DNA of 64,000 nucleotides from Aneurinibacillus soli (GTDB lineage Bacteria > Bacillota > Bacilli > Aneurinibacillales > Aneurinibacillaceae): contig NZ_AP017312.1 of NCBI RefSeq assembly GCF_002355375.1, positions 2,559,001 through 2,623,000 of the forward strand. Reading direction: 5' to 3'. Position numbers and translations under genes: made by a program. Shown here in pieces: positions 1 to 64,000 of the stretch. The notes beneath the pieces are model-generated. The model searched no databases and was not told the DNA's origin. It was given only the letters and a program-made list of their open reading frames with translations. Positions within the stretch are counted from its first letter, which is position 1; each line of letters opens with the position of its first letter.

Positions 1-1
1 C

Positions 2-85
2 TATACAATCTTTGATGATTTGGGAAATAGAATCAACAGAAAAGCAAGCAGAGAGCCAGAGGTTCAAGAAGTCAGTTCCATGTAA
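2..85 (+). CDS. C-terminal end of an unidentified protein, cut by the window edge
   Basis: An open frame runs from the left edge to a TAA at 83-85 and encodes 27 residues ending in EVQEVSSM. A terminator hairpin follows 13 bases later, which supports a real gene end. The fragment is too short and polar to assign to a family. Confidence 0.4.
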   Translation, partial: YTIFDDLGNRINRKASREPEVQEVSSM

Positions 86-98
86 TAATCCATTTAGT

Positions 99-128
99 AA
101 AAACCGTCACCGAATGGTGTCGGTTTTT
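99..128 (+). terminator. Intrinsic terminator after the partial first gene
   Basis: AAAAACCG (99-106) pairs with CGGTTTTT (121-128), and an inner CACC/GGTG stem is separated from it by a T-T mismatch. The right arm supplies the U-tract. Confidence 0.7.
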
Positions 129-184
129 CTCTGTGGTTGTTTAGGTTTATATTGTTTATAGAAGAAAAAAAGGAGGGGATGATG

Positions 185-835
185 ATGTCAAACAAGTTAG
201 ATCAATCACCACCTGCTAGATATTTATCTATTGCCGGTTTGATTTTATTTTTACTCCTCACTGGAATCTACATGTATTTGCTTCATATTGGTGCCGCAAA
301 AGAATGGCTTGCTTCCATCCGTCATCTAGGTGTTTCGGGTATCGTGTTAGGTATTTTCATTCAAACTATTGTCAACGCCTTACCGGTTCCTGGTGAGTTT
401 GTCTCTCTTTTTCTGATCGAAGTGTACGGAGCAGTTGCAGGTGGCTTTTATTCCTGGGTAGGAGGGATAACAGGTGCGGTCCTTGCCTACTACCTAAGCA
501 ACTGGATCGCTCGTCCGCTTATTGAACCATTGGCAAAACCTTACCTGGAGAAAGTAAATCAATGGCTCCAAAGACAAGGGGCTATCGGACTTTTATTTAT
601 GCGTTTTGTACCGCTTGTTCCGTATCACTTCATCAATTATGCGGCAGGTTTATTGCAAGTGAATAGAGCAGCGTTTATCTGGACGACGGTAGTAGGAATT
701 CTCCCTTATACGATCATGATGAGCAGCCTGTTTGCAGGGTTACGTTATGGAAAGTCCATTCCTTTTATTGTTGGCGCCGTACTCTTTATTTTGTCATCCA
801 TTGTAAGCATCGTCCTTCGTAAGAAAACGAAGTAA
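185..835 (+). CDS. VTT-domain (TVP38/TMEM64, DedA-like) membrane protein
   Basis: A polytopic membrane protein of about 216 residues. The VTT/SNARE-associated family signature is visible: an N-terminal transmembrane helix, a re-entrant segment around NALPVPGEF, a glycine-rich loop, and a conserved FMRFVPLVPYH region. Family members act in lipid scrambling or membrane homeostasis; the substrate cannot be told from sequence. Three ATG codons (179, 182, 185) follow the AGGAGG at 171-176; spacing favours 182 or 185. An upstream in-frame TTG at 137 has no ribosome site. The gene is monocistronic between two terminators. Confidence 0.85.
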   Translation: MSNKLDQSPPARYLSIAGLILFLLLTGIYMYLLHIGAAKEWLASIRHLGVSGIVLGIFIQTIVNALPVPGEFVSLFLIEVYGAVAGGFYSWVGGITGAVLAYYLSNWIARPLIEPLAKPYLEKVNQWLQRQGAIGLLFMRFVPLVPYHFINYAAGLLQVNRAAFIWTTVVGILPYTIMMSSLFAGLRYGKSIPFIVGAVLFILSSIVSIVLRKKTK

Positions 836-874
836 TCTTGTAACAACATAATAAAGGGGAACAAGTTAAACAAT

Positions 875-916
875 AAAAGCCGGTTTTTTCTTATCCTAGG
901 AAAAATCGGCTTTTTG
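875..916 (+). terminator. Terminator of the VTT-domain gene
   Basis: AAAAGCCGGTTTTTTC pairs with GAAAAATCGGCTTTTT around a short loop, ending in a T-run. The arms also carry A-runs, so it could work in both directions. Confidence 0.75.
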
Positions 917-1002
917 TTTCAATGAAATGTATTAACGTATGTTTCCGCAAAAATATCTTAGTAACTCCCCCTACATGAAGCCTTTTTCTATGATAGAATT
1001 CT

Positions 1003-1033
1003 AAGTATCGATAATTTATTATTATCGATACTT
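1003..1033. repeat. Perfect 13-bp inverted repeat with 5-bp spacer upstream of the recombinase gene
   Basis: AAGTATCGATAAT (1003-1015) and ATTATCGATACTT (1021-1033) are perfect inverted copies around TTATT. It lies 28 bases before the recombinase ATG. Two uses fit: an operator for the recombinase gene, or a recombinase core site (read as 12-bp arms and a 7-bp spacer it has the geometry of such sites). Not tested by any second copy in this window; a weak half-match AAGTATCG lies just after the gene near 2085. Confidence 0.75.
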
Positions 1034-1061
1034 ATCTAAAAAGCACGAAAGAAGGGGAATC

Positions 1062-2033
1062 ATGACTCATTCATCGCCCAGCGTGCGGCCTTCTACTACT
1101 CTTGTAGATACAAAACTACAGCAACTCATTCAGGACGCTCGCTCACATATCGATCACGCTCGGTCCGATAATACACGACGTGCGTATGATTCCGACTGGC
1201 GCAGCTTCGAAAACTGGTGTGCAGCCTACGAACTCGATTCACTTCCGGCAGAGGCAGCCACTGTCATTTTGTACATAACAGACCTGGCGAACGATGGGTA
1301 CAAGTTCAGTACAATTCGGCGCCACGTGTCTTCGATTTCGATTCGGCATAAACTCATGCAGCATCCATCTCCTGCCCGTGATATTCATGTCATCGCTGCT
1401 CTTGACGGCATCGCTCGCAAAATCGGAAAAATGAGCACACCAAAGAGAGCGGCTGAACTTGACTACATCGCGATGATGGTAGATGCCATTGATACAAGTC
1501 GCTTACTTGGCTTGCGAGATAAAGCGATGATCCTACTTGGATTCGCTACAGCATCACGCCGCTCCGAACTAGTCAGGTTAACTACGAAAGATATTGAACG
1601 AAAAGCAAGGGGGATTGTCGTCACGATTCACGCGCACAAAACAAACGAAATTTTGCGCAAGGGGATTGTTGCGGTTCATAGTGACTACTGCCCGATTCGA
1701 GCGCTTGATGAGTGGATAGAGGCATCGGGGATTACATCTGGTCCATTATTCCGGGCTGTAAATCGGTATGGGCATATAGCGGACACGGCTCTTACGCCAC
1801 AAGTCGTCGCTAAAGTTGTGAAGCGTGCAGCAGAGGCAGCAGGTCTGAATCCAGATGAGTTTGCCGGGCATAGTCTGCGTTCCGGTATCGTCACGACATC
1901 CGGACAAAAAGGCTTCAACATTCAGGCTGGCATGAAACAGACCGGGCATAAAACGCCTGGGATGGTAATGCGCTATCAGCAGGAAGGGCAAATTTTTGAC
2001 AATAATATTTCCAGTATGCTGGGGGATTTGTGA
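1062..2033 (+). CDS. Tyrosine recombinase/integrase
   Basis: A 323-residue site-specific recombinase. An N-terminal SAM-like core-binding domain (about residues 15-125) is followed by the catalytic domain. The full catalytic set is readable: R166/R167 in SRRSELVRL, a lysine near 193, H270 and R273 in GHSLRSG, H296 in TGHKT, and the nucleophile Y305 in RYQQEG. The protein therefore looks active. The ribosome site AAGGGG sits 7 bases before the ATG. No phage or conjugation genes accompany it, so it is a lone integrase of the kind found on chromosomes and small mobile units. The immediate 5' inverted repeat may be its target or operator. Confidence 0.93.
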   Translation: MTHSSPSVRPSTTLVDTKLQQLIQDARSHIDHARSDNTRRAYDSDWRSFENWCAAYELDSLPAEAATVILYITDLANDGYKFSTIRRHVSSISIRHKLMQHPSPARDIHVIAALDGIARKIGKMSTPKRAAELDYIAMMVDAIDTSRLLGLRDKAMILLGFATASRRSELVRLTTKDIERKARGIVVTIHAHKTNEILRKGIVAVHSDYCPIRALDEWIEASGITSGPLFRAVNRYGHIADTALTPQVVAKVVKRAAEAAGLNPDEFAGHSLRSGIVTTSGQKGFNIQAGMKQTGHKTPGMVMRYQQEGQIFDNNISSMLGDL

Positions 2034-2393
2034 AATATAACCACAAGAGATTGTAAACAGAAAACGATGTCAAAAAAGTACCGCAAGTATCGTGATTCCA
2101 GCAAGTTTTCGGCTGAAGCGCTTGAGCAGGAATAATGAAAAGGTGATTGTGGAGCAGCCAGATCGGCGATTGAGTCCGGGATAAGAAAAAGATATGTATT
2201 TATAAAAAGGACAAGCCTGCAAGAGAAAGGTTCCCGGCAGGCTGTTTCTGTGAAGGTAAGGATTTGTGTTAAAGTTTGCTGTTGGTTTTTCAGCGATAAA
2301 AATATAGCTAGTTATTATTTATCTCTGTTATTCAACTTAATAAATGAGCAAATGGAAACACCCAATGCTCCTTTCTCATTGAAGCTAATCTTA
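2034..2393. other. Intergenic region with a possible transposase stub and a hairpin
   Basis: A short frame at 2068-2136 (MSKKYRKYRDS..., stop after 22 codons) resembles the start of an IS3-type OrfA and may be a remnant; this is weak. A hairpin AGCCTGC (2214-2220)/GCAGGCT (2237-2243) with a T-rich tail could terminate the recombinase transcript. Nothing else convincing is seen before the opposing gene ends at 2394. Confidence 0.4.
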
Positions 2394-3323
2394 TTATTTG
2401 ATACTTCCAATGATTGTGGACAGTGCTTTCTCATTGACAGCTTCGTCAAAGAGTAGAGAGAAGCTTACTCCGTCCTTTGTCCATGTAGCAAGATTGATAC
2501 TGTCACTTTTACCCTTTACAGTAATTTCAGTATTTCCAACAGTAATAGTTTTAACTTTATCATAAACATTATAATCACCACTGATATCAGCATTTACCTT
2601 GGCAGTGCGGTACACAATTTTCTTGTCACCTTTCAAGTAGAAAATTTCAGCCAGATCGTTGCTTATCACAATAATATCTTTCATTTGATAACCATCCGGC
2701 AGGGTTGCAGGTACCGCAAACGTAAATCCTACCGCTTTTCGCACTTCATCCAACGTGCTGTAGTTTACCAGAGGGTTGGGCATCCCGATAGAAGCCGACG
2801 TTTCTTTCGGTTTAGTCGAACCGATTGATATGCTTATAACACTACCTTTTATACTAACACAATTCGGATCAGTCAATACTATATTGTAGAGGTCAACAGG
2901 CACATAGGTAGTTCCTTTAATGATTGTCGGAGCCACACCCAAGCTTCGAGGTGCTGTCATTCCGATAGCTTTGCTGCTGTATGCAAAATAGTTATCTTCA
3001 CCCAGGGTTAAGTCGGTTTGCATGGTACCATTATCCATGTGGATGATTTGCTTCTTTTCATCCCACTTCAAGGTGAATCCAAGTGCTTCTGACGTAATTC
3101 TGAGCGGAACCATGATTCGGTCTTTAATTACAACAATTTTTTTCGTTCCAAGGTCAACATTCTTGTCATTGATTTTAAGAGTATATTGTACTACAGGAGA
3201 TTTCTGCGTTACAGCAGCAGTGGGATTCGGAGAGATGAGAACATTGGTTGCCTCAGCGGCAAAAGCAGGAACTGCTGCAGACCACATTGTTACAGCACAT
3301 AAACCGACAAGTATTTTTTTCAT
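2394..3323 (-). CDS. Secreted stalk-domain protein with a DUF4367-like C-terminal region
   Basis: A protein of 309 residues. The signal peptide starts MKKILVGLCAVTMWSAAVPA with an AFA-A cleavage site. Residues about 55-160 form a copper-amine-oxidase N-domain (stalk domain) with the typical RIMVPLRITSEALG and TTYVPVDLY motifs. The C-terminal part (LPDGYQMKDI... to the end) resembles DUF4367. Stalk domains are thought to be cell-wall or surface modules; no enzymatic residues are visible. The start is taken at the signal peptide because AAAGGG precedes it and the 59 residues upstream do not look coding. Monocistronic. Confidence 0.8.
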   Translation of the reverse strand: MKKILVGLCAVTMWSAAVPAFAAEATNVLISPNPTAAVTQKSPVVQYTLKINDKNVDLGTKKIVVIKDRIMVPLRITSEALGFTLKWDEKKQIIHMDNGTMQTDLTLGEDNYFAYSSKAIGMTAPRSLGVAPTIIKGTTYVPVDLYNIVLTDPNCVSIKGSVISISIGSTKPKETSASIGMPNPLVNYSTLDEVRKAVGFTFAVPATLPDGYQMKDIIVISNDLAEIFYLKGDKKIVYRTAKVNADISGDYNVYDKVKTITVGNTEITVKGKSDSINLATWTKDGVSFSLLFDEAVNEKALSTIIGSIK

Positions 3324-3718
3324 TTTTAAAATAGCCCTTTCTTTGTATACATTGTTTTGAAGTTTATCTTCCGTATTAAAAACGATTGCGCTGAGGAAAA
3401 TGTTGCGACCTAATTGAAAAAGCCTGCAAAAACTAATTGATCGAAAACATAGATTATCAAGGTTCAGTAAGTTGGTATGCTCCAATAGAGTGAATAACAT
3501 AATATCTTAACCGTCGAGTAGAGCCTGGCGAGACCCCGTTCAAAGAAGAATTACGTCTGGAAAAGTACACTTTTACGGACATATATAGATGATCAACCTC
3601 GGATTACCAACTATCTCCTGATATAAATACATGAATATCACTGATTCTTGCTTTTTTTGCCGCGCAGGAATTTCCAATATGCAGAATAGGGAATGACCAC
3701 TCCAATGTCCTTCTAAAC
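3324..3718. other. Intergenic region with short unassigned coding-like scraps
   Basis: On the plus strand a frame around 3506-3595 reads VEPGETPFKEELRLEKYTF and stops. On the minus strand a tail ending ...PYSAYWKFLRGKKSKNQ stops at 3638-3640. Both look like protein-coding remnants but neither can be assigned. No promoter or terminator is clear. Confidence 0.3.
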
Positions 3719-4513
3719 TTATATGAATTTTGATGTGCACATTTTTTGATACAAAATAGAAGCTGAGATAACAAGGATTATTGCAGCAACCCATATCGTT
3801 GGCATAATGGGAAAGGATAAAAACCAATTTAGTAAAACAGGAACCGCTACAACAAGCATATTGACTATGCCGCTCACAATCACAGGAATACTTTGTTTGA
3901 CAACCATCATTTCGTTTTCCCACTCATAATTAGGGTATTTTTTATTGAGGAAAATACCCAGCACAGTAGTAAAAAGGGAATATGCTATGGGGACAAGCAA
4001 GAGGCTCATTATCTGCAACGCACTCATTTTTAGCCTTGTTATGATAGCGAAAATGGCAAGGATATAACCGAAGCCATGTAAAGTCAGATTTACGGCAAGT
4101 TTGCTATTCAAAATTGTTCTTACGGAAACCGGGGAACTCTGTAAAATCCAAATGTTCTTACCCTCTAAGGAAATGGATGACGCGGCAGGGCAGCTTAATG
4201 AAAGCAAAGCGCCAACTACAATAGGCGCATATTGCGAAAGAAACCCGTTCATGTCATCTATGCCTGCATAACTCCCTAATTTTTCAAGGGACATAACCAA
4301 GAGAAAGATACTGAAAAGGCAAAGCAGTACTACGCCAAGCCCGGTATTTAGTACAGCCATATAGGAACTTAAAAAGCGTCCAAATTCCTTTTGATAAAGT
4401 GCGCAAAACTTTGAACGTCGTTTCAATGTTCCTTTACGATTAGCAGAGTATTTGGACGATATTCTAGTCCGCCATATAGTTTCTAATAAAAGTAAAACCT
4501 CATTGATATTCAA
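3719..4513 (-). pseudogene. C-terminal half of an ABC-2-type exporter permease (truncated)
   Basis: The frame encodes about six hydrophobic helices and family-like motifs (SLEGKNIWILQSSPVSV, LNKKYPNYEWENE), as in the large two-component ABC exporter permeases of Firmicutes. Those run to over 500 residues; here only the last 264 or so are left, and the first residues of the frame (KFCALYQKEFGRF) match an internal part of the family. There is no ribosome site, no adjacent ATPase gene, and the upstream side joins unrelated remnants. I infer a deletion that removed the N-terminal half and the ATPase. Confidence 0.65.
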
Positions 4514-4638
4514 CGAGGTTCGTGTAATTACATATTTTGATTTGCCTTTCGGTACAAAGTCATTCTTTTAAAGATGAAAACTTTGATTTCTTATCAGCTT
4601 GGATTGCTGAAATTTATGAAGAAGCAGGTTTAAATTAG
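4514..4638 (+). pseudogene. Frameshifted remnant of an unidentified protein
   Basis: One frame reads VITYFDLPFGTKSFF then stops; after a one-base shift inside a TTTT run it continues KDENFDFLSAWIAEIYEEAG and ends at TAG 4636-4638. The stop overlaps the AGGAGG of the next frame, an operon-like arrangement. The protein is not recognised. Confidence 0.4.
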
Positions 4639-4645
4639 GAGGAAA

Positions 4646-4819
4646 CTTAAAATACCACTATTGTATGGGATTGCTGTTTTAGGGATTGCTGCGATTTATG
4701 CTATTAGCAAGGATTATGAGGTGGAGGCGAAATACAAAGATGCCAGTATTAAATTTACACCTTCAAGAAATCAGCAAAGCACACATACTAATCAATTTCA
4801 CATCGTGAGACCTACATAA
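4646..4819 (+). pseudogene. Small membrane protein remnant without a clear start codon
   Basis: The frame reads LKIPLLYGIAVLGIAAIYAI followed by a charged tail and TAA at 4817-4819. It has one hydrophobic helix. AGGAGG lies at 4637-4642, but at the expected start position (4649 or close) there is no ATG, GTG or TTG; the first candidate is TTG at 4661, 18 bases away. It was probably a small gene whose start has been lost. Confidence 0.4.
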
Positions 4820-5160
4820 TCTAAACCCAAAATATAAAAGAGGCTGTGCTGAAGAAAAGTTCGTTTGAGGCCTCGAAAGAAGTGAAAGCTGTGTTCACAC
4901 AGATGATTCCGGATTATCAGGATTGGGTCCTGCGGGCAGAATAATCGAGTCTAAATACCTATGAAATCATACTTAAATCGTGACTTATCATATGACTACC
5001 TGTTTTGTTATAATCAGGAACAATAAAACAAGAGATATATCATAAAGATTTTGTAGAACTATCAGCAACTTTCTATTGTATCATTATTTTGAATTTTCGT
5101 TTGATATAGAACTAGATGGGTTTTATAACCAAATATTCTTTCTTTTTATTTTGCTAGTTA
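4820..5160. other. Intergenic region with a C-terminal scrap
   Basis: A plus-strand frame ending at TAA 4942-4944 reads ...FTQMIPDYQDWVLRAE and is probably a gene tail. The rest (4945-5160) is AT-rich and probably holds the promoter of the SLH gene; no -35/-10 pair stands out. Confidence 0.3.
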
Positions 5161-5196
5161 GTGCTGATCTATTATACATTTTCAGGGAGGAAAAAA

Positions 5197-7473
5197 ATGA
5201 TACCAAAAAAGAAGGTTGTTAGCAGTTTTTTAGCAACATCGTTACTAGTAACTCCTTTCCTTGGGACAAGTGTGTCTGCAGCTACAACGTTTTCGGATAT
5301 TGATAGTTCGTATGCTAGAGATGCGATTCTTACATTATTAGAGAAAGGAATATTGTCAGGTGCAGGGGATAGTGAATTTCATCCAACTGAACGAATGATG
5401 CGACAGGATTTTGCTATTATTTTAGCAAAAGTACTGAATCTTGATGTAAGCAATCCCCCTGCAGTGCCTCGTTTTTCTGATGTACCTGCAGGACATTATG
5501 CATACGCATACGTAGAAGCGGCAGGAAAAGAAGGGTTGATTTCTGGAGTAGGGAATGAAAATCTTGGAGTAAATCAACCTCTCACACGGGAACAGATGGT
5601 TGTGTTGTTTGTACGAGCGTTAGGAATGGATGCAAAGGGGAAAGGATCGGAGATAACATTTTCTGATCAGGATCAAATTTCTTCCTGGGCGAGAGATGGT
5701 GTTGCGGCTGCGGTGGAAGCTGGATTAGTTTCAGGCATTGGCAACAATACGTTTAATCCTAAAGGAGTTGCTCAACGTCAGGAAGTAGCGCTTGTTGTTG
5801 AGCGTTTCTTGAGAATGAAAGAAGAACAAGAAAAAATGAAAACGATGCTTCCGGTGATTAGCATCACTCCTTATCCTGATAAAACAACACTGGAAAGTAT
5901 AACAGTAACAGGAGCGGTGACATATGCTGCTGCATTACGTATTGGTACAACAAAAATAAAAATAGAAGATGGAAAATGGAGCACCAAGGTGCCTCTTAAG
6001 CTGGGGGAAAATAAATATGAGCTTCATGCTCAGAACATAGCAGGAAAAGAAACGATTGCTACTGTGAAAATTATCCGTCTTCCTGTATCTGCCGGTGGAA
6101 GTGGAGGAAGCGGTGGAGGCGGGCAGCAGGATACGGTCACAGCGACGCTTGTATCTACCTCTCCTGTGACGATTGGTGAGAACGTGGTAGCTAAAAGCAA
6201 TAAACCAGGAACTTTGTACCTTGTACCTAGTACAGAAAAACCGGCAAATAAAGAAGACTTGGAAAAGCTAGTGGCTAGCAAAGTAGCAAGAAAAGCCGAA
6301 GCGTCAACGGCTAACCAAAATACAAACATAAGTACAGTCGGGATGCGGGAAACAGAAACAAGCTATGTAGTGTATGCAGTAGATGCTGCTAACACAGTAT
6401 CTAAGCCGACCACGAGGATTGTATTGCAATATGGATGCCGAATTTTGGGTGACCTATATTTAGGGAAATATGCTGATACGAAAGGGGACACAAAGATTAC
6501 AATAAACAAGGGAGGAGCTCCTCTATATACGGCCAAATACAAACAGAGTGGTGAAACGACTATCGGAACATATGGGCTTGAAGATGGAGATGGGAAGCTT
6601 TCCTACTATTTTGAAGTTCCACAAGGGACCTATACGATTACTGCCACAAATGGAAATAGGAGTATACAGTGGACGGTTACAACAAACACCCATGAGTTAA
6701 ATGAGGACGGTAGGTTATATATCAACCAGGTAGAGGATCGAAATCTAGAAGATATCGATGATTCAAAGATGACAGCGAAAATCACGTTTACAGGCGGTCC
6801 GAACGTACCGGAAAGTACAACACAAGTAAACGTATCAGATCTACAAGATGGGCATATCTTATATGCGTCTGACCCTGGGTATCGCCCTTCGGAAAACCCT
6901 GGGGAAGGCAAATTATATGAAGGGAATATGAAAGATATATACGATATCCCGTGGTCAAATAGTACGTATGAGATTGAAAACGTGCACCCTCATTATCATA
7001 TTTCTGTAATTGAAGTGGATGAAGAGGGAAACATAATTGCCTATAGAGACTATGAAATAACGAATGATCAAATGGGTACAAAAATACCTGTTGATGAGTC
7101 TCACGTAGATGAGTACGTATCAGAAGGAGATGTCCCTGGAGAAATCATTGTGAAAAAGCCTTTACCTAATGCAAGGCATGGTTCAATAGTGGTTTTAGTG
7201 AGAGCTGCAACTCCTGCTGACGCAGTCTCCATTGCCACTAATCAGAAGACGGTATCAGATATTTATAATAATATACTAGTAGGGAATGAAAATATTTGGA
7301 ACGCAAAAGGGATTACAGAATCGGTCTTAACAGGCGCGCTTCCTGCTACAATACCTACCACTTTGCGTGGAACAGATAGAGATGTATATGCGTTATGGGT
7401 AGACGTAGAAATGCCTGATAAGTCACAAGTGATGCGTATGTTTAAAGTGGAAAAATGGAATACAACCCCGTGA
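5197..7473 (+). CDS. SLH-domain cell-surface protein
   Basis: A secreted protein of 758 residues. The signal peptide (MIPKKKVVSSFLATSLLVTP) ends at SVSA-A. Three S-layer-homology domains span about residues 24-215 (FSDI..YARDAI, FSDV..HYAYAYVEA, FSDQDQISSWARDGV) and anchor it to pyruvylated wall polymer. A short bacterial Ig-like domain follows (PVISITPYPDK...), then a Gly/Ser linker and about 430 residues of beta-rich sequence without a recognised catalytic motif. Start at 5197 because GGGAGG (5185-5190) is well placed; the 12 codons upstream are unlikely. Probably an S-layer-associated protein. Confidence 0.88.
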   Translation: MIPKKKVVSSFLATSLLVTPFLGTSVSAATTFSDIDSSYARDAILTLLEKGILSGAGDSEFHPTERMMRQDFAIILAKVLNLDVSNPPAVPRFSDVPAGHYAYAYVEAAGKEGLISGVGNENLGVNQPLTREQMVVLFVRALGMDAKGKGSEITFSDQDQISSWARDGVAAAVEAGLVSGIGNNTFNPKGVAQRQEVALVVERFLRMKEEQEKMKTMLPVISITPYPDKTTLESITVTGAVTYAAALRIGTTKIKIEDGKWSTKVPLKLGENKYELHAQNIAGKETIATVKIIRLPVSAGGSGGSGGGGQQDTVTATLVSTSPVTIGENVVAKSNKPGTLYLVPSTEKPANKEDLEKLVASKVARKAEASTANQNTNISTVGMRETETSYVVYAVDAANTVSKPTTRIVLQYGCRILGDLYLGKYADTKGDTKITINKGGAPLYTAKYKQSGETTIGTYGLEDGDGKLSYYFEVPQGTYTITATNGNRSIQWTVTTNTHELNEDGRLYINQVEDRNLEDIDDSKMTAKITFTGGPNVPESTTQVNVSDLQDGHILYASDPGYRPSENPGEGKLYEGNMKDIYDIPWSNSTYEIENVHPHYHISVIEVDEEGNIIAYRDYEITNDQMGTKIPVDESHVDEYVSEGDVPGEIIVKKPLPNARHGSIVVLVRAATPADAVSIATNQKTVSDIYNNILVGNENIWNAKGITESVLTGALPATIPTTLRGTDRDVYALWVDVEMPDKSQVMRMFKVEKWNTTP

Positions 7474-7728
7474 GTCGCGTTGGAAAATCATAACTAGCCA
7501 AAGGGGCTGACCCCATAGCCATCAAGTATATACAAAGAAAATGTTTCACTTGATGTCCTCCTGTTACACAAACTGAAAAGTGTCAGACCGCAAAGATTCT
7601 AGATATTAATGATTCTATCCGCTATAATGTACATCATAGCGGATTTTTTTATATTATAGCGCACAAAAGGAGGGCACATATAAGCAAAGCCACGTTAGGT
7701 CAAATTATCAGATTCGAAGGAGTAGACG
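7474..7728. other. Intergenic region, possible insertion-sequence scar
   Basis: GGGGCTGACCCC near 7501 and a spaced TCAAGT/ACTTGA inverted repeat near 7526-7556 resemble IS end debris, but no transposase is present. A clear terminator occupies 7617-7650. The remainder carries the leader of the EamA gene. Confidence 0.3.
7617..7650 (+). terminator. Intrinsic terminator upstream of the EamA operon
   Basis: ATCCGCTAT (7617-7625) and ATAGCGGAT (7636-7644) form a perfect 9-bp stem followed by a T-run. Confidence 0.85.
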
Positions 7729-8619
7729 ATGAAATCTAAAATTCAGTTTTTATTATCCATGACAATCTTCGGTACGATTGGCGTATTTGTAAGATACATT
7801 GATTTATCTTCAAGTGAAATCGCTTTATTACGCAGTTTAATTGGGAGCTTATTTTTAATGACGGTCATGTTCATCATGAAGAAAAAAATTTCATGGGGAT
7901 TGGTGAAAGCAAACGCTTTATTTTTATTGCTTTCAAGTATTGCATTGGGCGGGAATTGGATTCTCCTTTTTCAGGCGTACAGACATACGACCATTTCTAA
8001 CGCAGCACTCAGTTATTATTTTGCACCTGTGTTTGTCATGATTCTTTCGCCACTTGTACTTAAAGAAAAATTATCAACAAAGAAAATAATCTGCATCGGT
8101 GTAGCTATGTTAGGTATGTTGTTGATTGTTGGTAATGGTGGTGTAAGTGCATCTGGATTCGATGATTTACTTGGCATTGGCTACGGATTATTGGCAGCTG
8201 CATGCTATGCCTCATTAATGCTAGTAAACAAGTTCATCAAAAACATGGATGGACTAGAAACTACATTAATCCAGCTTGGAATGGCGGCATTACTTCTTAT
8301 GCCATATGTATTTTTTACTGAAAAATTCAACATCTCAGAAGTATCGAGTTCTTCCATTCTATTTATCGTAATCTTAGGGATTATACATACAGGTGTTGGA
8401 TTCTTGTTATTCTTCTCAGGTATGCAGAAGTTAAAAGGGCAAAGTATCGCGGCATTAAGTTATGTAGATCCAATCACATCATTAGTGATTTCTGCTGTTA
8501 TCTTGCAAGAGAGTATGACATTTGTTCAGTTGCTTGGTGGTGCATTGCTTTTAGGCTCAACATTCATTAGCGAAAATAAATCAATCAAATTGGCGAACAA
8601 ATATGTTGTTACAAAATAA
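7729..8619 (+). CDS. EamA-family (drug/metabolite transporter superfamily) permease
   Basis: A 296-residue membrane protein with ten predicted helices arranged as two EamA repeats (residues about 5-135 and 148-285). Such proteins export amino acids or other small metabolites. It begins after AAGGAG and ends 10 bases before an XRE-cupin regulator, which is followed by the AzlC/AzlD branched-chain amino-acid exporter; the shared context suggests amino-acid or analogue efflux. Substrate unknown. Confidence 0.88.
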   Translation: MKSKIQFLLSMTIFGTIGVFVRYIDLSSSEIALLRSLIGSLFLMTVMFIMKKKISWGLVKANALFLLLSSIALGGNWILLFQAYRHTTISNAALSYYFAPVFVMILSPLVLKEKLSTKKIICIGVAMLGMLLIVGNGGVSASGFDDLLGIGYGLLAAACYASLMLVNKFIKNMDGLETTLIQLGMAALLLMPYVFFTEKFNISEVSSSSILFIVILGIIHTGVGFLLFFSGMQKLKGQSIAALSYVDPITSLVISAVILQESMTFVQLLGGALLLGSTFISENKSIKLANKYVVTK

Positions 8620-8629
8620 AGGAGGCCAT

Positions 8630-9184
8630 ATGCATTCCATCAACCTTAATATCGGAAAGAACTTCAAACGAATCCGAACAGAACGAAACCTTAGTTTAGA
8701 TAAAATGAGTGAACTAACCGGTGTAAGCAAAGCGATGTTAGGTCAAATCGAACGGGGAGAATCAAACCCGACTATCACAACACTATGGAAAATCGCTAGT
8801 GGACTCCACATCTCCTTTTCTTCTTTACTGGCAGAAGACACGCCACTGGTCACACTCGTTGATGCCCGTACCATTGATCCTGTTGTCGAAAACGACGAGA
8901 AATATCGGGTATATCCGTTATTTCCTTTCCATCCGAAAAAACAATTTGAAATTTTTTCGCTTGTTCTTGAACCAGGGGGCAGCCATGAATCGGAAGGACA
9001 CACTACAGGGGTAGAAGAATACGTTATCGTTGGTTCTGGTACGTTAGAATTTGTTATGGAACAGGAGATCTATCATGTGACGCAAGGCAGTGCTCTTCAT
9101 TTTCAAGCAGATCGACCGCATTGTTATCGAAATGCAGGTACATCTCCTGTCATTTGTTCCGTAATCATTCATTACCCGCATTAA
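8630..9184 (+). CDS. XRE-family regulator with C-terminal cupin sensor domain
   Basis: A 184-residue cytoplasmic regulator. An N-terminal helix-turn-helix (residues about 10-65, LSLDKMSELTGVSKAMLGQI) is fused to a cupin_2 domain (about 105-180; EPGGSHESEGH, EYVIVGSGTLEF). The cupin is likely to bind a small ligand. Start chosen at 8630: AAAGGAGG (8618-8625) overlaps the EamA stop and fits this ATG, not the upstream in-frame codon at 8603. It sits between two exporter units and probably controls both. Confidence 0.88.
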   Translation: MHSINLNIGKNFKRIRTERNLSLDKMSELTGVSKAMLGQIERGESNPTITTLWKIASGLHISFSSLLAEDTPLVTLVDARTIDPVVENDEKYRVYPLFPFHPKKQFEIFSLVLEPGGSHESEGHTTGVEEYVIVGSGTLEFVMEQEIYHVTQGSALHFQADRPHCYRNAGTSPVICSVIIHYPH

Positions 9185-9218
9185 CATAGTAGGTACAGAA
9201 GAACAGGGAGGAGAAGGG

Positions 9219-9950
9219 ATGCAAGAAAATATTCATCTGAAAACGTACGAAATGAACCAGGACAATGGAAGCTTCCTTCAGGGGGTAAAAGACTGTGTCC
9301 CAACCATATTAGGTTACTTAAGTATCGGATTTGCAGCAGGAGTGATCGAAAAGACCGCAGGACTTAGCTTACTTGAAACCGCACTACTTAGTTTGATTTT
9401 GTATGCGGGTTCCGCTCAGTTTATTGCAGCGGGTATGATTGCAGCCGACGGATCAGCGACAGCGATTATTTTCACCATTTTCTTTGTTAATCTTAGACAT
9501 CTTTTGTTAAGCGCGGCTGTATCTCCATACTTTCGTCATTTGTCCCCAACGAGAAATATGCTGATTGGTTCTTTGCTTACGGATGAGTCCTTTGGAGTAG
9601 CCATGAACCGCGCTGTACATGAAAGTGCCATCAGCGAGCGGTGGATGCACGGGCTAAATATCACCGCTTATATAAATTGGTTTATTGCCAACATGGCAGG
9701 TGCTTTTTTCGGACGATGGATTACCCATCCAGAACAGCTCGGTCTTGACTTTGCGCTGCCTGCGATGTTTATTGGGCTTCTCGTTCTGCAAATGGCGGGA
9801 CGTAATCAAATCGTACGAGATAGTATCGTGGCCATCAGCGCGGTTGTGATCGCTGTAGGTGCAACTCTTGTTTTCTCGGGAAGCATCGGCATCATTGTAG
9901 CAACTGTTCTGGCAGCAACCATTGGGATGGTGATTGAGAAATGGATGTAA
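9219..9950 (+). CDS. azlC: AzlC-family branched-chain amino-acid exporter, large subunit
   Basis: A 243-residue inner-membrane protein matching AzlC: ILGYLSIGFAAGVI near the N-terminus, LYAGSAQFIAAGM and FFVNLRHLLLSAA motifs, and several helices. With AzlD it forms the two-component exporter for branched-chain amino acids and analogues such as 4-azaleucine. Ribosome site GGGAGGAG precedes the ATG. It overlaps azlD by 10 bases. In Bacillus subtilis the pair is controlled by the Lrp-like AzlB; here an XRE-cupin protein takes that place. Confidence 0.92.
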   Translation: MQENIHLKTYEMNQDNGSFLQGVKDCVPTILGYLSIGFAAGVIEKTAGLSLLETALLSLILYAGSAQFIAAGMIAADGSATAIIFTIFFVNLRHLLLSAAVSPYFRHLSPTRNMLIGSLLTDESFGVAMNRAVHESAISERWMHGLNITAYINWFIANMAGAFFGRWITHPEQLGLDFALPAMFIGLLVLQMAGRNQIVRDSIVAISAVVIAVGATLVFSGSIGIIVATVLAATIGMVIEKWM

Positions 9951-10267
9951 GATGGCCTATTTTTCTCATTATTATCGGATCAGCACTTGTTACATTTGTC
10001 CCTCGAGTTCTTCCGTTAATGGTACTCAGCCGCATTCAATTACCGGACTGGGCCATGCGTTGGTTACATTACATCCCGATTGCGGTTATGGCTTCTTTAG
10101 TCGGACAGGAATTGTTTATGTCTAACGGGAAACTGTCACCGCTTACGACAAATGTTGAACTGGTAGCTGCACTCCCGACTTTTATCGTGGCTGGCATGAC
10201 ACGCAGTTTGCTAGGGACTGTAGTCACAGGTCTTGTTTCTATCATAATCATACGGTTCATTTTTTGA
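9941..10267 (+). CDS. azlD: AzlD-family exporter small subunit
   Basis: A 108-residue protein with four hydrophobic segments typical of AzlD (RVLPLMVLSRIQLPDWAMRW, then IPIAVMASLVGQELF). It overlaps the end of azlC, as expected for translationally coupled subunits. It is the last gene of the EamA-XRE-azlC-azlD cluster; no strong terminator is seen before 10339. Confidence 0.9.
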   Translation: MDVRWPIFLIIIGSALVTFVPRVLPLMVLSRIQLPDWAMRWLHYIPIAVMASLVGQELFMSNGKLSPLTTNVELVAALPTFIVAGMTRSLLGTVVTGLVSIIIIRFIF

Positions 10268-10338
10268 CTCCCATCCCACATATTACTAATGAAAGTAGAT
10301 CACTCCCACTATTACAATAAGAGATAGGGAGGGATACG

Positions 10339-11199
10339 ATGAAGAAAAGAAAACTCAGCCTATTACTCACACTTTCATTATTGACTAGTGCAGCACCAAC
10401 AGTAGGATTGGCAGCATCTTCTGCTGTAACCATCAATGGGAAAACCGTCCAAACAGAAACGTTGATGCAGAACGATACAATGCTCGTTCCGGCCCGATTT
10501 TTCATGAATACCGGGGTTGTGGTTCAGTGGAGCGAGGCCTATCAGGCAGTCGTACTTACAAAAGGTAACATCACAATCAGTTTGCCATCGCAACAATCAT
10601 ATGCGGACGTGCTCGTACATCCAGGAACAACGTGGCACCGCGACCAGTTGCCTGTCGTCACAACCGACCGCAAAGATGGAACATACATACCGCTTCGCTA
10701 CGCTGCGGAAACACTCGGCATGACCGTCTGGTATGATGCTGAAAGTCAGTCTGCTTCGGTTCATACGAATTCTTCAGGACCGGTTAAAATACTAGAATCA
10801 ACACCGTCACCTGAAGCAAAAGATCCAGCTATGCACTGGCTGTATCAGTTGACAGAAGCAGAAGCTGGGGGAGAGTCACTCCAGGGGAAAATAGCAGTCG
10901 CTGCTTCCGTGCTGAATCGTGTCAAAACACCTGGCTGGCCGAAATCTGTAAAGGACGTTATATTTGAAGTGGCACATGTTAATGGTTCTGACTATTACCA
11001 GTACTCACCTGTGCTTGATAAGCGTATTTATAATGTAACACCGTCTCAAGAAACCATTAAGGCTGTCAATCTCGCGTTGCACGGGACAGACCCAAGCAAA
11101 CAGGCTGTTATCTTCTACAATCCTGAAAAGACAGCGAACCAGTGGGTGCGTAGCCGTGAAGTTACCACAGTCATTGGGGATCATGTCTTCGCTAAATAA
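10339..11199 (+). CDS. Secreted stalk-domain protein with SleB-type cell-wall hydrolase domain
   Basis: A 286-residue protein. A signal peptide (about 1-26, ending LAAS) leads to a copper-amine-oxidase-like stalk domain (about 30-140, MLVPARFFMN and TYIPLRYAAETLG). The Hydrolase_2/SleB domain covers about 168-286, with the catalytic-region motif LTEAEAGGESLQGKIAVAA, and LNRVKTPGWPKSVKDVI. SleB-type enzymes are lytic transglycosylases that degrade spore cortex or vegetative wall. Ribosome site GGGAGGG. A strong terminator follows directly. Confidence 0.9.
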   Translation: MKKRKLSLLLTLSLLTSAAPTVGLAASSAVTINGKTVQTETLMQNDTMLVPARFFMNTGVVVQWSEAYQAVVLTKGNITISLPSQQSYADVLVHPGTTWHRDQLPVVTTDRKDGTYIPLRYAAETLGMTVWYDAESQSASVHTNSSGPVKILESTPSPEAKDPAMHWLYQLTEAEAGGESLQGKIAVAASVLNRVKTPGWPKSVKDVIFEVAHVNGSDYYQYSPVLDKRIYNVTPSQETIKAVNLALHGTDPSKQAVIFYNPEKTANQWVRSREVTTVIGDHVFAK

Positions 11200-11210
11200 A
11201 AAATAAAGCA

Positions 11211-11250
11211 AAACCCGGGCTATTCGTCAACGAGAGAGCCCGGGTTTTTT
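11211..11250 (+). terminator. Terminator of the SleB-type hydrolase gene
   Basis: AAACCCGGGCT (11211-11221) pairs perfectly with AGCCCGGGTTT (11237-11247), followed by TTT. Confidence 0.9.
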
Positions 11251-11303
11251 GCTATACTAAGTAGGGAGGACAGATAGAATATTATGGATCTTTTTTAAGG
11301 GGA

Positions 11304-11654
11304 GTGCTTTATGAGTACGGGGAAATAGATAAATATCGAGAGGATTCTCGGATTCATGTTTATCATGATAGTGCAGAGCAGGTTCAATCGCTCGTACCGG
11401 AATCAGGTGAAACACGAGCTGATCTTGTACTATCAGGCATTCCATTTTCTTTTTTTCCCGATCAAGTTCGGGACGCAATTGTTCGCTCTACACGTGATGT
11501 ACTCAAAGAAGACGGCATGTTCCTTGCGTATCAGACTTTTTTTCAACGAGATGTTCATCTTAAAGTATACATGGAGCGCTACTTTTCACGAGTTCGAGAT
11601 ACATATTATTTGCGGAATCTTCCCCCTATGCGCCTGTACGAGGCTCTCCCATGA
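11304..11654 (+). pseudogene. C-terminal fragment of a PmtA-like phospholipid N-methyltransferase
   Basis: The 116-residue frame matches the second half of class I SAM-dependent methyltransferases of the PmtA type (VLSGIPFSFFPDQVRDAIV, FLAYQTFFQRD, NLPPMRLYEALP). The N-terminal part carrying SAM-binding motif I is absent, and the frame starts with family-internal sequence (YEYGEID). No suitable start with a ribosome site exists in frame. I regard it as a deletion remnant that still keeps its own terminator. Confidence 0.7.
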
Positions 11655-11693
11655 AAAAACGCTGTAACCAACCAATATGGTTACAGCGTTTTT
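11655..11693 (+). terminator. Terminator after the methyltransferase fragment
   Basis: AAACGCTGTAACC (11657-11669) pairs with GGTTACAGCGTTT (11679-11691), with a T-run after it. Confidence 0.88.
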
Positions 11694-11789
11694 ATTTCTC
11701 TTTGGAAATATTCGTTTGTTGATATTTCGTGTACGAAATATTATCATAAGAAGCATCGTTAAATATTCCATGAGGAGGAGACACTATAC

Positions 11790-11825
11790 TTGACACTCCC
11801 ACAACAAACCGTATAGGTTCGTGGG
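11790..11825 (+). promoter_or_regulatory. Candidate promoter and operator of the MarR efflux operon
   Basis: TTGACA (11790-11795) and TATAGG (11812-11817) are 16 bases apart. Between and after them lies an imperfect palindrome: CCCAC..AACC-GTATA-GGTT.GTGGG (11798-11825), well placed for MarR binding. The same palindrome could instead be the end of an IS200/IS605-type element, since these have similar subterminal hairpins. Confidence 0.5.
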
Positions 11826-11849
11826 CTACAGTAGTGAGGAGGATCATCC

Positions 11850-12317
11850 ATGCCCACAGATCAAGTCATTACGAATTTCATGCAGGCACTGCGTCGAATG
11901 TTGCGTGCTTCCCAGCAAATTTTGAACAGGGATGCAAATATATACAACTTAACCATCCCGCAGGTCCGCGTTCTCCATGCACTGTATACGAGCGGTTCGA
12001 AGTCGCTTGCAGAATTGAGTAAACAGATTGATACGTCTATCAGTTCAACTAGTGGGGTAATCGATCGACTAGAACGCATGGAGCTAGTGATACGAACACG
12101 TGATAAAGAGGACAGACGCAAAGTCTGGATTACACTCAGTGATTCATGTCGAACTTTAATGGAAAGATTTCCGATATCACAGGCGGAAGTTTTGCGCCCG
12201 TATTTTGCAAAAGAAGAGGAAGAAACGTTTATTGACTTAACACATCAGCTGCTCGGACTAGCCGAACGAATGGAACAAGATATCCTAAACAAGAAAAGCA
12301 AAGGAGAGACCGAATGA
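11850..12317 (+). CDS. MarR-family transcriptional regulator
   Basis: A 155-residue winged-helix regulator: LTIPQVRVLHALY, then the recognition region SLAELSKQIDTSISSTSGVIDRLE and the wing DKEDRRKVWITLS. It starts after GAGGAGG and ends one base before the first HlyD-type gene, so it is the first gene of the efflux operon and most likely its ligand-released repressor. Confidence 0.9.
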   Translation: MPTDQVITNFMQALRRMLRASQQILNRDANIYNLTIPQVRVLHALYTSGSKSLAELSKQIDTSISSTSGVIDRLERMELVIRTRDKEDRRKVWITLSDSCRTLMERFPISQAEVLRPYFAKEEEETFIDLTHQLLGLAERMEQDILNKKSKGETE

Positions 12318-12318
12318 C

Positions 12319-12954
12319 ATGAAACGAATGGTGAGCAGCATTGCTGCTATGCTCGTTGTATTGCTACTTGTAGGTGGAATATTTTATATGATCAACAATC
12401 GTTCCAATTATCTTGCGACGGATAATGCTCGCATCACAGCTGATCTACAGCCAGTAGGGGCAGCGGCGGCGGGTAAACTGCAGGCCTGGAACGTGAATGT
12501 CGGAGATGCGGTAACGCAAGGAGACGCGCTTGGTACCGAGACAACCGGAACAGCAACAACACACGTATCCATTACAGCACCGCTAACCGGAACCGTCATT
12601 CAGACGAACGCGACGGCCGGACAAATCATAGCACCTGGGCAACCACTGGCCATGATCGCGGATCTGTCTAAAATGCATGTCTCTGCCTATATTGATGAAG
12701 ATGCCATTTCAGATGTCCGTATCGGCCAGCAGGTTGATGTATATGTAGATGCCGATCCCACTCTCACCTTAAATGGACACGTGAGCAGTATTGGTCAGAC
12801 AGCAGGAGCATTCCTGAATCCAAGCGTAGTATCTAGCGGTACAAATCGCGACTCCAAGCAAACGCAGCGGGTGCCGGTTACCATTACGGTAGACAATTTG
12901 CAAACTAACGGGATTGTGCCAGGGATGAACGCATCCATCCGCATTCATAAATAA
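12319..12954 (+). CDS. Short HlyD/EmrA-type membrane-fusion protein, copy 1
   Basis: A 211-residue periplasm-facing adaptor: an N-terminal transmembrane anchor (about 5-28), the YLATDNARITADLQPV motif at the start of the beta-barrel/lipoyl region, and a lipoyl half with TAPLTGTVIQTNATAGQIIAPG. The usual alpha-helical hairpin is missing, which is common in Gram-positive EmrA-like proteins. It is a divergent paralogue of the next gene. It probably works with the DHA2 pump downstream. Confidence 0.87.
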   Translation: MKRMVSSIAAMLVVLLLVGGIFYMINNRSNYLATDNARITADLQPVGAAAAGKLQAWNVNVGDAVTQGDALGTETTGTATTHVSITAPLTGTVIQTNATAGQIIAPGQPLAMIADLSKMHVSAYIDEDAISDVRIGQQVDVYVDADPTLTLNGHVSSIGQTAGAFLNPSVVSSGTNRDSKQTQRVPVTITVDNLQTNGIVPGMNASIRIHK

Positions 12955-12972
12955 CAACAAGGAGGAACCTAC

Positions 12973-13608
12973 ATGAGTCGTGCACGCTTTTTGATTATGA
13001 ACCTTGTCGCTTTTCTCGTCATTATCCTTCTAGCCATTGGAAGCTATACGTACTACTATAAATCCGCCAACTATATTACAACGGATGACGCCAAGGTTTC
13101 CGGAAAAATCATTCCCATCTCAGCCCTGACTGGTGGCAAATTGACAGACTGGAGTGGAACAGAAGGAACTTCATTCTCTGCTGGTGCAACCATCGGAAAA
13201 ATTTCATCCCCTCAAGAGTCAATTGATATTACTGCGCCAATAGACGGTACCCTTGTACAGAATAAAGTAACAAAGGGGCAGATGGTAGCACCCGGACAAT
13301 TGCTTGGTCAGATGGTGAATATGAAACAATTGTACATTGAAGCAAACATCGAAGAGACCTCCATTAAAGATGTGAAGAAAGGGGCAGAAGTAGACGTAAC
13401 CTTCGATGTAAACCCGAATACGACTTTCAAAGGAAAAGTGGAACAAATCGGACTGGCGACAAATTCCATGTTTTCGCTACTGCCGCCGCAAAATGCGAGT
13501 GGTAACTACACCAAAGTAACACAGCATGTACCGGTTCGCATTTCCATCGACAGTTATCCAGCAGAAGCTGTACCCGGCATGAATGCAACCATCCGGATTC
13601 ATAAATAA
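12973..13608 (+). CDS. Short HlyD/EmrA-type membrane-fusion protein, copy 2
   Basis: Also 211 residues, with the same layout: N-terminal anchor, YITTDDAKVSGKIIPI, and ITAPIDGTLVQNKVTKGQMVAPG. It shares the closing sequence PGMNATIRIHK with the preceding protein but differs elsewhere, so this is an old tandem duplication rather than a recent one. Ribosome site AAGGAGG. The two may form a hetero-oligomeric adaptor, an inference from their co-occurrence. Confidence 0.87.
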   Translation: MSRARFLIMNLVAFLVIILLAIGSYTYYYKSANYITTDDAKVSGKIIPISALTGGKLTDWSGTEGTSFSAGATIGKISSPQESIDITAPIDGTLVQNKVTKGQMVAPGQLLGQMVNMKQLYIEANIEETSIKDVKKGAEVDVTFDVNPNTTFKGKVEQIGLATNSMFSLLPPQNASGNYTKVTQHVPVRISIDSYPAEAVPGMNATIRIHK

Positions 13609-13625
13609 AGAAAGGAGGGGATTAT

Positions 13626-15218
13626 ATGGCAGAAGAACATCGGTCAAGCTATATTCCGCTGCTGTCTATTATGATACTCGGTCTGTTTCTGGCAATTTTG
13701 AACCAGACGCTGTTAAACGTAGCCATTCCGCACTTAATTACGGAATTTAACGTTACAGCAACGACTGCACAGTGGCTTTTGACCGGCTATATGTTAGTAA
13801 ACGGGGTTTTAATCCCATTAGCCGCGTTTTTGATTGAGCGTTTTGGCATTCGTCGGTTGTTTTTGTCCGCCATGATATTTTTTACCGTTGGTTCACTCGT
13901 ATGCGGGATGGCACCGACATTTTCCATCTTATTAATCGGGCGTTTAATTCAGGCAGTAGGTGGCGGGGTGTTAATGCCGCTTGTTATGACGATTATGCTG
14001 GCCGTATTCCCCCCCGAGATTCGCGGCAAAGGAATGGGGATTCTTGGCCTGGCGCTTATGTTTGCACCTGCGATTGGGCCAACGCTGTCTGGCTGGGTAA
14101 TCGAGCATTACAGCTGGCGCGTTCTATTTAACGGCATCGCTCCACTTGGTGTCATCGTAATTGTGGCAGCTTTTGTGCTGCTTCGCGATACGACTACGCC
14201 CAAAAAAGTACCGCTGGATATTCCGGGGACGATTACATCCGTGATTGGGGTTGGATCCTTGCTGTACGGATTAAGTGAAGCGGGTTCAAAAGGATGGAGC
14301 AGCGCGATCGTACTGACAACCCTTATAATTGGCGTGGTAATGATTGCAGCCTTTGTTGTGCTGCAGCTTAATTCAACTCGCCCGATGCTCGACTTCCGGA
14401 TTTTCAAATACGATATGTTCTCACTGTCTAGTATCGTCAGTGTCATCGTAACCGTCGCGATGTTTTCTGGCATGTTCTTGCTGCCGATCTATCTGCAAAA
14501 CTTGCGCGGCTTTACAGCACTTGAGTCTGGTTTGCTGATGCTTCCGGGTGCCGTTATTATGGGGATTATGTCTCCGATCTCCGGCACGCTATTTGATAAA
14601 TTCGGACCGCGTCCGCTGGCGCTGATCGGAATGTTTATTACAACCGTGACAACGTATGAGTTTACAAAGCTTACGCTAGAGACAAGCTATTCGTTTATTT
14701 TGATCATCTATATGATTCGTTCGTTCGGGATGTCTTTCTTGATGATGCCAATTATGACTGCAGGCTTAAATCAGTTGCCTGAAAGTAAAAACAGTCACGG
14801 TACCTCGATGTCGAATACACTTCGTCAGGTTTCCGGCTCACTCGGAATTAGCATCTTTACTACGATTTTTAGCACCCGGACGATTACACATTTGAATACA
14901 TTCGGAGAAGCGGCGAATACGATGAACCCTTCGTTTTCGACTTCGTTCCAATCACTCGTACAATCCATTATGGCAGAAACAGGCGCTTCTGCGGCACAGG
15001 CACAATCGCAGGCAGCGGCAGCGTTATTTGGACAAGCCAGTCAACAAGCTTCGATTCTCGGGTTGTCTGATTCGTTTCTATGGGCCACGGGTGTCGCGTT
15101 TGTTGGATTCGTTTTGAGTTTTTTCCTGCGTGATGTACGAAAGGATACAACAGCAAAAATAGAGAAGGTTGTTCCAATCGAAGATGATCGTCGCAAACTC
15201 GGGACCGGTCCAGCATAA
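13626..15218 (+). CDS. DHA2-family (EmrB/QacA) multidrug MFS transporter
   Basis: A 530-residue 14-helix MFS protein. Motifs of the DHA2 group are visible: LNQTLLNVAIPHLITEFN in helix 1, TAQWLLTGYML in helix 2, GRLIQAVGGGVLMPLV, and motif C in helix 5 (LGLALMFAPAIGPTLSGWV). It exports hydrophobic compounds using the proton gradient. It follows the two fusion proteins by 17 bases, completing a MarR-MFP-MFP-MFS operon. Confidence 0.93.
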   Translation: MAEEHRSSYIPLLSIMILGLFLAILNQTLLNVAIPHLITEFNVTATTAQWLLTGYMLVNGVLIPLAAFLIERFGIRRLFLSAMIFFTVGSLVCGMAPTFSILLIGRLIQAVGGGVLMPLVMTIMLAVFPPEIRGKGMGILGLALMFAPAIGPTLSGWVIEHYSWRVLFNGIAPLGVIVIVAAFVLLRDTTTPKKVPLDIPGTITSVIGVGSLLYGLSEAGSKGWSSAIVLTTLIIGVVMIAAFVVLQLNSTRPMLDFRIFKYDMFSLSSIVSVIVTVAMFSGMFLLPIYLQNLRGFTALESGLLMLPGAVIMGIMSPISGTLFDKFGPRPLALIGMFITTVTTYEFTKLTLETSYSFILIIYMIRSFGMSFLMMPIMTAGLNQLPESKNSHGTSMSNTLRQVSGSLGISIFTTIFSTRTITHLNTFGEAANTMNPSFSTSFQSLVQSIMAETGASAAQAQSQAAAALFGQASQQASILGLSDSFLWATGVAFVGFVLSFFLRDVRKDTTAKIEKVVPIEDDRRKLGTGPA

Positions 15219-15247
15219 TGTAAGAGAGCAACCAAACTAAAAATACA

Positions 15248-15282
15248 GGGTGAGTCATTTACAATGCTGACTCACCCTTTTT
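15248..15282. terminator. Bidirectional terminator between the efflux operon and the opposing hydrolase gene
   Basis: GGGTGAGTCA (15248-15257) and TGACTCACCC (15268-15277) form a perfect stem. TTTTT follows on the plus strand and a T-rich stretch on the minus strand, so both convergent genes can end here. Confidence 0.88.
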
Positions 15283-15291
15283 ATTTACATA

Positions 15292-16218
15292 TCACATACT
15301 CGGTTGCCATGTCTCTCCAAGTTGCAACACACGCAAGCGATCAGTAGATAGATTTTGTTCATTCCAAGCAGTCGTAAATCGGTTCAGGGCTTCCGCTGCT
15401 GTATCATCCGCAAGCCGAAATGCCCCATAGTGCATCGGAATGCAGGTCTGAGCATGTAGCTCACAAAACGCTTTCACTGCATCTTCGGGATTAATATGAG
15501 CTGTCTGCATAAACCACTCCGGCTCGTATGCGCCAATCGGCATTAATACCGTATCAATGGCAAATCGTTTTCCAATCTCCGTAAACCCGCGAAAATAGCC
15601 CGTATCTCCAACAAAGTATACAGAAGGGGCATTTTCCGCTTGTACGACCCAGCCACCCCAATGTGACGTATTCATATCCCACAATCCTCGCCGTACCCAG
15701 TGTTGAGCTGGAACGAAGGTGAATGTACACCCTTTATCCGACATTTTCTCCCACCAGACAAATTCATGTACATGAGTAAAACCACGGCGTGTAAGCAAGC
15801 GGCCAAGACCTTCCGGCACGAGATACACCGGAGAACCAGGCAAGCGCTTGAGTGTACCGATATCAAGGTGATCATAATGCCCATGTGAGATCAGTACGAC
15901 ATCAATCGGGGGAAGCTGATCCAGACGGAGCCCTGGCTCTGACAGCCGTTTTTCCAATCCCATCCGCTTCGCCCATACTGGATCAGTCAAAATGTTACAC
16001 CCGTTTATTTGAATAAGAAATGTCGCATGTCCGATCCATGTAATTGACGACGCGCTTCGATTAGCAGACAGCCATGCTATTTGCTTGTTCGCTGCCTGTG
16101 GCACAACATAAGACAGATCTTTTTTCTTTTGCTTTCGTTCACGCCGCCAGCGTCTCACCTCTGCAAATCCATGTTTGTTTTGAATTCCATCCAGATTTCC
16201 ATAACGTTTGCGTGTCAT
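15292..16218 (-). CDS. Metallo-beta-lactamase-fold hydrolase, NAPE-PLD-like
   Basis: A 308-residue cytoplasmic protein of the UlaG/NAPE-PLD branch. The metal-binding motif SHGHYDHLD is at residues 111-119; other ligand regions are WIGHATFLIQ (about 61-70), FVPAQHW, FVGDTGYF and MHYGAF. An Arg/Lys-rich N-terminus (VRRWRRERKQKKK) could bind membranes. Relatives hydrolyse N-acyl-phosphatidylethanolamine; the bacterial substrate is not known. Transcribed alone, divergent from the arsR-type gene. Confidence 0.85.
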   Translation of the reverse strand: MTRKRYGNLDGIQNKHGFAEVRRWRRERKQKKKDLSYVVPQAANKQIAWLSANRSASSITWIGHATFLIQINGCNILTDPVWAKRMGLEKRLSEPGLRLDQLPPIDVVLISHGHYDHLDIGTLKRLPGSPVYLVPEGLGRLLTRRGFTHVHEFVWWEKMSDKGCTFTFVPAQHWVRRGLWDMNTSHWGGWVVQAENAPSVYFVGDTGYFRGFTEIGKRFAIDTVLMPIGAYEPEWFMQTAHINPEDAVKAFCELHAQTCIPMHYGAFRLADDTAAEALNRFTTAWNEQNLSTDRLRVLQLGETWQPSM

Positions 16219-16288
16219 TACTATCGTTCACAACCTTTCCTGTTCATCTAAGGGAAAAACATAAGAAATAGACTTGTGTAATCGTTTC

Positions 16289-16313
16289 TTATATCGTAAA
16301 ATCACGATATAAT
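16289..16313 (+). promoter_or_regulatory. Operator-like palindrome overlapping the -10 of the ArsR-type gene
   Basis: TTATATCGT (16289-16297) and ACGATATAA (16304-16312) are perfect inverted repeats with a 6-bp spacer. They overlap a TATAAT at 16308-16313; the -35 region (TTTCTT, 16285-16290) is weak. The position, 45 bases before the ATG, is what is expected for autoregulation by the ArsR-type protein. Confidence 0.7.
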
Positions 16314-16357
16314 ACAAATAGGATAACATTACCGTAAGAAAGAGGGGAGCGGATATT

Positions 16358-16636
16358 ATGGAGAATTTTCAGCGGTTCGAAGCAAAAGCCAAATTACTAA
16401 AAGCGCTGTCCCATCCGGTTCGTCTCTGCATTGCCCGTGGACTGTTAGAGAATGGCGCTTGCAACGTCACTAAAATTCATTGTGGTCTTAATATGCCACA
16501 GTCAACCATTTCTCAACATTTGCTCAAGTTAAAGGAGGCAGGCATTATTCACGGAGAACGCAAAGGCGTTGAGATTTTTTACTCGATTTCCAGTGATGCG
16601 ATGCGAGAATTGATTCGTGCGTTAAAGCTAGAGTAA
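16358..16636 (+). CDS. ArsR-family regulator, probable sulfur/persulfide or thiol-stress sensor
   Basis: A 92-residue winged-helix protein with LKALSHPVRLCIARGLL and a DNA-binding helix NMPQSTISQHLLKLKEAGI. It has three cysteines (24, 35, 42) and no classical ELCVCDL metal site, so thiol chemistry is a reasonable guess; persulfide sensors of the SqrR/BigR group also belong to ArsR, but the second cysteine of that group near the C-terminus is missing here. It is followed by the CoA-disulfide reductase fusion gene, its likely target. Confidence 0.85.
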   Translation: MENFQRFEAKAKLLKALSHPVRLCIARGLLENGACNVTKIHCGLNMPQSTISQHLLKLKEAGIIHGERKGVEIFYSISSDAMRELIRALKLE

Positions 16637-16644
16637 ACCTTTTG

Positions 16645-16675
16645 TTGATATTATATCTATATATTCGAATATAAT
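16645..16675 (+). promoter_or_regulatory. Candidate second promoter with palindrome before the reductase fusion gene
   Basis: TTGATA (16645-16650) and TATAAT (16670-16675) are 19 bases apart, a little wide. TATATTCGAATATA (16660-16673) is a perfect 14-bp palindrome overlapping the -10. It resembles the operator before the arsR-type gene only loosely (ATATTCG versus ATATCGT). Confidence 0.45.
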
Positions 16676-16701
16676 GATGAAAATAATAGGAGGAATTAGC
16701 C

Positions 16702-19182
16702 ATGAAACCGAAAAAAATCGTCATTGTAGGTGGGGTCGCAGGGGGAGCTACCGCAGCAGCTCGTCTGCGTCGTCTAGATGAAACCGCGGAGATTGTGTTA
16801 TTTGAGCGGGGGGAACACATTTCGTTTGCGAACTGTGGGTTGCCGTACTATATCGGCGAGACCATCACAAGCCGCAAAGCACTGCTTGTTCAGACCGTAG
16901 ACGGAATGTCGAAGAAATTCAACATGGACATTCGCAATCGAAGCGAGGTCGTTCGCATTAACCGGGACGCGAAAACCGTAACGGTTCATAATCTCGGGAC
17001 AAGGGAAACGTATGACGAAAGCTATGATGTGCTCATTCTCTCACCAGGCGCTAAGCCAATTATGCCTGCAATCCCGGGCATAGACGAGGCGGAGCAGTTG
17101 TTCACCCTCCGCAATATTCCTGATACAGATCGAATTAAAGAGTATGTCGATACACATAAACCTGCTCGTGCCGTGATTGTCGGCGGCGGCTTCATCGGGC
17201 TGGAGATGGCTGAGAACTTACATGATCGTGGGGTAGCGGTTACGCTCGTGCAGCGCGGCAATCAAGTGATGACTTCCATTGATTATGAACTGGCCGCTAT
17301 GCTGCATACTCATATGCGAGAGAAGGGTGTCGACCTCATTTTAGAAGATGAAGTAGAAACATTCGAAGATCGCGGGCGTACCGTGAATTTAAAAAGCGGA
17401 CGCCGTATCGTAACCGATATGATCTTGCTTGCAATTGGCGTCGAGCCAGAGAACCAGCTTGCTAAAGACGCCGGGCTTGCACTCGGTGTGCGTAACGCGA
17501 CTAAAGTGAACGCCACCTTGCAGACGACAGACCCAAGCATTTATGCGATTGGAGACGCCATTGAAGTGACCGACTTCGTAAGCGGCAAACCGACAATGAT
17601 TCCACTCGCATGGCCAGCTAATCGTCAGGGACGTCTGGTGGCGGATCATATTAACGGATTGGACGTAGCGTATCGCGGAACAATGGGAACGTCGATTGCG
17701 AAAGTATTCGATCTCACCGTTGCTTCAACTGGAATGAACGAAAAAGCTTTGCAGCGATTAAGTATTCCATACGAAGCTGTCCACATTCACCCAAATTCAC
17801 ATGCCGGATACTATCCAGGTGCGTCTCCAATCTCCTTGAAGCTTCTGTTCAATCGAGAAGATGGCACCATCTACGGAGCACAAGCTGTAGGACGGGATGG
17901 TGTCGATAAACGAATTGACGTAATCGCAGTGGCGATTAAAGCAGGCATGACCGTACGCGATCTGCCAGACCTTGAGCTTTCATATGCACCGCCGTATTCC
18001 TCTGCCAAAGATCCAGTCAATATGGCAGGCTATGTTGCCTTAAATATTATGGACGGTTTAAGTGACATTGTGCAGTGGCATCAAATCGATGACATTGTAG
18101 CGGACGGCGGTCTGTTAATCGATGTACGAGAGCCAATCGAACGAGAGATGGGCTTTATCCCAGGCTCCATTAACATCCCACTCGGTGACATTCGAGAGCG
18201 GATGGACGAAATTCCAAAAGAAAAGCCTGTCTACGTATCCTGCCAGGTCGGCTTGCGCGGCTATCTCGCAGCCCGCATCCTTCGTCAGTACGGCTATCAA
18301 GTATATAACGTAGATGGTGGTTACAAAACATACAGCAACGCATTCCAGCCACAAAAGCATCAGCCCGTGGCCACAAATGATAGCGGAGTAGCTGAAATAA
18401 AAGGAGAGACACAAGCAGTGAAGACAGATGCCCAACCGATCGAAGCGTCCGTAACACTTTCCGTGAACGCATGCGGCTTGCAATGCCCGGGGCCGATCAT
18501 GCAAGTATATGAAAACATGCAAAATCTCAACGACGGCGACATCCTCGAAGTAAAAGCGACCGATCCAGGTTTTGCCCGCGACATTGCGGCATGGTGCAAA
18601 AATACCGGCAATACGCTCGTATCGTCTGAATTCGACCAAAACACCTGCATCGTCAAGATTCGCAAAGGATGCGACGCCTCGCAAGCTGTATGTAACTTAT
18701 CCGCAGGTACACAGAAAAATGCAACACTCGTTGTATTCAGTGGTGATCTAGATAAAGCAATGGCTTCATTCATTATCGCATCTGGTGCCGCAGCGATGGG
18801 TAAGAAAGTGACCATGTTTTTCACCTTCTGGGGGCTGAATATACTGCGTCGTCCTGATGCTCCAAAGGTTGAAAAAGATTCGATGGAGAAAATGTTCGGT
18901 ATGATGATGCCAAAAGGGGCAGGTGCACTTCCGCTATCTAAAATGAACATGGGCGGGATGGGAACCGTTATGATGAAGAAAGTAATGAGCAAGAAAAACG
19001 TTGACGATCTCGATACGCTGATTGCTAACGCGAAACGGGCGGGTGTAAAAATGATCGCCTGCACGATGAGTATGGATGTAATGGGCATCAAAGCCGAGGA
19101 ATTCATTGACGGGGTCGAACTAGGCGGCGTTGCGACCTATCTTGGTGAAACAGAAGGCTCTGGCCTGAATTTATTTATCTAA
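16702..19182 (+). CDS. CoA-disulfide reductase / rhodanese / TusA / DsrE four-domain fusion
   Basis: An 826-residue cytoplasmic sulfur-handling protein. Residues 1-450 form an FAD/NAD(P)H disulfide reductase of the CoADR type, with IVIVGGVAGGATAAARLR at the N-terminus and the single active-site cysteine C45 in SFANCGLPYYIG. A rhodanese domain covers about 455-548 with catalytic C514 (CQVGLRG). A TusA domain spans about 584-656 with the CGLQCPGP motif (C591, C595). A DsrE2-type domain fills about 672-826, with C787 in ACTMSMD. Together they could reduce CoA persulfide or polysulfide and pass sulfane sulfur along a cysteine relay. Preceded by AGGAGG and an ArsR-type gene. Confidence 0.94.
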   Translation: MKPKKIVIVGGVAGGATAAARLRRLDETAEIVLFERGEHISFANCGLPYYIGETITSRKALLVQTVDGMSKKFNMDIRNRSEVVRINRDAKTVTVHNLGTRETYDESYDVLILSPGAKPIMPAIPGIDEAEQLFTLRNIPDTDRIKEYVDTHKPARAVIVGGGFIGLEMAENLHDRGVAVTLVQRGNQVMTSIDYELAAMLHTHMREKGVDLILEDEVETFEDRGRTVNLKSGRRIVTDMILLAIGVEPENQLAKDAGLALGVRNATKVNATLQTTDPSIYAIGDAIEVTDFVSGKPTMIPLAWPANRQGRLVADHINGLDVAYRGTMGTSIAKVFDLTVASTGMNEKALQRLSIPYEAVHIHPNSHAGYYPGASPISLKLLFNREDGTIYGAQAVGRDGVDKRIDVIAVAIKAGMTVRDLPDLELSYAPPYSSAKDPVNMAGYVALNIMDGLSDIVQWHQIDDIVADGGLLIDVREPIEREMGFIPGSINIPLGDIRERMDEIPKEKPVYVSCQVGLRGYLAARILRQYGYQVYNVDGGYKTYSNAFQPQKHQPVATNDSGVAEIKGETQAVKTDAQPIEASVTLSVNACGLQCPGPIMQVYENMQNLNDGDILEVKATDPGFARDIAAWCKNTGNTLVSSEFDQNTCIVKIRKGCDASQAVCNLSAGTQKNATLVVFSGDLDKAMASFIIASGAAAMGKKVTMFFTFWGLNILRRPDAPKVEKDSMEKMFGMMMPKGAGALPLSKMNMGGMGTVMMKKVMSKKNVDDLDTLIANAKRAGVKMIACTMSMDVMGIKAEEFIDGVELGGVATYLGETEGSGLNLFI

Positions 19183-19186
19183 TACG

Positions 19187-19227
19187 AAAACCCGGAACAG
19201 TAGATTTTGTACCGTTCCGGGTTTTTT
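19187..19227 (+). terminator. Terminator of the sulfur-relay operon
   Basis: AAAACCCGGAAC (19187-19198) pairs with GTTCCGGGTTTT (19214-19225), with further T residues after it. Confidence 0.9.
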
Positions 19228-19319
19228 CCCGAATTCTGGTTGTGAACACCTTCATCAGCATGTATGATAAAAAAAGGATACCGTTGCGGAAAGCGGGAGA
19301 TGAAAGGGGAGGCCCACGT

Positions 19320-20387
19320 ATGAAACAGATCGTCGTAGTAGGAGCCGGTTATGCCGGTATTTCATTTTTGCACACAGTGCTGCCACATATTCCAGAAGAC
19401 GTTCAGATTACGGTACTAGATCGACTGCCCTGTCATACCATTAAACCGGAATACTATGCACTGGCCAGTGGTTCATTAAACGAAAGAAAAGTAAAGGCTC
19501 CGTTTCCCGTACATGAGCGGGTGACCTATATACAGGATGAAATTCAGGAACTGCGAATTTTCAACCATGAAGTAGTCTGTGCGAATCAGACCGTCAAGTT
19601 TGACCAGCTTATCTTTGCGCTTGGCTGCGTCGATAATCATTTCAATGTGCCGTGGGCAGATGAGTATACGGAAAGCATTCAAACGTTTGGCAAAGCGATG
19701 AAAACACGCCAGAAAATTGATGCGCTCCACGAGGAAGGCCATGTCGTCATTATCGGTGGCGGTCTATCTGGCGTCGAATTCGCAAGCGATCTGCGTGAAC
19801 AGCACCCGAAGCTACAGATTACGATGCTCGAACGCTCTGGACAGGTGCTTCCGACGTTACCAGAACGCGTTCGCAACTATGTGCGCCAGTACCTAGATGA
19901 TCATCATGTTGATGTGATGACCGATATTAGCGTCGTGATGATTGATGATAAACAGGTGTATTATGGAACGGAGCGAAAAGCGCTACCATATGATGTATGT
20001 GTGTGGACTGCCGGGATCATGCCGCATCCGCTGTCAAATTCGCTTCTGGCGTACAGTAACGCCGATCGGATGAATCGAGTTACTGTCAAAGAAAACTACG
20101 AGTTGCCGTATTACCATAACATTTTTGTGATCGGGGATTGTGCTGCTTCAGAATTTGCACCAAGCGCCCAGCTCGCACACATTCAAGGACTTCAATTAGG
20201 GGAATATTTCCTTACTAGATGGTACGAAACAGAGTATAAGCCAGCACCAATCAAGCTGAAAGGTGTTCTGGGGTATTTAGGTAAGAAAACCGGCTTTGGC
20301 CTGGTAAATGATAATGTGCTGCTTGGTAAGGTACCGAATGTAATTAAGTCCGGTGTGCTATGGATGCATAAACATCATATGGGATAA
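19320..20387 (+). CDS. NDH-2-like FAD-dependent pyridine nucleotide-disulfide oxidoreductase
   Basis: A 355-residue enzyme with two dinucleotide folds: IVVVGAGYAGISFL at the N-terminus for FAD and VVIIGGGLSGVEFASDL near 140 for NADH, plus the FAD-contact motif FVIGDCAAS. This is the pattern of single-subunit type II NADH dehydrogenases and relatives such as YumB and YutJ, which pass electrons to menaquinone. Start at 19320 because GGGGAGG precedes it; the 26 codons upstream in frame lie close to the previous terminator and look non-coding. It could also be a sulfide:quinone oxidoreductase relative, but the paired catalytic cysteines are not evident. Confidence 0.85.
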   Translation: MKQIVVVGAGYAGISFLHTVLPHIPEDVQITVLDRLPCHTIKPEYYALASGSLNERKVKAPFPVHERVTYIQDEIQELRIFNHEVVCANQTVKFDQLIFALGCVDNHFNVPWADEYTESIQTFGKAMKTRQKIDALHEEGHVVIIGGGLSGVEFASDLREQHPKLQITMLERSGQVLPTLPERVRNYVRQYLDDHHVDVMTDISVVMIDDKQVYYGTERKALPYDVCVWTAGIMPHPLSNSLLAYSNADRMNRVTVKENYELPYYHNIFVIGDCAASEFAPSAQLAHIQGLQLGEYFLTRWYETEYKPAPIKLKGVLGYLGKKTGFGLVNDNVLLGKVPNVIKSGVLWMHKHHMG

Positions 20388-20392
20388 CGAAA

Positions 20393-20423
20393 AATAGCCT
20401 TGGGATATCCAAGGTTATTTTTT
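20393..20423 (+). terminator. Terminator of the NDH-2-like gene
   Basis: AATAGCCTTGG pairs with CCAAGGTTATT around GATAT, followed by a run of seven T. Confidence 0.85.
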
Positions 20424-20642
<219 letters not shown>

Positions 20643-20990
20643 GGGTCACATCCATATTTTTTGTTTTATTTAGAAGTTGAAAAAAATTATTCGCCGAATA
20701 CGCTGCGCAGCTATACGTTTGATCTACACTGTTTTTGTTCTTTTTTACATAAGCAGCAGCGTTCCGTCGAGTTGAAATCCCTTGACATTACGACAGCCCG
20801 TCGTTTTATCCAGGATCAAGTGCTCTCATATGGAATCAAACCCCGTATACTCCAGCGGCGTATTTCCTGTCTCAAATCGTTCAGCCACTACTGCGTACGG
20901 GAAAAATGGATCAATATTGACTTTATGAGCGGAGTTGATTCACCTAAATCAGATAAACAACAAACTGGAAGAACTGCGAATGCTGTTTAA
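20643..20990 (+). pseudogene. N-terminal core-binding domain of a XerC/D-like recombinase (truncated)
   Basis: The frame reads LEVEKNYSPNTLRSYTFDL and LQRRISCLKSFSHYCVREKW, the SAM-like DNA-binding domain of XerC-type tyrosine recombinases. It stops after about 109 codons, just after the linker region (GVDSPK), so the catalytic domain with its R-H-R-Y residues is missing. No usable start with a ribosome site is seen. The 3' end overlaps the McrB-like fragment on the other strand, so an insertion or deletion junction lies near 20945-20990. Confidence 0.75.
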
Positions 20991-21136
20991 TTTGTATGTA
21001 TTAGCCGTTTTTGCATTATCCCCAAGCACTAATTGAATCTTGCTGTAGTCTTCGTAAAAATACTCTTGTAGGAGTGGAATAATGGCATTCAAAAATATAC
21101 CGGCTAGATTCTTTAATGAAGGGTCCTTTGCTAAAG
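20949..21136 (-). pseudogene. C-terminal tail of a McrB-like restriction AAA+ GTPase
   Basis: The minus-strand frame reads LAGIFLNAIIPLLQEYFYED followed by YSKIQLVLGDN, which is the typical C-terminal segment of McrB-family subunits of modification-dependent (type IV) restriction systems, and stops at 20949-20951. Only some 60 residues are left; the AAA+ core and the McrC partner are absent. The 5' side joins another remnant near 21131. Confidence 0.55.
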
Positions 21137-21281
21137 GTGTATAAATTCTTGTACGGTGTAAATATCATGTTTCAGCAGTGAGCCGACCAACGCATACTCT
21201 TCCTCACTCACTTCCGCATAATCGACCTTAATTTTATTTTTATCAATAAATGCTAAATAATCACTGTACAGCAAGCCTTTT
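21131..21281 (-). other. Unidentified minus-strand coding remnant after the YaiI-type gene
   Basis: A frame with good coding appearance (DYLAFIDKNKIKVDYAEVSE, LLKHDIYTVQEFIHL) ends at 21131. Upstream it runs into the YaiI/UPF0178 gene in another frame. No start with a ribosome site is clear. It could be a short gene or the tail of a lost one. Confidence 0.35.
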
Positions 21282-21722
21282 TTAACGTGAAATAGCTCTT
21301 TTAAAAAGCCCCCTAAATCTCTCCTTATCTTCTGCTGTAAATGGCTTTGGCCCCTTTGTACGCTTTCCGCTTTTTCGAGCCATTGCACTCAAATAACGTG
21401 TTTGTAATAATTGGTCAATGTTTTCATTTGTATAGCTATACCCATTATGGTGAAGAACCGTACACCCTTTTGCTAAACCTAGCGAAGCAAGACCATAATC
21501 TTGCGTAACGATTATATCTCCTTTTTCTGCTAACTTCATAATCCGATAATCCGCAGCATCTGCTCCAGAATCAACATAAATGATTTCCACTCCTGATGGT
21601 TGTTCCGCATTAGAATAATGAGAAAAGCTAGTAACAAGGATAACAGGAATTTCAGCATTCGTACCTTCAGAGATAATAATATCTTTTACCGGACAAGCAT
21701 CTGCATCAACATAAATTTTCAT
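21282..21722 (-). CDS. YaiI/YqxD family (UPF0178, DUF188) protein
   Basis: A 146-residue cytoplasmic protein of full family length. It starts [16 protein letters not shown], with the conserved [26 protein letters not shown] and [14 protein letters not shown] motifs and the basic [13 protein letters not shown] tail. The acidic residues suggest a PIN-like nuclease fold; function is unproven. The start at 21722 is supported by GGGAG upstream and by family N-termini; the 19 codons before it are not conserved-looking. Confidence 0.9.
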
Positions 21723-21806
21723 CTTTATTTCTCCCGTAAATAAGTTTGTGTAAATTGTGGAGAAGTTCTGAAGGACCAATCAGGTAATACATCATTCTGC
21801 AACGAA

Positions 21807-21825
21807 AATTGTGCATCATCATAGC
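21807..21825. repeat. 19-bp direct repeat at the helicase break, copy 1
   Basis: AATTGTGCATCATCATAGC at 21807-21825 recurs in the same orientation at 23697-23715 inside the Rpn-family gene. Copy 1 sits exactly where the helicase frame ends, so Rpn-gene sequence probably forms that junction. Confidence 0.75.
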
Positions 21826-23392
21826 ATTTGTTCAAAGCTATAAGCTGAAAGATGATGGCATTCGTCTACAATTACGTGTCCATATTCGCTCACAAAGTCT
21901 TTGACGATTCCTTTACGGCTTACACTCTGCATGACCGCGATATCGATACGTCCTGTTCTCTTCTGCTTTCCTCCTCCAATTTGGCCTATTTCTTTAAATG
22001 GAGTATCCATAAAGGAAGCCAAACGTTCCATCCACTGTCCCATCAGCTCTTTTCGATGAACCAGAATAAGGGTGTTTACTTTACGTTCGGCAATCATGGC
22101 CGCAGCGACTACTGTTTTTCCGAATGCTGTGGTTGCGGACAAAATTCCTGTATCATGGGCAAGTAAATTTTTTACCGCTTCTTTTTGCTCCGCATACAGC
22201 TCACCTTGAAAACAAGCCTCTATTTTTTCACCTGTACAACGCTCATCTATTACCTCCGTTTTCACACCATAATCCTGTAGCAAACTTATTACAGCATCTA
22301 CACATCCACGCGGAAGAGCAATGTGATTTGGATAGTCTTCTGCACAGCTAATAATACGCTGCTTATCAAATGTGGAAAGCCTCATTGCCTGCGCTTTGTA
22401 AAACTCAGGGTTCTGGAACGCGGCAAGACGATTTAGTCTGTTTAACACCGCTGGGGAAAGACCTACTTTTTCAATATAAAGTAAATTGCTTTGAACCATC
22501 TTTACCTTTTCAGGAAGAGGTCCTGTAATCCGTTCTATCTCATTCGTTAAAGAAGCATTCCACGGCCTATCTTCTTGCCCACCTTCAGTCTCATTGTCTT
22601 GAATTCCTGTTACATGCCCCTGTTTAATCAAACCGTGGATAATCGCTTGCACATCCGCTTCCTTCATTTTTCTTATGGTTGATAAAAATGCCCATGGGTC
22701 ATCATAAGGCTGAAAATGTTCATCAACAAATACGCTATTGCCCGCTTTACGCGATTCACCTTGCAGGGGAAGTGCGATTAAATTCCCAAACCCACCTTTT
22801 GGCATAGTATCCTGATTTGGAAAAAGACGATCGTAGGAATTAAATGTTAACTCATATCGTTCTTCCATTGTTTTCGTTAAAAGAGCACTGCCCAGGTTTC
22901 TGGCTAAAGAAGCCGATACAGGTGTTTCAAAGAAAATCCAGACATGAGCGCCTTTTCCTGAACGCGAACGTTCTATTACTGCCGGCACATTGGATGTATG
23001 GCATGTCTGTAAAAACGCCTTTGTGTCTTTCTGCCAATCATTTTTATCAAAATCAATCGCTAAAAATAAACAGGTTTCATCATGGAGAAGTGGATAAATA
23101 CCAACCGTACGCTTACCGGATAAATGATGATAGATGACATCATCTGTTAAAGGAGTGAACTTCCGATGTTGACAGTCACTACATTTAATTATGGGCTTCT
23201 TACATACGGCACGATCCCATTCGTTAATACAGACTGGAGAGTATCCAGACTTTCCGTTTTTACTTTCCCAGCGAACAGCGTATACGTCCATTCGACCTTG
23301 AAAAAGACTACGGAACAACGCAATTTTTCACATTCAAGCAACGCTTGTTTAAGCTGGAGATGGAGTTTTTCGTATTCGTTTCTAAGATTCAT
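21819..23392 (-). pseudogene. Broken primase-helicase (TOTE-type AEP primase plus DEAD/DEAH helicase)
   Basis: The long frame (21819-23318) has an N-terminal region with LFRSLFQGRMDVYAVRWESK, a zinc-finger-like CKKPIIKCSDCQHR, and an AEP-type primase module (FLAIDFDKNDW, ERSRSGKGAHVWIFF, FPNQD). It then enters a superfamily 2 helicase with Walker A GILSATTAFGKTV and Walker B DECHHLS. It stops right after DECHH, so the second RecA domain is missing. The probable true start (MNLRNEYEKLHLQLKQALLE, a coiled coil) lies at 23392 in another frame. Both ends are thus damaged. Related proteins are placed in conflict (defence) systems named TOTE. Confidence 0.75.
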
Positions 23393-23466
23393 ACCCTATC
23401 CTCCGGAATATCAATACTCTATCTAAGTATAACACCAATTAAATCTGCGACCCGATCGGAATAAAA

Positions 23467-23512
23467 AAAGCCTATCCGCAGTTTTTGTACAATCACGGAC
23501 AGGCTTTTTAGG
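23467..23512 (-). terminator. Terminator of the Rpn-family remnant; related to a hairpin near 55.75 kb
   Basis: AAAAAGCCTATCCG pairs with CGGACAGGCTTTTT (one mismatch). The flanks (ATCGGAATAAAAA before and GTTTTGTATTCATACTT after) resemble those of the hairpin at 55739-55787. Confidence 0.7.
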
Positions 23513-23529
23513 AAGTTTTGTATTCATAC

Positions 23530-23937
23530 TTAATGGATCAGTTTCTGGATTTCTTCTGCTGGTAAATCGGATGCTTTCGAAAGTATTTCTACATCTCGAA
23601 CCCCTAATGCGACTAGTTTTTTAATAAGTTCTAGCTTTCCTTCTTCTTTTCCCTCAAGTCGGGCCTTGTCCACCATTTCATCTAATGTCCGTTCTAAATT
23701 GTGCATCATCATAGCGAATCCATCCTCCTTCCCTTCTTCAATCATACGCTTGGCTTCTTCTTGTATTTGTATCTGCACTTAGATAACGAACGGCATGGGT
23801 TAGTTTTTGCAGGCGATTCCGAAGCGATTCTTGATCTCCGTTCTGATCCAATAAAAAGACGGTCCCGATGAGGTTGGATACTTCAAGAAGTTCTTCTTCT
23901 GAATACTCCTTGATATTTATAGCCTCTATAAAATTAC
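23530..23937 (-). pseudogene. Rpn-family recombination-promoting nuclease/transposase remnant
   Basis: The C-terminal frame (23530-23778) gives IQEEAKRMIEEGKEDGFAMM and GKLELIKKLVALGVRDVEIL, the usual tail of PD-(D/E)XK Rpn/RpnC proteins. The preceding piece in another frame gives YSEEELLEVSNLIGTVFLLD, so one frameshift near 23770 separates them. The nuclease domain with its catalytic residues is missing. Rpn proteins promote RecA-independent recombination and are often found in multiple decayed copies. Confidence 0.75.
23697..23715. repeat. 19-bp direct repeat at the helicase break, copy 2
   Basis: This copy codes for AMMMHN within the Rpn-family remnant; see the copy at 21807-21825. Confidence 0.75.
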
Positions 23938-23943
23938 TAAAAA

Positions 23944-24366
23944 CTATTTATTCTTACACTCTTTATTTTCCTTTAGGGGATATTCTTCTCCCCCCTTACT
24001 AAACCACAGTGGATCTTTGTCATCGACATCACCATTATAGTTGATGAGGATTTCTTCTCCTGCTCTTATGTCTGTGTAAGCATAGAAGTCAAATGTGTGG
24101 TTCTCAAAGTTAATATCATAAGTGGCATTGGGCTTATATGAATGGTTAAACAGCATCCCATATCCTAAAACGACTGCAGTGTGGTTTGCACCATACTCAA
24201 ACACGTAATCGGCAAGTACTGTTTGCTCTATAAAAACATGCTCCTCATTCAGATAAGGAATAACCGGTGCCTCATGTATGAGTGTACCTTTTGCTATATC
24301 GCGTGTCGCGAATACCCCTCTATTGAATTCTCCATTACTAAGTGTGGAAGTTTTTATCTCAATCAT
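23944..24366 (-). CDS. SET-domain protein
   Basis: A 140-residue protein that is almost entirely a SET domain: NRGVFATRDIAKGTLI at the start, LFNHSYKPNATYD with the NHS motif, and AGEEILINYNGD near the end. SET proteins are SAM-dependent protein-lysine methyltransferases; small bacterial ones are widespread with mostly unknown substrates. ATG at 24366 is preferred over GTG at 24375 because GTAGGTG is then well spaced. It ends beside the Rpn remnant and may lie on acquired DNA. Confidence 0.85.
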   Translation of the reverse strand: MIEIKTSTLSNGEFNRGVFATRDIAKGTLIHEAPVIPYLNEEHVFIEQTVLADYVFEYGANHTAVVLGYGMLFNHSYKPNATYDINFENHTFDFYAYTDIRAGEEILINYNGDVDDKDPLWFSKGGEEYPLKENKECKNK

Positions 24367-24473
24367 ACTCGGCACCTACCCATTCTTTTTTATGAACCTT
24401 ATCTTGTTAAGCCTCCCAGTTGGAACGAAAGCTTGTATGTAGCTAAAAAATAAAATAACCACATTTTAAAGAT

Positions 24474-24508
24474 AAAAAAAGAACCCTTGAAAAGGGTTCT
24501 TTTTTTCA
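24474..24508. terminator. Terminator between the Nudix and SET genes
   Basis: GAACCCTT (24481-24488) pairs with AAGGGTTC (24492-24499), flanked by A-run and T-run, so it can act on either strand; it most likely ends the Nudix transcript on the minus strand. Confidence 0.8.
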
Positions 24509-24668
24509 GTACGTCTATTCAGGTTCCACAACCTGATTGCAACAGACGTAGCGCAAATATCGGCTCAGACATTTACTATAACACCTTTTCAATCGAAATA
24601 CCACTATGACCAAACAATTTTTCAGTCATGGTACTATATAATTAGTTAAAATAGCTGTTCGTAATCAA

Positions 24669-25307
24669 CTAGTGGGAGTGTACTATAATTTTCAATCCGT
24701 TATCGATTGCTCTGAAAACAAAATCGTAATACCCCTCTCCTTGGGCGGCAAAGTCTCCCCTTCCGACCAATAGACATTTTTGTTCTTTTGCCCCGCTGCT
24801 GTTAAATTCAAACCCGATCGCTTTCACAGTCTGTTCTTTTCCCTGAAGGAGAGCTCGGAACGACGCCTCGTCGATTTTATATAATCCCTTTAACTCCGAC
24901 TGTTGGATGGAAAAATCATCAAGATTTCGATTGGTCTTCAGCAGGTGGATATGATTAAATTCTCGATCTTTATAGGTTTCGGTAATATAGTTCCCTTTAT
25001 ACATGCCTAAAGGGATTAATTCCGAATAGTCTACGTGGATCCCTAATTCCTCATGCAGTTCACGAACCCCATCTTCTACGGTCTCTCCCTTAAGTATATG
25101 TCCTGCTGCTGAAATATCCAATTGATTAGGAAAAGTCTCCTTAGAGGGATGGCGCTTCTGGAACAAGATATAGGGACAGTCTCCCTCCAGCAGGATTACC
25201 CAGCAATGAAATGTCTGATGCCAATATCCTTGCCGGTGGATTTCTCCGCGAGTCGCAACCCCTATAGGTTTCATCTCCCCGTTCAATATATCGATATATT
25301 CATCCAT
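24669..25307 (-). CDS. Nudix hydrolase, IDI-like family
   Basis: A 212-residue protein with the Nudix box GHILKGETVEDGVRELHEEL at residues 69-88, which binds the metal and the diphosphate substrate. The N-terminus (EYIDILNGEMKPIGVATRGEIHRQGYWHQTFHCW) is typical of Nudix proteins related to isopentenyl-diphosphate isomerase, but the tail (GRGDFAAQGEGYYDFVF) and missing IDI cysteine point to a different substrate. Transcribed alone. Confidence 0.87.
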   Translation of the reverse strand: MDEYIDILNGEMKPIGVATRGEIHRQGYWHQTFHCWVILLEGDCPYILFQKRHPSKETFPNQLDISAAGHILKGETVEDGVRELHEELGIHVDYSELIPLGMYKGNYITETYKDREFNHIHLLKTNRNLDDFSIQQSELKGLYKIDEASFRALLQGKEQTVKAIGFEFNSSGAKEQKCLLVGRGDFAAQGEGYYDFVFRAIDNGLKIIVHSH

Positions 25308-25486
25308 GCTTATTCACCTCTCTCCCATTATAGTCTTTCTTGAATCACAGCTCTCACAAAGTATTAAAGTTTTAATAATTGAATCAATTGGCGCTTTCTA
25401 TACCTTTCTGCCATTCAAGATTTATACAACGCGACCAGCCACGACCTTACATTTGTGATGGATATAAGTGATTGGAACAGAAAAGG

Positions 25487-26365
25487 TTATCCATTGAGTA
25501 AGTCGTACCAATTATCTGGAAATCCAATGTCATTAAGTTTTACATCTTCGTATTGTTCTAATAAAGCATGCAGATTAGTAACAAAACTATGCCATTCCTC
25601 GTTATCTCTGCACAACCTACGCATAATATAAATAGCTGAGAACACGCTACCTTCTTTGACCCCTTTTTGTAAATCAGAATCAAAAAGCTTAGGAGATACA
25701 ATTAGTTTTCTTTTGTTATATAGCCGTCCATAATGGGCACATACATTTCTGATATATGATAAGCATCTTAGCCAACTTTTAATGTAAAACGCTGAGACGT
25801 AATATATCGATTGTGCTATTTGTTTTTGATCCTCTTTATGCAAATTATGAAACAACATAGAAAGAGCACCGAATGATAGTACTTCAACCATTACCCAAGC
25901 AGGAAGCTGCCCGTTATATTTAATTTTATGGTGAGTGATGAAAGTTTCGTTCTCGTGCTTCACTTCATTGTCTATCCGAGATAGAAATTCAGCATGCCAT
26001 TTTTCGTTTTGAAAAAATTTTCTATTTTTATATCCTATACTTCCGTACTTATGGGCCAGTAAATAAGCAATGTCAGTACGAAAAGCGATCTCTATATTTT
26101 CAAGCATCGGAATCAAAATATTTCGTAATTTACGATCAAATTCGTATAAATTAAAAATATGCTCAAAACTAATTCCGGCGAAAAATTGTTCTTTCTGTTT
26201 TAAAGAGAGCATATACCCTTTTAACCGATAATAATTAACTCGTTTTAGAATTTCTGTAGCTTCTAAATCATTTTTGATAACTAGCCCCCGGATCTTTAAA
26301 AGATTTAGTTGTTCCTCGTAGGTTAACGGCGGCTTTAGATTTGGTTGTTCGGTGGATTCACTCAT
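25487..26365 (-). CDS. Abi-family (AbiD/AbiF-like) abortive infection protein with HEPN motif
   Basis: A 292-residue protein of the Abi_2 family: LTYEEQLNLLKIRGLVI, LKRVNYYRLKGYML, LYEFDRKLRNILIPMLENIE. The HEPN ribonuclease motif RNVCAH is at residues 206-211. In lactococcal AbiD/AbiF such proteins block phage growth, probably by RNA cleavage. Start at 26365 because GGAGG precedes it by five bases. It stands alone, with a hairpin and U-tract directly before the ribosome site. All key residues are present, unlike the other defence genes nearby. Confidence 0.88.
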   Translation of the reverse strand: MSESTEQPNLKPPLTYEEQLNLLKIRGLVIKNDLEATEILKRVNYYRLKGYMLSLKQKEQFFAGISFEHIFNLYEFDRKLRNILIPMLENIEIAFRTDIAYLLAHKYGSIGYKNRKFFQNEKWHAEFLSRIDNEVKHENETFITHHKIKYNGQLPAWVMVEVLSFGALSMLFHNLHKEDQKQIAQSIYYVSAFYIKSWLRCLSYIRNVCAHYGRLYNKRKLIVSPKLFDSDLQKGVKEGSVFSAIYIMRRLCRDNEEWHSFVTNLHALLEQYEDVKLNDIGFPDNWYDLLNG

Positions 26366-26383
26366 AGCAACCTCCATAAAATA

Positions 26384-26426
26384 AAAAGACTCACCCTGGT
26401 CCGCATTGTTAAGAGGCGTGGTGAGT
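26384..26426 (-). terminator. Hairpin with U-tract in the leader of the Abi gene (possible attenuator)
   Basis: On the minus strand ACTCACC (26426-26420) pairs with GGTGAGT (26395-26389), followed by CTTTTTATTTT and then the Abi ribosome site. No minus-strand gene lies upstream, so a terminator here would act on the Abi transcript itself. The loop is long (24 bases), so strength is uncertain. Confidence 0.5.
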
Positions 26427-26900
26427 TCTGTTATTGTTATTATAGTCGATTAAAATACCATAGGTCAATGCAGTACGGTAAAGATCTATGAAAATCTTTG
26501 TCCTAGCTTAATTTTTGACCAAAATAAAAAAACAGTTATCTTCACTTATGTTCGGTTTTCTATAAAAATGATCGGTATCCGGTCGGTGAACACTTCGCAT
26601 TTTCGGGGGATTTTAACGAATGTTATGCATATATGTTTGTTAATTCGTTCGTATATTATTGAAATGACAGACAGGCTCTTTAGAGAGTTGGTGTTATGTG
26701 TTACTGTCTACGAGATTGCCCAGGATAATATCCTAGACTATCTTGCGGTGCGGACGAAGAAATACAATGTTCCCAGGAATTTCAAGCCGCTATTTGTTTC
26801 AGCAGGAAGCTAAAAAACACAAGCTTCAACTTTATGATCCCTTATAAGTTTATTTCAAGTAAACTTTGATCAAAATATTATAAAGAAAGAGGTGATTTGA
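26427..26900. other. Intergenic region with an unassigned weak frame
   Basis: A plus-strand frame at 26568-26813 (ending YNVPRNFKPLFVSAGS) lacks a ribosome site and family resemblance; its 3' part looks coding and may be a remnant. The segment also holds the promoters of the flanking divergent genes, which I cannot place. Confidence 0.3.
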
Positions 26901-27149
26901 ATGAACCATGAGCTTGATTATGATCGCGACCATGATAGGGAAGATGAATTATCAAAAAAGTCGTTAGAAGAAATTTTGAGGCTCTCCCTCGATCAAGAAA
27001 ATAAAATGATGCGAACATATTTACTTACCGCTGAGCGCATACATGATAATGAAGAACTACAAACACGTTTAAAAAATTTTGCTGAAGGAAATGCCAAGCG
27101 TTCCCGTCAATTACAAAATGAATTACAGTTTATCCAAGATCTCCAATAA
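26901..27149 (+). CDS. Small helical protein, ferritin-like/coiled-coil character
   Basis: An 82-residue acidic protein, MNHELDYDRDHDREDELSKK then two amphipathic helices (LEEILRLSLDQENKMMRTYL, LQTRLKNFAEGNAKRSRQLQ). Ribosome site AGAGGTG is well placed and a strong terminator follows, so it is a real small gene. The two-helix pattern resembles half of a rubrerythrin-like bundle, but metal-binding EExxH motifs are absent. Function unknown. Confidence 0.7.
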   Translation: MNHELDYDRDHDREDELSKKSLEEILRLSLDQENKMMRTYLLTAERIHDNEELQTRLKNFAEGNAKRSRQLQNELQFIQDLQ

Positions 27150-27185
27150 ACCAGAGAATAACGTTTTCTCTGGTTTATTTTATTT
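27148..27185 (+). terminator. Terminator of the small helical protein gene
   Basis: AAACCAGAGAA (27148-27158) pairs with TTCTCTGGTTT (27166-27176), followed by ATTTTATTTTTTT. It overlaps the stop codon. Confidence 0.88.
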
Positions 27186-27196
27186 TTTTCCTATGT

Positions 27197-27310
27197 TCAA
27201 CCGCTTACTGGTGGAATAAAAGCTATTTCGTCACTGTCCTTCAATCTGACGTGAAACTTGCGATGGTCGATACAAAACTCTTCCCTCCCCTTGTACTGTA
27301 GGTAGTTATT
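27197..27310 (-). pseudogene. C-terminal remnant of a MoaD-like molybdopterin synthase small subunit
   Basis: The minus-strand frame reads FHVRLKDSDEIAFIPPVSG then TGA. This is the MoaD C-terminus, except that MoaD must end in Gly-Gly to be thiocarboxylated and here the second glycine is replaced by a stop. The N-terminal half is missing. It lies at the distal end of the formate dehydrogenase operon, whose enzyme needs molybdopterin, so a moaD gene there makes sense historically. Confidence 0.6.
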
Positions 27311-27668
27311 TTGATCGCAGCTTAAGAGGCTTGTCAAAAACAAAAATCGTCATTGCAATGTCTTCCTCAATATTAATGTCCGAAAAAACTCGTACAATTT
27401 TTGCTTGTACAAGTTCTTCAAACTTTGCTAACACATCCGAAGATTGATAGATTTTCTTTACGAATTCAGTACGCGCCTCGTTTACCATTCGTTTGCCTTC
27501 TTCTGAATTCATCATAAACTTCTCTATGTTTGTCAGATTTCCTTTCATCTCACTAATGGCCCATGAGTCTATAAAACGAGTAGTAATTTCCTTTGGCCCG
27601 TTTCCAACATACTCCTTGCGTAGTTCACGAACCAACATACTAAATTGATGTTCCGTGTTTTTTGTCAT
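27306..27668 (-). CDS. DUF2294-family protein
   Basis: A 120-residue protein matching the DUF2294 pattern (FSMLVRELRKEYVGNGPKEI, LTNIEKFMMNSEEGKRMVNE, VFSDINIEEDIAMTIFVF). Function unknown. It is the last intact gene of the fdhF operon, 23 bases after the psiE-like gene, with ribosome site AAGGAGAGG. Confidence 0.8.
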   Translation of the reverse strand: MTKNTEHQFSMLVRELRKEYVGNGPKEITTRFIDSWAISEMKGNLTNIEKFMMNSEEGKRMVNEARTEFVKKIYQSSDVLAKFEELVQAKIVRVFSDINIEEDIAMTIFVFDKPLKLRSK

Positions 27669-27691
27669 TGTATTCCTCTCCTTATATCACG

Positions 27692-28108
27692 TCATCTTTT
27701 CATCTTCGGTGTTACCATTACATAACTGATTGCAAGTATAAGAATCACCAAAGATAGCCAAAAATTCTCCAGTGGGTTTCCGTTATTTACAATAATAAAC
27801 CTGACTCCAGCCGTGAGACCGATGTAAAGAAGATAGTCTAACGGAAAATGATTGCTTTCGTTGAAATATTTCACAATCATGGAGACAAATGCGAAGTACA
27901 AGAAAAACACTAGCACTTTCCCAAGAATATCGTGAACATTATTATTTTCCAAAAATGCGTCCTTTATAATGTAAAAAAGTTCCCTGAAAAGAAAATAGAT
28001 AAGGGTAAAGCCCAGAATAATCAACGATGTATTCAACAGCTTTTGATATAATGTTATCAACCCCCTCCGTTTTTGAGGCTGATCTAATCCAAGTATATAT
28101 CCCTTCAT
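27692..28108 (-). CDS. PsiE-family membrane protein
   Basis: A 138-residue protein with four transmembrane helices and the PsiE pattern (YQKLLNTSLIILGFTLIYFL, ELFYIIKDAFL, HFPLDYLLYIGLTAGVRFII). PsiE is phosphate-starvation inducible in Escherichia coli, but its role is unknown. Its ATG shares a base with the preceding stop (TAATG), so it is translationally coupled to the DUF1641 gene and probably serves the formate dehydrogenase at the membrane. Confidence 0.85.
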   Translation of the reverse strand: MKGYILGLDQPQKRRGLITLYQKLLNTSLIILGFTLIYFLFRELFYIIKDAFLENNNVHDILGKVLVFFLYFAFVSMIVKYFNESNHFPLDYLLYIGLTAGVRFIIVNNGNPLENFWLSLVILILAISYVMVTPKMKR

Positions 28109-28587
28109 TATTCTTTTAAGCCTTCCCCGATCCCCTTCAGCAAACTAATTCCGAATCCCATTGCCCGATTAATGTCAGGGTCCCGTAACGCCTTCATTAG
28201 ATCGATAATTCCCACCTTCTCATTTGATCGAAGTCTCTCCTCTGATTTCTGGATTCCTTTTGCTACACCGGCCATCATTTTTTTGGTCATTTCTGGATTT
28301 AGCTCTGTCAACGCTCCTGCTGCTGCCATTGCATTATTGATCATGTTGGTAACAGGGGGGCGCACCATTTGCCCCACCAAGATTTTAGCCATTTGTTCTC
28401 TCGCTTCGATTGCGGCGTTAAAGGCTCCAAGAATTCCACTTTCGTGAAGTTCCTGAAGTAGTTTTATTGTTTCCTGGATACCATCTGCATTTTGAGCAAG
28501 TACTTGGATGACGTTTTCAACGGCTTGACTTTGCTTCTCGCTTTCAGTAAAAGGCGTTTTGGCAATTTTGGTAATGGGTCTCGCCAT
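28108..28587 (-). CDS. DUF1641 protein (YrhD-like), formate dehydrogenase partner
   Basis: A 159-residue mostly helical protein with the DUF1641 core ILGAFNAAIEAREQMAKILV and DPDINRAMGFGISLLKGIGE. In Bacillus subtilis yrhD lies beside yrhE, the formate dehydrogenase gene, and the pairing is common; it is probably an accessory or membrane-linking subunit. It is coupled to fdhF through a TAATG stop-start overlap. Confidence 0.88.
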   Translation of the reverse strand: MARPITKIAKTPFTESEKQSQAVENVIQVLAQNADGIQETIKLLQELHESGILGAFNAAIEAREQMAKILVGQMVRPPVTNMINNAMAAAGALTELNPEMTKKMMAGVAKGIQKSEERLRSNEKVGIIDLMKALRDPDINRAMGFGISLLKGIGEGLKE

Positions 28588-31538
28588 TATTGTTTACCTC
28601 CTGGTATATTTACATCTGCAATTGGTTGATAATCTTCTCTTGCCCATTTGCGTTCTACTTGTACCCCCATCTGTGGATTGCGTTTGGCATGACGAGGATT
28701 GTACATCGGAAGTGGCTTTATTCCGTTTGGTTCGAGAACCTCCATTCGAACCTTGACTTGTTTATAAGCTGGTGTATGCGTTTGGACATCGACTGCCCCA
28801 CCAGTTAACAAATTCACAGCACTTTCATGACTTGTTGAATGCATGGGAACGTATATGTCTTTCCCCCGCATGCGATCGGTCACAAGCGCACGAAGTTTGA
28901 TTTTTCCATAAGGTGATTCAAGACGTACCAGTGATCCATCTTTGACTTTCCGCTCTTTGGCCAACTCCGGTGAGATTTCCATAAACACTTCCGGAAGTTT
29001 GTATTGGATGCCTTCGGATTTGTTTGTAAGATTTCCTTCGTGGAACTGTTCAAGTAAACGGCCATTGTTTAGCGTCAGATCGAATTCCGCCGGGAACTCC
29101 ACAGGTGGGATATACTCAAAGAGTGACAACCGAGCTTTTTTATCCGGGAAGTTGAACCCCTTCGTATACAAGAGCGGCGTGTTACTTCCGTCTGGTGATC
29201 CCCAATGGAAGCTGCCCCAGCCTTCCAATACGTCGTAATTACATTGCGAGAAAAATGGCGTAAGCGACGCCATTTCCGCGTAAATTTCACTTGGATGACT
29301 ATAATTCCAATCAAATCCCATCCGTTTTGCTAGTTGACTGAAAATCCACCAGTCGGGCTTACTGTCGCCCATTGGCTCAAATACTTGGTACAATCGTTGC
29401 ACACGACGTTCGGTATTCGTAAACGTACCATCTTTTTCAAGCGAAGGCACAGCTGGCAAAATGATATCAGCAAATTCAGCAGTCTTGCTTAGGAATACGT
29501 CTTGCACCACAAGAAAATCGAGATTCGCAAGCATCTCTTGGGTATGGTTGGAATCCGCATCCGTCCATGCCATCTCTTCCCCAGAGATGTACATAGCCTT
29601 GATCTCGCCTCTACCTATAGCCTCTAACATTTCGATGTTGTTCAGACCACGTTCGCCTGGAATTTTAACGCAGTAGGCCGCTTCAAATTTGGCGCGAATC
29701 GCGTCGTCTGTAACCGGTTGGTATCCTGGGAAAATATCTGGCATCGTTCCCATATCAGCAGCACCTTGAACGTTGTTATGCCCACGAAGCGGAAACGCAC
29801 CTGCGCCTGAACGCATAAAGTTTCCTGTAATCAGAAGCAGATTGGCAATCGCAGCAGATGTATAAGAGCCTGCTACGTTTTGCGTAACACCCATCCCCCA
29901 ACAGATCGCGGTTCCATCTGCATCGCGAATCATTTCGGCTACTTTGATCAACGTTTCTTTTGAAATACCTGTTTCTTTTTCAGCGAATTCCAAAGTGAAT
30001 CTTTGAAGCAGTTTCAAATATTCTGGATAGAAGTTTACGTGTTCTTCGATGAATGTAGGATTATGCCAGTTCTGATCGATCATGTACTTGGCAACAGCCG
30101 ATAACCACACATAGTCCGTTCCTTGTTTCGGGCGAATGAACAAATCAGCGCGGTCAGCCATTTCGTGTCTGCGAAGGTCAACGGCAATAAGCTTATGTCC
30201 GTGTAATTTTTGCGCACGTTTGATTCGTGTTGCGAGTACAGGATGTCCTTCGCCTGGGGCGCATCCGACCAATATGACAAGACCCGCCTCGGCAAGGTCT
30301 TTGATGGTGCCGGAGTCGCCGCCAATTCCACCAGTCTGCTGTAGGCCCCAAGATGCCGGAGACTGGCAGTACCGCGAACAATTATCTACATTGTTCGTTT
30401 GGAATACTTGACGTGCTAATTTTTGCATCAAGTAGTTTTCTTCATTGGTGAACTTAGACGAAGAAATGAAGCCAAGCGCCTTTCCACCGTACGTTTCTTT
30501 AAGGGAACTCAGCTTGCTTGCCATCAGGCTTAACGCCTCTTCCCACGTGACTTCTACAAATGCTTCACCCCTACGAATTAATGGTTTCGTTAGTCGTTCT
30601 TTGCTGTTGACGAAATCCCAACCGAACTTTCCTTTTACACAAGTGGATATACTATTGACCGGTGAATTTTCCGTTGGCTCAATTTTCAAGATTTTGCGAC
30701 CCTTAGTCCATACTTCAAACGTGCAACCTACCCCGCAGAACGTACAAACTGTTTTGGTCTTCTTAGTCCGCGTCTCCCGCATAGAGGCTTCTAGTTCAGA
30801 AATCGCGAAAATGCCGCTGTAACCAGGCTCGACTTCTTTAATCAAATCGATCATCGGATTGAGCAGATCCTCTTTAATACCGGACATAAAACCAGCCTCA
30901 CCTAACATCGACTTCTCCATCAACGCATTACATGGGCAGACCGTTACACACTGGCCACAGGATACACAAGATGATTCATTAATGGACTTATTGTCATCCC
31001 AGATCACCCGAGGAATATCTCGCTCCCAATCGATCGTGAGCGTTTCATTTACCTGTACATCTTGACATACCTCTGTGCATCGCCCACATAGAATGCATTG
31101 ATTAGGATCGTAACGATAGAAGGGATGTGACATGTCCACTTCGTAACCTTTTTCACGGAACGGACGTGTTTGATGCTCAATTTCAAGCAACTCTGCGGTA
31201 TTGTGAACCCGACAATTTCCGTTATTATTGTCACATACTGTGCAATACAACATATGATTCTCTAAGATTCGATCCATAGCTTCATTTTGGGCACCCTTTG
31301 CTAACTCGGAAGAAGTAAGGATGTTCATTCCCTCTTCCATATAAGTAGAGCATGCCCTCATAATTTTTCCGTCTATTTCACACATGCACGTATCACAAGT
31401 TTGAATAGGACCTAAAATAGGTGAGTAGCAAACATGTGGATGTTCAATTCCTTGCTGCAAAAAGTAGTCAAGAATTCGAGTTCCTTCTTCCACTTCATGC
31501 ACCACGTCGTTAATTCGAACGCTCAATCTTTTCTTCAC
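28587..31538 (-). CDS. fdhF: Molybdenum/tungsten formate dehydrogenase, alpha subunit (YrhE/FdhF type)
   Basis: A 983-residue cytoplasmic enzyme. The N-terminal 2Fe-2S ferredoxin domain (about 1-80: HVCYSPILGPIQTCDTCMC) and a His/Cys NADH dehydrogenase-like G domain are followed by two 4Fe-4S clusters (CILCGRCTEVCQ, CVSCGQCVTVCPC). The catalytic part starts at CTFCGVGCTFEVW (a further 4Fe-4S) and contains NCSRYCQSPA, where the second cysteine replaces the selenocysteine of E. coli FdhH. The C-terminal molydopterin-dinucleotide domain is complete. It oxidises formate to CO2, electrons probably passing to NAD or quinone. GTG start with AAGGAGG 7 bases upstream. Confidence 0.95.
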   Translation of the reverse strand: MKKRLSVRINDVVHEVEEGTRILDYFLQQGIEHPHVCYSPILGPIQTCDTCMCEIDGKIMRACSTYMEEGMNILTSSELAKGAQNEAMDRILENHMLYCTVCDNNNGNCRVHNTAELLEIEHQTRPFREKGYEVDMSHPFYRYDPNQCILCGRCTEVCQDVQVNETLTIDWERDIPRVIWDDNKSINESSCVSCGQCVTVCPCNALMEKSMLGEAGFMSGIKEDLLNPMIDLIKEVEPGYSGIFAISELEASMRETRTKKTKTVCTFCGVGCTFEVWTKGRKILKIEPTENSPVNSISTCVKGKFGWDFVNSKERLTKPLIRRGEAFVEVTWEEALSLMASKLSSLKETYGGKALGFISSSKFTNEENYLMQKLARQVFQTNNVDNCSRYCQSPASWGLQQTGGIGGDSGTIKDLAEAGLVILVGCAPGEGHPVLATRIKRAQKLHGHKLIAVDLRRHEMADRADLFIRPKQGTDYVWLSAVAKYMIDQNWHNPTFIEEHVNFYPEYLKLLQRFTLEFAEKETGISKETLIKVAEMIRDADGTAICWGMGVTQNVAGSYTSAAIANLLLITGNFMRSGAGAFPLRGHNNVQGAADMGTMPDIFPGYQPVTDDAIRAKFEAAYCVKIPGERGLNNIEMLEAIGRGEIKAMYISGEEMAWTDADSNHTQEMLANLDFLVVQDVFLSKTAEFADIILPAVPSLEKDGTFTNTERRVQRLYQVFEPMGDSKPDWWIFSQLAKRMGFDWNYSHPSEIYAEMASLTPFFSQCNYDVLEGWGSFHWGSPDGSNTPLLYTKGFNFPDKKARLSLFEYIPPVEFPAEFDLTLNNGRLLEQFHEGNLTNKSEGIQYKLPEVFMEISPELAKERKVKDGSLVRLESPYGKIKLRALVTDRMRGKDIYVPMHSTSHESAVNLLTGGAVDVQTHTPAYKQVKVRMEVLEPNGIKPLPMYNPRHAKRNPQMGVQVERKWAREDYQPIADVNIPGGKQ

Positions 31539-31561
31539 AGCAAATCCTCCTTTTCAAAATA

Positions 31562-31621
31562 AAAAACCCACCATAAAACAACTTGTGTAGACGTACTACA
31601 CAAACTGTTTTATGGTGGGTT
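31562..31621 (-). terminator. Long terminator hairpin directly in front of the fdhF ribosome site (attenuator)
   Basis: AACCCACCATAAAACA (31565-31580) and TGTTTTATGGTGGGTT (31606-31621) are perfect inverted repeats of 16 bp, extended by an inner TTGTGTAG/CTACACAA stem. On the minus strand the stem is followed by TTTTT and, 17 bases on, by the fdhF ribosome site. There is no room for a promoter between hairpin and gene, so fdhF transcripts must cross it. Confidence 0.85.
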
Positions 31622-31763
31622 AACTACTAAGCATACTATATACTAGTTATCCATCCCGCCATATAGTAACGAAAAAGAACAGGACATTATGGTAATTCAT
31701 TATTACCTAACATCAATGAACTTTTTCGTTTTCCTTATACCAATTTAAATGACTTATTGTTAA
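31622..31763 (-). promoter_or_regulatory. fdhF: Structured leader upstream of the fdhF attenuator
   Basis: Three further pairings are present: TACTATAT/ATATAGTA (31634-31641 with 31661-31668), AACGAAAAAG/CTTTTTCGTT (31668-31677 with 31721-31730), and GGTAAT/ATTACC (31691-31696 with 31702-31707) nested in the second. A candidate promoter reads TTAACA (31763-31758) and TATAAG (31739-31734), 18 apart, but its start point would clip the outer helix, so the real promoter may be further up. The layout resembles a ligand- or factor-controlled leader; the Moco riboswitch consensus could not be recognised. Confidence 0.5.
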
Positions 31764-31838
31764 TAATAACACAATAATTTGCTATTATCTATAACATATC
31801 GGCTTACATTCAAATTAAAGCGGTGGCTGGTCAACTTG

Positions 31839-32654
31839 TTATAACCACATACTTAGTAAAATTAAAGCACCTACTAACCAGCAATAGTACGCAAATGGTC
31901 GCATTGCTGTGATTTCATTTTCCTTAAACCATCTCATCAAAATCCACACACTTATAAAAGCAAAAATCCCAGACATCACTCCACCAATAAGAGACATTTG
32001 CAGCAAGCCATGAGTTCCACCTTTAATTAGCTTCGGAATTTCTAAAATGCTGGCTCCAGCAATTATCGGGGTAGCCAATAACATAGAAAAACGAGCAGAT
32101 GCCTCGTGCTTCAACCCCATCCAGAAACCGGCTGTCATACTTGATCCAGAACGAGAAAAACCCGGTATCAGCGCAAGGGATTGGAAGAGCCCAACGATTA
32201 ACGCTTGTCCAACAGTCAAATCATCAATTTCCTTATCACCTCTGGAGCGCATTTTTTCTCCAAAATAGAGAAAAAAACCATTTAAGATTAAAAATATAGC
32301 AGCACTTGTAACACTGCTAAACATGTGTTTAAGTGGTTTCTCCAATACAAGACCAATAATGGCTGCTGGTAGTGTTGCAACAATGATTAATAACAAAGTT
32401 CTCTTACTTCCGCTAAAAAGCGAACGAATAATTTGCATCCAATCATGCCAAAAGAAAATGAATAAGGCGACAGCTGTACCCAAGTGAAGCATAACGACAT
32501 ACGGTAAAAAGTGCTCTTTAAGGAATTCAGGATCTAATTTCCAATGAAAAACAAATGGGGTCAAAACCCCGTGTGCTACGCTGCTGATTGGAAATAACTC
32601 CGTAATACCCTGAATGATCGCAAAAATGAGTGTTTGAATAATGTCCAAAATCAT
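31839..32654 (-). CDS. uppP: Undecaprenyl-diphosphatase
   Basis: A membrane enzyme of about 271 residues (BacA/UppP family) that dephosphorylates undecaprenyl diphosphate for wall synthesis and gives bacitracin tolerance. Both active-site motifs are present: QGITELFPISSVAHG near the N-terminus and PGFSRSGSSMT in the middle. About eight helices. ATG at 32654 is preferred (AAAGG upstream); in-frame ATGs at 32669 and 32696 are alternatives. Confidence 0.92.
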   Translation of the reverse strand: MILDIIQTLIFAIIQGITELFPISSVAHGVLTPFVFHWKLDPEFLKEHFLPYVVMLHLGTAVALFIFFWHDWMQIIRSLFSGSKRTLLLIIVATLPAAIIGLVLEKPLKHMFSSVTSAAIFLILNGFFLYFGEKMRSRGDKEIDDLTVGQALIVGLFQSLALIPGFSRSGSSMTAGFWMGLKHEASARFSMLLATPIIAGASILEIPKLIKGGTHGLLQMSLIGGVMSGIFAFISVWILMRWFKENEITAMRPFAYYCWLVGALILLSMWL

Positions 32655-32699
32655 ATCCAACCTTTCCATGTTATTATTACTACACAATCTTATCATTCA

Positions 32700-32890
32700 T
32701 TATATATCTATAACATTAAAAGATTGTAAAGAGGAATGCCCTTCAAAACTTCCACCTATAACCTCAAGCTTACCATTTTCAATCACCGCTTTATTTAATA
32801 CAGGTGAAATCCTTTGCTCTTCATAAATACATATGAATGATGTATCTACCCCAAGAGAAGCTTGAGAAAATACTGTGCGAATTGCATTAG
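32700..32890 (-). pseudogene. C-terminal remnant of an unidentified protein
   Basis: A minus-strand frame gives AIRTVFSQASLGVDTSFICI and VIENGKLEVIGGSFEGHSSL and stops at 32700-32702, just before the uppP start. Its 5' end runs into the 51-bp repeat at 32909. It has the composition of a real protein tail, but I cannot name the family. Confidence 0.4.
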
Positions 32891-32908
32891 AAAAAGCCGG
32901 TTTCCTAT

Positions 32909-32959
32909 CCCATTACCCAAAGTGTGGTAGTGGGGTTCAACTCATCTATCCTGTTAAAA
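32909..32959. repeat. 51-bp dispersed repeat, copy A
   Basis: This 51-bp segment (starts CCCATTACCC, ends CTGTTAAAA) recurs at 45213-45263 in the same orientation with two mismatches. Here its left flank differs, so the hairpin seen in copy B is only partial. It may be the scar of an insertion element. Confidence 0.75.
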
Positions 32960-33042
32960 ATTCTCTTTTAATATGTTGGACTTGAACCAATTGTTTCTCA
33001 GATAAACTATGCAAGGTGCTCATAAAATCTGAAACAGCGGAA

Positions 33043-33150
33043 TCGACTACCAAGGACATTTCCGCCTATACTGTGCAGGACCATATTAAATCCATTTTTG
33101 TCAAGACGGGAGTAACAAGCCGCAGGGAGCTCGTCTGGCGATTGCGGTGA
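33043..33150 (+). pseudogene. C-terminal helix-turn-helix remnant of a LuxR-family regulator
   Basis: The frame reads STTKDISAYTVQDHIKSIFV then KTGVTSRRELVWRLR and a TGA, the recognition helix and last helix of LuxR/FixJ DNA-binding domains. The start of the HTH and all sensor sequence are missing; upstream DNA is unrelated. A decayed gene. Confidence 0.65.
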
Positions 33151-33199
33151 ATTCGTCACCGCCATTGTTTTGGAGATCTGGATTCGTCTAAAGTTCTTT

Positions 33200-33240
33200 A
33201 GAAAATAAAAGGCTTAGCAAAAATTCGCTAAGCCTCTCTC
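33200..33240 (-). terminator. Terminator of the metallophore transport operon
   Basis: AGGCTTAGC (33210-33218) and GCTAAGCCT (33227-33235) form a perfect stem; on the minus strand it is followed by TTTATTTTC. Confidence 0.85.
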
Positions 33241-33265
33241 ATTTATTAAATTGTTACTCAATTAA

Positions 33266-34051
33266 TCAAAGATATAGATCTGTCTTGGTAGATGATAATA
33301 TAATCTTTTTAGAAGCAGGTTGGGTGCACTCAAACATCTTAGCAGTGTCAATCGTCTCTGCAATTGTTCCTTTATCGATAATCGCCACACAATCGGAAAG
33401 AACGTTTACAGCCATGACATCGTGTGAGATAAAGAGATAAGAAAGGCCTATTTTTTCCTTTAATTCCTTTAGGTGAAACAAAATTTGCTTCTGTACAACC
33501 ATATCTAAACTGCTGACTGGTTCATCAAGCACAATCAATTTCGGCTTTAGTGCAATCGCTCGAGCTATATTTACCCGCTGTAGTTGTCCTCCGCTCATCT
33601 GATTCGGGGTCTTATGCATATCACCGGCAATAAGACCTACTGTTTCCAACAATCCGAAAATAATGCGTTTTTCTTCTTTTGCAGACAACCGCTCATAGTT
33701 GCGGAGAGGCTCTCCAATAATTTGTTTTACAGTCATGCGTGGATTAACTGCTGAATAACAATCCTGAAAAACAGCCTGCAAATCACGGCGCAATTGTTTT
33801 CGCGTTCGACGATCGGTTCGATACAAATCTTCCCCTTGAAACCTTACGCTCCCACTACCTGGAGGGAGAAGCCCTAGAACGATTTTGCCCAGTGTGCTTT
33901 TCCCCGCTCCACTTTCTCCCAAAAGACCTAGACACATTCCGGGTTCTACAACGAATGAAACATTGGTAACGCCTGATTCTGCCTTCTTTGCTCGAAACCA
34001 GCCAGATGAAGAATACGTTTTGGAGATTTGATCCGCAACCAATAAACTCAC
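33266..34051 (-). CDS. ABC transporter ATP-binding subunit, CntF/NikE-like
   Basis: A 261-residue ATPase: Walker A GESGAGKS (45-52), Q-loop VFQDCYSAVNPRM, signature MSGGQ (152-156), Walker B LIVLDEP (172-178) and H-loop ISHDV. It belongs to the oligopeptide/nickel importer class, with an atypical C-terminus. Its start overlaps the MFS gene by four bases. Together with the CntD-like ATPase it powers the operon's importer. Confidence 0.88.
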   Translation of the reverse strand: MSLLVADQISKTYSSSGWFRAKKAESGVTNVSFVVEPGMCLGLLGESGAGKSTLGKIVLGLLPPGSGSVRFQGEDLYRTDRRTRKQLRRDLQAVFQDCYSAVNPRMTVKQIIGEPLRNYERLSAKEEKRIIFGLLETVGLIAGDMHKTPNQMSGGQLQRVNIARAIALKPKLIVLDEPVSSLDMVVQKQILFHLKELKEKIGLSYLFISHDVMAVNVLSDCVAIIDKGTIAETIDTAKMFECTQPASKKIILSSTKTDLYL

Positions 34052-35238
34052 TGAACCACCACCTTTTGTCTGCGATAAAGAAGAACCAGTATCAATGTAA
34101 CGACACCAATAGAAGCCGCTGCTTCTAACATAACCTGATAAGAAAATTCGTCAGCAATCCATCCCATCACAAAAGCTCCCATAGACGTACCCAAATCTGC
34201 AGCAGCAATAAACCATCCGATGGCATAACCTCGGACATGCTCTGGAACGACAAAAGAAATGTAGGTCATGAGCGTCGGATACAGCAAAGATAGCGCTAAT
34301 CCGTTACATATCGCCGCGCCAAGCAGAACAGGCATGGAAAGAGACCCAGCGATTAGCGCGGGAGATACCGTAAAGCAGCCGATGAGGATAACAAGAAGCC
34401 ATTTCGGAAAAACCCCCGAGGAAGGGATATGTTTACGTCCAAAAAAACGGATGATAATTAACACAGCTGTTTCCGTCAAGAAATAAAGTGGAGCTGAATG
34501 CATCCCACGACTTTCCAGATATAATGGTAAAAATGTAGGCGCCACACTGAATACAATGGAAGCCAGCAGCATGATGAGCGAGGGAACGATCAATGTCCTG
34601 ACAGCCTTCCTTTTTCCCCCATCAGATGAATGAGCTGTACTCGTTTCTTCTTTTTTATGAAAACGATTGTTTAGTTTCCGGAATAAATGAGTTCCCATAA
34701 AAATATTACAAAAGCCCAATCCCGCAAAGATCAGAAACATTTCCGTCATCGAAACTTGATTTTTCATATATAAGACCAACGCAGGCACAAAAGTATACGG
34801 TAGCATCGATGCCAGAGACAGTAAAGATAGCCCCTGTCCCCGTACCTTGTCGGATAACAAATCAATGATGAGCAGATGGACGGTCATCGAAAAAAACGCC
34901 AATATCGCTCCCTGCAAAGCTCTCATGATGGCAAAAGTCCACAAATTTCCGACGGTATAGGTGACAAGCACCACCGCATTTAAAATGAGAGCAATCATAA
35001 AAATGTTTTTCGGGCCAAATCGATCCACAATAGAACCTGCCAGTGGACGTAGAAACATGGAGACAAACATGTATGCGCCCATAATGATACCAATTTCCGA
35101 GCGTCCAGCACCTAGACTTTGTGAAAAAAACGGCAGGGCAATAAGCAGCATATGATTGACCGCATAAAAGATAAACGCAACCGCGTACAGCCAAATGGCC
35201 CGATTAGAAAAAGGGTTTTCTTTTAATGAAGAGTTCAA
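34048..35238 (-). CDS. MFS exporter, CntE-like (opine metallophore efflux)
   Basis: A 396-residue, 12-helix MFS protein. Motif A-like GPKNIFMIALILN and typical features of CntE proteins (MGAYMFVSMFLRPLAGSIVD, LLYPTLMTYISFVVP, IAAADLGTSMGAFVMGWIAD) are visible. In staphylococci CntE exports staphylopine. It is embedded between the two ATPase genes with 4-bp ATGA overlaps on both sides, so it belongs to the same operon. The CntE assignment rests on remembered family features and on this gene order. Confidence 0.78.
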   Translation of the reverse strand: MNSSLKENPFSNRAIWLYAVAFIFYAVNHMLLIALPFFSQSLGAGRSEIGIIMGAYMFVSMFLRPLAGSIVDRFGPKNIFMIALILNAVVLVTYTVGNLWTFAIMRALQGAILAFFSMTVHLLIIDLLSDKVRGQGLSLLSLASMLPYTFVPALVLYMKNQVSMTEMFLIFAGLGFCNIFMGTHLFRKLNNRFHKKEETSTAHSSDGGKRKAVRTLIVPSLIMLLASIVFSVAPTFLPLYLESRGMHSAPLYFLTETAVLIIIRFFGRKHIPSSGVFPKWLLVILIGCFTVSPALIAGSLSMPVLLGAAICNGLALSLLYPTLMTYISFVVPEHVRGYAIGWFIAAADLGTSMGAFVMGWIADEFSYQVMLEAAASIGVVTLILVLLYRRQKVVVQ

Positions 35239-36062
35239 TTCGCTTTCGACTCCTGTTCGTTCCTGATACCAACCGTTAGTCTAGCATCCAATAATAATTT
35301 GGTATATTCGTGTTTTGGACTGGCAAATAGTTGATCCACTGGAGCGCTTTCTACGATTTGGCCATGCCTCATGACGGCCACTTCATCGGCTAGTTCGCCG
35401 ATAACGTTTAAATCATGAGAAACGAGCAAAAGCGCTGTTTTTCCTTGTGTTTTAATGGTTCGAAACGCCTCGATAACATTACGCCGGTTCACATTATCGA
35501 GAGCGGTTGTCGGTTCATCGGCAATCAAGAGAGACGGCTTCAGCAATGTGGATAGGGCAATCATCACTCGCTGCAGCATACCGCCGCTCAATTCAAAGGG
35601 ATATTGTCTAAATACCCTTTCCGGATCAGGCAGATTCATTTGCTTCAAACAATCGATCGCTTTTTCTTTCGCCTGTTTTCGTGACAAGTCTGTATGTGTA
35701 CGTATGGTTTCAATGAATTGCCTTCCAATAGTCAAGACAGGATTAAAAGCGGTCATCGGATTTTGCAGAATTAACGATAATTCCCGGCCGCGAATCCGAC
35801 GTATTTGTCCTTCATTCATATCCATCAGTTCACGTCCTTGAAGACGGATGCTGCCATGCACAATGCTCGCAGAACGATGCAGCAGTTGAAGAATCGCCAG
35901 ACAAGTCATGGATTTTCCACATCCGCTCTCTCCTACAATGCCCAAGACTTTTCCCGCCTCTATTCGAAACGACACATTCCGTACCGCTTGTACCATGCCC
36001 CGATCCGTTTGAATTTGTACGTACAATCCATTTACATCAAGTACGGTGTCCCTTCCGTTCAT
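35235..36062 (-). CDS. ABC transporter ATP-binding subunit, CntD/NikD-like
   Basis: A 275-residue ATPase: Walker A GESGCGKS (44-51), Q-loop LILQNPMTAFNPV, signature LSGGM (158-162), Walker B LLIADEP (178-184), H-loop VSHDL. It overlaps the permease gene before it and the MFS gene after it by four bases each. The C-terminal extension found in dipeptide ATPases is shortened. Confidence 0.9.
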   Translation of the reverse strand: MNGRDTVLDVNGLYVQIQTDRGMVQAVRNVSFRIEAGKVLGIVGESGCGKSMTCLAILQLLHRSASIVHGSIRLQGRELMDMNEGQIRRIRGRELSLILQNPMTAFNPVLTIGRQFIETIRTHTDLSRKQAKEKAIDCLKQMNLPDPERVFRQYPFELSGGMLQRVMIALSTLLKPSLLIADEPTTALDNVNRRNVIEAFRTIKTQGKTALLLVSHDLNVIGELADEVAVMRHGQIVESAPVDQLFASPKHEYTKLLLDARLTVGIRNEQESKAN

Positions 36063-36943
36063 CGCGTTCCTCCTACCTTTTGTTCACTTACTCTTCCAAT
36101 TTTTCGTATGGATTTCGTTAGTCCTTTCCTTTCACCTAGCGTTTCACCCAATATATTAAGCAACGCCACCATACAAAAAATCATCAGACCAGGCACGATC
36201 ATCAATCTCGGATGACTGCGTAAGAACGATTTGCCTTCATTAATCATTGCTCCCCATTCAGGCGTTGGGGATTGTACACCAAGCCCGATAAATGACAAGG
36301 CAGAAATGTCCATAATCACCCAGCCAATTTCCAACGTCACGACAATGAACAGAGAAGGAAGCAGATTCGGAATGATGTGGCGAAGCATCATACGGAAAGG
36401 TGATGTACCACATATCCGAGCAGCCACGATATAATTCTGCTGTTTAAGGTTAGATACGATACCGCGAATGAATCGTGCATAGTAAACGGACTGGACGATG
36501 ATTAAGGCGAGCGCCATCTGCTTCCATCCCGCTCCCCAAATCGCAATCAAACTAATCGCCAGAATAAGGGCAGGAAACGCGAGAACCGCATCGCATCCCC
36601 GCATGATGATACTATCGATCTTTCCTCCTGCATAGCCCGCGAGGCAGCCAATAACAAGTCCGAGTACCACGCAGGAGCATACAATAAGCAGAGCGAGACT
36701 CAACGATACTTGCGTTCCATATAACAGACGAGAAAGTATGCAGCGGCCCAACTGATCTGTACCTAACGGAAATTGAGCGGAAGGGCCCTCCAATTTGTGC
36801 GATAAATCAACAAGAACCGGATCATTTGGGGCAAGGATCGGAGCAAGAAGCCCGGCTAGCACAATCGCCGATAACAGCAGAACGCAAATGACAATGATCC
36901 GTTGACGACCTGCCACCAAAAAAATTTGTCGAATGCTATCCAA
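36059..36943 (-). CDS. ABC transporter permease, CntC/NikC-like
   Basis: A 294-residue permease with six helices and the EAA-type loop ARICGTSPFRMMLRHIIPNL. The N-terminal region LLAPILAPNDPVLVDL and FPLGTDQLGRCILSRLLYGT are typical of DppC/NikC. TTG start at 36943 with GGGGGAG upstream, 3 bases after the previous stop codon region. Confidence 0.9.
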   Translation of the reverse strand: MDSIRQIFLVAGRQRIIVICVLLLSAIVLAGLLAPILAPNDPVLVDLSHKLEGPSAQFPLGTDQLGRCILSRLLYGTQVSLSLALLIVCSCVVLGLVIGCLAGYAGGKIDSIIMRGCDAVLAFPALILAISLIAIWGAGWKQMALALIIVQSVYYARFIRGIVSNLKQQNYIVAARICGTSPFRMMLRHIIPNLLPSLFIVVTLEIGWVIMDISALSFIGLGVQSPTPEWGAMINEGKSFLRSHPRLMIVPGLMIFCMVALLNILGETLGERKGLTKSIRKIGRVSEQKVGGTR

Positions 36944-36946
36944 TGA

Positions 36947-37900
36947 CTACTCCCCCTTTCCCGTCTCTTGCGTCAAACGCGGATCTAAATAGGCTTGGAT
37001 CACATCTGCCGCCAAATTCCCCAATACAAATACCACGACCGTGATAAAAATAAAACTTTGAATAACCGGGTAATCCCGGTGATAGACCGACTCGAGAAAA
37101 AAAACGCCGATCCCTGGCATGGAAAAAATTTGTTCCACGATTACCGTGCCCGCAAACAGTTTCCCTAAATTCATGCCCGCGGCGGTAACAACCGGACGTA
37201 TAGCATGGCGAAGCACATGACGCCCCACTACAGTGAATGTTCCAATTCCTCTCGCTCTGGCATACAAAACAAACGGCTCATCCAGGCTTTCCAGCAAACC
37301 CGTCCTCAATAACCGGGAATACGTGGCGATCAACGCAAACGCCAGTGTGACAGAGGGAAGAACAAAATGCAGCCAAGAGTCGGCCCCTTGCAGCGGAAAC
37401 CAATTCAGCTTCACCGATAGAAAATAAATCAACAAGTAGGCAAGCCAAAACTGCGGTACAGATGCCCCAAGAAAAGCTAATAATCGGCAGACATGATCAA
37501 TGAGATGGTTTTTGCGAAGCGCAGCCGCAATACCAAGCGGAATACTGATGATAATGGCAATGGCCAGACTTAGCAAAGCCAATGTGGCTGTCACAGGGAG
37601 TCTAGCAACTAGCTCACGAGAAACTGACAATTTGCTAAAAAAGGAGGTACCGAAGTCCAATCGACATAGTTGCCATAACCAGTGTCCATATTGCGGCCAA
37701 AAAGGCCGATCCAGTCCTAATTGAGCACGTACAGCGTTTATCGTTTGTTCCGTTGGAATGATATTAGAGACAGACAAATACGCTTTTGCAGGGTCTACCG
37801 GTGTCAGACGTAAAAGCAAAAAGGAAACGAATGTAGCCCCCAAAAGAACGGGGGCCATAATGGCGAATCTTTTCAATATATAAAACAACATTTGCATCAT
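36947..37900 (-). CDS. ABC transporter permease, CntB/NikB-like
   Basis: A 317-residue permease with the DppB/NikB N-terminus (YILKRFAIMAPVLLGATFVS), RLTPVDPAK, and the EAA-type loop RARGIGTFTVVGRHVLRHAI. It forms the channel with the CntC-like partner. It follows the binding-protein gene by 14 bases. Confidence 0.9.
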   Translation of the reverse strand: MMQMLFYILKRFAIMAPVLLGATFVSFLLLRLTPVDPAKAYLSVSNIIPTEQTINAVRAQLGLDRPFWPQYGHWLWQLCRLDFGTSFFSKLSVSRELVARLPVTATLALLSLAIAIIISIPLGIAAALRKNHLIDHVCRLLAFLGASVPQFWLAYLLIYFLSVKLNWFPLQGADSWLHFVLPSVTLAFALIATYSRLLRTGLLESLDEPFVLYARARGIGTFTVVGRHVLRHAIRPVVTAAGMNLGKLFAGTVIVEQIFSMPGIGVFFLESVYHRDYPVIQSFIFITVVVFVLGNLAADVIQAYLDPRLTQETGKGE

Positions 37901-37914
37901 AGTAACACCTTGTT

Positions 37915-39555
37915 TTATTTTTGAATATCCAACATGCTAAATGGCGTTTCATCACGGTGAGCTGGGAACTTCAAGCCCTTCACATATTTCGGATACACCG
38001 CAATATTGGTCAAATAGGAAATCGGCAAATATACGGCCTGCTCATGCAGTGTTGTAAATATAGAGGTGTACAGCTTCTGCCGTTCTTTTTCATCGACCGT
38101 CAGCAGAACATCTTTCATCTGTTGATGAAGCTTGTCTTTCATCGGAAGTCCCTGCTGCGATTCGAAAATGCCGTAACCTTTCTCGTAGTTTGTCGATACA
38201 AACGAATGGGGGTCATATGGCGCTCCATATGTATTCCAGAAAAGTAAATCAAAATCCGCACTTTCCATCCGTTTGTTGCGAAGTTCTCTTTCCACCCCAG
38301 TTGTTTTGAGTGAAACACCGATTTGTTTTAAATCGGATTGAATTGCAGCCGCCATTGGCTTTTCAATCTGATCTGGTCCCATGTAAACTAGTTCGATTTC
38401 AAGTGGTTTTCCGTTTTTCTCGCGAACTGTCTTCCCAGCCGGAAGTGTCCATCCTGCTTTATCCAATAAAGCTTTTGCCTCTTCTACATTATAATCGTAT
38501 GGCTTCAGACCAACATTCGCATAAGGAAAGTTACTGGATATAATTGTATCAGCAACTTTCTCGACGCCATTGGTCACCCCGTCCACCAACGCTCTCTTAT
38601 TCACAGCATGCTGCAGAGCCAGACGAACATTCAAATCGGCAAATGGCCCCTTCGCCGTGTTAACAATTAGCGCGCGACTAGCCACAGGATTGGATACAGA
38701 AGTTTCAAATTTACCGGAATCTCTCAGATTCACAAACGAATCCAGACTAATGACACCCTCACCATATATCAGATCAATATCGCCCTTCTCCAAAGCAAGC
38801 ACTCTAGCCTCTCCGTCCGGAATTACTTTAACGACGAGCTTGTTGATTTTTGGCTTTGTTCCCCAATAATTTTCATTTCGGGTAAACACAGCGATTTTGT
38901 CTTTTTTATATTCTGACAGCACCCATGGTCCGGTAGTAATTGGCTTTTTGATGCCCTTGGCCGTATCTCCGTCGGCCGGGAAGCCCGCAGCTCCCAGGAA
39001 ACGCAGAGGGCGTACAACCGCAAATTCTTGAAGTGCCGGGTAATAACGGTTTTTCAACGTTACTTTAAACGTATGAGCATCGACCACTTCCGTCTTGTCG
39101 ATCTGGCTGATCAATCCAAGCCAACTATGCATGTTTCGGTTGGCAAGAATGGTGTGAAAGTTTTTCTGCACGACATTAGCATCAAAATCAGAGCCATCTG
39201 TAAATTTCACATTTTTCCGTAAATGAAAGGTATAAACCTTACCATCTTGCGAAATATCCCATGACTCCGCCAAACGAGGCACCAGTTTCCCGCCTTCTCC
39301 ATAGTCAATAAGAGGCTCATAATACATCCCTTGGGCAAAAAATTCATTCGGTGTATATTCATGCGGGTTTAGCGGCCCGATATCTTTTGGCCAGGAGATG
39401 GTCAAAGTCTTTTCTGTAGAAGCTGGTGTTTGTCCTTCTGACTTCACTGATGATTCTGTATTTTTATTCAAGTCAGTCTTGCATCCTGCAAGGATAACAG
39501 GTAAGAGAAGTACAAAAATAAATGAAATATACAGTCCTTTAAATTTGCGAAACAT
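37915..39555 (-). CDS. Substrate-binding lipoprotein, CntA/NikA-like
   Basis: A 546-residue lipoprotein. The signal peptide ends in the lipobox LAGC (C24 or C25). The SBP_bac_5 fold is clear: NPHEYTPNEFFAQGMYYEPL, LAESWDISQDGKVYTFHLRK, and the NikA/CntA-type region ADFDLLFWNTYGAPYDPHSF. Family members bind nickel, cobalt or zinc complexed to histidine or to opine metallophores. First gene of a six-gene operon preceded by a Fur-type box. Confidence 0.88.
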   Translation of the reverse strand: MFRKFKGLYISFIFVLLLPVILAGCKTDLNKNTESSVKSEGQTPASTEKTLTISWPKDIGPLNPHEYTPNEFFAQGMYYEPLIDYGEGGKLVPRLAESWDISQDGKVYTFHLRKNVKFTDGSDFDANVVQKNFHTILANRNMHSWLGLISQIDKTEVVDAHTFKVTLKNRYYPALQEFAVVRPLRFLGAAGFPADGDTAKGIKKPITTGPWVLSEYKKDKIAVFTRNENYWGTKPKINKLVVKVIPDGEARVLALEKGDIDLIYGEGVISLDSFVNLRDSGKFETSVSNPVASRALIVNTAKGPFADLNVRLALQHAVNKRALVDGVTNGVEKVADTIISSNFPYANVGLKPYDYNVEEAKALLDKAGWTLPAGKTVREKNGKPLEIELVYMGPDQIEKPMAAAIQSDLKQIGVSLKTTGVERELRNKRMESADFDLLFWNTYGAPYDPHSFVSTNYEKGYGIFESQQGLPMKDKLHQQMKDVLLTVDEKERQKLYTSIFTTLHEQAVYLPISYLTNIAVYPKYVKGLKFPAHRDETPFSMLDIQK

Positions 39556-39745
39556 AATCGTTTGGCCCCCTAATTATCTCAACATGTTGCTTTCTTTTTC
39601 TACTTTATTCTCTTCCTACAACGGTCTGACAATAAATCAGAAGCATGCATAGAACCAATAGAGCGCATCTGTTGAGCTTCTTTTCACAGTGTTTCCTATA
39701 GACTCCGCCTCTTTAGTCTTCATCTCCTCTCCATCATTTTCTATA

Positions 39746-39783
39746 TGATAACGATTATCATGATCGATGATCATTCTATTATA
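39746..39783 (-). promoter_or_regulatory. Fur-type box and -10 element of the metallophore transport operon
   Basis: TGATAACGATTATCA (39746-39760) matches the Bacillus 7-1-7 Fur palindrome (TGATAAT-N-ATTATCA) in all but one arm base. On the minus strand a TATAAT (39783-39778) lies just upstream, placing the box over the start region. A second partial motif, ATCGATGATCAT, adjoins it. Confidence 0.75.
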
Positions 39784-39927
39784 TATACCTTAAAAAGACA
39801 ACTATTATTTTAAAAACTTAATTCGTAATTGTTAAATAATAATAAATGCTGACTAAATCCTTTTAATAAGAACTTCCCATACTCACGATGAAATATGTAA
39901 TTGAGATAAGAAAATTAATACATTGCA

Positions 39928-39987
39928 TTGACAAAACATATAGGTCAGGATAAAATTTACCTGGTTATATCTTGATAAGAATTATCA
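39928..39987 (+). promoter_or_regulatory. Promoter and Fur-type box of the FTR1 gene
   Basis: TTGACA (39928-39933) and TAAAAT (39951-39956) are 17 bases apart. TGATAAGAATTATCA (39973-39987) again fits the 7-1-7 Fur palindrome with a single mismatch and lies just downstream of the expected start point. Confidence 0.82.
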
Positions 39988-40016
39988 ATATCATTTTCAT
40001 ATTGGAGGAGAACTCA

Positions 40017-40982
40017 TTGGTGAAGAAAATATTTAATCTCAAAACAATACTTATATCTGTTGCCTTGCTTATATTAATAGGTGTCTTACTATGGCAAGGA
40101 ATTTTCTATCACGGAAGTCCTGACCCTACTGCCAAAGGTTTAACGCCTGGCGCTGCTGTGTTAAATACAGCGATTTTGGTCTTTCGTGAAGGGTTAGAAG
40201 CTATTTTAGTATTAGCTGCCATTATCTCCGGTTTAGTTCGTAAGAAACAAGATAACTATTGGAAGCCGATCTCTGCGGGAGCAGGAGTATCTTTCTTAGC
40301 TGTAATTGCTACTTGGTTTATTGTAGTAGCCATTATTTCCTCTGTGAATGCATCAGAGCTCAATATTCAAGCTGCAACAGGAACTCTAGCTGTAGTCGTT
40401 CTATTAATTATTATGAACTGGTTTTTTCACAAGATTTACTGGCAAGGTTGGATTAACCTTCATAATCGAAAAAAGAAAAAGTTAATGGAAAATCAAAACG
40501 AGAATATCCAGAACAGCACATTCTGGTCCCTTTTTGTACTGGGTCTTACATCCATTTATCGTGAAGGGTTTGAAATCGTTCTTTTTCTTCAAGATCTACG
40601 ATTAAAAGTTGGTTCTGGTGTTGTATTACAAGGAGCATTGATCGGGTTAGCTTTAACACTCATCGTGGGCGTTCTTACCTTTTTAGCTCAACGCCGTCTT
40701 CCTTATAAGAAAATGTTAGTATTTACAGGCGTTCTCTTAGTGGTTGTTTTAGCTGTAATGGTGGGAGAAACCGTACAAGAGATGCAATTAGCAGGATGGA
40801 TTAGCACGACTACGATTAATATTTATATCCCTGATTGGATGGGTGTTTGGTTCTGCTTATTCCCAACAGTAGAAACGTTATCATCTCAAGTTTTAGCTGT
40901 TATCTATGTATTGGGTTCTTATTTTGCTGCCCAGTACGTAACAAAACGGAAAGCAAATAAACAACTGAGTCAAACAGCTTAA
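40017..40982 (+). CDS. FTR1-family iron permease
   Basis: About 321 residues, seven hydrophobic helices, and both REXXE-type iron motifs: FREGLEAILVL and YREGFEIVLFL. FTR1/EfeU proteins import iron across the membrane. The start is TTG 40017 or GTG 40020 after GGAGGAG (40004-40010); the ATG at 39972 falls inside the operator. No EfeO or EfeB gene follows, so the periplasm-facing partners are missing here or lie elsewhere. Fur control fits iron uptake. Confidence 0.9.
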   Translation: MVKKIFNLKTILISVALLILIGVLLWQGIFYHGSPDPTAKGLTPGAAVLNTAILVFREGLEAILVLAAIISGLVRKKQDNYWKPISAGAGVSFLAVIATWFIVVAIISSVNASELNIQAATGTLAVVVLLIIMNWFFHKIYWQGWINLHNRKKKKLMENQNENIQNSTFWSLFVLGLTSIYREGFEIVLFLQDLRLKVGSGVVLQGALIGLALTLIVGVLTFLAQRRLPYKKMLVFTGVLLVVVLAVMVGETVQEMQLAGWISTTTINIYIPDWMGVWFCLFPTVETLSSQVLAVIYVLGSYFAAQYVTKRKANKQLSQTA

Positions 40983-41178
40983 TTCGAACAAAAAAGCAAA
41001 CGGTTATGTTAATTAATTCTATTAATGTAAACTAACGAATTAGCAGACTAATGGATTGGTGTGCTTTTTCCATCGAATGACTTACTATCCTACAGATGAA
41101 ATAGACTCTCGTTTCTTCCCATCTATATATTCAACAATGTGTAGGGGTTGCTCACAGAACGCTCTAATTTTTCACATA

Positions 41179-41225
41179 GAAAAAGCCGATTTCCATGTAC
41201 GCTAAGGAAAATCGGCTTTTCTTTA
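41179..41225 (+). terminator. Terminator downstream of the FTR1 gene
   Basis: AAAAGCCGATTTCC pairs with GGAAAATCGGCTTTT (one bulge), flanked by A- and T-runs. It may also serve the convergent Fic gene. Confidence 0.8.
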
Positions 41226-41267
41226 CATTCGTTTTGATTTAGATTAGAAGGCCCGTGTAGTTTCTAA

Positions 41268-42008
41268 CTATTCTACTGCACTTATATATTGGTACAGGCT
41301 CTCCTCAACAACTTGAGCTACAAGTGCGATAAAATCATCGATGTTATTTTCCACACTCGCTTTTTCAAGTGCTTGATAATAAGCGATTCGTTTTTCAGGA
41401 TCAGCCTTAATAATCGTCGGAGGATATCGATACGACATTAAAATAAAATTCATAAGCAAACGCGCCGTTCGTCCATTTCCATCGGCAAAAGGATGAACGT
41501 ATGCAAACTTGAAATGAAGCCGAGTTGCCAGTTCAACCGGATGCAGCCTGTCCTTTTGTTCGTAATACCAGGATACAAGTTCCTGCATATCTTCGGGTAC
41601 CTTCAAGAAATGGGGAGGAAGGTGCTGACTACCAGAAATTCGCACATTAATTTTTCTATACTGGCCTGCGTTTTGATTATCAATGCCTTTTAGCACTAAA
41701 TAATGAATATCTTTTAGTACCCGTTCATCCAATTCTGTCTGTTTGGTTGCCAATGTTTTTACATACTCGATCGCTTCTGCATGGTTGATCACTTCAAAAT
41801 GCTCGCGAAGCTTTTTGCCACCAATCGTAAGGCCTTCCTCTAACACGATTTTTGTTTCGACTAACGACAGCGTATTGCCTTCAATCGCGTTGGAATGATA
41901 CGTCCACTCTACGCGATATACATCTTCTAGGTTTCGTACAGCTTCCGACGGCAGTGGACGCAGCGAGTCTAACTTGCTTTTTAGTACATCAATATGTGAA
42001 AAGTCCAT
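41268..42008 (-). CDS. Fic-domain protein, class II (self-inhibited AMPylator type)
   Basis: A 246-residue protein with the complete Fic motif HPFADGNGR at 172-180, so AMP transfer activity is expected. An inhibitory helix motif SNAIEGN at 39-45 precedes the Fic domain, as in class II Fic proteins, where its glutamate blocks ATP binding. Start at 42008 because GGGGGAG is well spaced; the ATG at 42023 would overlap it. Transcribed alone; the target is unknown. Confidence 0.9.
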   Translation of the reverse strand: MDFSHIDVLKSKLDSLRPLPSEAVRNLEDVYRVEWTYHSNAIEGNTLSLVETKIVLEEGLTIGGKKLREHFEVINHAEAIEYVKTLATKQTELDERVLKDIHYLVLKGIDNQNAGQYRKINVRISGSQHLPPHFLKVPEDMQELVSWYYEQKDRLHPVELATRLHFKFAYVHPFADGNGRTARLLMNFILMSYRYPPTIIKADPEKRIAYYQALEKASVENNIDDFIALVAQVVEESLYQYISAVE

Positions 42009-42045
42009 CGTTATCTCCCCCATTCATATGAAACAGAAAGTCGGT

Positions 42046-43131
42046 TCAGCAATATTTGCGCATAATTGTTTCGACCGGCCCTCGCTTCAGCCACTTTCTC
42101 CATATATGCGAGAAGATAATCGCCAATACGAAGAAACAGCAGCTGTACGCGAGTGCAAATGATATTTGCCCGTTCTCCAGGTAGTTGACCGCTTCAAGAA
42201 CGCCCAATCCGATGATGATATGTCCGATATAATGGGATAACGAGAGCTGACCAGTATGGATGATCGCCTTCGTCAGACCGGACTTCTCCCACTTGTCCAC
42301 GATATACAAACTTAGGGCAATGACGAAAAGGGCGAAACATATGCCGGACAAAACATATAGCATGCCGGGCGGCATCGGCTTAGTCCCGAATAGGTAATGA
42401 GTCGCTTCCTTGTCCAGTATCGATGACGTCCCTCGGATTAGAGCATAGGAAATTGTCTCAAATACAGTCGTCCCGATTGCACCGAACAGCAGAAGTTTCA
42501 TCCGATTTTCCCTGTTTAACCATCGCTTGCGGCCGATCCACAATCCAATCAAGAAAAAGCACAGCCAGGGGAAAATCGGGTGAAAACCGTTGAACAGGAG
42601 ATTACGCACGAATCCGTCGATCGTCCAGAAGCCCGAATATTCATGGAATGTGGCATTCCATCCTTTGCTGTAGTCGAACAAGAGCAGAAACAGCTGCGAC
42701 AAAATCAGCACGACTCCGAACAAAACGATGAGCAACCGATCCGCAACAGTAAGCAATGCGGCCGCAACGAGCATAAACACGGCGTAATAATGCAAAATAT
42801 CCGCATTCCAGCCGAATAGCAGCAGCATGAGCCCGGCCAAGAATAGAAATACCGCTCTTCGGTACAAGCTGTTCCGACTTTGCCGTAGCGCGTCCCGTTC
42901 CATCGAGCTTCTCGCCTTGGCGGTCATGAGCGATACACCGATACCGGCCAGCACCACGAACAAGGCGGACGCTCTCCCTTCGAACAGGCCGGCGATCGCT
43001 TGCAGCCATTCAGCGCCGCCGCTTTGCGCTTGCATTGCCAACTTGTAGTTTACAATAATCATACCGAAGATCGCCCATGCTCTCGCGTAGTCAAGAGCCG
43101 TGATACGTTGTGTTTGTGTCAATTGATTCAT
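42046..43131 (-). CDS. DUF418/acyltransferase-like membrane protein
   Basis: A 361-residue protein with about ten helices. RITALDYARAWAIFGMIIVN at the N-terminus and SLSHYIGHIIIGLGVLEAV near the C-terminus fit the DUF418 and heparan-alpha-glucosaminide acyltransferase-like group. The DNA is visibly richer in G+C than its neighbours, suggesting recent transfer with the TetR gene that precedes it by three bases. Substrate unknown. Confidence 0.82.
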   Translation of the reverse strand: MNQLTQTQRITALDYARAWAIFGMIIVNYKLAMQAQSGGAEWLQAIAGLFEGRASALFVVLAGIGVSLMTAKARSSMERDALRQSRNSLYRRAVFLFLAGLMLLLFGWNADILHYYAVFMLVAAALLTVADRLLIVLFGVVLILSQLFLLLFDYSKGWNATFHEYSGFWTIDGFVRNLLFNGFHPIFPWLCFFLIGLWIGRKRWLNRENRMKLLLFGAIGTTVFETISYALIRGTSSILDKEATHYLFGTKPMPPGMLYVLSGICFALFVIALSLYIVDKWEKSGLTKAIIHTGQLSLSHYIGHIIIGLGVLEAVNYLENGQISFALAYSCCFFVLAIIFSHIWRKWLKRGPVETIMRKYC

Positions 43132-43134
43132 CCT

Positions 43135-43722
43135 CTATTCACCCCTAACGATAGATTTAACCGTTTTAGCCCAAATCTTGTCATAGCGACATTGAAAGCC
43201 ATAGGTCATAAAATTATCTATGCCGTCGATAATCATCGTCAGCATTTGGGCATGAGCCAGCGTATCCCCGTCCTTGACTACCCTGAGCGAAACGCCGTGC
43301 CGCAGCAGCTCGTGGAATCCCGTTGTGAATCCGTCCAAACTTTCAATCAGCTTCTGCATATACTTCGGATTCCGATAGCCCAGCGCTTGATATTGATGCA
43401 TGATGCGTGAATAATACTCGTCTTCCGTCTGGCTTTGAATGATGCTTAGCCCGTCTACAATGAGCTTTTCCTCGAAATTGTCCTTCGAATATTGCTCGAT
43501 GCTGAAGAAGTTGGCAAATGTGATGCTTTTGCAAATTTCATCAAAAAGCACATCGATGATCGCTTCTTTCGATTTAAAGTGATAATACAGTGCGGGCTTT
43601 GAGATACCGATCTCCTTGGCGATTATCGCCATACTCGTTTTGTCAAAACCATGCTCGGCGAACAGGCGGTAAGCCGTCTCCAATATGGCTTCGTACGTCG
43701 TCGACGTCGTTGATGTTTTCAT
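43135..43722 (-). CDS. TetR/AcrR-family regulator
   Basis: A 195-residue regulator with a standard N-terminal HTH (AILETAYRLFAEHGFDKTSM, KPALYYHFKSKEAIIDVLF) and a divergent ligand-binding domain. First gene of a two-gene operon with the DUF418 protein. A palindrome of TetR type lies 22 bases before its start, indicating autoregulation. Ribosome site GAGAGAGG. Confidence 0.92.
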   Translation of the reverse strand: MKTSTTSTTYEAILETAYRLFAEHGFDKTSMAIIAKEIGISKPALYYHFKSKEAIIDVLFDEICKSITFANFFSIEQYSKDNFEEKLIVDGLSIIQSQTEDEYYSRIMHQYQALGYRNPKYMQKLIESLDGFTTGFHELLRHGVSLRVVKDGDTLAHAQMLTMIIDGIDNFMTYGFQCRYDKIWAKTVKSIVRGE

Positions 43723-43743
43723 GCTATAGCCTCTCTCCTCTAA

Positions 43744-43767
43744 TTTACTTAACGGTCGGTAAGTAAA
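43744..43767 (-). promoter_or_regulatory. TetR-type operator
   Basis: TTTACTTA (43744-43751) and TAAGTAAA (43760-43767) are perfect inverted repeats around ACGGTCGG, the usual layout for TetR/QacR-like operators. Confidence 0.8.
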
Positions 43768-44043
43768 CTATAATCAGTTTCCAATATTTTTGCAATAGGT
43801 GTCCAGAGCGGTAGATGCATGTCCACCTTGTAAATGAGGCTGGACAACTTCGCTGACTCTGTTTTACATCGTAACCGCATATTGGAAGACAAAAGAGCCG
43901 AAACAGAAACAAGTTGCCCTCGGTAGCCTATCTTTGACGAATCTAAAAAAATTATTCAGTAATACCCCCATAAAACCTCCTGCTCCAACGAATTTATTTA
44001 ACGTCAAACAAAATACTACATTTTTGGAGAGCGAGGAATTTTC
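43768..44043. other. Intergenic region before the His-rich SLH gene
   Basis: An open plus-strand frame (43853-44047) reads FYIVTAYWKTKEPKQKQVAL and ends in an ATGA overlap with the SLH start. It has no start codon with a ribosome site and may be a gene tail. The promoter of the SLH gene was not located. Confidence 0.3.
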
Positions 44044-45180
44044 ATGAAAAAACTAGCGATTGCTTTAACAACTGCGGCACTTATTTCCAGTATAAGTACT
44101 ACTGCAGCCTTTGCAGACGAACATCATGATAATGGGCAACATCATGATAGTGGGCAACATAATGATAATGGGGAACATAATGATAACGGGAAACACAAAG
44201 GCTGGTATAAAGACGAAGTAGACTTCTCTGATTTAGATGATTTCGATTGGGCGAAAACGGCGGTTACGAGTCTTGCTAAGAAGGGTATTATTCAAGGAGT
44301 TGACAAGCATCACTTTAATCCAGGTGGCAGTCTCACTCGTGCTGAGTTTTCTACTCTGATGAGCCAATATTTCGCATTGAAGCCTGCTAACCCTAATCAA
44401 GAAGATTATGTTGATGTACATAAAAATGATTGGTTTTTCTCTCAGGTAGAAGCAACAAAGGATTACATGACGAAATGGACAACCTCTAACGGCAGCTATG
44501 CGTTTATGCCAAATAAAACAATGAATCGTATGGATACAGCCGTAAGCCTGGTTGAAATTCTCGTCCATCAAGGGTCCTTACAGTTAGTGTCTCAAGCAGA
44601 AGCGGATCAAATTTTAAGCCAATATGCTGATGCGTCTTCAATTCCGAGCAGCCTGCGTATTCACGTGGCTACGGCCATCAAGGCTCAGGTAATGAAGGGA
44701 GTCGGTTCTCATAAATTTAATCCACTTGGAACATTGAACCGTGCACAAGCTGCGCAACTTCTGTATAATTTGCAGATTCAAGTAGAAGTTCCACCAGCAG
44801 GTACTGGTTCCAAAGAGGAATCAACAGAGATTCCGCCAAATGCCGGATCCAATAACGGAAGTGCGCAGGGCACAAATCCAGCAGCGAATTCCATCCTTGG
44901 AGTAGGCATTACCAACACCTCTACAGATGCTAATGGCAATATTCATCTGAATGTACATGTGACAACAACAGGTGTGAATACCAATACAGCTGTCGGTGTA
45001 GAATTGGTGAATCAAAATGGTGATTCCTTAAACCCTGCTGTAGTTCAATCAGGAACCATCAATAATAACGATGCAACTGTTGATCTCGCTCTACCAGCAG
45101 GATTAAGCAAAGGTACGTATAAATTAAAGGTTACAGTTGGTTCTGCTGTTAACCAGGACACTTCCTACACTAAACAGTAA
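44044..45180 (+). CDS. SLH-domain surface protein with a His-rich repeat
   Basis: A 378-residue secreted protein. After the signal peptide (MKKLAIALTTAALISSIS...AFA) come five tandem copies of a six-residue repeat of the form H(H/N)D(N/S)G(Q/E/K), residues about 25-52, able in principle to bind Ni, Zn or Cu. Three SLH domains follow (about 58-250: WAKTAVTSLAKKGIIQGV, WFFSQVEATKDYM, HVATAIKAQVMKGV). A Ser/Pro-rich linker and a beta-rich C-terminal domain complete it. Ribosome site AGCGAGG. Confidence 0.88.
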   Translation: MKKLAIALTTAALISSISTTAAFADEHHDNGQHHDSGQHNDNGEHNDNGKHKGWYKDEVDFSDLDDFDWAKTAVTSLAKKGIIQGVDKHHFNPGGSLTRAEFSTLMSQYFALKPANPNQEDYVDVHKNDWFFSQVEATKDYMTKWTTSNGSYAFMPNKTMNRMDTAVSLVEILVHQGSLQLVSQAEADQILSQYADASSIPSSLRIHVATAIKAQVMKGVGSHKFNPLGTLNRAQAAQLLYNLQIQVEVPPAGTGSKEESTEIPPNAGSNNGSAQGTNPAANSILGVGITNTSTDANGNIHLNVHVTTTGVNTNTAVGVELVNQNGDSLNPAVVQSGTINNNDATVDLALPAGLSKGTYKLKVTVGSAVNQDTSYTKQ

Positions 45181-45212
45181 GGATAACAAAATCTTACGGA
45201 AATAGAGAGAAC

Positions 45213-45263
45213 CCCATTACCCAAAGTGTGGTAGTGGGGTTCAACTTACCTATCCTGTTAAAA
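45213..45263. repeat. 51-bp dispersed repeat, copy B, forming a hairpin
   Basis: 49 of 51 bases match 32909-32959. Here the arms GAACCCCATTACC (45209-45221) and GGTAGTGGGGTTC make a 13-bp stem with one G-T pair, 29 bases after the SLH stop. There is no T-run, so it may be a stability hairpin or a mobile-element scar. Confidence 0.75.
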
Positions 45264-45400
45264 CTTGCTTATTCTCCTCTAAAGCCCGATATAATACTGT
45301 TTTTGATAAAAATGTTGAATCTATAAGGTGTTTCAGTTTATTATATAGTATATTGAATTTTTCCCTTTAATCATTTAAAACGTAAGTTCAAAAATCAATA

Positions 45401-45460
45401 GTATAACCTCATAGATATGGTATGAGGGTCTCTACCAGGAACCGTAAAATCCTGATTACA
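45401..45460 (+). ncRNA. Purine riboswitch aptamer, adenine class
   Basis: P2 is CCTCATA/TATGAGG (45407-45413, 45421-45427) with loop GATATGG. The joining region CTCTACC matches the invariant core. P3 is CAGGA/TCCTG (45436-45440, 45450-45454) with loop CCGTAAA; the two loops are the usual kissing pair. The base that reads the ligand (position 74 of the class) is T at 45456, as in adenine-binding members; guanine members have C. P1 is short here (GTA/TAC). It precedes the adenine deaminase gene. Confidence 0.92.
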
Positions 45461-45502
45461 AAAAGTGTATTTTTACATTATTTGTAATCAGGATTTTTTT
45501 AT
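45446..45502 (+). terminator. Expression platform (terminator) of the adenine riboswitch
   Basis: Positions 45446-45462 pair perfectly over 17 bp with 45481-45497 (TTTGTAATCAGGATTTT), followed by T-rich DNA. The left arm contains the 3' strand of P3 and the ligand-reading junction, so aptamer folding and termination exclude each other. This predicts that adenine turns the gene on. Confidence 0.9.
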
Positions 45503-45669
45503 TTTTAAATAGTAGGCGTTTTCTATATCAAACGCTCAAATAATCATATGGCATTAAGGAAGAGAAAATGAGAATAGGAAATTGATGATGATATGTTAGC
45601 GTATGAAATGGAAATACTACTGAATACGCGTGAAAGATGTAGAAGAAAACTTGCTAAAGGAGCGATTTC
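45503..45669 (+). other. Leader of the ade gene with a possible 26-codon frame
   Basis: A frame from ATG 45593 (MLAYEMEILLNTRERC...) ends at TGA 45671-45673, overlapping the ade start as ATGA. It lacks a good ribosome site, so coupling is only a possibility. Confidence 0.3.
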
Positions 45670-47418
45670 ATGAATATGTGTGATTCGATACTCAAAAAAA
45701 GAATTTTAGTAGCTGGAAAAGTTATTCCTGCTGATATGGTTGTTAAGCAAGGTAAAATTTTAAATGTTTTCACAGGAGAGTTTATGGAAGGTGATATTGC
45801 AATTGTTGATGGAATCATTGCAGGAATCGGCTCTTATGAAGGCGATGAAATCATTGATGCACAAGGTAAAATCATCGTTCCAGGATTTATTGACGCCCAT
45901 GTCCATATTGAAAGCGCAATGCTGACTCCTCAAGAATTTGCAAAAGTTGTTCTTCAACATGGCGTAACTACTGTCATGACTGATCCCCATGAGATCGCAA
46001 ACGTGGCAGGTGCAGATGGAATTCGATATATGATCGATAGCGCTAAGGATCTGCCTTTAGATATATTTGTAATGCTGCCTTCTTGTGTTCCAGCAACTCC
46101 GTTCGAAACCAATGGTGCAAAGTTAGATGAGGAACAATTACTTCCCTTCATGTCTGACCCAAAAGTTTTGGGACTTGCTGAAGTCATGGATTTTCCCGCT
46201 GTATTATCTGGGGATAAGGTTATGCTAGATAAAATTCGTATGACCCAATCACATGGTGGCGTAATTGATGGTCATGCAGCTGGGCTTAAAAGAGAAGACT
46301 TAAACATCTACATGGCGGCAGGTATTCGGACCGACCATGAAAGTATAAATAGTAAAGAAGCAAAAGACCGTTTAGATCTTGGCATGTATCTGATGATTAG
46401 GGAAGGAACTGTAGCAAAAGACTTAGAAGCGTTACTGCCTGTTATTACACAACAAAATTCAAGACGATGCTTATTTGTTACAGATGATAAGCTCGTAGAC
46501 GATTTGCTTGAAGAAGGAAGTGTAGATCATATCGTAAGACAGGCTATTCAGAAGGGGTTAGACCCTATCATTGCGATTCAAATGGTGACTTTGAATGCAG
46601 CAGAGTGTTTTGGCCTTCGTAATATAGGAGCTGTTGCACCTGGGTATCAGGCAGATTTTCTTCTTCTTGATGATTTGAATACCATATCCATTCAGCAGGT
46701 TTATAAAAAAGGCACGTGTATCGTCGATAACGGAAGAATTGTGGAAGAATCCTTTCCGAAAATGCAAACTACTCAAGATTTATCACATGTACTACCTAAA
46801 ATGAATCCGAAAGAAGTGAAATTGGAAGATTTAGAAATCCCTTTGTCTTCGGATGTTTGTAATGTGATTGAAATCATTCCTAATAGTTTAGTTACCTACC
46901 ATCGAAAAGAAAAAGTAAACGTGCAGAATCGACTTTTTTGTTCTTCTACTGAAAAAGATCAGTTGAAATTAGCTGTAATCGAAAGGCATAAAGCTACAGG
47001 AAATGTTGGAGTAGGAATTGTAAAAGGATTTCAGTTAAAAAAAGGGGCAATCGCTAGTACAGTAGGCCATGATTCTCATAACATTGTAGTCATAGGAACG
47101 TCTGATGAAGAAATGCTTCTTGCAATTGAACAAGTAATCAAGACAAATGGAGGGTTAGCCGTTGTTGAGGGAAAAGAAGTTTTGGCTTCCTTATCACTTC
47201 CCGTTGCAGGATTAATGTCGGAAGAAAAGTACGAGACCGTCTATCAATCGCTGAAAAAATTAAATGAAGCTCTTTCGATAATTGGTTCGCCAAAAACATT
47301 TAATCCTTTTTTGACGTTATCGTTTTTGACACTCCCTGTCATACCTCAACTTAAATTAACAGATAAAGGATTATTTCAATTTTCTTCTTTTTCCCACATA
47401 AACGTCCAGGTTGATTAA
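45670..47418 (+). CDS. ade: Adenine deaminase
   Basis: A 582-residue amidohydrolase of the AdeC type, converting adenine to hypoxanthine and ammonia in purine salvage. The metal motif [12 protein letters not shown] is at 71-82; [17 protein letters not shown] and [12 protein letters not shown] carry further ligands, and the C-terminal [11 protein letters not shown] block is diagnostic. AAAGGAG precedes the ATG. Expression should be induced by adenine through the upstream riboswitch, so enzyme and signal match. Confidence 0.96.
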
Positions 47419-47446
47419 TCATTCTCTGCGTTCACTAAGGATATAA

Positions 47447-47492
47447 AAATAGCCCTGAATTTTCTAGTTAGTGTAGAAAATTCAGGGTTTTT
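47447..47492 (+). terminator. Terminator of the ade gene
   Basis: CCCTGAATTTTCT (47453-47465) pairs perfectly with AGAAAATTCAGGG (47475-47487), followed by TTTTTA. Confidence 0.9.
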
Positions 47493-47525
47493 ACTTCTGA
47501 AAAATATATTAGCTAAGTCCACTCA

Positions 47526-49157
47526 TCACGAAAGTTCATTTATTTGTTTCGTAAGTTCTTTAAATTTCTTGTCGAGTTCTGTGTACGCTTTATCATTTGG
47601 AGTCATAAAGCTAAGCTTTCCTAAAACTTCTTGTCTTTCTGTTTCAAGTATTAAACGTAATTCATCCAGATTAGCTCTTTTTGGGGATAATTCATTCAAT
47701 TGCTTTTGTATGCTATGATTCGAAATAACAAGTTTGCTGTTTGTCGTTTTTTCGAGAAAATAGCGATCATGCGAAACAACGATTAGCGTTCCATTATACT
47801 GTGCTAAAGTATCTTCAAGTTGTTCACGTGAAGGTAAGTCAAGATGATTCGTCGGCTCATCTAAAATAAGCACATCTTTTCCCTCTACTATATGTTCCAT
47901 TAACTTACACTTTACACGTTCACCCATACTCATATTCCTAATGGGTTCTGTCCAATGAGATGTCATAAATCCCAAATGCTTCATTAAAGTTTGGACTTTC
48001 CCTCTCGCCTCGAAAGTTTTTTTATAAAATAGCTGCTCAGGTGTTTGTTCAAGTGGTAAATCAAATACTTCTTGCGTTAAATAGCCAATTTTTGCAGATG
48101 GTGAAATCCATACATCGCCTTTAGCCGTTTCCTGCCCAACAATTACCTTCAATAATGTCGTCTTTCCACTACCATTTGGACCTATTATCGCAACCTTCTC
48201 ACCATGCTGAATCGTAAAATTGACGTTTTTAAATAGTGTTCGTCCGGCAAAACTCTTTGTTACATTCTTAACTTCTAAAAACCGTTTTCCTACCTTGTGC
48301 TTTGCTTTCATTGAAAAATGTACAGTATACTCTGTCTCAACAGGTTCAGCTTTTGCTTTTTCAAGCTCTTTTTCAAGACGCTTTTGTTTTGATTTTACTT
48401 GTGCATCCATACGCTTTGCTTTTACACGATAGTATTCTTTAGGGAATTCCTGTTTTGTTGATTGTGCATGAGCTTTTTTCGACCAAGAAGTGAGCTCATT
48501 CATTTGATCTTCAATTCGTTCAATCATTTTTTGCTGTTTTTCATATTCACGTTGCTGGGTAAGTCTTTTCTGTTTGCGAAACTCCATATAGCTAGAATAA
48601 TTTCCTTTGTGTTCAATAAGCTTTTTACCTTCAATCGACCATATTTTTGTTGCAACAGTATCTAAAAAATAACGATCGTGTGAAACAAGAATAATGGTAC
48701 CTTTATAATTCTTAATCTGTTTAGTCAGGAATTCTAAGCTTTGAGCATCGAGATGATTTGTCGGTTCATCTAATAGCAAAAGGTCTGCATCTTTTGAAAA
48801 ACCTTTTGCAAGTCGTGCTTTTAGTTTTTCTCCGCCACTTAATTGTAGAAAATCATGGGTTGGTACATGCCATTTCTCTAGTAATTTGACTTCAAAAGGG
48901 GTCTTATCTTCGAAAAAATACGACTCGGTTTCTTGTTCAACCATAAAAATTTCCAAGCCTTGTTGCAGCCATTGTATTTGTCCTTGTGACGGCACTACGT
49001 CATTGTTAAGTAATTGCAACAATGTAGATTTACCGGCACCATTTTTGCCAATAACACCGATGATATCCCCTTGTTGAACACTAGCATGTACATCTTCAAA
49101 AATGGTAAAGTCCATTACTTCATAGCTAATATTGGATAATTTTAAAATTTCTTTCAT
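47526..49157 (-). CDS. vmlR: VmlR-type ABC-F ribosomal protection protein
   Basis: A 543-residue ABC-F ATPase with two nucleotide-binding domains: Walker A GKNGAGKS (37-44) and GPNGSGKT (326-333), signatures LSGGE and MSMGE, and Walker B LLLLDEPTNHLD and VLILDEPTNHLD. The inter-domain linker (about 192-290) with its charged coiled coil matches VmlR of Bacillus subtilis, which removes virginiamycin M, lincomycin and pleuromutilins from the ribosome. The family resemblance runs full length. Start at 49157 (MKEILKLSN) fits the family and GAGAGGG. An attenuator precedes it. Confidence 0.93.
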   Translation of the reverse strand: MKEILKLSNISYEVMDFTIFEDVHASVQQGDIIGVIGKNGAGKSTLLQLLNNDVVPSQGQIQWLQQGLEIFMVEQETESYFFEDKTPFEVKLLEKWHVPTHDFLQLSGGEKLKARLAKGFSKDADLLLLDEPTNHLDAQSLEFLTKQIKNYKGTIILVSHDRYFLDTVATKIWSIEGKKLIEHKGNYSSYMEFRKQKRLTQQREYEKQQKMIERIEDQMNELTSWSKKAHAQSTKQEFPKEYYRVKAKRMDAQVKSKQKRLEKELEKAKAEPVETEYTVHFSMKAKHKVGKRFLEVKNVTKSFAGRTLFKNVNFTIQHGEKVAIIGPNGSGKTTLLKVIVGQETAKGDVWISPSAKIGYLTQEVFDLPLEQTPEQLFYKKTFEARGKVQTLMKHLGFMTSHWTEPIRNMSMGERVKCKLMEHIVEGKDVLILDEPTNHLDLPSREQLEDTLAQYNGTLIVVSHDRYFLEKTTNSKLVISNHSIQKQLNELSPKRANLDELRLILETERQEVLGKLSFMTPNDKAYTELDKKFKELTKQINELS

Positions 49158-49185
49158 ATAATCTATCCCTCTCTTCAAAGGGAGA

Positions 49186-49300
49186 ATAAAAAAAATCCTC
49201 CCCGTTCATTTGGAAGGATTAGCCGTACCTTTACATGATGAAATAAGCTATTTTCATTAATAGCTCTACAATTTATAGAAAATGGGCAGACTAATCCTAT
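49186..49300 (-). promoter_or_regulatory. vmlR: Attenuator in the vmlR leader (terminator and anti-terminator)
   Basis: On the minus strand AATCCTTCC (49220-49212) pairs with the GGGGAGGATT region (down to 49194) and is followed by eight T: a terminator just before the vmlR ribosome site. CTAATCCT (49222-49215) can instead pair with AGGATTAG (49298-49291) upstream, which would break the terminator. This is the layout of ribosome-mediated antibiotic-induced attenuation. Confidence 0.78.
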
Positions 49301-49352
49301 TTTGTATGATTTGAAATATGTGATTTCAAATTTTAAAAATAAGATTAGTTAA

Positions 49353-49367
49353 TCATCGTCCACCCAT
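49353..49367 (-). CDS. Four-codon leader peptide of vmlR (MGGR)
   Basis: ATG GGT GGA CGA TGA on the minus strand follows AAGGAG (49375-49370) at ideal spacing and lies upstream of the anti-terminator strand. Stalling of a drug-bound ribosome on such a short frame is the known trigger for this type of regulation. Confidence 0.6.
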   Translation of the reverse strand: MGGR

Positions 49368-49475
49368 CACTCCTTCTGCTATTATTAAAATCAGTATATC
49401 ACAAACTCGTCTGTAAAAACAAAAGTAAGTAACCATGTAAGTCGCTTCTTGGTCTATTCTCTAACAAGTTTTTAA

Positions 49476-50168
49476 TCATGCCTTTTTAATCCAGTTCGCA
49501 ACAATAAATCCTGCTCCTTCTTCTTGTCCATGATAAGAACGCTGCCTTTCAAGATCATAAGCTTGTTCTTTCGTTACAAATTCATCAGGGGCGATATATA
49601 ATCCGAATTGAATAACAGACGGCTCTTCTGTGTATAGTTCTTTTATCTCCTGCACAGTAAAAAAGTGAGCACCGGAAAACACGCTGTTCGTTTTGTCTTT
49701 CCCCTGCTTTTCATACAGGGAAGCCCACTCACTCTGTTTGCCAATCATCCCTACTGTAAGTCGTCCTCCTGGTTTTACCACTCTCATTGCTTCAGCCAGC
49801 ACATCTTTTGGAGAATCAACAAACTCAAGAACGAGATTAGATAGAACAAGATCAAATGTATGGTCAGCAAATGGAAGGTGGTGAATGTCTCCTTCCAGGA
49901 AGTTAATAACTTGCCGAGATTCCTCAGCTTTCTCCCTTGCTTTTTTTAACATAGCTGTAGAAATATCAACACCTGTCACGTTTACTCCCTGTGAGGCAAG
50001 TAGCAGAGAATAAATTCCGGTACCACAACCCATATCAAGCGCCTTTTCCCCGGATTTAGGTTTGGATACTCCCATCATCATTTGTTTTTCGATAGCATCA
50101 ACAAAAGAGCCGAGCGGAGTAGCACACCACTCATCGTATGTTTCGGCAGAATGATCGAATAAAGCCAT
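49476..50168 (-). CDS. Class I SAM-dependent methyltransferase, copy 1
   Basis: A 230-residue methyltransferase: SAM motif I ALDMGCGTGIYSLLLA, motif II VTGVDISTAMLKKAREKA, motif III FLEGDIHHLPFADHTFDLVL, and LVLEFVDSPKDVLAEAMRVVKPGG. It resembles UbiE/Methyltransf_11 enzymes; the substrate is unknown. A near-identical gene is at 60191-60883. Ribosome site AGGTGGG. Confidence 0.9.
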   Translation of the reverse strand: MALFDHSAETYDEWCATPLGSFVDAIEKQMMMGVSKPKSGEKALDMGCGTGIYSLLLASQGVNVTGVDISTAMLKKAREKAEESRQVINFLEGDIHHLPFADHTFDLVLSNLVLEFVDSPKDVLAEAMRVVKPGGRLTVGMIGKQSEWASLYEKQGKDKTNSVFSGAHFFTVQEIKELYTEEPSVIQFGLYIAPDEFVTKEQAYDLERQRSYHGQEEGAGFIVANWIKKA

Positions 50169-50215
50169 AATACTTTCCCACCTTTACTTTTTTAGTCATC
50201 AGTATGGAACAAATT

Positions 50216-50290
50216 CTAATCCCCACCACCGCCACCGCTATCTCCTCCACTATCTCCGCCTCCACTGCAATCATAACTGTCATTATGATC
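50216..50290 (-). pseudogene. 3' end of a duplicated Gly/Asp-rich membrane protein gene
   Basis: The frame NDSYDCSGGGDSGGDSGG...D and its stop match the end of the His-rich membrane protein at 60931-61239. The rest of that gene is absent; the segment starts abruptly next to the stop of the secreted protein at 50292. This marks the junction of the duplication. Confidence 0.75.
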
Positions 50291-50291
50291 A

Positions 50292-50756
50292 TTAGTTAAG
50301 ATCAAATCGGACATCAGAAACTTTCCACGTGTTTTTATCTTTCATTAAGGTTATATAGCTAGTAGTCATAACACTCTCATTAGCATAATACGGGAAATGT
50401 TGAGTGATATAAATTTTTTTCTTATCTTTGGAATAAGATATTTTAGCTTTTTTATCATTTGTCCAGTGAGCAACATAATAGAAGTCAGCACCAGCTTCGT
50501 ACATATCAAGAATATCTTGTATAGCTTCTGATGTATAATACGGAGCCAGTATTTTCTTAAAAGAGGTCGGATTGGCGGGATCAGCTTTAGCTTGCGCCTT
50601 CTCGATCCTTTTTAAATAGTCAATGACTTGCTTCGATGTCATTGTAGTGTCTTTCTTTTGTGTAGTTGATTTAGCTTCTACAGGCAATGTGTTGAACGAA
50701 GGTGTGATGGAAATGGTTAACGCAAGTATAGAAACAGAAACAAGCTTTTTAAACAT
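50292..50756 (-). CDS. Small secreted protein of unknown function
   Basis: A 154-residue protein with a signal peptide (MFKKLVSVSILALTISITPS...PVEA). The mature part is a basic alpha/beta sequence with IEKAQAKADPANPTSFKKIL, MYEAGADFYYVAHWTNDKKA and KNTWKVSDVRFDLN, resembling NTF2-like or DUF3993-type small domains. No catalytic motif is visible. Ribosome site GAGGGGAAG. Its 3' end touches the duplication junction. Confidence 0.75.
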   Translation of the reverse strand: MFKKLVSVSILALTISITPSFNTLPVEAKSTTQKKDTTMTSKQVIDYLKRIEKAQAKADPANPTSFKKILAPYYTSEAIQDILDMYEAGADFYYVAHWTNDKKAKISYSKDKKKIYITQHFPYYANESVMTTSYITLMKDKNTWKVSDVRFDLN

Positions 50757-50894
50757 AGCTCTTCCCCTCTCGTTTCATCCCAGTGTGTCGGTCTGCAGCT
50801 AGGATTCATATGGTTATTGCCATACAGCGGTACGTATACATGTGTACGCAGTGTGACACCATAAAAGCAGAATTGTAACATGAAGGGAGGCAGC

Positions 50895-50933
50895 TTGAGT
50901 CACGAAATAGGCTCTCAAGCGTGCGATATATGA
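50895..50933 (+). CDS. Possible 12-residue leader peptide before the acetolactate synthase-like gene
   Basis: TTG at 50895 follows GGGAGG (50885-50890) and encodes MSHEIGSQACDI, stopping at TGA 50931-50933. The stop overlaps the ATG of the next gene (ATGA), which itself has no ribosome site close by. Translational coupling would explain how that gene is translated. Confidence 0.45.
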   Translation: MSHEIGSQACDI

Positions 50934-52504
50934 AAGCAAGCGATTTATTTGTGCAATGTTTAGAAGCGGAAGGCGTGGAATACATTTTTGGCATTCCTGG
51001 TGAAGAAAATATCGATCTAATGGATTCTCTCTCTCGCTCCTCCATTCAGTTTGTAATCGCAAGACACGAACAAGGAGCCGCATTTATGGCCGATATGTAC
51101 GGCCGCCTGACAGGTAAACCCGGTGTCTGCTTGGCTACACTCGGCCCGGGTGCTGCCAACCTGGTCACTGGTGTTGCCAATGCACATTTGGACCGGGTTC
51201 CCCTTGTTGCGATTACAGGACAAGCAACTCGAACACGATTGCATAAAGAATCCCATCAAAACATTGATACCGTTAAGATGTTTGAGCCCATTACCAAGTA
51301 CAGTCAGCAAGTATTACACCCACATATCATTCCAGAGGTGATCCGCAAGTCGTTCCAACTTGCTGTCATGGAAAGCCCCGGCGCTATACATATCCAACTA
51401 CCAGAAGATGTAGCTCAAAAGGATATTGAGGGACGTCCATTACTAAAATCACATCTCTCCCCTCCACTTGTAAACGAATCGATGATACAGTCAGCTGTTG
51501 ACATCATTTCTCAAGCGAGTCATCCCGTTATATTAGCAGGAAATGGGGTTATTCGCTCACAAGCATGGAACGAGGTTCGCGCTTTAGTAGATAAGGCCAA
51601 TCTTCCTTTAGCCAATACATTTATGGCGAAAGGGATTCTGCCTTTCGAACATCCGCGAAACCTTTTTACAGTAGGAGGAAAACCATATTCGCAAAAAGTA
51701 CTACGACCCCTATCTGAAGCAGATCTAGTCATCGCGATTGGATTCGATCTTGTTGAATATGAGCCAATAACTTGGAACTTTGACCATGCCCGTCGCGTTG
51801 TTCATATTCATGAGACACCTGTCGATGTAGATGAGCATTTCCCTACCGTAACAGAGCTCGTTGGCGATTTACGTCATACCCTTACGCTGCTAACACGTTT
51901 CATCGAGCAGCAGCCGGAACCTACTCTGCATAATGAAATTCGATCCCATCGCTTAGCAGAAATCACTTCCATTTCACATAACCAGGAGGAACTGCCGCGT
52001 CATGTAATGTTGACCCTGTCAGAGAAACTCCCCGAGAACACACTCGTTATATCGGATGTCGGATTACACAAAGTGTGGGTCTCACGATGGTATCAGCCAA
52101 AAATGCCGAGTCGAACCATCATTTATAACGGCTTTGCGTCAATGGGAGGCTCTCTGCCAGCAGGTATTGCAAGTAAACTGGTCGAACCTCATTCCCCAGT
52201 CGTTGTCGTCTCTGGAGATGGCGGTTTTCTAATGAATGTACAGGAGCTCGAAACAGCGAAACGACTGGGTGCTGCATTCACCATTATTGTTTTCACCGAT
52301 AAAACATACAGCCTTATTCAAAAGAAACAGCATGATGCCAATTTGGCTATAACAGGGATCTCTTTTACCAACCCAGACTTTCAATTGCTTGCAAAAAGCT
52401 TTGATATTGAATATTACAGAGCTGAAGCACCGGAATCATTCGATGATTGTTTACAATCTGCCATCAATAGCAACAAGTTAAACCTCATTGAAGTTGTGCT
52501 TTAA
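50930..52504 (+). CDS. Acetolactate synthase-like thiamine diphosphate enzyme
   Basis: A 524-residue TPP enzyme of the AlsS/IlvB type. The catalytic glutamate is in VIARHEQGAAFMADMYGR; the TPP motif VVSGDGGFLMNVQELETA begins near residue 427. It probably condenses two pyruvates to acetolactate, or acts on a related 2-oxo acid. No regulatory small subunit is present, so a catabolic AlsS-like role is more likely than branched-chain synthesis. Start at 50930 (MKASDLF) by family length; it overlaps a possible leader peptide. An aldehyde dehydrogenase gene follows 23 bases later. Confidence 0.88.
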   Translation: MKASDLFVQCLEAEGVEYIFGIPGEENIDLMDSLSRSSIQFVIARHEQGAAFMADMYGRLTGKPGVCLATLGPGAANLVTGVANAHLDRVPLVAITGQATRTRLHKESHQNIDTVKMFEPITKYSQQVLHPHIIPEVIRKSFQLAVMESPGAIHIQLPEDVAQKDIEGRPLLKSHLSPPLVNESMIQSAVDIISQASHPVILAGNGVIRSQAWNEVRALVDKANLPLANTFMAKGILPFEHPRNLFTVGGKPYSQKVLRPLSEADLVIAIGFDLVEYEPITWNFDHARRVVHIHETPVDVDEHFPTVTELVGDLRHTLTLLTRFIEQQPEPTLHNEIRSHRLAEITSISHNQEELPRHVMLTLSEKLPENTLVISDVGLHKVWVSRWYQPKMPSRTIIYNGFASMGGSLPAGIASKLVEPHSPVVVVSGDGGFLMNVQELETAKRLGAAFTIIVFTDKTYSLIQKKQHDANLAITGISFTNPDFQLLAKSFDIEYYRAEAPESFDDCLQSAINSNKLNLIEVVL

Positions 52505-52527
52505 GAGGTATACATGGGAGGATGTAT

Positions 52528-53973
52528 ATGAAACAAACACAATTGTGGATTGGGGATACGTGGATTCCCGGAGCAAGCACCGTTACCCTGCATAGTCCTT
52601 ATACTGGAGATCCGATTGCAGAAATCGGCTATGCATCCGTCGAACAAGCAGAACAAGCTATTGAAGTGGCCGCGGCTGCGTTTAAATCCTTTTATAAGGT
52701 ACCCGCATATACCCGTGCGGAAATTTTACGGAAAGTTGCGAGTGCGATGGAAAAACGACACGAGGAACTGGCCCGGCTCATAGCTAAAGAATCCGCAAAA
52801 CCGATTCAAGCAGCACGCGGTGAAATTGATCGGACTATTCAAACGTATTTGTTTGCAGCAGAAGCAGCACGCGACAACAGGGGCGAAACCATTCCGATGG
52901 ATGCTGCCCCACATGGCGAAAATCATCTCGCCTATACACAGCGTAAACCACTTGGTGTTGTTACCGCCATTACACCGTTCAACTTCCCGATGAATTTAGT
53001 CGCACATAAAGTAGGGCCAGCCATAGCCGCCGGAAACACAATTGTCCTAAAACCAGCCGAACAAACTCCGTTATCCTCACTTATCTTAGCTGAACTATTT
53101 CAGCAATCGGGTTTGCCTGCTGGTGTACTAAACATTATCCCTGGCTCCGGTGCCGAACTAGGTGAAATACTGACCACACATCCAAAAGTAGCTTTTATCA
53201 CCTTTACAGGTAGTCCACGGGTCGGAAAATTAATTCGTGCTCAAGCAGGTTTACGCAGAGTTACACTCGAACTCGGTTCAAACTCGCCGCTACTCATCGA
53301 TGAAGGGTTTTCTCCTGATGAATTAGAAAAAATTGCGGACGAAACAACAAACGGTTCATTTAATTACGATGGACAAGTTTGTATCTCGATTCAACGGGTT
53401 TATGTACACAAAAATATATACGATGGTTTTGTGGAACGCATGGTACAGCGGGCAGAAAAACTAAAGATTGGCGATCCGCTCGCAGAAGATACAAATATAT
53501 CCGCTCTTATCAATACCGCAGCCGCAGATCGACTCAAAAAATGGGTAGAGCATGCTGTCTCAAAAGGCGCCGTCGTTCAAACAGGGGGCACCTTTGAAGG
53601 TAATGTAATGGCGCCAACGATCCTTACCAACGTATCTCCAGATGCAGAATTAAATACGGAGGAAGCCTTTGGTCCAATTATAACGATTACACCGTTCGAG
53701 ACCTGGTCAGAAGCGATCGACATGGCTAACCGTTCAAAATTCGGCTTGAACTCCGGTGCATTTACGAAAGATATTGAGCGTGCACTCCAGGCAGCAGAAA
53801 AATTGGAATCCGGTGGTGTTTTAATTAATCAAATTCCGACTTTCCGCGTTGATCAAATGCCGTATGGCGGGGTTAAAGAGAGCGGTAGCGGTCGTGAAGG
53901 AATCCGCTACGCAATGGAAGAAATGATGGATATTAAACTCGTCGTACTACGTATGAATGTATACCAACCATAA
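52528..53973 (+). CDS. Aldehyde dehydrogenase family enzyme
   Basis: A 481-residue NAD(P)-dependent dehydrogenase with [20 protein letters not shown], the NAD loop FTGSPRVGK, the catalytic glutamate in [11 protein letters not shown], and the nucleophile C285 in GQVCISIQR. It oxidises an aldehyde to an acid; the pairing with a TPP 2-oxo acid enzyme suggests that the aldehyde is made by its neighbour. ATG at 52528 chosen for GGGAGG spacing. Confidence 0.92.
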
Positions 53974-53984
53974 AATAAAGATAC

Positions 53985-54024
53985 AAAAAGCGATCCCTTC
54001 TTTTTTGGAAAGGATCGCTTTTTT
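53985..54024. terminator. Terminator between the convergent aldehyde dehydrogenase and yerD-like genes
   Basis: AAAAAGCGATCC pairs with GGATCGCTTTTTT; A- and T-runs on both sides allow use from both directions. Confidence 0.85.
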
Positions 54025-54033
54025 CTCAGCAGA

Positions 54034-55626
54034 TTAGAAAGCTTTAAGATATGACTGATAAATATCCTCTAATGGGTAAACAGTTCCTTTATCGTCCTTA
54101 AACACAATATGCTTCCGCTCAAATTGAACAGGTGAGTCAATTCCTGCAGCAGCCGCTAATCGAAAAAGGCCTTCGCGCATCGTTATTACATAATTAACAA
54201 CGCGATATTTCTTCTCATCGATGACTAGCGCCTTCTGAAGATGTGGGTTAGTTGTGGCAACACCAACCGGACAGGCGTTAGAATGACATTTAAGGGCCTG
54301 GATACAACCTACTGTAATCATGAAACCACGTGCAATATTCACCAAATCCGCGCCCATGGCAAGTGCAATGGCAACACGATCAGGAGTAAACAGCTTCCCT
54401 GAGGCAATTACTTTCACACGATCACGTACACCGTGCTTGTGCAAGGCGGCATCAAGAATAGGTAAAGCTGATTTAATCGGCAAGCCTACACTGTCTGCCA
54501 GTTCCTGATAGGTGGCACCCGTCCCCCCTTCTCCACCGTCTACTGTAATAAAATCAGGACCCTTTCCTGACTGTTTTATATACATTGCCAACTCATCTGC
54601 CTCATCATAGCTCCCAATTACCACTTTGATACCAACCGGCTTTCCTGTAGTGTCACGAATACGCTCAATAAAATCAAACATCGTTGGTAAATCCCCGAAT
54701 TGATGAAAACGGTTGGGGCTATCGATTGGTTTGTAAGGTTTAACCCTACGAATCTCAGCAATTTCCGGTGTCACCTTCTCCCCATCTACATGGCCACCGC
54801 GTATTTTTGCTCCTTGAGCTAACTTAAGTTCAAAAGCTTTAATTTGCGGAATTTCACTTTTTTTCTTCAGCTCTTCCCAATCGAAATTTCCGTCTTCATC
54901 TCTGACCCCGAAAATTCCCGGGCCGATTTGCATAATAATATCAGCCCCACCTGTTAAGTGATACTTGGAAAGCCCACCCTCTCCGGTATTCATCCAGGTA
55001 CCTTTTACAATCCCTAGTCCTTCCGATAGTGCAGTGATCGCATTGCTTCCTAAAGCTCCGAAGCTCATGGCTGACATACCAATAAGTCCTTTAACCACAA
55101 AAGGATTTCTTGTCTTCTCCCCGATCACAACTGCGTCTTCCTCTTTTAGCAAATAGGTAAGTGTCTCTTCATCTACAAGTTCTTCTTTTCGCTGTGCAAA
55201 TAAACGTTCCTTATGCAGCAGATATTTTCTTGTTTTCACCTTTGTCTCCCGGTCCATGTTTAATTCTTCCATTTGCTTTGGAAACATAGAATTTCGGATA
55301 TAGTAACCGGATTGCTCAAAATCACGTTTAGAACCGAATCCGATAACATCCCGCTTATACTTGGCGCTTCTAACAATATGCTGATAATCATCACGGGAAA
55401 AAGGCTTGCCTTCTGTATCATTATCGAAAAAATATTGACGCATTTCTGGCCCGATATTCTCGAGAAAATATCGCATGCGACCAAGCACCGGGTAATTCCG
55501 TAACACAGGGTGCCTCTTTTGCCTTTTATCGATTAAAAACATGTAGATGAAAACAAAAGTAACAAGTAAAAGCAACATAACAACCACAACAAACTCAATG
55601 ATGGTCAAATAGTTCGCTATATTCAT
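54034..55626 (-). CDS. yerD: FMN-binding glutamate synthase-family protein (YerD-like)
   Basis: A 530-residue membrane-anchored enzyme. One N-terminal helix (about 8-33) precedes a GltS FMN-barrel domain: GLIGMSAMSFGALGSNAITA, TGEGGLSKYHL, KLAQGAKIRGGHVDGEKV, VDGGEGGTGATY, and the 3Fe-4S cysteines in CIQALKCHSNACPVG. The amidotransferase domain of GltB is missing, as in all YerD-type proteins. The true reaction is unknown. Transcribed alone. Confidence 0.9.
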   Translation of the reverse strand: MNIANYLTIIEFVVVVMLLLLVTFVFIYMFLIDKRQKRHPVLRNYPVLGRMRYFLENIGPEMRQYFFDNDTEGKPFSRDDYQHIVRSAKYKRDVIGFGSKRDFEQSGYYIRNSMFPKQMEELNMDRETKVKTRKYLLHKERLFAQRKEELVDEETLTYLLKEEDAVVIGEKTRNPFVVKGLIGMSAMSFGALGSNAITALSEGLGIVKGTWMNTGEGGLSKYHLTGGADIIMQIGPGIFGVRDEDGNFDWEELKKKSEIPQIKAFELKLAQGAKIRGGHVDGEKVTPEIAEIRRVKPYKPIDSPNRFHQFGDLPTMFDFIERIRDTTGKPVGIKVVIGSYDEADELAMYIKQSGKGPDFITVDGGEGGTGATYQELADSVGLPIKSALPILDAALHKHGVRDRVKVIASGKLFTPDRVAIALAMGADLVNIARGFMITVGCIQALKCHSNACPVGVATTNPHLQKALVIDEKKYRVVNYVITMREGLFRLAAAAGIDSPVQFERKHIVFKDDKGTVYPLEDIYQSYLKAF

Positions 55627-55738
55627 CTTTTCTCTCCTCAGAGCTTTTGTATTGGATTATTATTCCACCAAGTATAGGTTTTTATCCAACATTATCCTTT
55701 CGTCTTTATGTTTACGAAAATAAATCGGAATAAAAAGT

Positions 55739-55787
55739 AAAAAACCTATCCGTGGTTTTGTGTAATACAATCACGGATAGGTTTTTT
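55739..55787. repeat. Hairpin repeat related to the one after the Rpn-family remnant
   Basis: AAAAAACCTATCCGTG and CACGGATAGGTTTTTT make a perfect 16-bp stem. The flanks (AATCGGAATAAAAA on the left, TTTTGTATTCATACTT on the right) match those of the hairpin at 23467-23512. Probably the scar of another Rpn-type gene; it can still act as a terminator. Confidence 0.7.
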
Positions 55788-55903
55788 AGACATTTTTGTA
55801 TTCATACTTTCATGATAAAATCAAGGCATAGAAACTATTCAAGGGCAACAAGCACTTCTTGACCAAAATAAAAAACCTTAGTTAGATTTCCCCTATCAAT
55901 TTT

Positions 55904-56890
55904 TCACTTACAAGCAGGAACTACATACTTACCAAACAAGTCTAAAGATGAAAGCACTTTATGATGTTCTAATCCACCAAAATTCATTACTGCCATAAAG
56001 TTCGTAACACCTATTTCACGATAGGACTGAATTTGTTTAATCACTTCATCAGGACTTCCGATTACTGGATTAAACTTCTGTTTAAGGACTTCATACGAGA
56101 TATTTCCCCCGCTCGGAGTATTCATAAATAATTGATAAGGACCTTTTGCATTTGATTCAGCTTCTGCAGATGTTTCACCAACATGAACATGAAAGGCAAC
56201 CGGGATTTCTAATTGATCTGGATTACCGTGCCCTGATTTCTGATAGGCATTTTTGTACGTATCAATCAACTTTGCTAATTCATCTCGTGATTTGCTAAAT
56301 CCAAGCGCCATAAAATTGCTTCCCATATTGGCGACATGCGTAGCACCTGTTTCACTAAAGGTTGCAATCCAATGAGGGGGAAATGGAGCTTGAATTGGCT
56401 GGACACTAAGCCTGATTTCTTTGTATTGAAAAAAGTCCCCTTGATGAGAAAAAGGCTTGCCTGACCATGCTTTACGTAACACTTCTAGAGACTCGTTAAA
56501 TCGCTCCGCTTTATCCTCCATTGAAATATTATAACCGTCAAATTCCTTCTGATCATATCCACTACCTAACCCTAAATCTAACCTTCCGTTTGATAAAAGA
56601 TCGACAACCGCATAATCCTCAGCAATTCGTAAAGGATTATGTAATGGAAGCACGGAAACACCCACGCCAAGACGAATTCTATTCGTCCTTTGCGATACGG
56701 CAGCAAGCATAACGGCTGGAGAGGGATTAATACCAAAATCTGAGAAATGATGCTCTGTAAACCATACCCCATCAAAATTCATTTCTTCAGCCCGAACGGC
56801 TTGTTCCAATACCTCGTTGTAAAATTGTCTGGGTGTTCGGGATGATTGATTTGGGTAATGGTCAAATATCGTTAATGTACTAAATTTCAT
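55904..56890 (-). CDS. LLM-class flavin-dependent monooxygenase
   Basis: A 328-residue bacterial luciferase-like TIM barrel: FDGVWFTEHHFSDFGINPSP, VGVSVLPLHNPLRIAEDYAV, LDLGLGSGYDQKEFDGY. It uses FMNH2 and oxygen on an unknown substrate. Transcribed toward the hairpin repeat; the small regulator gene upstream may be linked. Confidence 0.9.
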   Translation of the reverse strand: MKFSTLTIFDHYPNQSSRTPRQFYNEVLEQAVRAEEMNFDGVWFTEHHFSDFGINPSPAVMLAAVSQRTNRIRLGVGVSVLPLHNPLRIAEDYAVVDLLSNGRLDLGLGSGYDQKEFDGYNISMEDKAERFNESLEVLRKAWSGKPFSHQGDFFQYKEIRLSVQPIQAPFPPHWIATFSETGATHVANMGSNFMALGFSKSRDELAKLIDTYKNAYQKSGHGNPDQLEIPVAFHVHVGETSAEAESNAKGPYQLFMNTPSGGNISYEVLKQKFNPVIGSPDEVIKQIQSYREIGVTNFMAVMNFGGLEHHKVLSSLDLFGKYVVPACK

Positions 56891-56983
56891 TTCATATCAA
56901 CTCCACGGAATTTTATTTAACTTCTTTACTTCACTGACAGATTACAAAAAATCAAGATGATAATATGGTTAAAAATAAGCATT

Positions 56984-57271
56984 CTAATTTTCTGAATCAA
57001 CCCACTGATGACTGATTTCTAAACCATAATTCATGTCGTAAACTTCCTTTATAGCTTTAATCTTTTCAAGACTCTCCTGGTTAAACACAGGTTTGTTTTC
57101 AAAAGCACGAAGAACAATCCTTTCAAGAAGAACACCTAGTGAAATATCATGATACTCTGCCATCGCTTTCAAAACTTTTACCATACTTTTCTCCATCCTA
57201 ATGCCAGTTTGCACACGCTCAACTTTAATTTTTTGGTTTTTTCCACTAGTTTGATCGTTATGTTGTTCCAT
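56984..57271 (-). CDS. Small probable DNA-binding protein, ribbon-helix-helix type
   Basis: A 95-residue protein with a basic N-terminus, then KVERVQTGIRMEKSMVKVLK and AMAEYHDISLGVLLERIVLR, a beta-strand and two helices in the order of CopG/Arc-type folds. Ribosome site AAAGGATGGGG. It is 93 bases upstream of the luciferase-like gene on the same strand and may regulate it. Family not certain. Confidence 0.65.
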   Translation of the reverse strand: MEQHNDQTSGKNQKIKVERVQTGIRMEKSMVKVLKAMAEYHDISLGVLLERIVLRAFENKPVFNQESLEKIKAIKEVYDMNYGLEISHQWVDSEN

Positions 57272-57408
57272 AATTCCCCATCCTTTTTCTCAAAATCATC
57301 ACATTGTTACCTATATACCAATGTACCGTTATAACAATATAACACATATTTTCGATTATGTACAAAGAAAGCTGACTTACCTTTAGAATGGTAAATCAGC
57401 TTTCTTTC

Positions 57409-59703
57409 TTAGTTCTTTATACGCAATAATCTCATGCTGTTTGCGATAACAATCAGGGCTGCACCTGTATCACTTATAACAGCAAGCCACAATGTTAACC
57501 ACCCAGGGAATATCAATCCCAACGCAATGAATTTCACAATAAGCGAGAACCAGATATTTTGTTTAATAATGCGTAAGGCTTTCCGGCTCAACGTAATCGT
57601 ATGAGGAAGCTTCTCCAGGTTATCAGCCATTAAAATAATATCGGCTGTTTCCATAGCTGTATCGGTGCCGGCTCCTCCCATTGCAATTCCAAGGTTCGCA
57701 GTTGCAAGAGCAGGCGCATCGTTAATGCCATCTCCCACCATAGCAACCACGTGATTGTTTTCTTGCAACTTCTTAATGGCTGCTACCTTATCTTCTGGAA
57801 GTAGCTCCGCAAAATAACGATCAACTCCTGCTGTGGAGGCTATATGTGAGGCTGTTCCCTCATTATCCCCTGTCAGCATAACCGTTTGATGAATACCAAT
57901 CTTTTTCAATTTTTGCAAAGCGTCTGTTGTTGTTTTGCGTATCGCATCAGCCACAGCAATAATCCCTAAAATGGTGTCATGGGTTCCAATAATCACAATG
58001 GTATTTCCTTGATTTTGTAGTTCAAGCACCTGTTTTTCAATGGAAGTAGTCGGTGCATGGAGTCCCTGGAACAACTTTAAGTTTCCTGCATAGTACGAGA
58101 TTCCGTCAATGATCGCCTGTGCTCCCTTACCGACTATGGTTGTAAAGTTTTCTCCCTGCCTTGAAGAAAGATGCTGCCCCGAAGTATAGTCCATAATGGC
58201 AACAGCAATCGGATGCTTAGAATGCTCCTCGATCGTACGAGCAATGGCTAGCATATCCTGTTCTGTACCGTTTATCGTTAGTACCTTTACCACCTTCGGC
58301 TTTCCTTCTGTCAATGTTCCTGTTTTATCAAAAGCAAGGGTTTGTAAGGTACCAGCAATCTCCAAAAAGGCTCCACCTTTAATTAACACACCATGTCTGG
58401 CAGCATTCCCTATCGCAGATACAATGGCAACAGGTGTGGAAATCACCAGCGCACATGGGCAGGCAACCACAAGCAACTCCAGCCCTTTGTATAACCATGC
58501 TTCCCATGTTCCCCAGCCAAATAAAGGAGGGAATATCATAATGAGGATCGCTAATATGAACACAATAGGAGTATATATCTTAGCGAATCGGTCGACAAAA
58601 GCCTCGGTTGGTGCTTTCTTCTCCTGGGCTTCTTCTACCAGATGAATAATTCGTGCAATCGTTGTATCTTCGACTAGTTTAGTTACGTGTATCTCCAATG
58701 ATCCTTCTTCATTTACCGTACCAGCATATACCGGGTCTCCCTCTTGCTTATCAACCGGAATCGATTCACCTGTAATAGGAGCCTGATTTACACTTGATGT
58801 ACCAGCAGCAATCTCGCCGTCCAGTGGGATTTTCTCTCCTGGCTTCACAACAATGGTATCGCCAATTTTCACTTCCTCTACGGGTTTTCGAGTCAGTGCG
58901 ATTCCCTGTTTCACCCATGCTTCTGGAGGAGCCAAATCCATAAGACTACGAATGGATTCTCTTGTTCGTTCAATGGATTTAGTTTGTAAAGTAGTGCCGA
59001 GAGCAAACAAGAAAACAACGGTAGCTCCTTCCAGCCATTCACCGATCAATGCAGCTCCGATCGCTGCCGAAGCCATGAGAACATTCATATCTAACGATCC
59101 ACTTTTCACAGCATAATACGCACTCCTGGCTGGCTTGTATCCTCCAACTAGAATAGAGGCTGCATATAAAGTAGTTACGATGGTGGAAGGTACCTGAACA
59201 AGCGAGCTGAGAGACCCCAGAACAAGCAGTATACCTGACACAGCCATCAGGGATATACCAGAATAAGAAGAAGGGGCCTTCGCTGCTTTTCTTTGACTTG
59301 AAGCTGGAATTGCTGTATATCCGGCTTTTTTTACTTCACTTATAATCGTTTCTGGAGTGGTGTTATGAACAATTTTCATGTTTCCTGTAGAAAAATTCAC
59401 ACGTATATCTGTAACATATGGGAGGCTTCTCATATGTTTTTCGAGGGTTACAGCGCAGGCTCCACAATCCATACCTTCGATGCGATATTCCAGATGCTTC
59501 CCGTTTTCTAAGATAGAAGCTCCCTTCTCTTCCTCCCTTTCCTTTATTTCTGCTGTACAACCGTTATCAGTACAACAGCTTGCTGTAGATGCTGGAACGG
59601 CGGGGTTTACCGGTGTAAGGGATAACGTTTTTTTAAACGTTACTTCTTTAGGTGAGCAGCAAGCATCATCTGTACAGCAGGTGGCTTTTGTTTCATTAGG
59701 CAT
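57409..59703 (-). CDS. cadA: CadA-type P1B heavy-metal-exporting ATPase
   Basis: A 764-residue P-type ATPase. The N-terminus has two cysteine-rich stretches (CCTDDACC, CCTDNGC) and a heavy-metal-associated domain with the GMDCGACA site (C80, C83). Next come the actuator motif TGES, the membrane metal site CPC (415-417), the phosphorylation site DKTGTLT (459-465) and the hinge VGDGINDAPAL. This set fits Zn/Cd/Pb export. It overlaps the CmtR-like regulator gene by 8 bases. Confidence 0.95.
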   Translation of the reverse strand: MPNETKATCCTDDACCSPKEVTFKKTLSLTPVNPAVPASTASCCTDNGCTAEIKEREEEKGASILENGKHLEYRIEGMDCGACAVTLEKHMRSLPYVTDIRVNFSTGNMKIVHNTTPETIISEVKKAGYTAIPASSQRKAAKAPSSYSGISLMAVSGILLVLGSLSSLVQVPSTIVTTLYAASILVGGYKPARSAYYAVKSGSLDMNVLMASAAIGAALIGEWLEGATVVFLFALGTTLQTKSIERTRESIRSLMDLAPPEAWVKQGIALTRKPVEEVKIGDTIVVKPGEKIPLDGEIAAGTSSVNQAPITGESIPVDKQEGDPVYAGTVNEEGSLEIHVTKLVEDTTIARIIHLVEEAQEKKAPTEAFVDRFAKIYTPIVFILAILIMIFPPLFGWGTWEAWLYKGLELLVVACPCALVISTPVAIVSAIGNAARHGVLIKGGAFLEIAGTLQTLAFDKTGTLTEGKPKVVKVLTINGTEQDMLAIARTIEEHSKHPIAVAIMDYTSGQHLSSRQGENFTTIVGKGAQAIIDGISYYAGNLKLFQGLHAPTTSIEKQVLELQNQGNTIVIIGTHDTILGIIAVADAIRKTTTDALQKLKKIGIHQTVMLTGDNEGTASHIASTAGVDRYFAELLPEDKVAAIKKLQENNHVVAMVGDGINDAPALATANLGIAMGGAGTDTAMETADIILMADNLEKLPHTITLSRKALRIIKQNIWFSLIVKFIALGLIFPGWLTLWLAVISDTGAALIVIANSMRLLRIKN

Positions 59704-60055
59704 TTGTTTTCTCTCCTTTGTCTAAAAGGAGTTGCTCGTTCTTTTTGCAGCAAGCGACTTGTTGTTGTACATCCTGTAGGGATTCATCAAACATGTGGAG
59801 TAACATCCGTATCTTTTCGTTTCGCAAGCTATAATACACAAACTTTCCTTCCTGGCGCCCCGTAATAATGCCACATCCCTTTAAACAAGATAAATGTTGA
59901 GAAATATTGGATTGATTCCCGTTCATCTCTTCTACAATTTGTGAAACCGTTTTTTCTTTCTCTTTAATGCATTCCAATATTTGAAGTCGTGTTTTATCAG
60001 AGAAACCTCGAATGAATTTAGCTTTTACATCTACATCTATTTTTTCTTGAGACAT
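59696..60055 (-). CDS. ArsR-family metal sensor, CmtR-like
   Basis: A 119-residue winged-helix repressor. The recognition region NQSNISQHLSCLKGCGIITG contains a C-x3-C pair, and a further CC sits in the C-terminal helix (VACCKK). This is the cysteine layout of mycobacterial CmtR, a Cd/Pb sensor that binds metal with two cysteines in the DNA-binding helix and one near the C-terminus. ATG at 60055 fits GAGGTG; 60064 is too near it. Controls the cadA gene it overlaps. Confidence 0.9.
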   Translation of the reverse strand: MSQEKIDVDVKAKFIRGFSDKTRLQILECIKEKEKTVSQIVEEMNGNQSNISQHLSCLKGCGIITGRQEGKFVYYSLRNEKIRMLLHMFDESLQDVQQQVACCKKNEQLLLDKGEKTNA

Positions 60056-60072
60056 ACCATTCACCTCACGAA

Positions 60073-60123
60073 TTAGTACTTACTAATATGTATGTTTTAT
60101 TCATATTAACAGTTACTAATATG
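60073..60123 (-). promoter_or_regulatory. Repeated operator sites of the CmtR-like/CadA operon
   Basis: TTAGTA-CT-TACTAA (60073-60086) and CATATTA-N8-TAATATG (60102-60123) are palindromes. The 11-mer TTACTAATATG occurs at 60080-60090 and again at 60113-60123, 33 bases apart (about three DNA turns), on one face of the helix. Confidence 0.65.
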
Positions 60124-60133
60124 TTGGTCAAAT

Positions 60134-60165
60134 AAAAGCACCCACGAATCGGGTGCTTTTATCTT
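60134..60165 (-). terminator. Terminator of the second methyltransferase gene
   Basis: AAAAGCACCC (60134-60143) pairs with GGGTGCTTTT (60151-60160); T-rich DNA follows on the minus strand. Confidence 0.8.
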
Positions 60166-60169
60166 TTTT

Positions 60170-60996
60170 ATTCTCTAACAAGTTTTTCAGTCATGCTTTT
60201 CTAATCCATTTAGCAACAATAAATCCTGCTCCTTCTTCTTGTCCATGACGAGAACGTTGCCTTTCCAGAACATAGGCTTGTTCTTTCGTAACAAATTCAT
60301 CAGGGGCAATATATAATCCCAATTGAATAATAGAAGGCTCTTCTCTGTATAGTGCTTTTATCTCCTGCATGGTAAAAAAGTGAGCACCTGAAAATACGCT
60401 TTCCTTTTTGTCTTTCCCCTGTTTTTCATACATGGCAGCCCACTCACTTTGTTTGCCAACCATCCCTACTGTAAGCCGTCCTCCTAGTTTTACCACCCTC
60501 ATCGCTTCAGCCAACACATCTTCTGGAGAATCAACAAACTCAAGAACAATATTAGACATAACAAGGTCAAACGTATGGTCAGCAAATGGAAGATGGTGAA
60601 TGTCTCCTTCTAGGAAGGTGATAGCTTGCTGAGATTTTTCAGCTTTCTCCCTTGCTTTTTTTAACATAGCTGTAGAAATGTCAACACCCGTCACGTCTAT
60701 TCCCTTTGAGGCAAGTAGCAGAGAATAGATCCCGGTGCCACAACCAATATCTAGCGCCTTTTCCCCGGGCCTTGGTTCGGACACTTCCATCATCATTTGT
60801 TTTTCTACAGCATCAACAAAAGAGCCGAGTGGAGTAGCACACCACTCATCGTATGTTTCAGCGGAATGATCGAATAAAGCCATAATACTTTCCCACCTTT
60901 GCTTTTTTAGTCATCAGTATGGAACAAATTCTAATCCCCACCACCGCTATCTCCACCACTATCTCCGCCTCCACTGCAATCATAACTGTCATTATT
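60170..60996. repeat. Segmental duplication, copy 2
   Basis: Direct repeat of 49455-50290; this copy keeps the whole upstream gene and is probably the original. Confidence 0.85.
60191..60883 (-). CDS. Class I SAM-dependent methyltransferase, copy 2
   Basis: 230 residues, nearly the same as the protein at 49476-50168, with identical start MALFDHSAETYDEW and end. SAM motif I here is ALDIGCGTGIYSLLLA. Differences are mostly conservative, and no stop or frameshift is present, so both copies look functional. It follows the His-rich membrane protein gene by 47 bases. Confidence 0.9.
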   Translation of the reverse strand: MALFDHSAETYDEWCATPLGSFVDAVEKQMMMEVSEPRPGEKALDIGCGTGIYSLLLASKGIDVTGVDISTAMLKKAREKAEKSQQAITFLEGDIHHLPFADHTFDLVMSNIVLEFVDSPEDVLAEAMRVVKLGGRLTVGMVGKQSEWAAMYEKQGKDKKESVFSGAHFFTMQEIKALYREEPSIIQLGLYIAPDEFVTKEQAYVLERQRSRHGQEEGAGFIVAKWIRKA

Positions 60997-61239
60997 ATGA
61001 TGGTGGTTGTGGTGATGGTTATGATGATCACCGTGGTGATGATGGTTTTTATGGTGATCATCATCTGATCCCAAGCCGAACCAACCGTAATTCATTGAAT
61101 CAGAACTGTCGGATGATTTTCTTTTGCGATCATTTGTTACTTGATGTACAGATTTTGATTGATCTTGTCTAAGTTTACGAAAGAAAATGATGACAAGCCA
61201 AACGAATGCAACTATTCCCAAGATATATAGGATACTCAT
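60931..61239 (-). CDS. Small membrane protein with His-rich and Gly/Asp-rich tail
   Basis: A 102-residue protein: one N-terminal helix (MSILYILGIVAFVWLVIIFF), a basic stretch, then a segment with about 19 histidines in 30 residues (around 63-88), and a tail of GGGDSGGDSGGGD with one cysteine. The His-rich run may bind divalent metal. The start at 61239 follows a run of G (GGGGGGGGAG). Function unknown; the next gene on the strand is a methyltransferase. Confidence 0.75.
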   Translation of the reverse strand: MSILYILGIVAFVWLVIIFFRKLRQDQSKSVHQVTNDRKRKSSDSSDSMNYGWFGLGSDDDHHKNHHHHGDHHNHHHNHHHNNDSYDCSGGGDSGGDSGGGD

Positions 61240-61485
61240 GGTTCTCCCCCCCCTTTGAATGGATATATTATAATTATCCATTACAAAGTCTGTTTTTTGC
61301 ACCTATTTTTAGTAAATACCGCTATTACGCCGCTTCCCTTAGAATCTCTCTATCGTTCTCTCGTGCTGTTCTGTATATTCCCATCCAAAACAAAAAAAGC
61401 AACCAAGTTACGGCTGCTTAAAACTTTTTTATACGGTTTTTTAAATTCAACACATATATTCTGTTATTAGATGCCTATATGGGCA

Positions 61486-61600
61486 CTATTTTTTTGCATA
61501 AACTACACACGTTCCGGCGATCAAGTCATGAACCGCTCTTTTACCCTGACGCATCCCCACCAGCTTGCCTTATCCGTCAAAACGCAGATCATGATCTTTT
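61486..61600 (-). pseudogene. C-terminal remnant of an RDD-family membrane protein
   Basis: The frame reads GKLVGMRQGKRAVHDLIAGT followed by CVVYAKK and TAG; the HD-x-I-AGT motif is the end of RDD domains. An in-frame TAA interrupts the upstream part (FDG-stop). Nearly all of the gene is missing. Confidence 0.5.
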
Positions 61601-61605
61601 TCATT

Positions 61606-61655
61606 TATACAGTTGACATATATAGTTTAACTGTATAAAATAAAACTATACAGTT
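61606..61655 (+). promoter_or_regulatory. Promoter and triple operator of the PadR/DUF2812 operon
   Basis: TTGACA (61613-61618) and TAAAAT (61636-61641) are 17 bases apart. The 9-mer TATACAGTT occurs at 61606-61614, inverted at 61629-61637, and again forward at 61647-61655. The half-sites flank the -35, cover the -10 and lie at the start point, fitting repression by the PadR protein encoded next. Confidence 0.85.
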
Positions 61656-61680
61656 GAGCGATATAACGAGGTGGGATGAG

Positions 61681-62004
61681 ATGAATAGACATAAATTATT
61701 GCCATTAACCGAAACAATGAGTTACGTTATGCTGGCATTGCAAGAGCCTGTACACGGCTATGTCATTATGCAAAAGGTCGAGGAAATGAGTGGCGGTGAC
61801 GTACGGATTGCTGCTGGAACTTTATACGGTGCGGTTGAAAATTTAATAAAGCATGAACTGATTGAACGTGTCGAAACGGAGGATGCCCGAAGAAAAGTCT
61901 ATGTTTTAACGGACAAAGGAAGAAAAATTTTACATATGGATATGCAAAGAATGCAGCATATCATCAATGTTTACAAAGGAGGAAATATAAATGAAGAAAT
62001 TTAA
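61681..62004 (+). CDS. PadR-family transcriptional regulator
   Basis: A 107-residue PadR protein: LTETMSYVMLALQEPVHGYV, then GGDVRIAAGTLYGAVENLIK with the LYGA motif, and the wing RRKVYVLTDKG. Start at 61681 after AGGTGGG. It overlaps the DUF2812 gene by 14 bases. This PadR/DUF2812 pair is common in Firmicutes, the partner being a membrane protein under PadR control. Confidence 0.92.
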   Translation: MNRHKLLPLTETMSYVMLALQEPVHGYVIMQKVEEMSGGDVRIAAGTLYGAVENLIKHELIERVETEDARRKVYVLTDKGRKILHMDMQRMQHIINVYKGGNINEEI

Positions 62005-62590
62005 GTGGTTTGTCGATATCCGCAAAGAAGAAGCTTGGCTTAATGAGCAACTGAAAAAGGGCTATAAATTGGTAAAAACAAGTTCGTTAGGCTATTATCA
62101 ATTCCAAAAAATAACGGATACGAATCAGGTCATTAAATTAGACTTTCAAAAATATTTGACGAAGGAAAAGTTAGAAACATACATCGAGCTATATGAAGAG
62201 TTCGGCTGGAAACGTGTTGCTGGCAGCCGATTTAGTTCTGTTCATTATTGGGTCAAAGAGCGGGATGGTCATGATGAATTGTTCTCAGATGCACCATCAA
62301 CAGGCGCGATGTTGCATCGAATGGCTAGCTATTACTTTATGATGTTCGCAGTATTGTTGATCCTCATTCCTTCAGGAGATGGAAAACTACTCTATTTGAA
62401 TCCGAAGGCTGCCTACTTAACACCTGGATTATGGGAAAGACAAGGTAGCCATTTTGTTCAGTCCTTTTTATTTGAAACTCCTTTTGCTTTCATGCGTTTC
62501 GGTTCTACTTGGCTGTTAATCATCATGACATTATTCTTTGCAATCAAATATACGAAGTGTAAAAAACAAGAAAAAATATTTGCTGAATAA
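61991..62590 (+). CDS. DUF2812 membrane protein
   Basis: A 199-residue protein. The N-terminal DUF2812 domain (KKFKWFVDIRKEEAWLNEQL, YYQFQKITDTNQVIKLDFQK, GWKRVAGSRFSSVHYWVKE) is cytoplasmic and two transmembrane helices follow (about 113-130 and 171-190). Often regulated by PadR; function unknown. Ribosome site AAAGGAGG. Confidence 0.87.
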   Translation: MKKFKWFVDIRKEEAWLNEQLKKGYKLVKTSSLGYYQFQKITDTNQVIKLDFQKYLTKEKLETYIELYEEFGWKRVAGSRFSSVHYWVKERDGHDELFSDAPSTGAMLHRMASYYFMMFAVLLILIPSGDGKLLYLNPKAAYLTPGLWERQGSHFVQSFLFETPFAFMRFGSTWLLIIMTLFFAIKYTKCKKQEKIFAE

Positions 62591-62592
62591 AA

Positions 62593-62622
62593 CAAACCAG
62601 CCCTCAGGCTGGTTTGACTATT
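62593..62622 (+). terminator. Terminator of the PadR/DUF2812 operon
   Basis: AAACCAGCC (62594-62602) and GGCTGGTTT (62607-62615) form a 9-bp stem around CTCA; the T-run is weak. Confidence 0.65.
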
Positions 62623-62648
62623 TTCTCCTCCTTCTGAGGTAAATAAAA

Positions 62649-62710
62649 AGAGGACACCAACAGCACACAGGGATATACTTGTCCCTTGTGTAAGCTTGTT
62701 AGCGTCCTCT
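62649..62710. other. Long imperfect hairpin upstream of sda
   Basis: AGAGGAC (62649-62655) pairs with GTCCTCT (62704-62710), and inside it ACACAGGGA pairs with TCCC..GTGT. It is more than 100 bases before sda and has no T-run. It may be a regulatory structure or a mobile-element scar. Confidence 0.4.
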
Positions 62711-62828
62711 GGATTGGCCAGTAGGCAATATGGGATTAATTTACGGACTTTTTACACTATACCAACATTGGATATAGTTGTAATATTAAAATATAGGTAT
62801 TTTACTTAACAAACTAGAGGTGAAACTA

Positions 62829-62975
62829 ATGGAAAAGTATGATTCATTTTCTTATTTGAGTAATGAACAGCTGATCCTAACGTTAAAACAAGCAGAAGAA
62901 ATCGGGTTACACCAGGAATTTATACAGATACTTATAAACGAGATTAAGAAGCGAAATCTATCGATAGAGAGCTAA
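62829..62975 (+). CDS. sda: Sda-family sporulation checkpoint protein
   Basis: A 48-residue protein with YLSNEQLILTLKQAEEIGLH and QEFIQILINEIKKRN, the helical hairpin of Sda. In Bacillus subtilis Sda blocks the histidine kinases that start sporulation when DNA replication is disturbed. Ribosome site AGAGGTGA; TTTACA-N16-TATAGT (about 62752-62779) is a possible promoter. A strong terminator follows. No clear DnaA boxes are seen upstream. Confidence 0.82.
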   Translation: MEKYDSFSYLSNEQLILTLKQAEEIGLHQEFIQILINEIKKRNLSIES

Positions 62976-63064
62976 AATCCCTCACCTTCTTACGTAATAT
63001 GGCGTTTAATCTTACCTTGGTGCATAACTACTTTGTATAATAAAGGAGCAAAGATATTCGGTTT

Positions 63065-63105
63065 CCCCCTCGTGATGGTCGGTCGCCTAGAGGGGGACTT
63101 TTTCT
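63065..63105 (+). terminator. Terminator downstream of sda
   Basis: CCCCCTC (63065-63071) pairs with GAGGGGG (63090-63096), followed by ACTTTTTC. Confidence 0.75.
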
Positions 63106-63171
63106 ATTTTTGTAACCTTATTTCAACTTATCTCGTATAAATGATTAACTCTACAAATCTAGTCTTTCTTC

Positions 63172-63205
63172 AGCCACTTCCCGCCCGGAAGTGGCTCTTT
63201 TTTTA
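63172..63205 (+). terminator. Isolated strong terminator
   Basis: AGCCACTTCC (63172-63181) and GGAAGTGGCT (63187-63196) with TCTTTTTTTT after. No gene lies between it and the previous terminator, so it may end a short untranslated RNA or back up the sda terminator. Confidence 0.75.
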
Positions 63206-63210
63206 TTCCC

Positions 63211-63298
63211 TTATCCTCTTTTAGCAGTTTCAGCTAAAGCCTGTACGTTATCCAGTTCCCATGTATAACGACCATCGCTATAATCACCAAATCCCCCT
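63211..63298 (-). pseudogene. C-terminal remnant, ASCH-like
   Basis: The frame GGFGDYSDGRYTWELDNVQA ending LAETAKRG resembles the tail of ASCH-domain proteins common on phages (GDYSPGRYAW pattern). It stops at 63211-63213. No further part of the gene is present. Confidence 0.35.
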
Positions 63299-63408
63299 CG
63301 ATATTTTATTGATTTGTGAATATTTTTCGACAAAATATATTGCGCTATTTTAAATATTGTAATATTATTAATTCACAACCAAATCCACTATGAAGGAAGT
63401 GTATTAAC

Positions 63409-63519
63409 ATGATAAATGCTGTGAAATATACTGGAGACTTCGTTAAAGGTATTTTTTATGCAGCCTATTCCTTTGCAGCCATCTTAGTCTTAATGATTCA
63501 GGAGTTGTCAAATCTATAA
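63409..63519 (+). CDS. Small single-helix membrane protein
   Basis: A 36-residue protein, MINAVKYTGDFVKGIFYAAY, then SFAAILVLMIQELSNL: one hydrophobic helix. GAAGGAAG precedes the ATG by 10 bases and a terminator follows. Function unknown. Confidence 0.5.
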   Translation: MINAVKYTGDFVKGIFYAAYSFAAILVLMIQELSNL

Positions 63520-63544
63520 TATGAATAATGTAACTACAGGGACA

Positions 63545-63592
63545 TAACCATCATTATCTTCTGCGGATAGATAGTGGTGGTTATTTTATTTT
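63545..63592 (+). terminator. Terminator after the small membrane protein gene
   Basis: AACCATCA pairs with TGGTGGTT (one G-T pair), with an inner ATC/GAT stem, followed by ATTTTATTTTTT. Confidence 0.65.
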
Positions 63593-63691
63593 TTACTACC
63601 ATAGCGTCTATTTGTGCGCCCACCCCCTTTATCTACTACCCAATTCCCGACTTTGATTAGCCATTGGTTCATGTTGTTCATCCATTTCTCT

Positions 63692-63720
63692 AAAAAAAAA
63701 GCCACTCCAAAGAGCGGCCT
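63692..63720 (-). terminator. Terminator of the right-edge minus-strand gene
   Basis: GCCACTC (63701-63707) pairs with GAGCGGC (63712-63718; one mismatch); on the minus strand nine T follow. Confidence 0.7.
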
Positions 63721-63735
63721 TGTAAAAGATATAAG

Positions 63736-63999
63736 TTAAGCTTGAAAATCTATAGCGATAGGCTTATTAGGATCATCTGCAATTTGTCTTTCCCTGATTG
63801 GTTTCGCATGAGGATGCTCCATTTTTCTTTCCTTTTGATCAGAGCTATCTTTCTTTCTTCTCAGTTCTTCCATTAATTTTATTTTTTCCATGTACAACTG
63901 AGAAATCATCCTAACTTTTTGTTTTGGATTAATGGATGAGTTTTTTCGAATCGCTTCTATTTCTTTGTCGATTTCCTCAATCCTTTTCTGTATTTCAGT
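63736..63999 (-). CDS. Partial coiled-coil protein cut by the right edge
   Basis: 87 residues from the edge to TAA at 63738-63736. It begins in a coiled coil (IEEIDKEIEAIRKNSS, MEKIKLMEELRRKKDSSDQ) and ends PNKPIAIDFQA. The start lies beyond the window. No family assigned; a terminator follows. Confidence 0.6.
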   Translation of the reverse strand, partial: TEIQKRIEEIDKEIEAIRKNSSINPKQKVRMISQLYMEKIKLMEELRRKKDSSDQKERKMEHPHAKPIRERQIADDPNKPIAIDFQA

Positions 64000-64000
64000 T

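Follow-up and report, generated by a model that had tools for sequence, protein, structure and literature searches.

What controls the transcription of a formate dehydrogenase gene that has a terminator directly before it? The question is raised by a 64,000-nt stretch of the Aneurinibacillus soli genome (hereafter, the window), in which a strong hairpin with a T run precedes fdhF. A sequence-only reading had described this hairpin as 16-bp and 8-bp parts followed by a U-tract, had seen three helices further upstream, and had proposed that fdhF is controlled by termination and antitermination, perhaps in response to formate, molybdate/tungstate or molybdenum cofactor (Moco). We found that the fdhF leader lies on the minus strand at about 31727-31561 and is composed of a 5' hairpin, an antiterminator hairpin and a terminator (Table 1). 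Based on the promoter-like site upstream, the leader RNA probably starts near 31727; the window copy of the promoter scores 7/12 under a rule requiring a final T in the -10 element. The region marked in the sequence-only reading opens at this promoter-like site.

Table 1. Features of the fdhF leader and of the genes behind it (window coordinates).
Feature	Coordinates	Strand	Basis
Putative promoter: TTAACA (31763-31758), 18-nt spacer, TATAAG (31739-31734)	31734..31763	-	by eye
5' hairpin with conserved internal loop	31671..31727	-	folding; covariation in its helices
Antiterminator hairpin, proposed sensor	31611..31663	-	predicted fold, -16.2 kcal/mol
Intrinsic terminator: stem 31621-31565, T run 31566-31561	31561..31621	-	folding, -37.0 kcal/mol
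fdhF ribosome binding site GGAGG	31546..31550	-	sequence
fdhF, formate dehydrogenase alpha subunit	28587..31538	-	TIGR01591, 1.7e-237, above cut-off
DUF1641 protein, ForE-like partner subunit	28108..28587	-	PF07849, 4.6e-16
PsiE-family protein, fdhF gene string	27692..28108	-	PF06146, 1e-23
MpsC (DUF2294) small protein, candidate partner	27306..27668	-	PF10057, 4.2e-30

The window FdhF resembles YjgC/YrhE of B. subtilis, that is ForC in the naming used in the available part of PMC8808070, and a close FdhF (match E ≤ 1e-200) is present in 175 of 398 genomes of the class. The same genome holds a second fdhF (G000:C1:52319-55246) that carries a type-2 element (see below) at G000:C1:55305-55426, with an mpsC homologue 162 nt away. 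The window FdhF is 86% identical to a copy in another family (G284) and 65% identical to its own paralogue, and the genus mates (G001-G006) have FdhF matches with 60-67% identity to it. The window fdhF and its leader were probably acquired horizontally, judging from the sequences.

The terminator has 26 predicted pairs, a 5-nt loop and six T, and lies 22 nt 5' of the GTG at 31538. The hairpin and U-tract of the sequence-only reading were confirmed as a terminator, with the stem predicted as one continuous 26-bp helix and not as 16 + 8 bp. Its three upstream helices were replaced by one long 5' hairpin and the hairpin at 31663-31611, whose overlap with the 5' arm of the terminator was absent from that reading. 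Specifically, the terminator 5' arm doubles as the 3' strand of the antiterminator, thus the two predicted structures are mutually exclusive. In prefix folding of the window leader, the antiterminator was predicted until the 3' arm of the terminator was made, and the terminator after that (energies in Table 1). The fold of 31555-31765 had a z of -8.4, with 0 of 200 shuffles equally stable. With the terminator excluded (31621-31765) the z fell to -2.5 and 5 of 200 shuffles were equally stable, so the surplus over shuffles comes mostly from the terminator. The window antiterminator reads UAUGGCGGG-AUGGA-UAACUAGUAU...AUGCUUAGUAGUUAA-CCCACCAUA, and this hairpin is the most conserved portion of the element family. 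The internal loop of the 5' hairpin is UUCAUUGAUG ... CAUCCUG across the family, with GUCCUG in the window copy.

An initial BLAST search with the leader gave two strong matches, in genomes from a different family; each lies before an fdhF orthologue and has a HIT-family gene (by likeness) upstream, where the window has uppP. Across the class, 28 of 398 genomes matched at E ≤ 0.01, several of them weakly. RNAalifold on a MAFFT alignment failed to recover the 5' hairpin, and the structure of the covariance model R1 was set by hand on 19 of these leaders (type 1; L046 was left out of alignment A1). At E ≤ 0.1, R1 gave 29 matches in 26 of the 398 class genomes, 23 of which matched at E ≤ 4e-7; the E-values of R1, R2 and R3 are all rough. 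The weaker genomes were G214 (1.7e-4), G337 (0.003) and G262 (0.013, chance-like). FdhF-like ORFs, assigned at R1 and R3 sites from 90 rows of FdhF matches listed, stood downstream on the same strand within 700 nt of 25 R1 matches, once at 644 nt with a small ORF between. A covariance search had been named as a check in the sequence-only reading, and the helices turned out to be kept before fdhF in these relatives, with covariation.

R1 matched 1 of 348 phylum-wide genomes, the window's own, and 2 of 61 genomes in the family of G187, none beyond those already found. A DNA pattern search of named genomes returned 21 stretches, 20 of which were matched by R1, the exception being a Bacteroidetes record. 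The genera include Brevibacillus species, Peribacillus, Niallia, Cytobacillus, Robertmurraya, Sporosarcina globispora and others. The R1 loci L061-L089, except L072, L074, L076, L085, L086 and L089, were entered into the comparison with these stretches. No type-1 5' hairpin was seen by eye in L085/L046 (G337), and a third copy in G320 (L089 1501-1622) is apparently decaying, having lost its terminator by eye and having no adjacent fdhF. L086 (G262, E 0.013) and L107 (the Bacteroidetes record, which R1 did not match) resemble chance matches.

Across 34 distinct type-1 rows, 84.1% of the cells were paired and the covariation was 0.240, compared with 0.132 when shuffled and at most 0.078 when slid. 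These values are supportive and not a probability, because the rows share ancestry and were aligned to fit the structure; the cells tally sequences and not evolutionary events. The covariation was concentrated in the 5' hairpin, and the 3' hairpin hardly covaries because its sequence is nearly invariant. A further pairing between the two, of AUCCUG in the 5' hairpin with CGGGAU in the antiterminator, was possible in 84.8% of cells; its covariation was 0.167, the same as when shuffled, and we do not claim it. A promoter-like site (≥9/12) was detected just upstream in 27 of the 34 distinct elements versus 11% of shuffles, the window copy being outside the 27. On this sequence evidence, the leader structure is more than chance: fdhF is preceded by the same hairpins in other families, also where the gene upstream is a different one, and compensatory changes are seen, mostly in the 5' hairpin.

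These comparisons also bear on the simplest alternative, an ordinary uppP terminator that happens to sit inside the fdhF transcript without regulation. It agrees with the strong intrinsic terminator found between uppP and fdhF. However, the element stays before fdhF behind unrelated upstream genes (e.g., the HIT-family gene), and we reject the uppP reading for this reason. The promoter-like sites just upstream in most relatives and the conserved competing hairpin also speak against a plain uppP terminator, which we consider highly improbable.

A second form of the element was recognized among 60 further fdhF upstream regions, which were a choice among the FdhF matches listed. This type-2 form reads GGAUUGGU...RGUA...UGCY...CUAYUCCAC, and its UCCAC strand is also used by the terminator that follows. 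Of 40 type-2 pieces found, 33 were aligned (A4; four with adjusted ends), and model R3 was built from these 33 with no type-1 row and a structure set by hand. R3 matched the sense strand of 42 of the 60 upstream regions at E ≤ 1e-4, 33 of these being training rows, and 18 regions had no R3 element at this threshold. Run on 250 class genomes, R3 gave 68 matches, spread over 53 genomes and 14 families, at a per-genome E ≤ 0.01, a threshold at which chance alone should yield two or three among the 250. FdhF-like ORFs followed 54 of the 68 matches, at 18-329 nt. R3 also matched the type-1 element of the window (E 7.4e-7), suggesting that types 1 and 2 are related. A weak R3 match in Brevibacillus reuszeri (E 0.015; L274 1166-1262) stands before an FdhF/YdeP-like oxidoreductase gene that is followed by moeA-/mobB-like genes (by likeness).

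The predicted folds of type 2 follow the same scheme. When the pieces were cut before the 3' arm of the terminator, the antiterminator was predicted in 33 of 33, and the terminator was predicted in 31 of the 33 full pieces. Covariation in the terminator and inner stem was 0.378 versus 0.190 when shuffled and at most 0.120 when slid. The antiterminator helices scored 0.205 versus 0.118, with the outer helix poorly kept in many rows (70.9% of cells paired). By a strict rule, the 5' hairpin was found in 8 of the 42 type-2 leaders versus 12 of 2100 shuffles. Since it is rare in type 2, the antiterminator and terminator together form the common core of the family.

The genes behind the elements were profiled by family scans or, for all ORF names given without a scan, by likeness. 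Two elements lie 7-8 kb apart in Peribacillus simplex, Peribacillus sp. SI8-4 and Niallia sp. NCCP-28, the first at the head of a Moco operon and the second at the head of fdhF. The P. simplex operon encodes an Mrp-like ATPase, FdhD, MoaA, MoaC, MoeB/ThiF, MoeA and MoaE (family scans), and the other two operons were read by likeness. In G355, one type-1 element stands before a small ORF with a second formate dehydrogenase, and another before the fdhF operon. The 14 R3 matches not before fdhF showed a related range of genes. MoaA-MoeA followed R3 sites in two genomes (one MoeA scanned, the rest by likeness), and in G010 one site lies before PsiE-Mrp and one before a formate/nitrite transporter (PF01226), the only channel seen. 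FdhD followed a weak site in G103 (E 4e-4). UPF0126/PF03458 proteins stood behind R3 sites in six genomes, namely G158, G071, G170 (at 528 nt), G111, G187 and G214 (Pfam scans for four, likeness for two; the elements in G187 and G214 belong to type 1). Three further sites precede seemingly unrelated genes, for a 162-aa protein without assignment, an IS110-like transposase (by likeness) and a HepT-like protein. From this list, the element targets largely formate oxidation and its cofactor supply. UPF0126 recurs as an element target or as a formate dehydrogenase/Moco neighbor (L106, L129, L130, L232, L233, L234, L241), and a UPF0126-like gene (by likeness) lies inside the fdhF gene string of Bacillus sp. 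MUM 116. In many genomes, mpsC/DUF2294 genes are closely linked to elements and fdhF.

With these targets, the proposal that fdhF is under termination/antitermination control gains strong support from conserved predicted hairpins that exclude each other, from covariation, from the promoter-like sites (27/34) and from the presence of the same device before linked genes. We regard it as very likely that the element is a regulated attenuator. That it is the transcription-attenuation RNA of a formate dehydrogenase/Moco regulon, absent from Rfam, is in our view moderately probable.

To place the element among known RNAs, Rfam scans were run on the window element, 20 sources with the window copy among them and 20 type-2 sources, and no family reached its cut-off; the microRNA names that appear below cut-off merely reflect long hairpins. 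ANTAR-protein leaders (NasR, EutV) have two hairpins before a terminator, whose hexaloops carry A1 and G4. The element likewise has two hairpins before a terminator, but by eye no such A1/G4 hexaloops were seen, and in both hairpins the loops differ in length and sequence between copies. A terminator/antiterminator architecture would also suit attenuation by a leader peptide or by tRNA (T-box). However, no T-box match appeared in the Rfam scans of the element and no short frame common to the 5' hairpins was seen by eye, and we regard such attenuation as most improbable. The pfl/ZTP RNAs are reported near one-carbon genes, and crcB/fluoride RNAs near formate hydrogen lyase genes among others and often overlapping terminators, in the part of PMC2864571 available; neither family was listed in the Rfam scans of the element.

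By gene context, the element can be compared with the Moco RNA (RF01055). According to the accessible part of PMC2408646, this RNA is a 5' leader before Moco biosynthesis genes and Moco enzymes, with some copies followed by terminators, and the element, judged by position, likewise lies before fdhF and moaA/moeA operons. The same source describes up to five helices with a multistem junction, a GNRA tetraloop and its receptor, whereas the predicted consensus of the element is two consecutive hairpins with one further, non-covarying pairing between them. RF01055 had no match at E ≤ 5 in 31300-32000 of the window. No report of an fdhF leader RNA of Bacilli or of a formate riboswitch was found in the literature searched, including the consulted portions of PMC2408646, PMC11109978, PMC8632094, PMC7266159, PMC6429828, PMC2864571, PMC8808070 and PMC6689103; the 2017 '224 candidate RNAs' paper lies outside this comparison. 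With no Rfam family at cut-off and no such leader in this literature, we place the element among the terminator-linked leader RNAs, a known kind, as a new class. As in riboswitch classes, a conserved sensor-like hairpin that excludes a terminator stands before related genes.

How the attenuator may work can be sketched from the predicted folds. The computation shows the conservation, the mutually exclusive predicted folds and the gene linkage; the ON direction, direct sensing, the ligand and co-transcription go beyond these. RNA polymerase would start near 31727 and make the 5' hairpin and then the antiterminator, which, as the first to form, would sequester the strand AACCCACCAUA. If the antiterminator is stabilized, the terminator would be blocked and fdhF transcribed, presumably together with the forE-, psiE- and mpsC-like genes. 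If not, the much stronger terminator would capture the strand and transcription would stop before the ribosome binding site. The antiterminator would thus be the default first fold, and its stabilization would switch the genes ON. We infer ON control because the sensor-like hairpin is itself the antiterminator and no anti-antiterminator was seen. The likely recognition site is the internal loop of the antiterminator, GGAUNGA.../UUAA in type 1 and GGAUUGG.../CUACUCC in type 2. As this loop is invariant, direct sensing is the simpler reading, and we lean towards a small molecule being sensed directly by the element.

One design precedes formate dehydrogenase, moaA/fdhD/moeA/mrp and, once, a formate channel, so the signal is taken to switch a formate-oxidizing system ON. 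The candidate ligands of the sequence-only reading (formate, molybdate/tungstate, Moco) are all consistent with such a regulon. Formate is our first guess and molybdate/tungstate or Moco our second, with formate itself possible but short of probable. Formate would account for fdhF, fdhD and the channel, and also for the requirement for Moco. UPF0126, which Pfam names 'Glycine transporter', has no obvious place among formate genes and counts against the preferred reading. The ForCE system of B. subtilis is alike in its controlled genes, a catalytic subunit and a DUF1641 protein; the available part of PMC8808070 reports control by SigB and ResED, and the words terminator and antitermination do not occur in it. 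According to the same part, the two ForCE operons seem not to be expressed under the conditions by which formate dehydrogenases are typically regulated (anaerobiosis, fermentation, formate induction), which we count against the preferred reading. The most specific form of the formate reading would make the element the first natural RNA class that senses formate directly, a ~50-nt antiterminator aptamer spread over many families of Bacilli that turns on formate dehydrogenase, the Moco and sulfuration pathway, the formate channel and UPF0126 transporters; we consider this unlikely.

An RNA responsive to molybdate/tungstate or Moco would instead report the metal or cofactor state, with a regulon of Moco synthesis and its main consumer. 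Elements head moaA/moeA operons, the G187 and G214 elements lie inside mod/moe/mob gene clusters (by likeness), the fdhF gene string of the two Peribacillus genomes closes with a modB-like gene (by likeness), and Moco RNAs elsewhere precede the same kinds of genes in the part of PMC2408646 available. This signal would explain fdhF and the moa/moe operons, yet it would leave the channel unexplained. Moreover, no element was found directly before modA or modB in the loci examined, and fdhD and the formate channel are tied to formate and not to molybdenum. RF01055 was above cut-off in 0 of 20 element genomes (6 had sub-threshold matches), which bears on the known Moco RNA only. We rate a molybdenum or Moco signal as rather doubtful.

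The stabilizing factor could also be a trans-acting protein that binds the antiterminator, as LicT/BglG proteins do on RAT hairpins. RAT designs are hairpins with internal loops overlapping a terminator, with GGAUUG in the 5' strand and CAAAACC in the 3' strand. The universal core of the element is RAT-like in its predicted folds, being one ~50-nt hairpin with internal loops that overlaps the terminator 5' arm, as in the LicT/SacY/BglG targets, and carrying GGAUUG in its 5' strand; its 3' strand, however, has CUACUCC or UUAACCC in place of CAAAACC. The bglG-cis-reg family (RF03530) was listed at E ≤ 0.5 for 1 of 20 sources, the window copy alone (31.3 bits vs a cut-off of 80), and for 0 of 20 type-2 sources. 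No sugar gene was recognized among the element targets examined, and no BglG-family gene by eye among the ORFs of the loci examined.

The best candidate for such a protein is MpsC/DUF2294, which would itself sense formate, CO2 or redox state. PF10057 was detected in 20 of 20 element-bearing genomes versus 9 of 20 genomes without an FdhF match, and in 18 of the 20 it lies no more than 6 kb from an element, in 13 of them at 55-285 nt. Counted by element, it lay within 6 kb of 21 of 31, a list for these 20 genomes that excludes the degenerate copy in G320 and the weak site in G103. MpsC is small, with basic residues invariant in 15 aligned sequences, and the available part of PMC6689103 reports no growth defect for an mpsC deletion in S. 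aureus. On the other side, MpsC may simply belong to the formate dehydrogenase system. Its predicted model is confident (pLDDT 91), and fold searches with it returned no clear relative (best E in Foldseek 0.07; best Z in VIA 7.6, a value that common arrangements also reach), leaving RNA binding unsupported, and a sequence search of the PDB gave no match at E ≤ 1. We rate antitermination by a protein as a realistic but less favored reading, short of probable.

Under the preferred reading of a regulated attenuator, the element would provide a concrete regulator for a formate dehydrogenase system that is common in Bacilli. It would join fdhF, Moco synthesis, mrp, the formate channel, UPF0126 and perhaps mpsC into one regulon, giving a lead to the roles of UPF0126 and MpsC. 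Should formate prove to be the ligand, the element would serve directly as a biosensor part in formate-based C1 biotechnology, and should a protein be needed, it would point to a new family of RNA-binding antiterminators.

Other features were also recognized in the window. A purine riboswitch aptamer (RF00167, 66.7 bits) lies on the plus strand at 45379-45478, and a match to the Bacillus sRNA ncr1575 (RF02452, 160 bits) on the minus strand at 49189-49388. The region 33266-39555 contains ABC transporter genes of the peptide/nickel type, their two ATPase genes separated by one for an MFS exporter, and resembles an opine-metallophore uptake cluster (by likeness).
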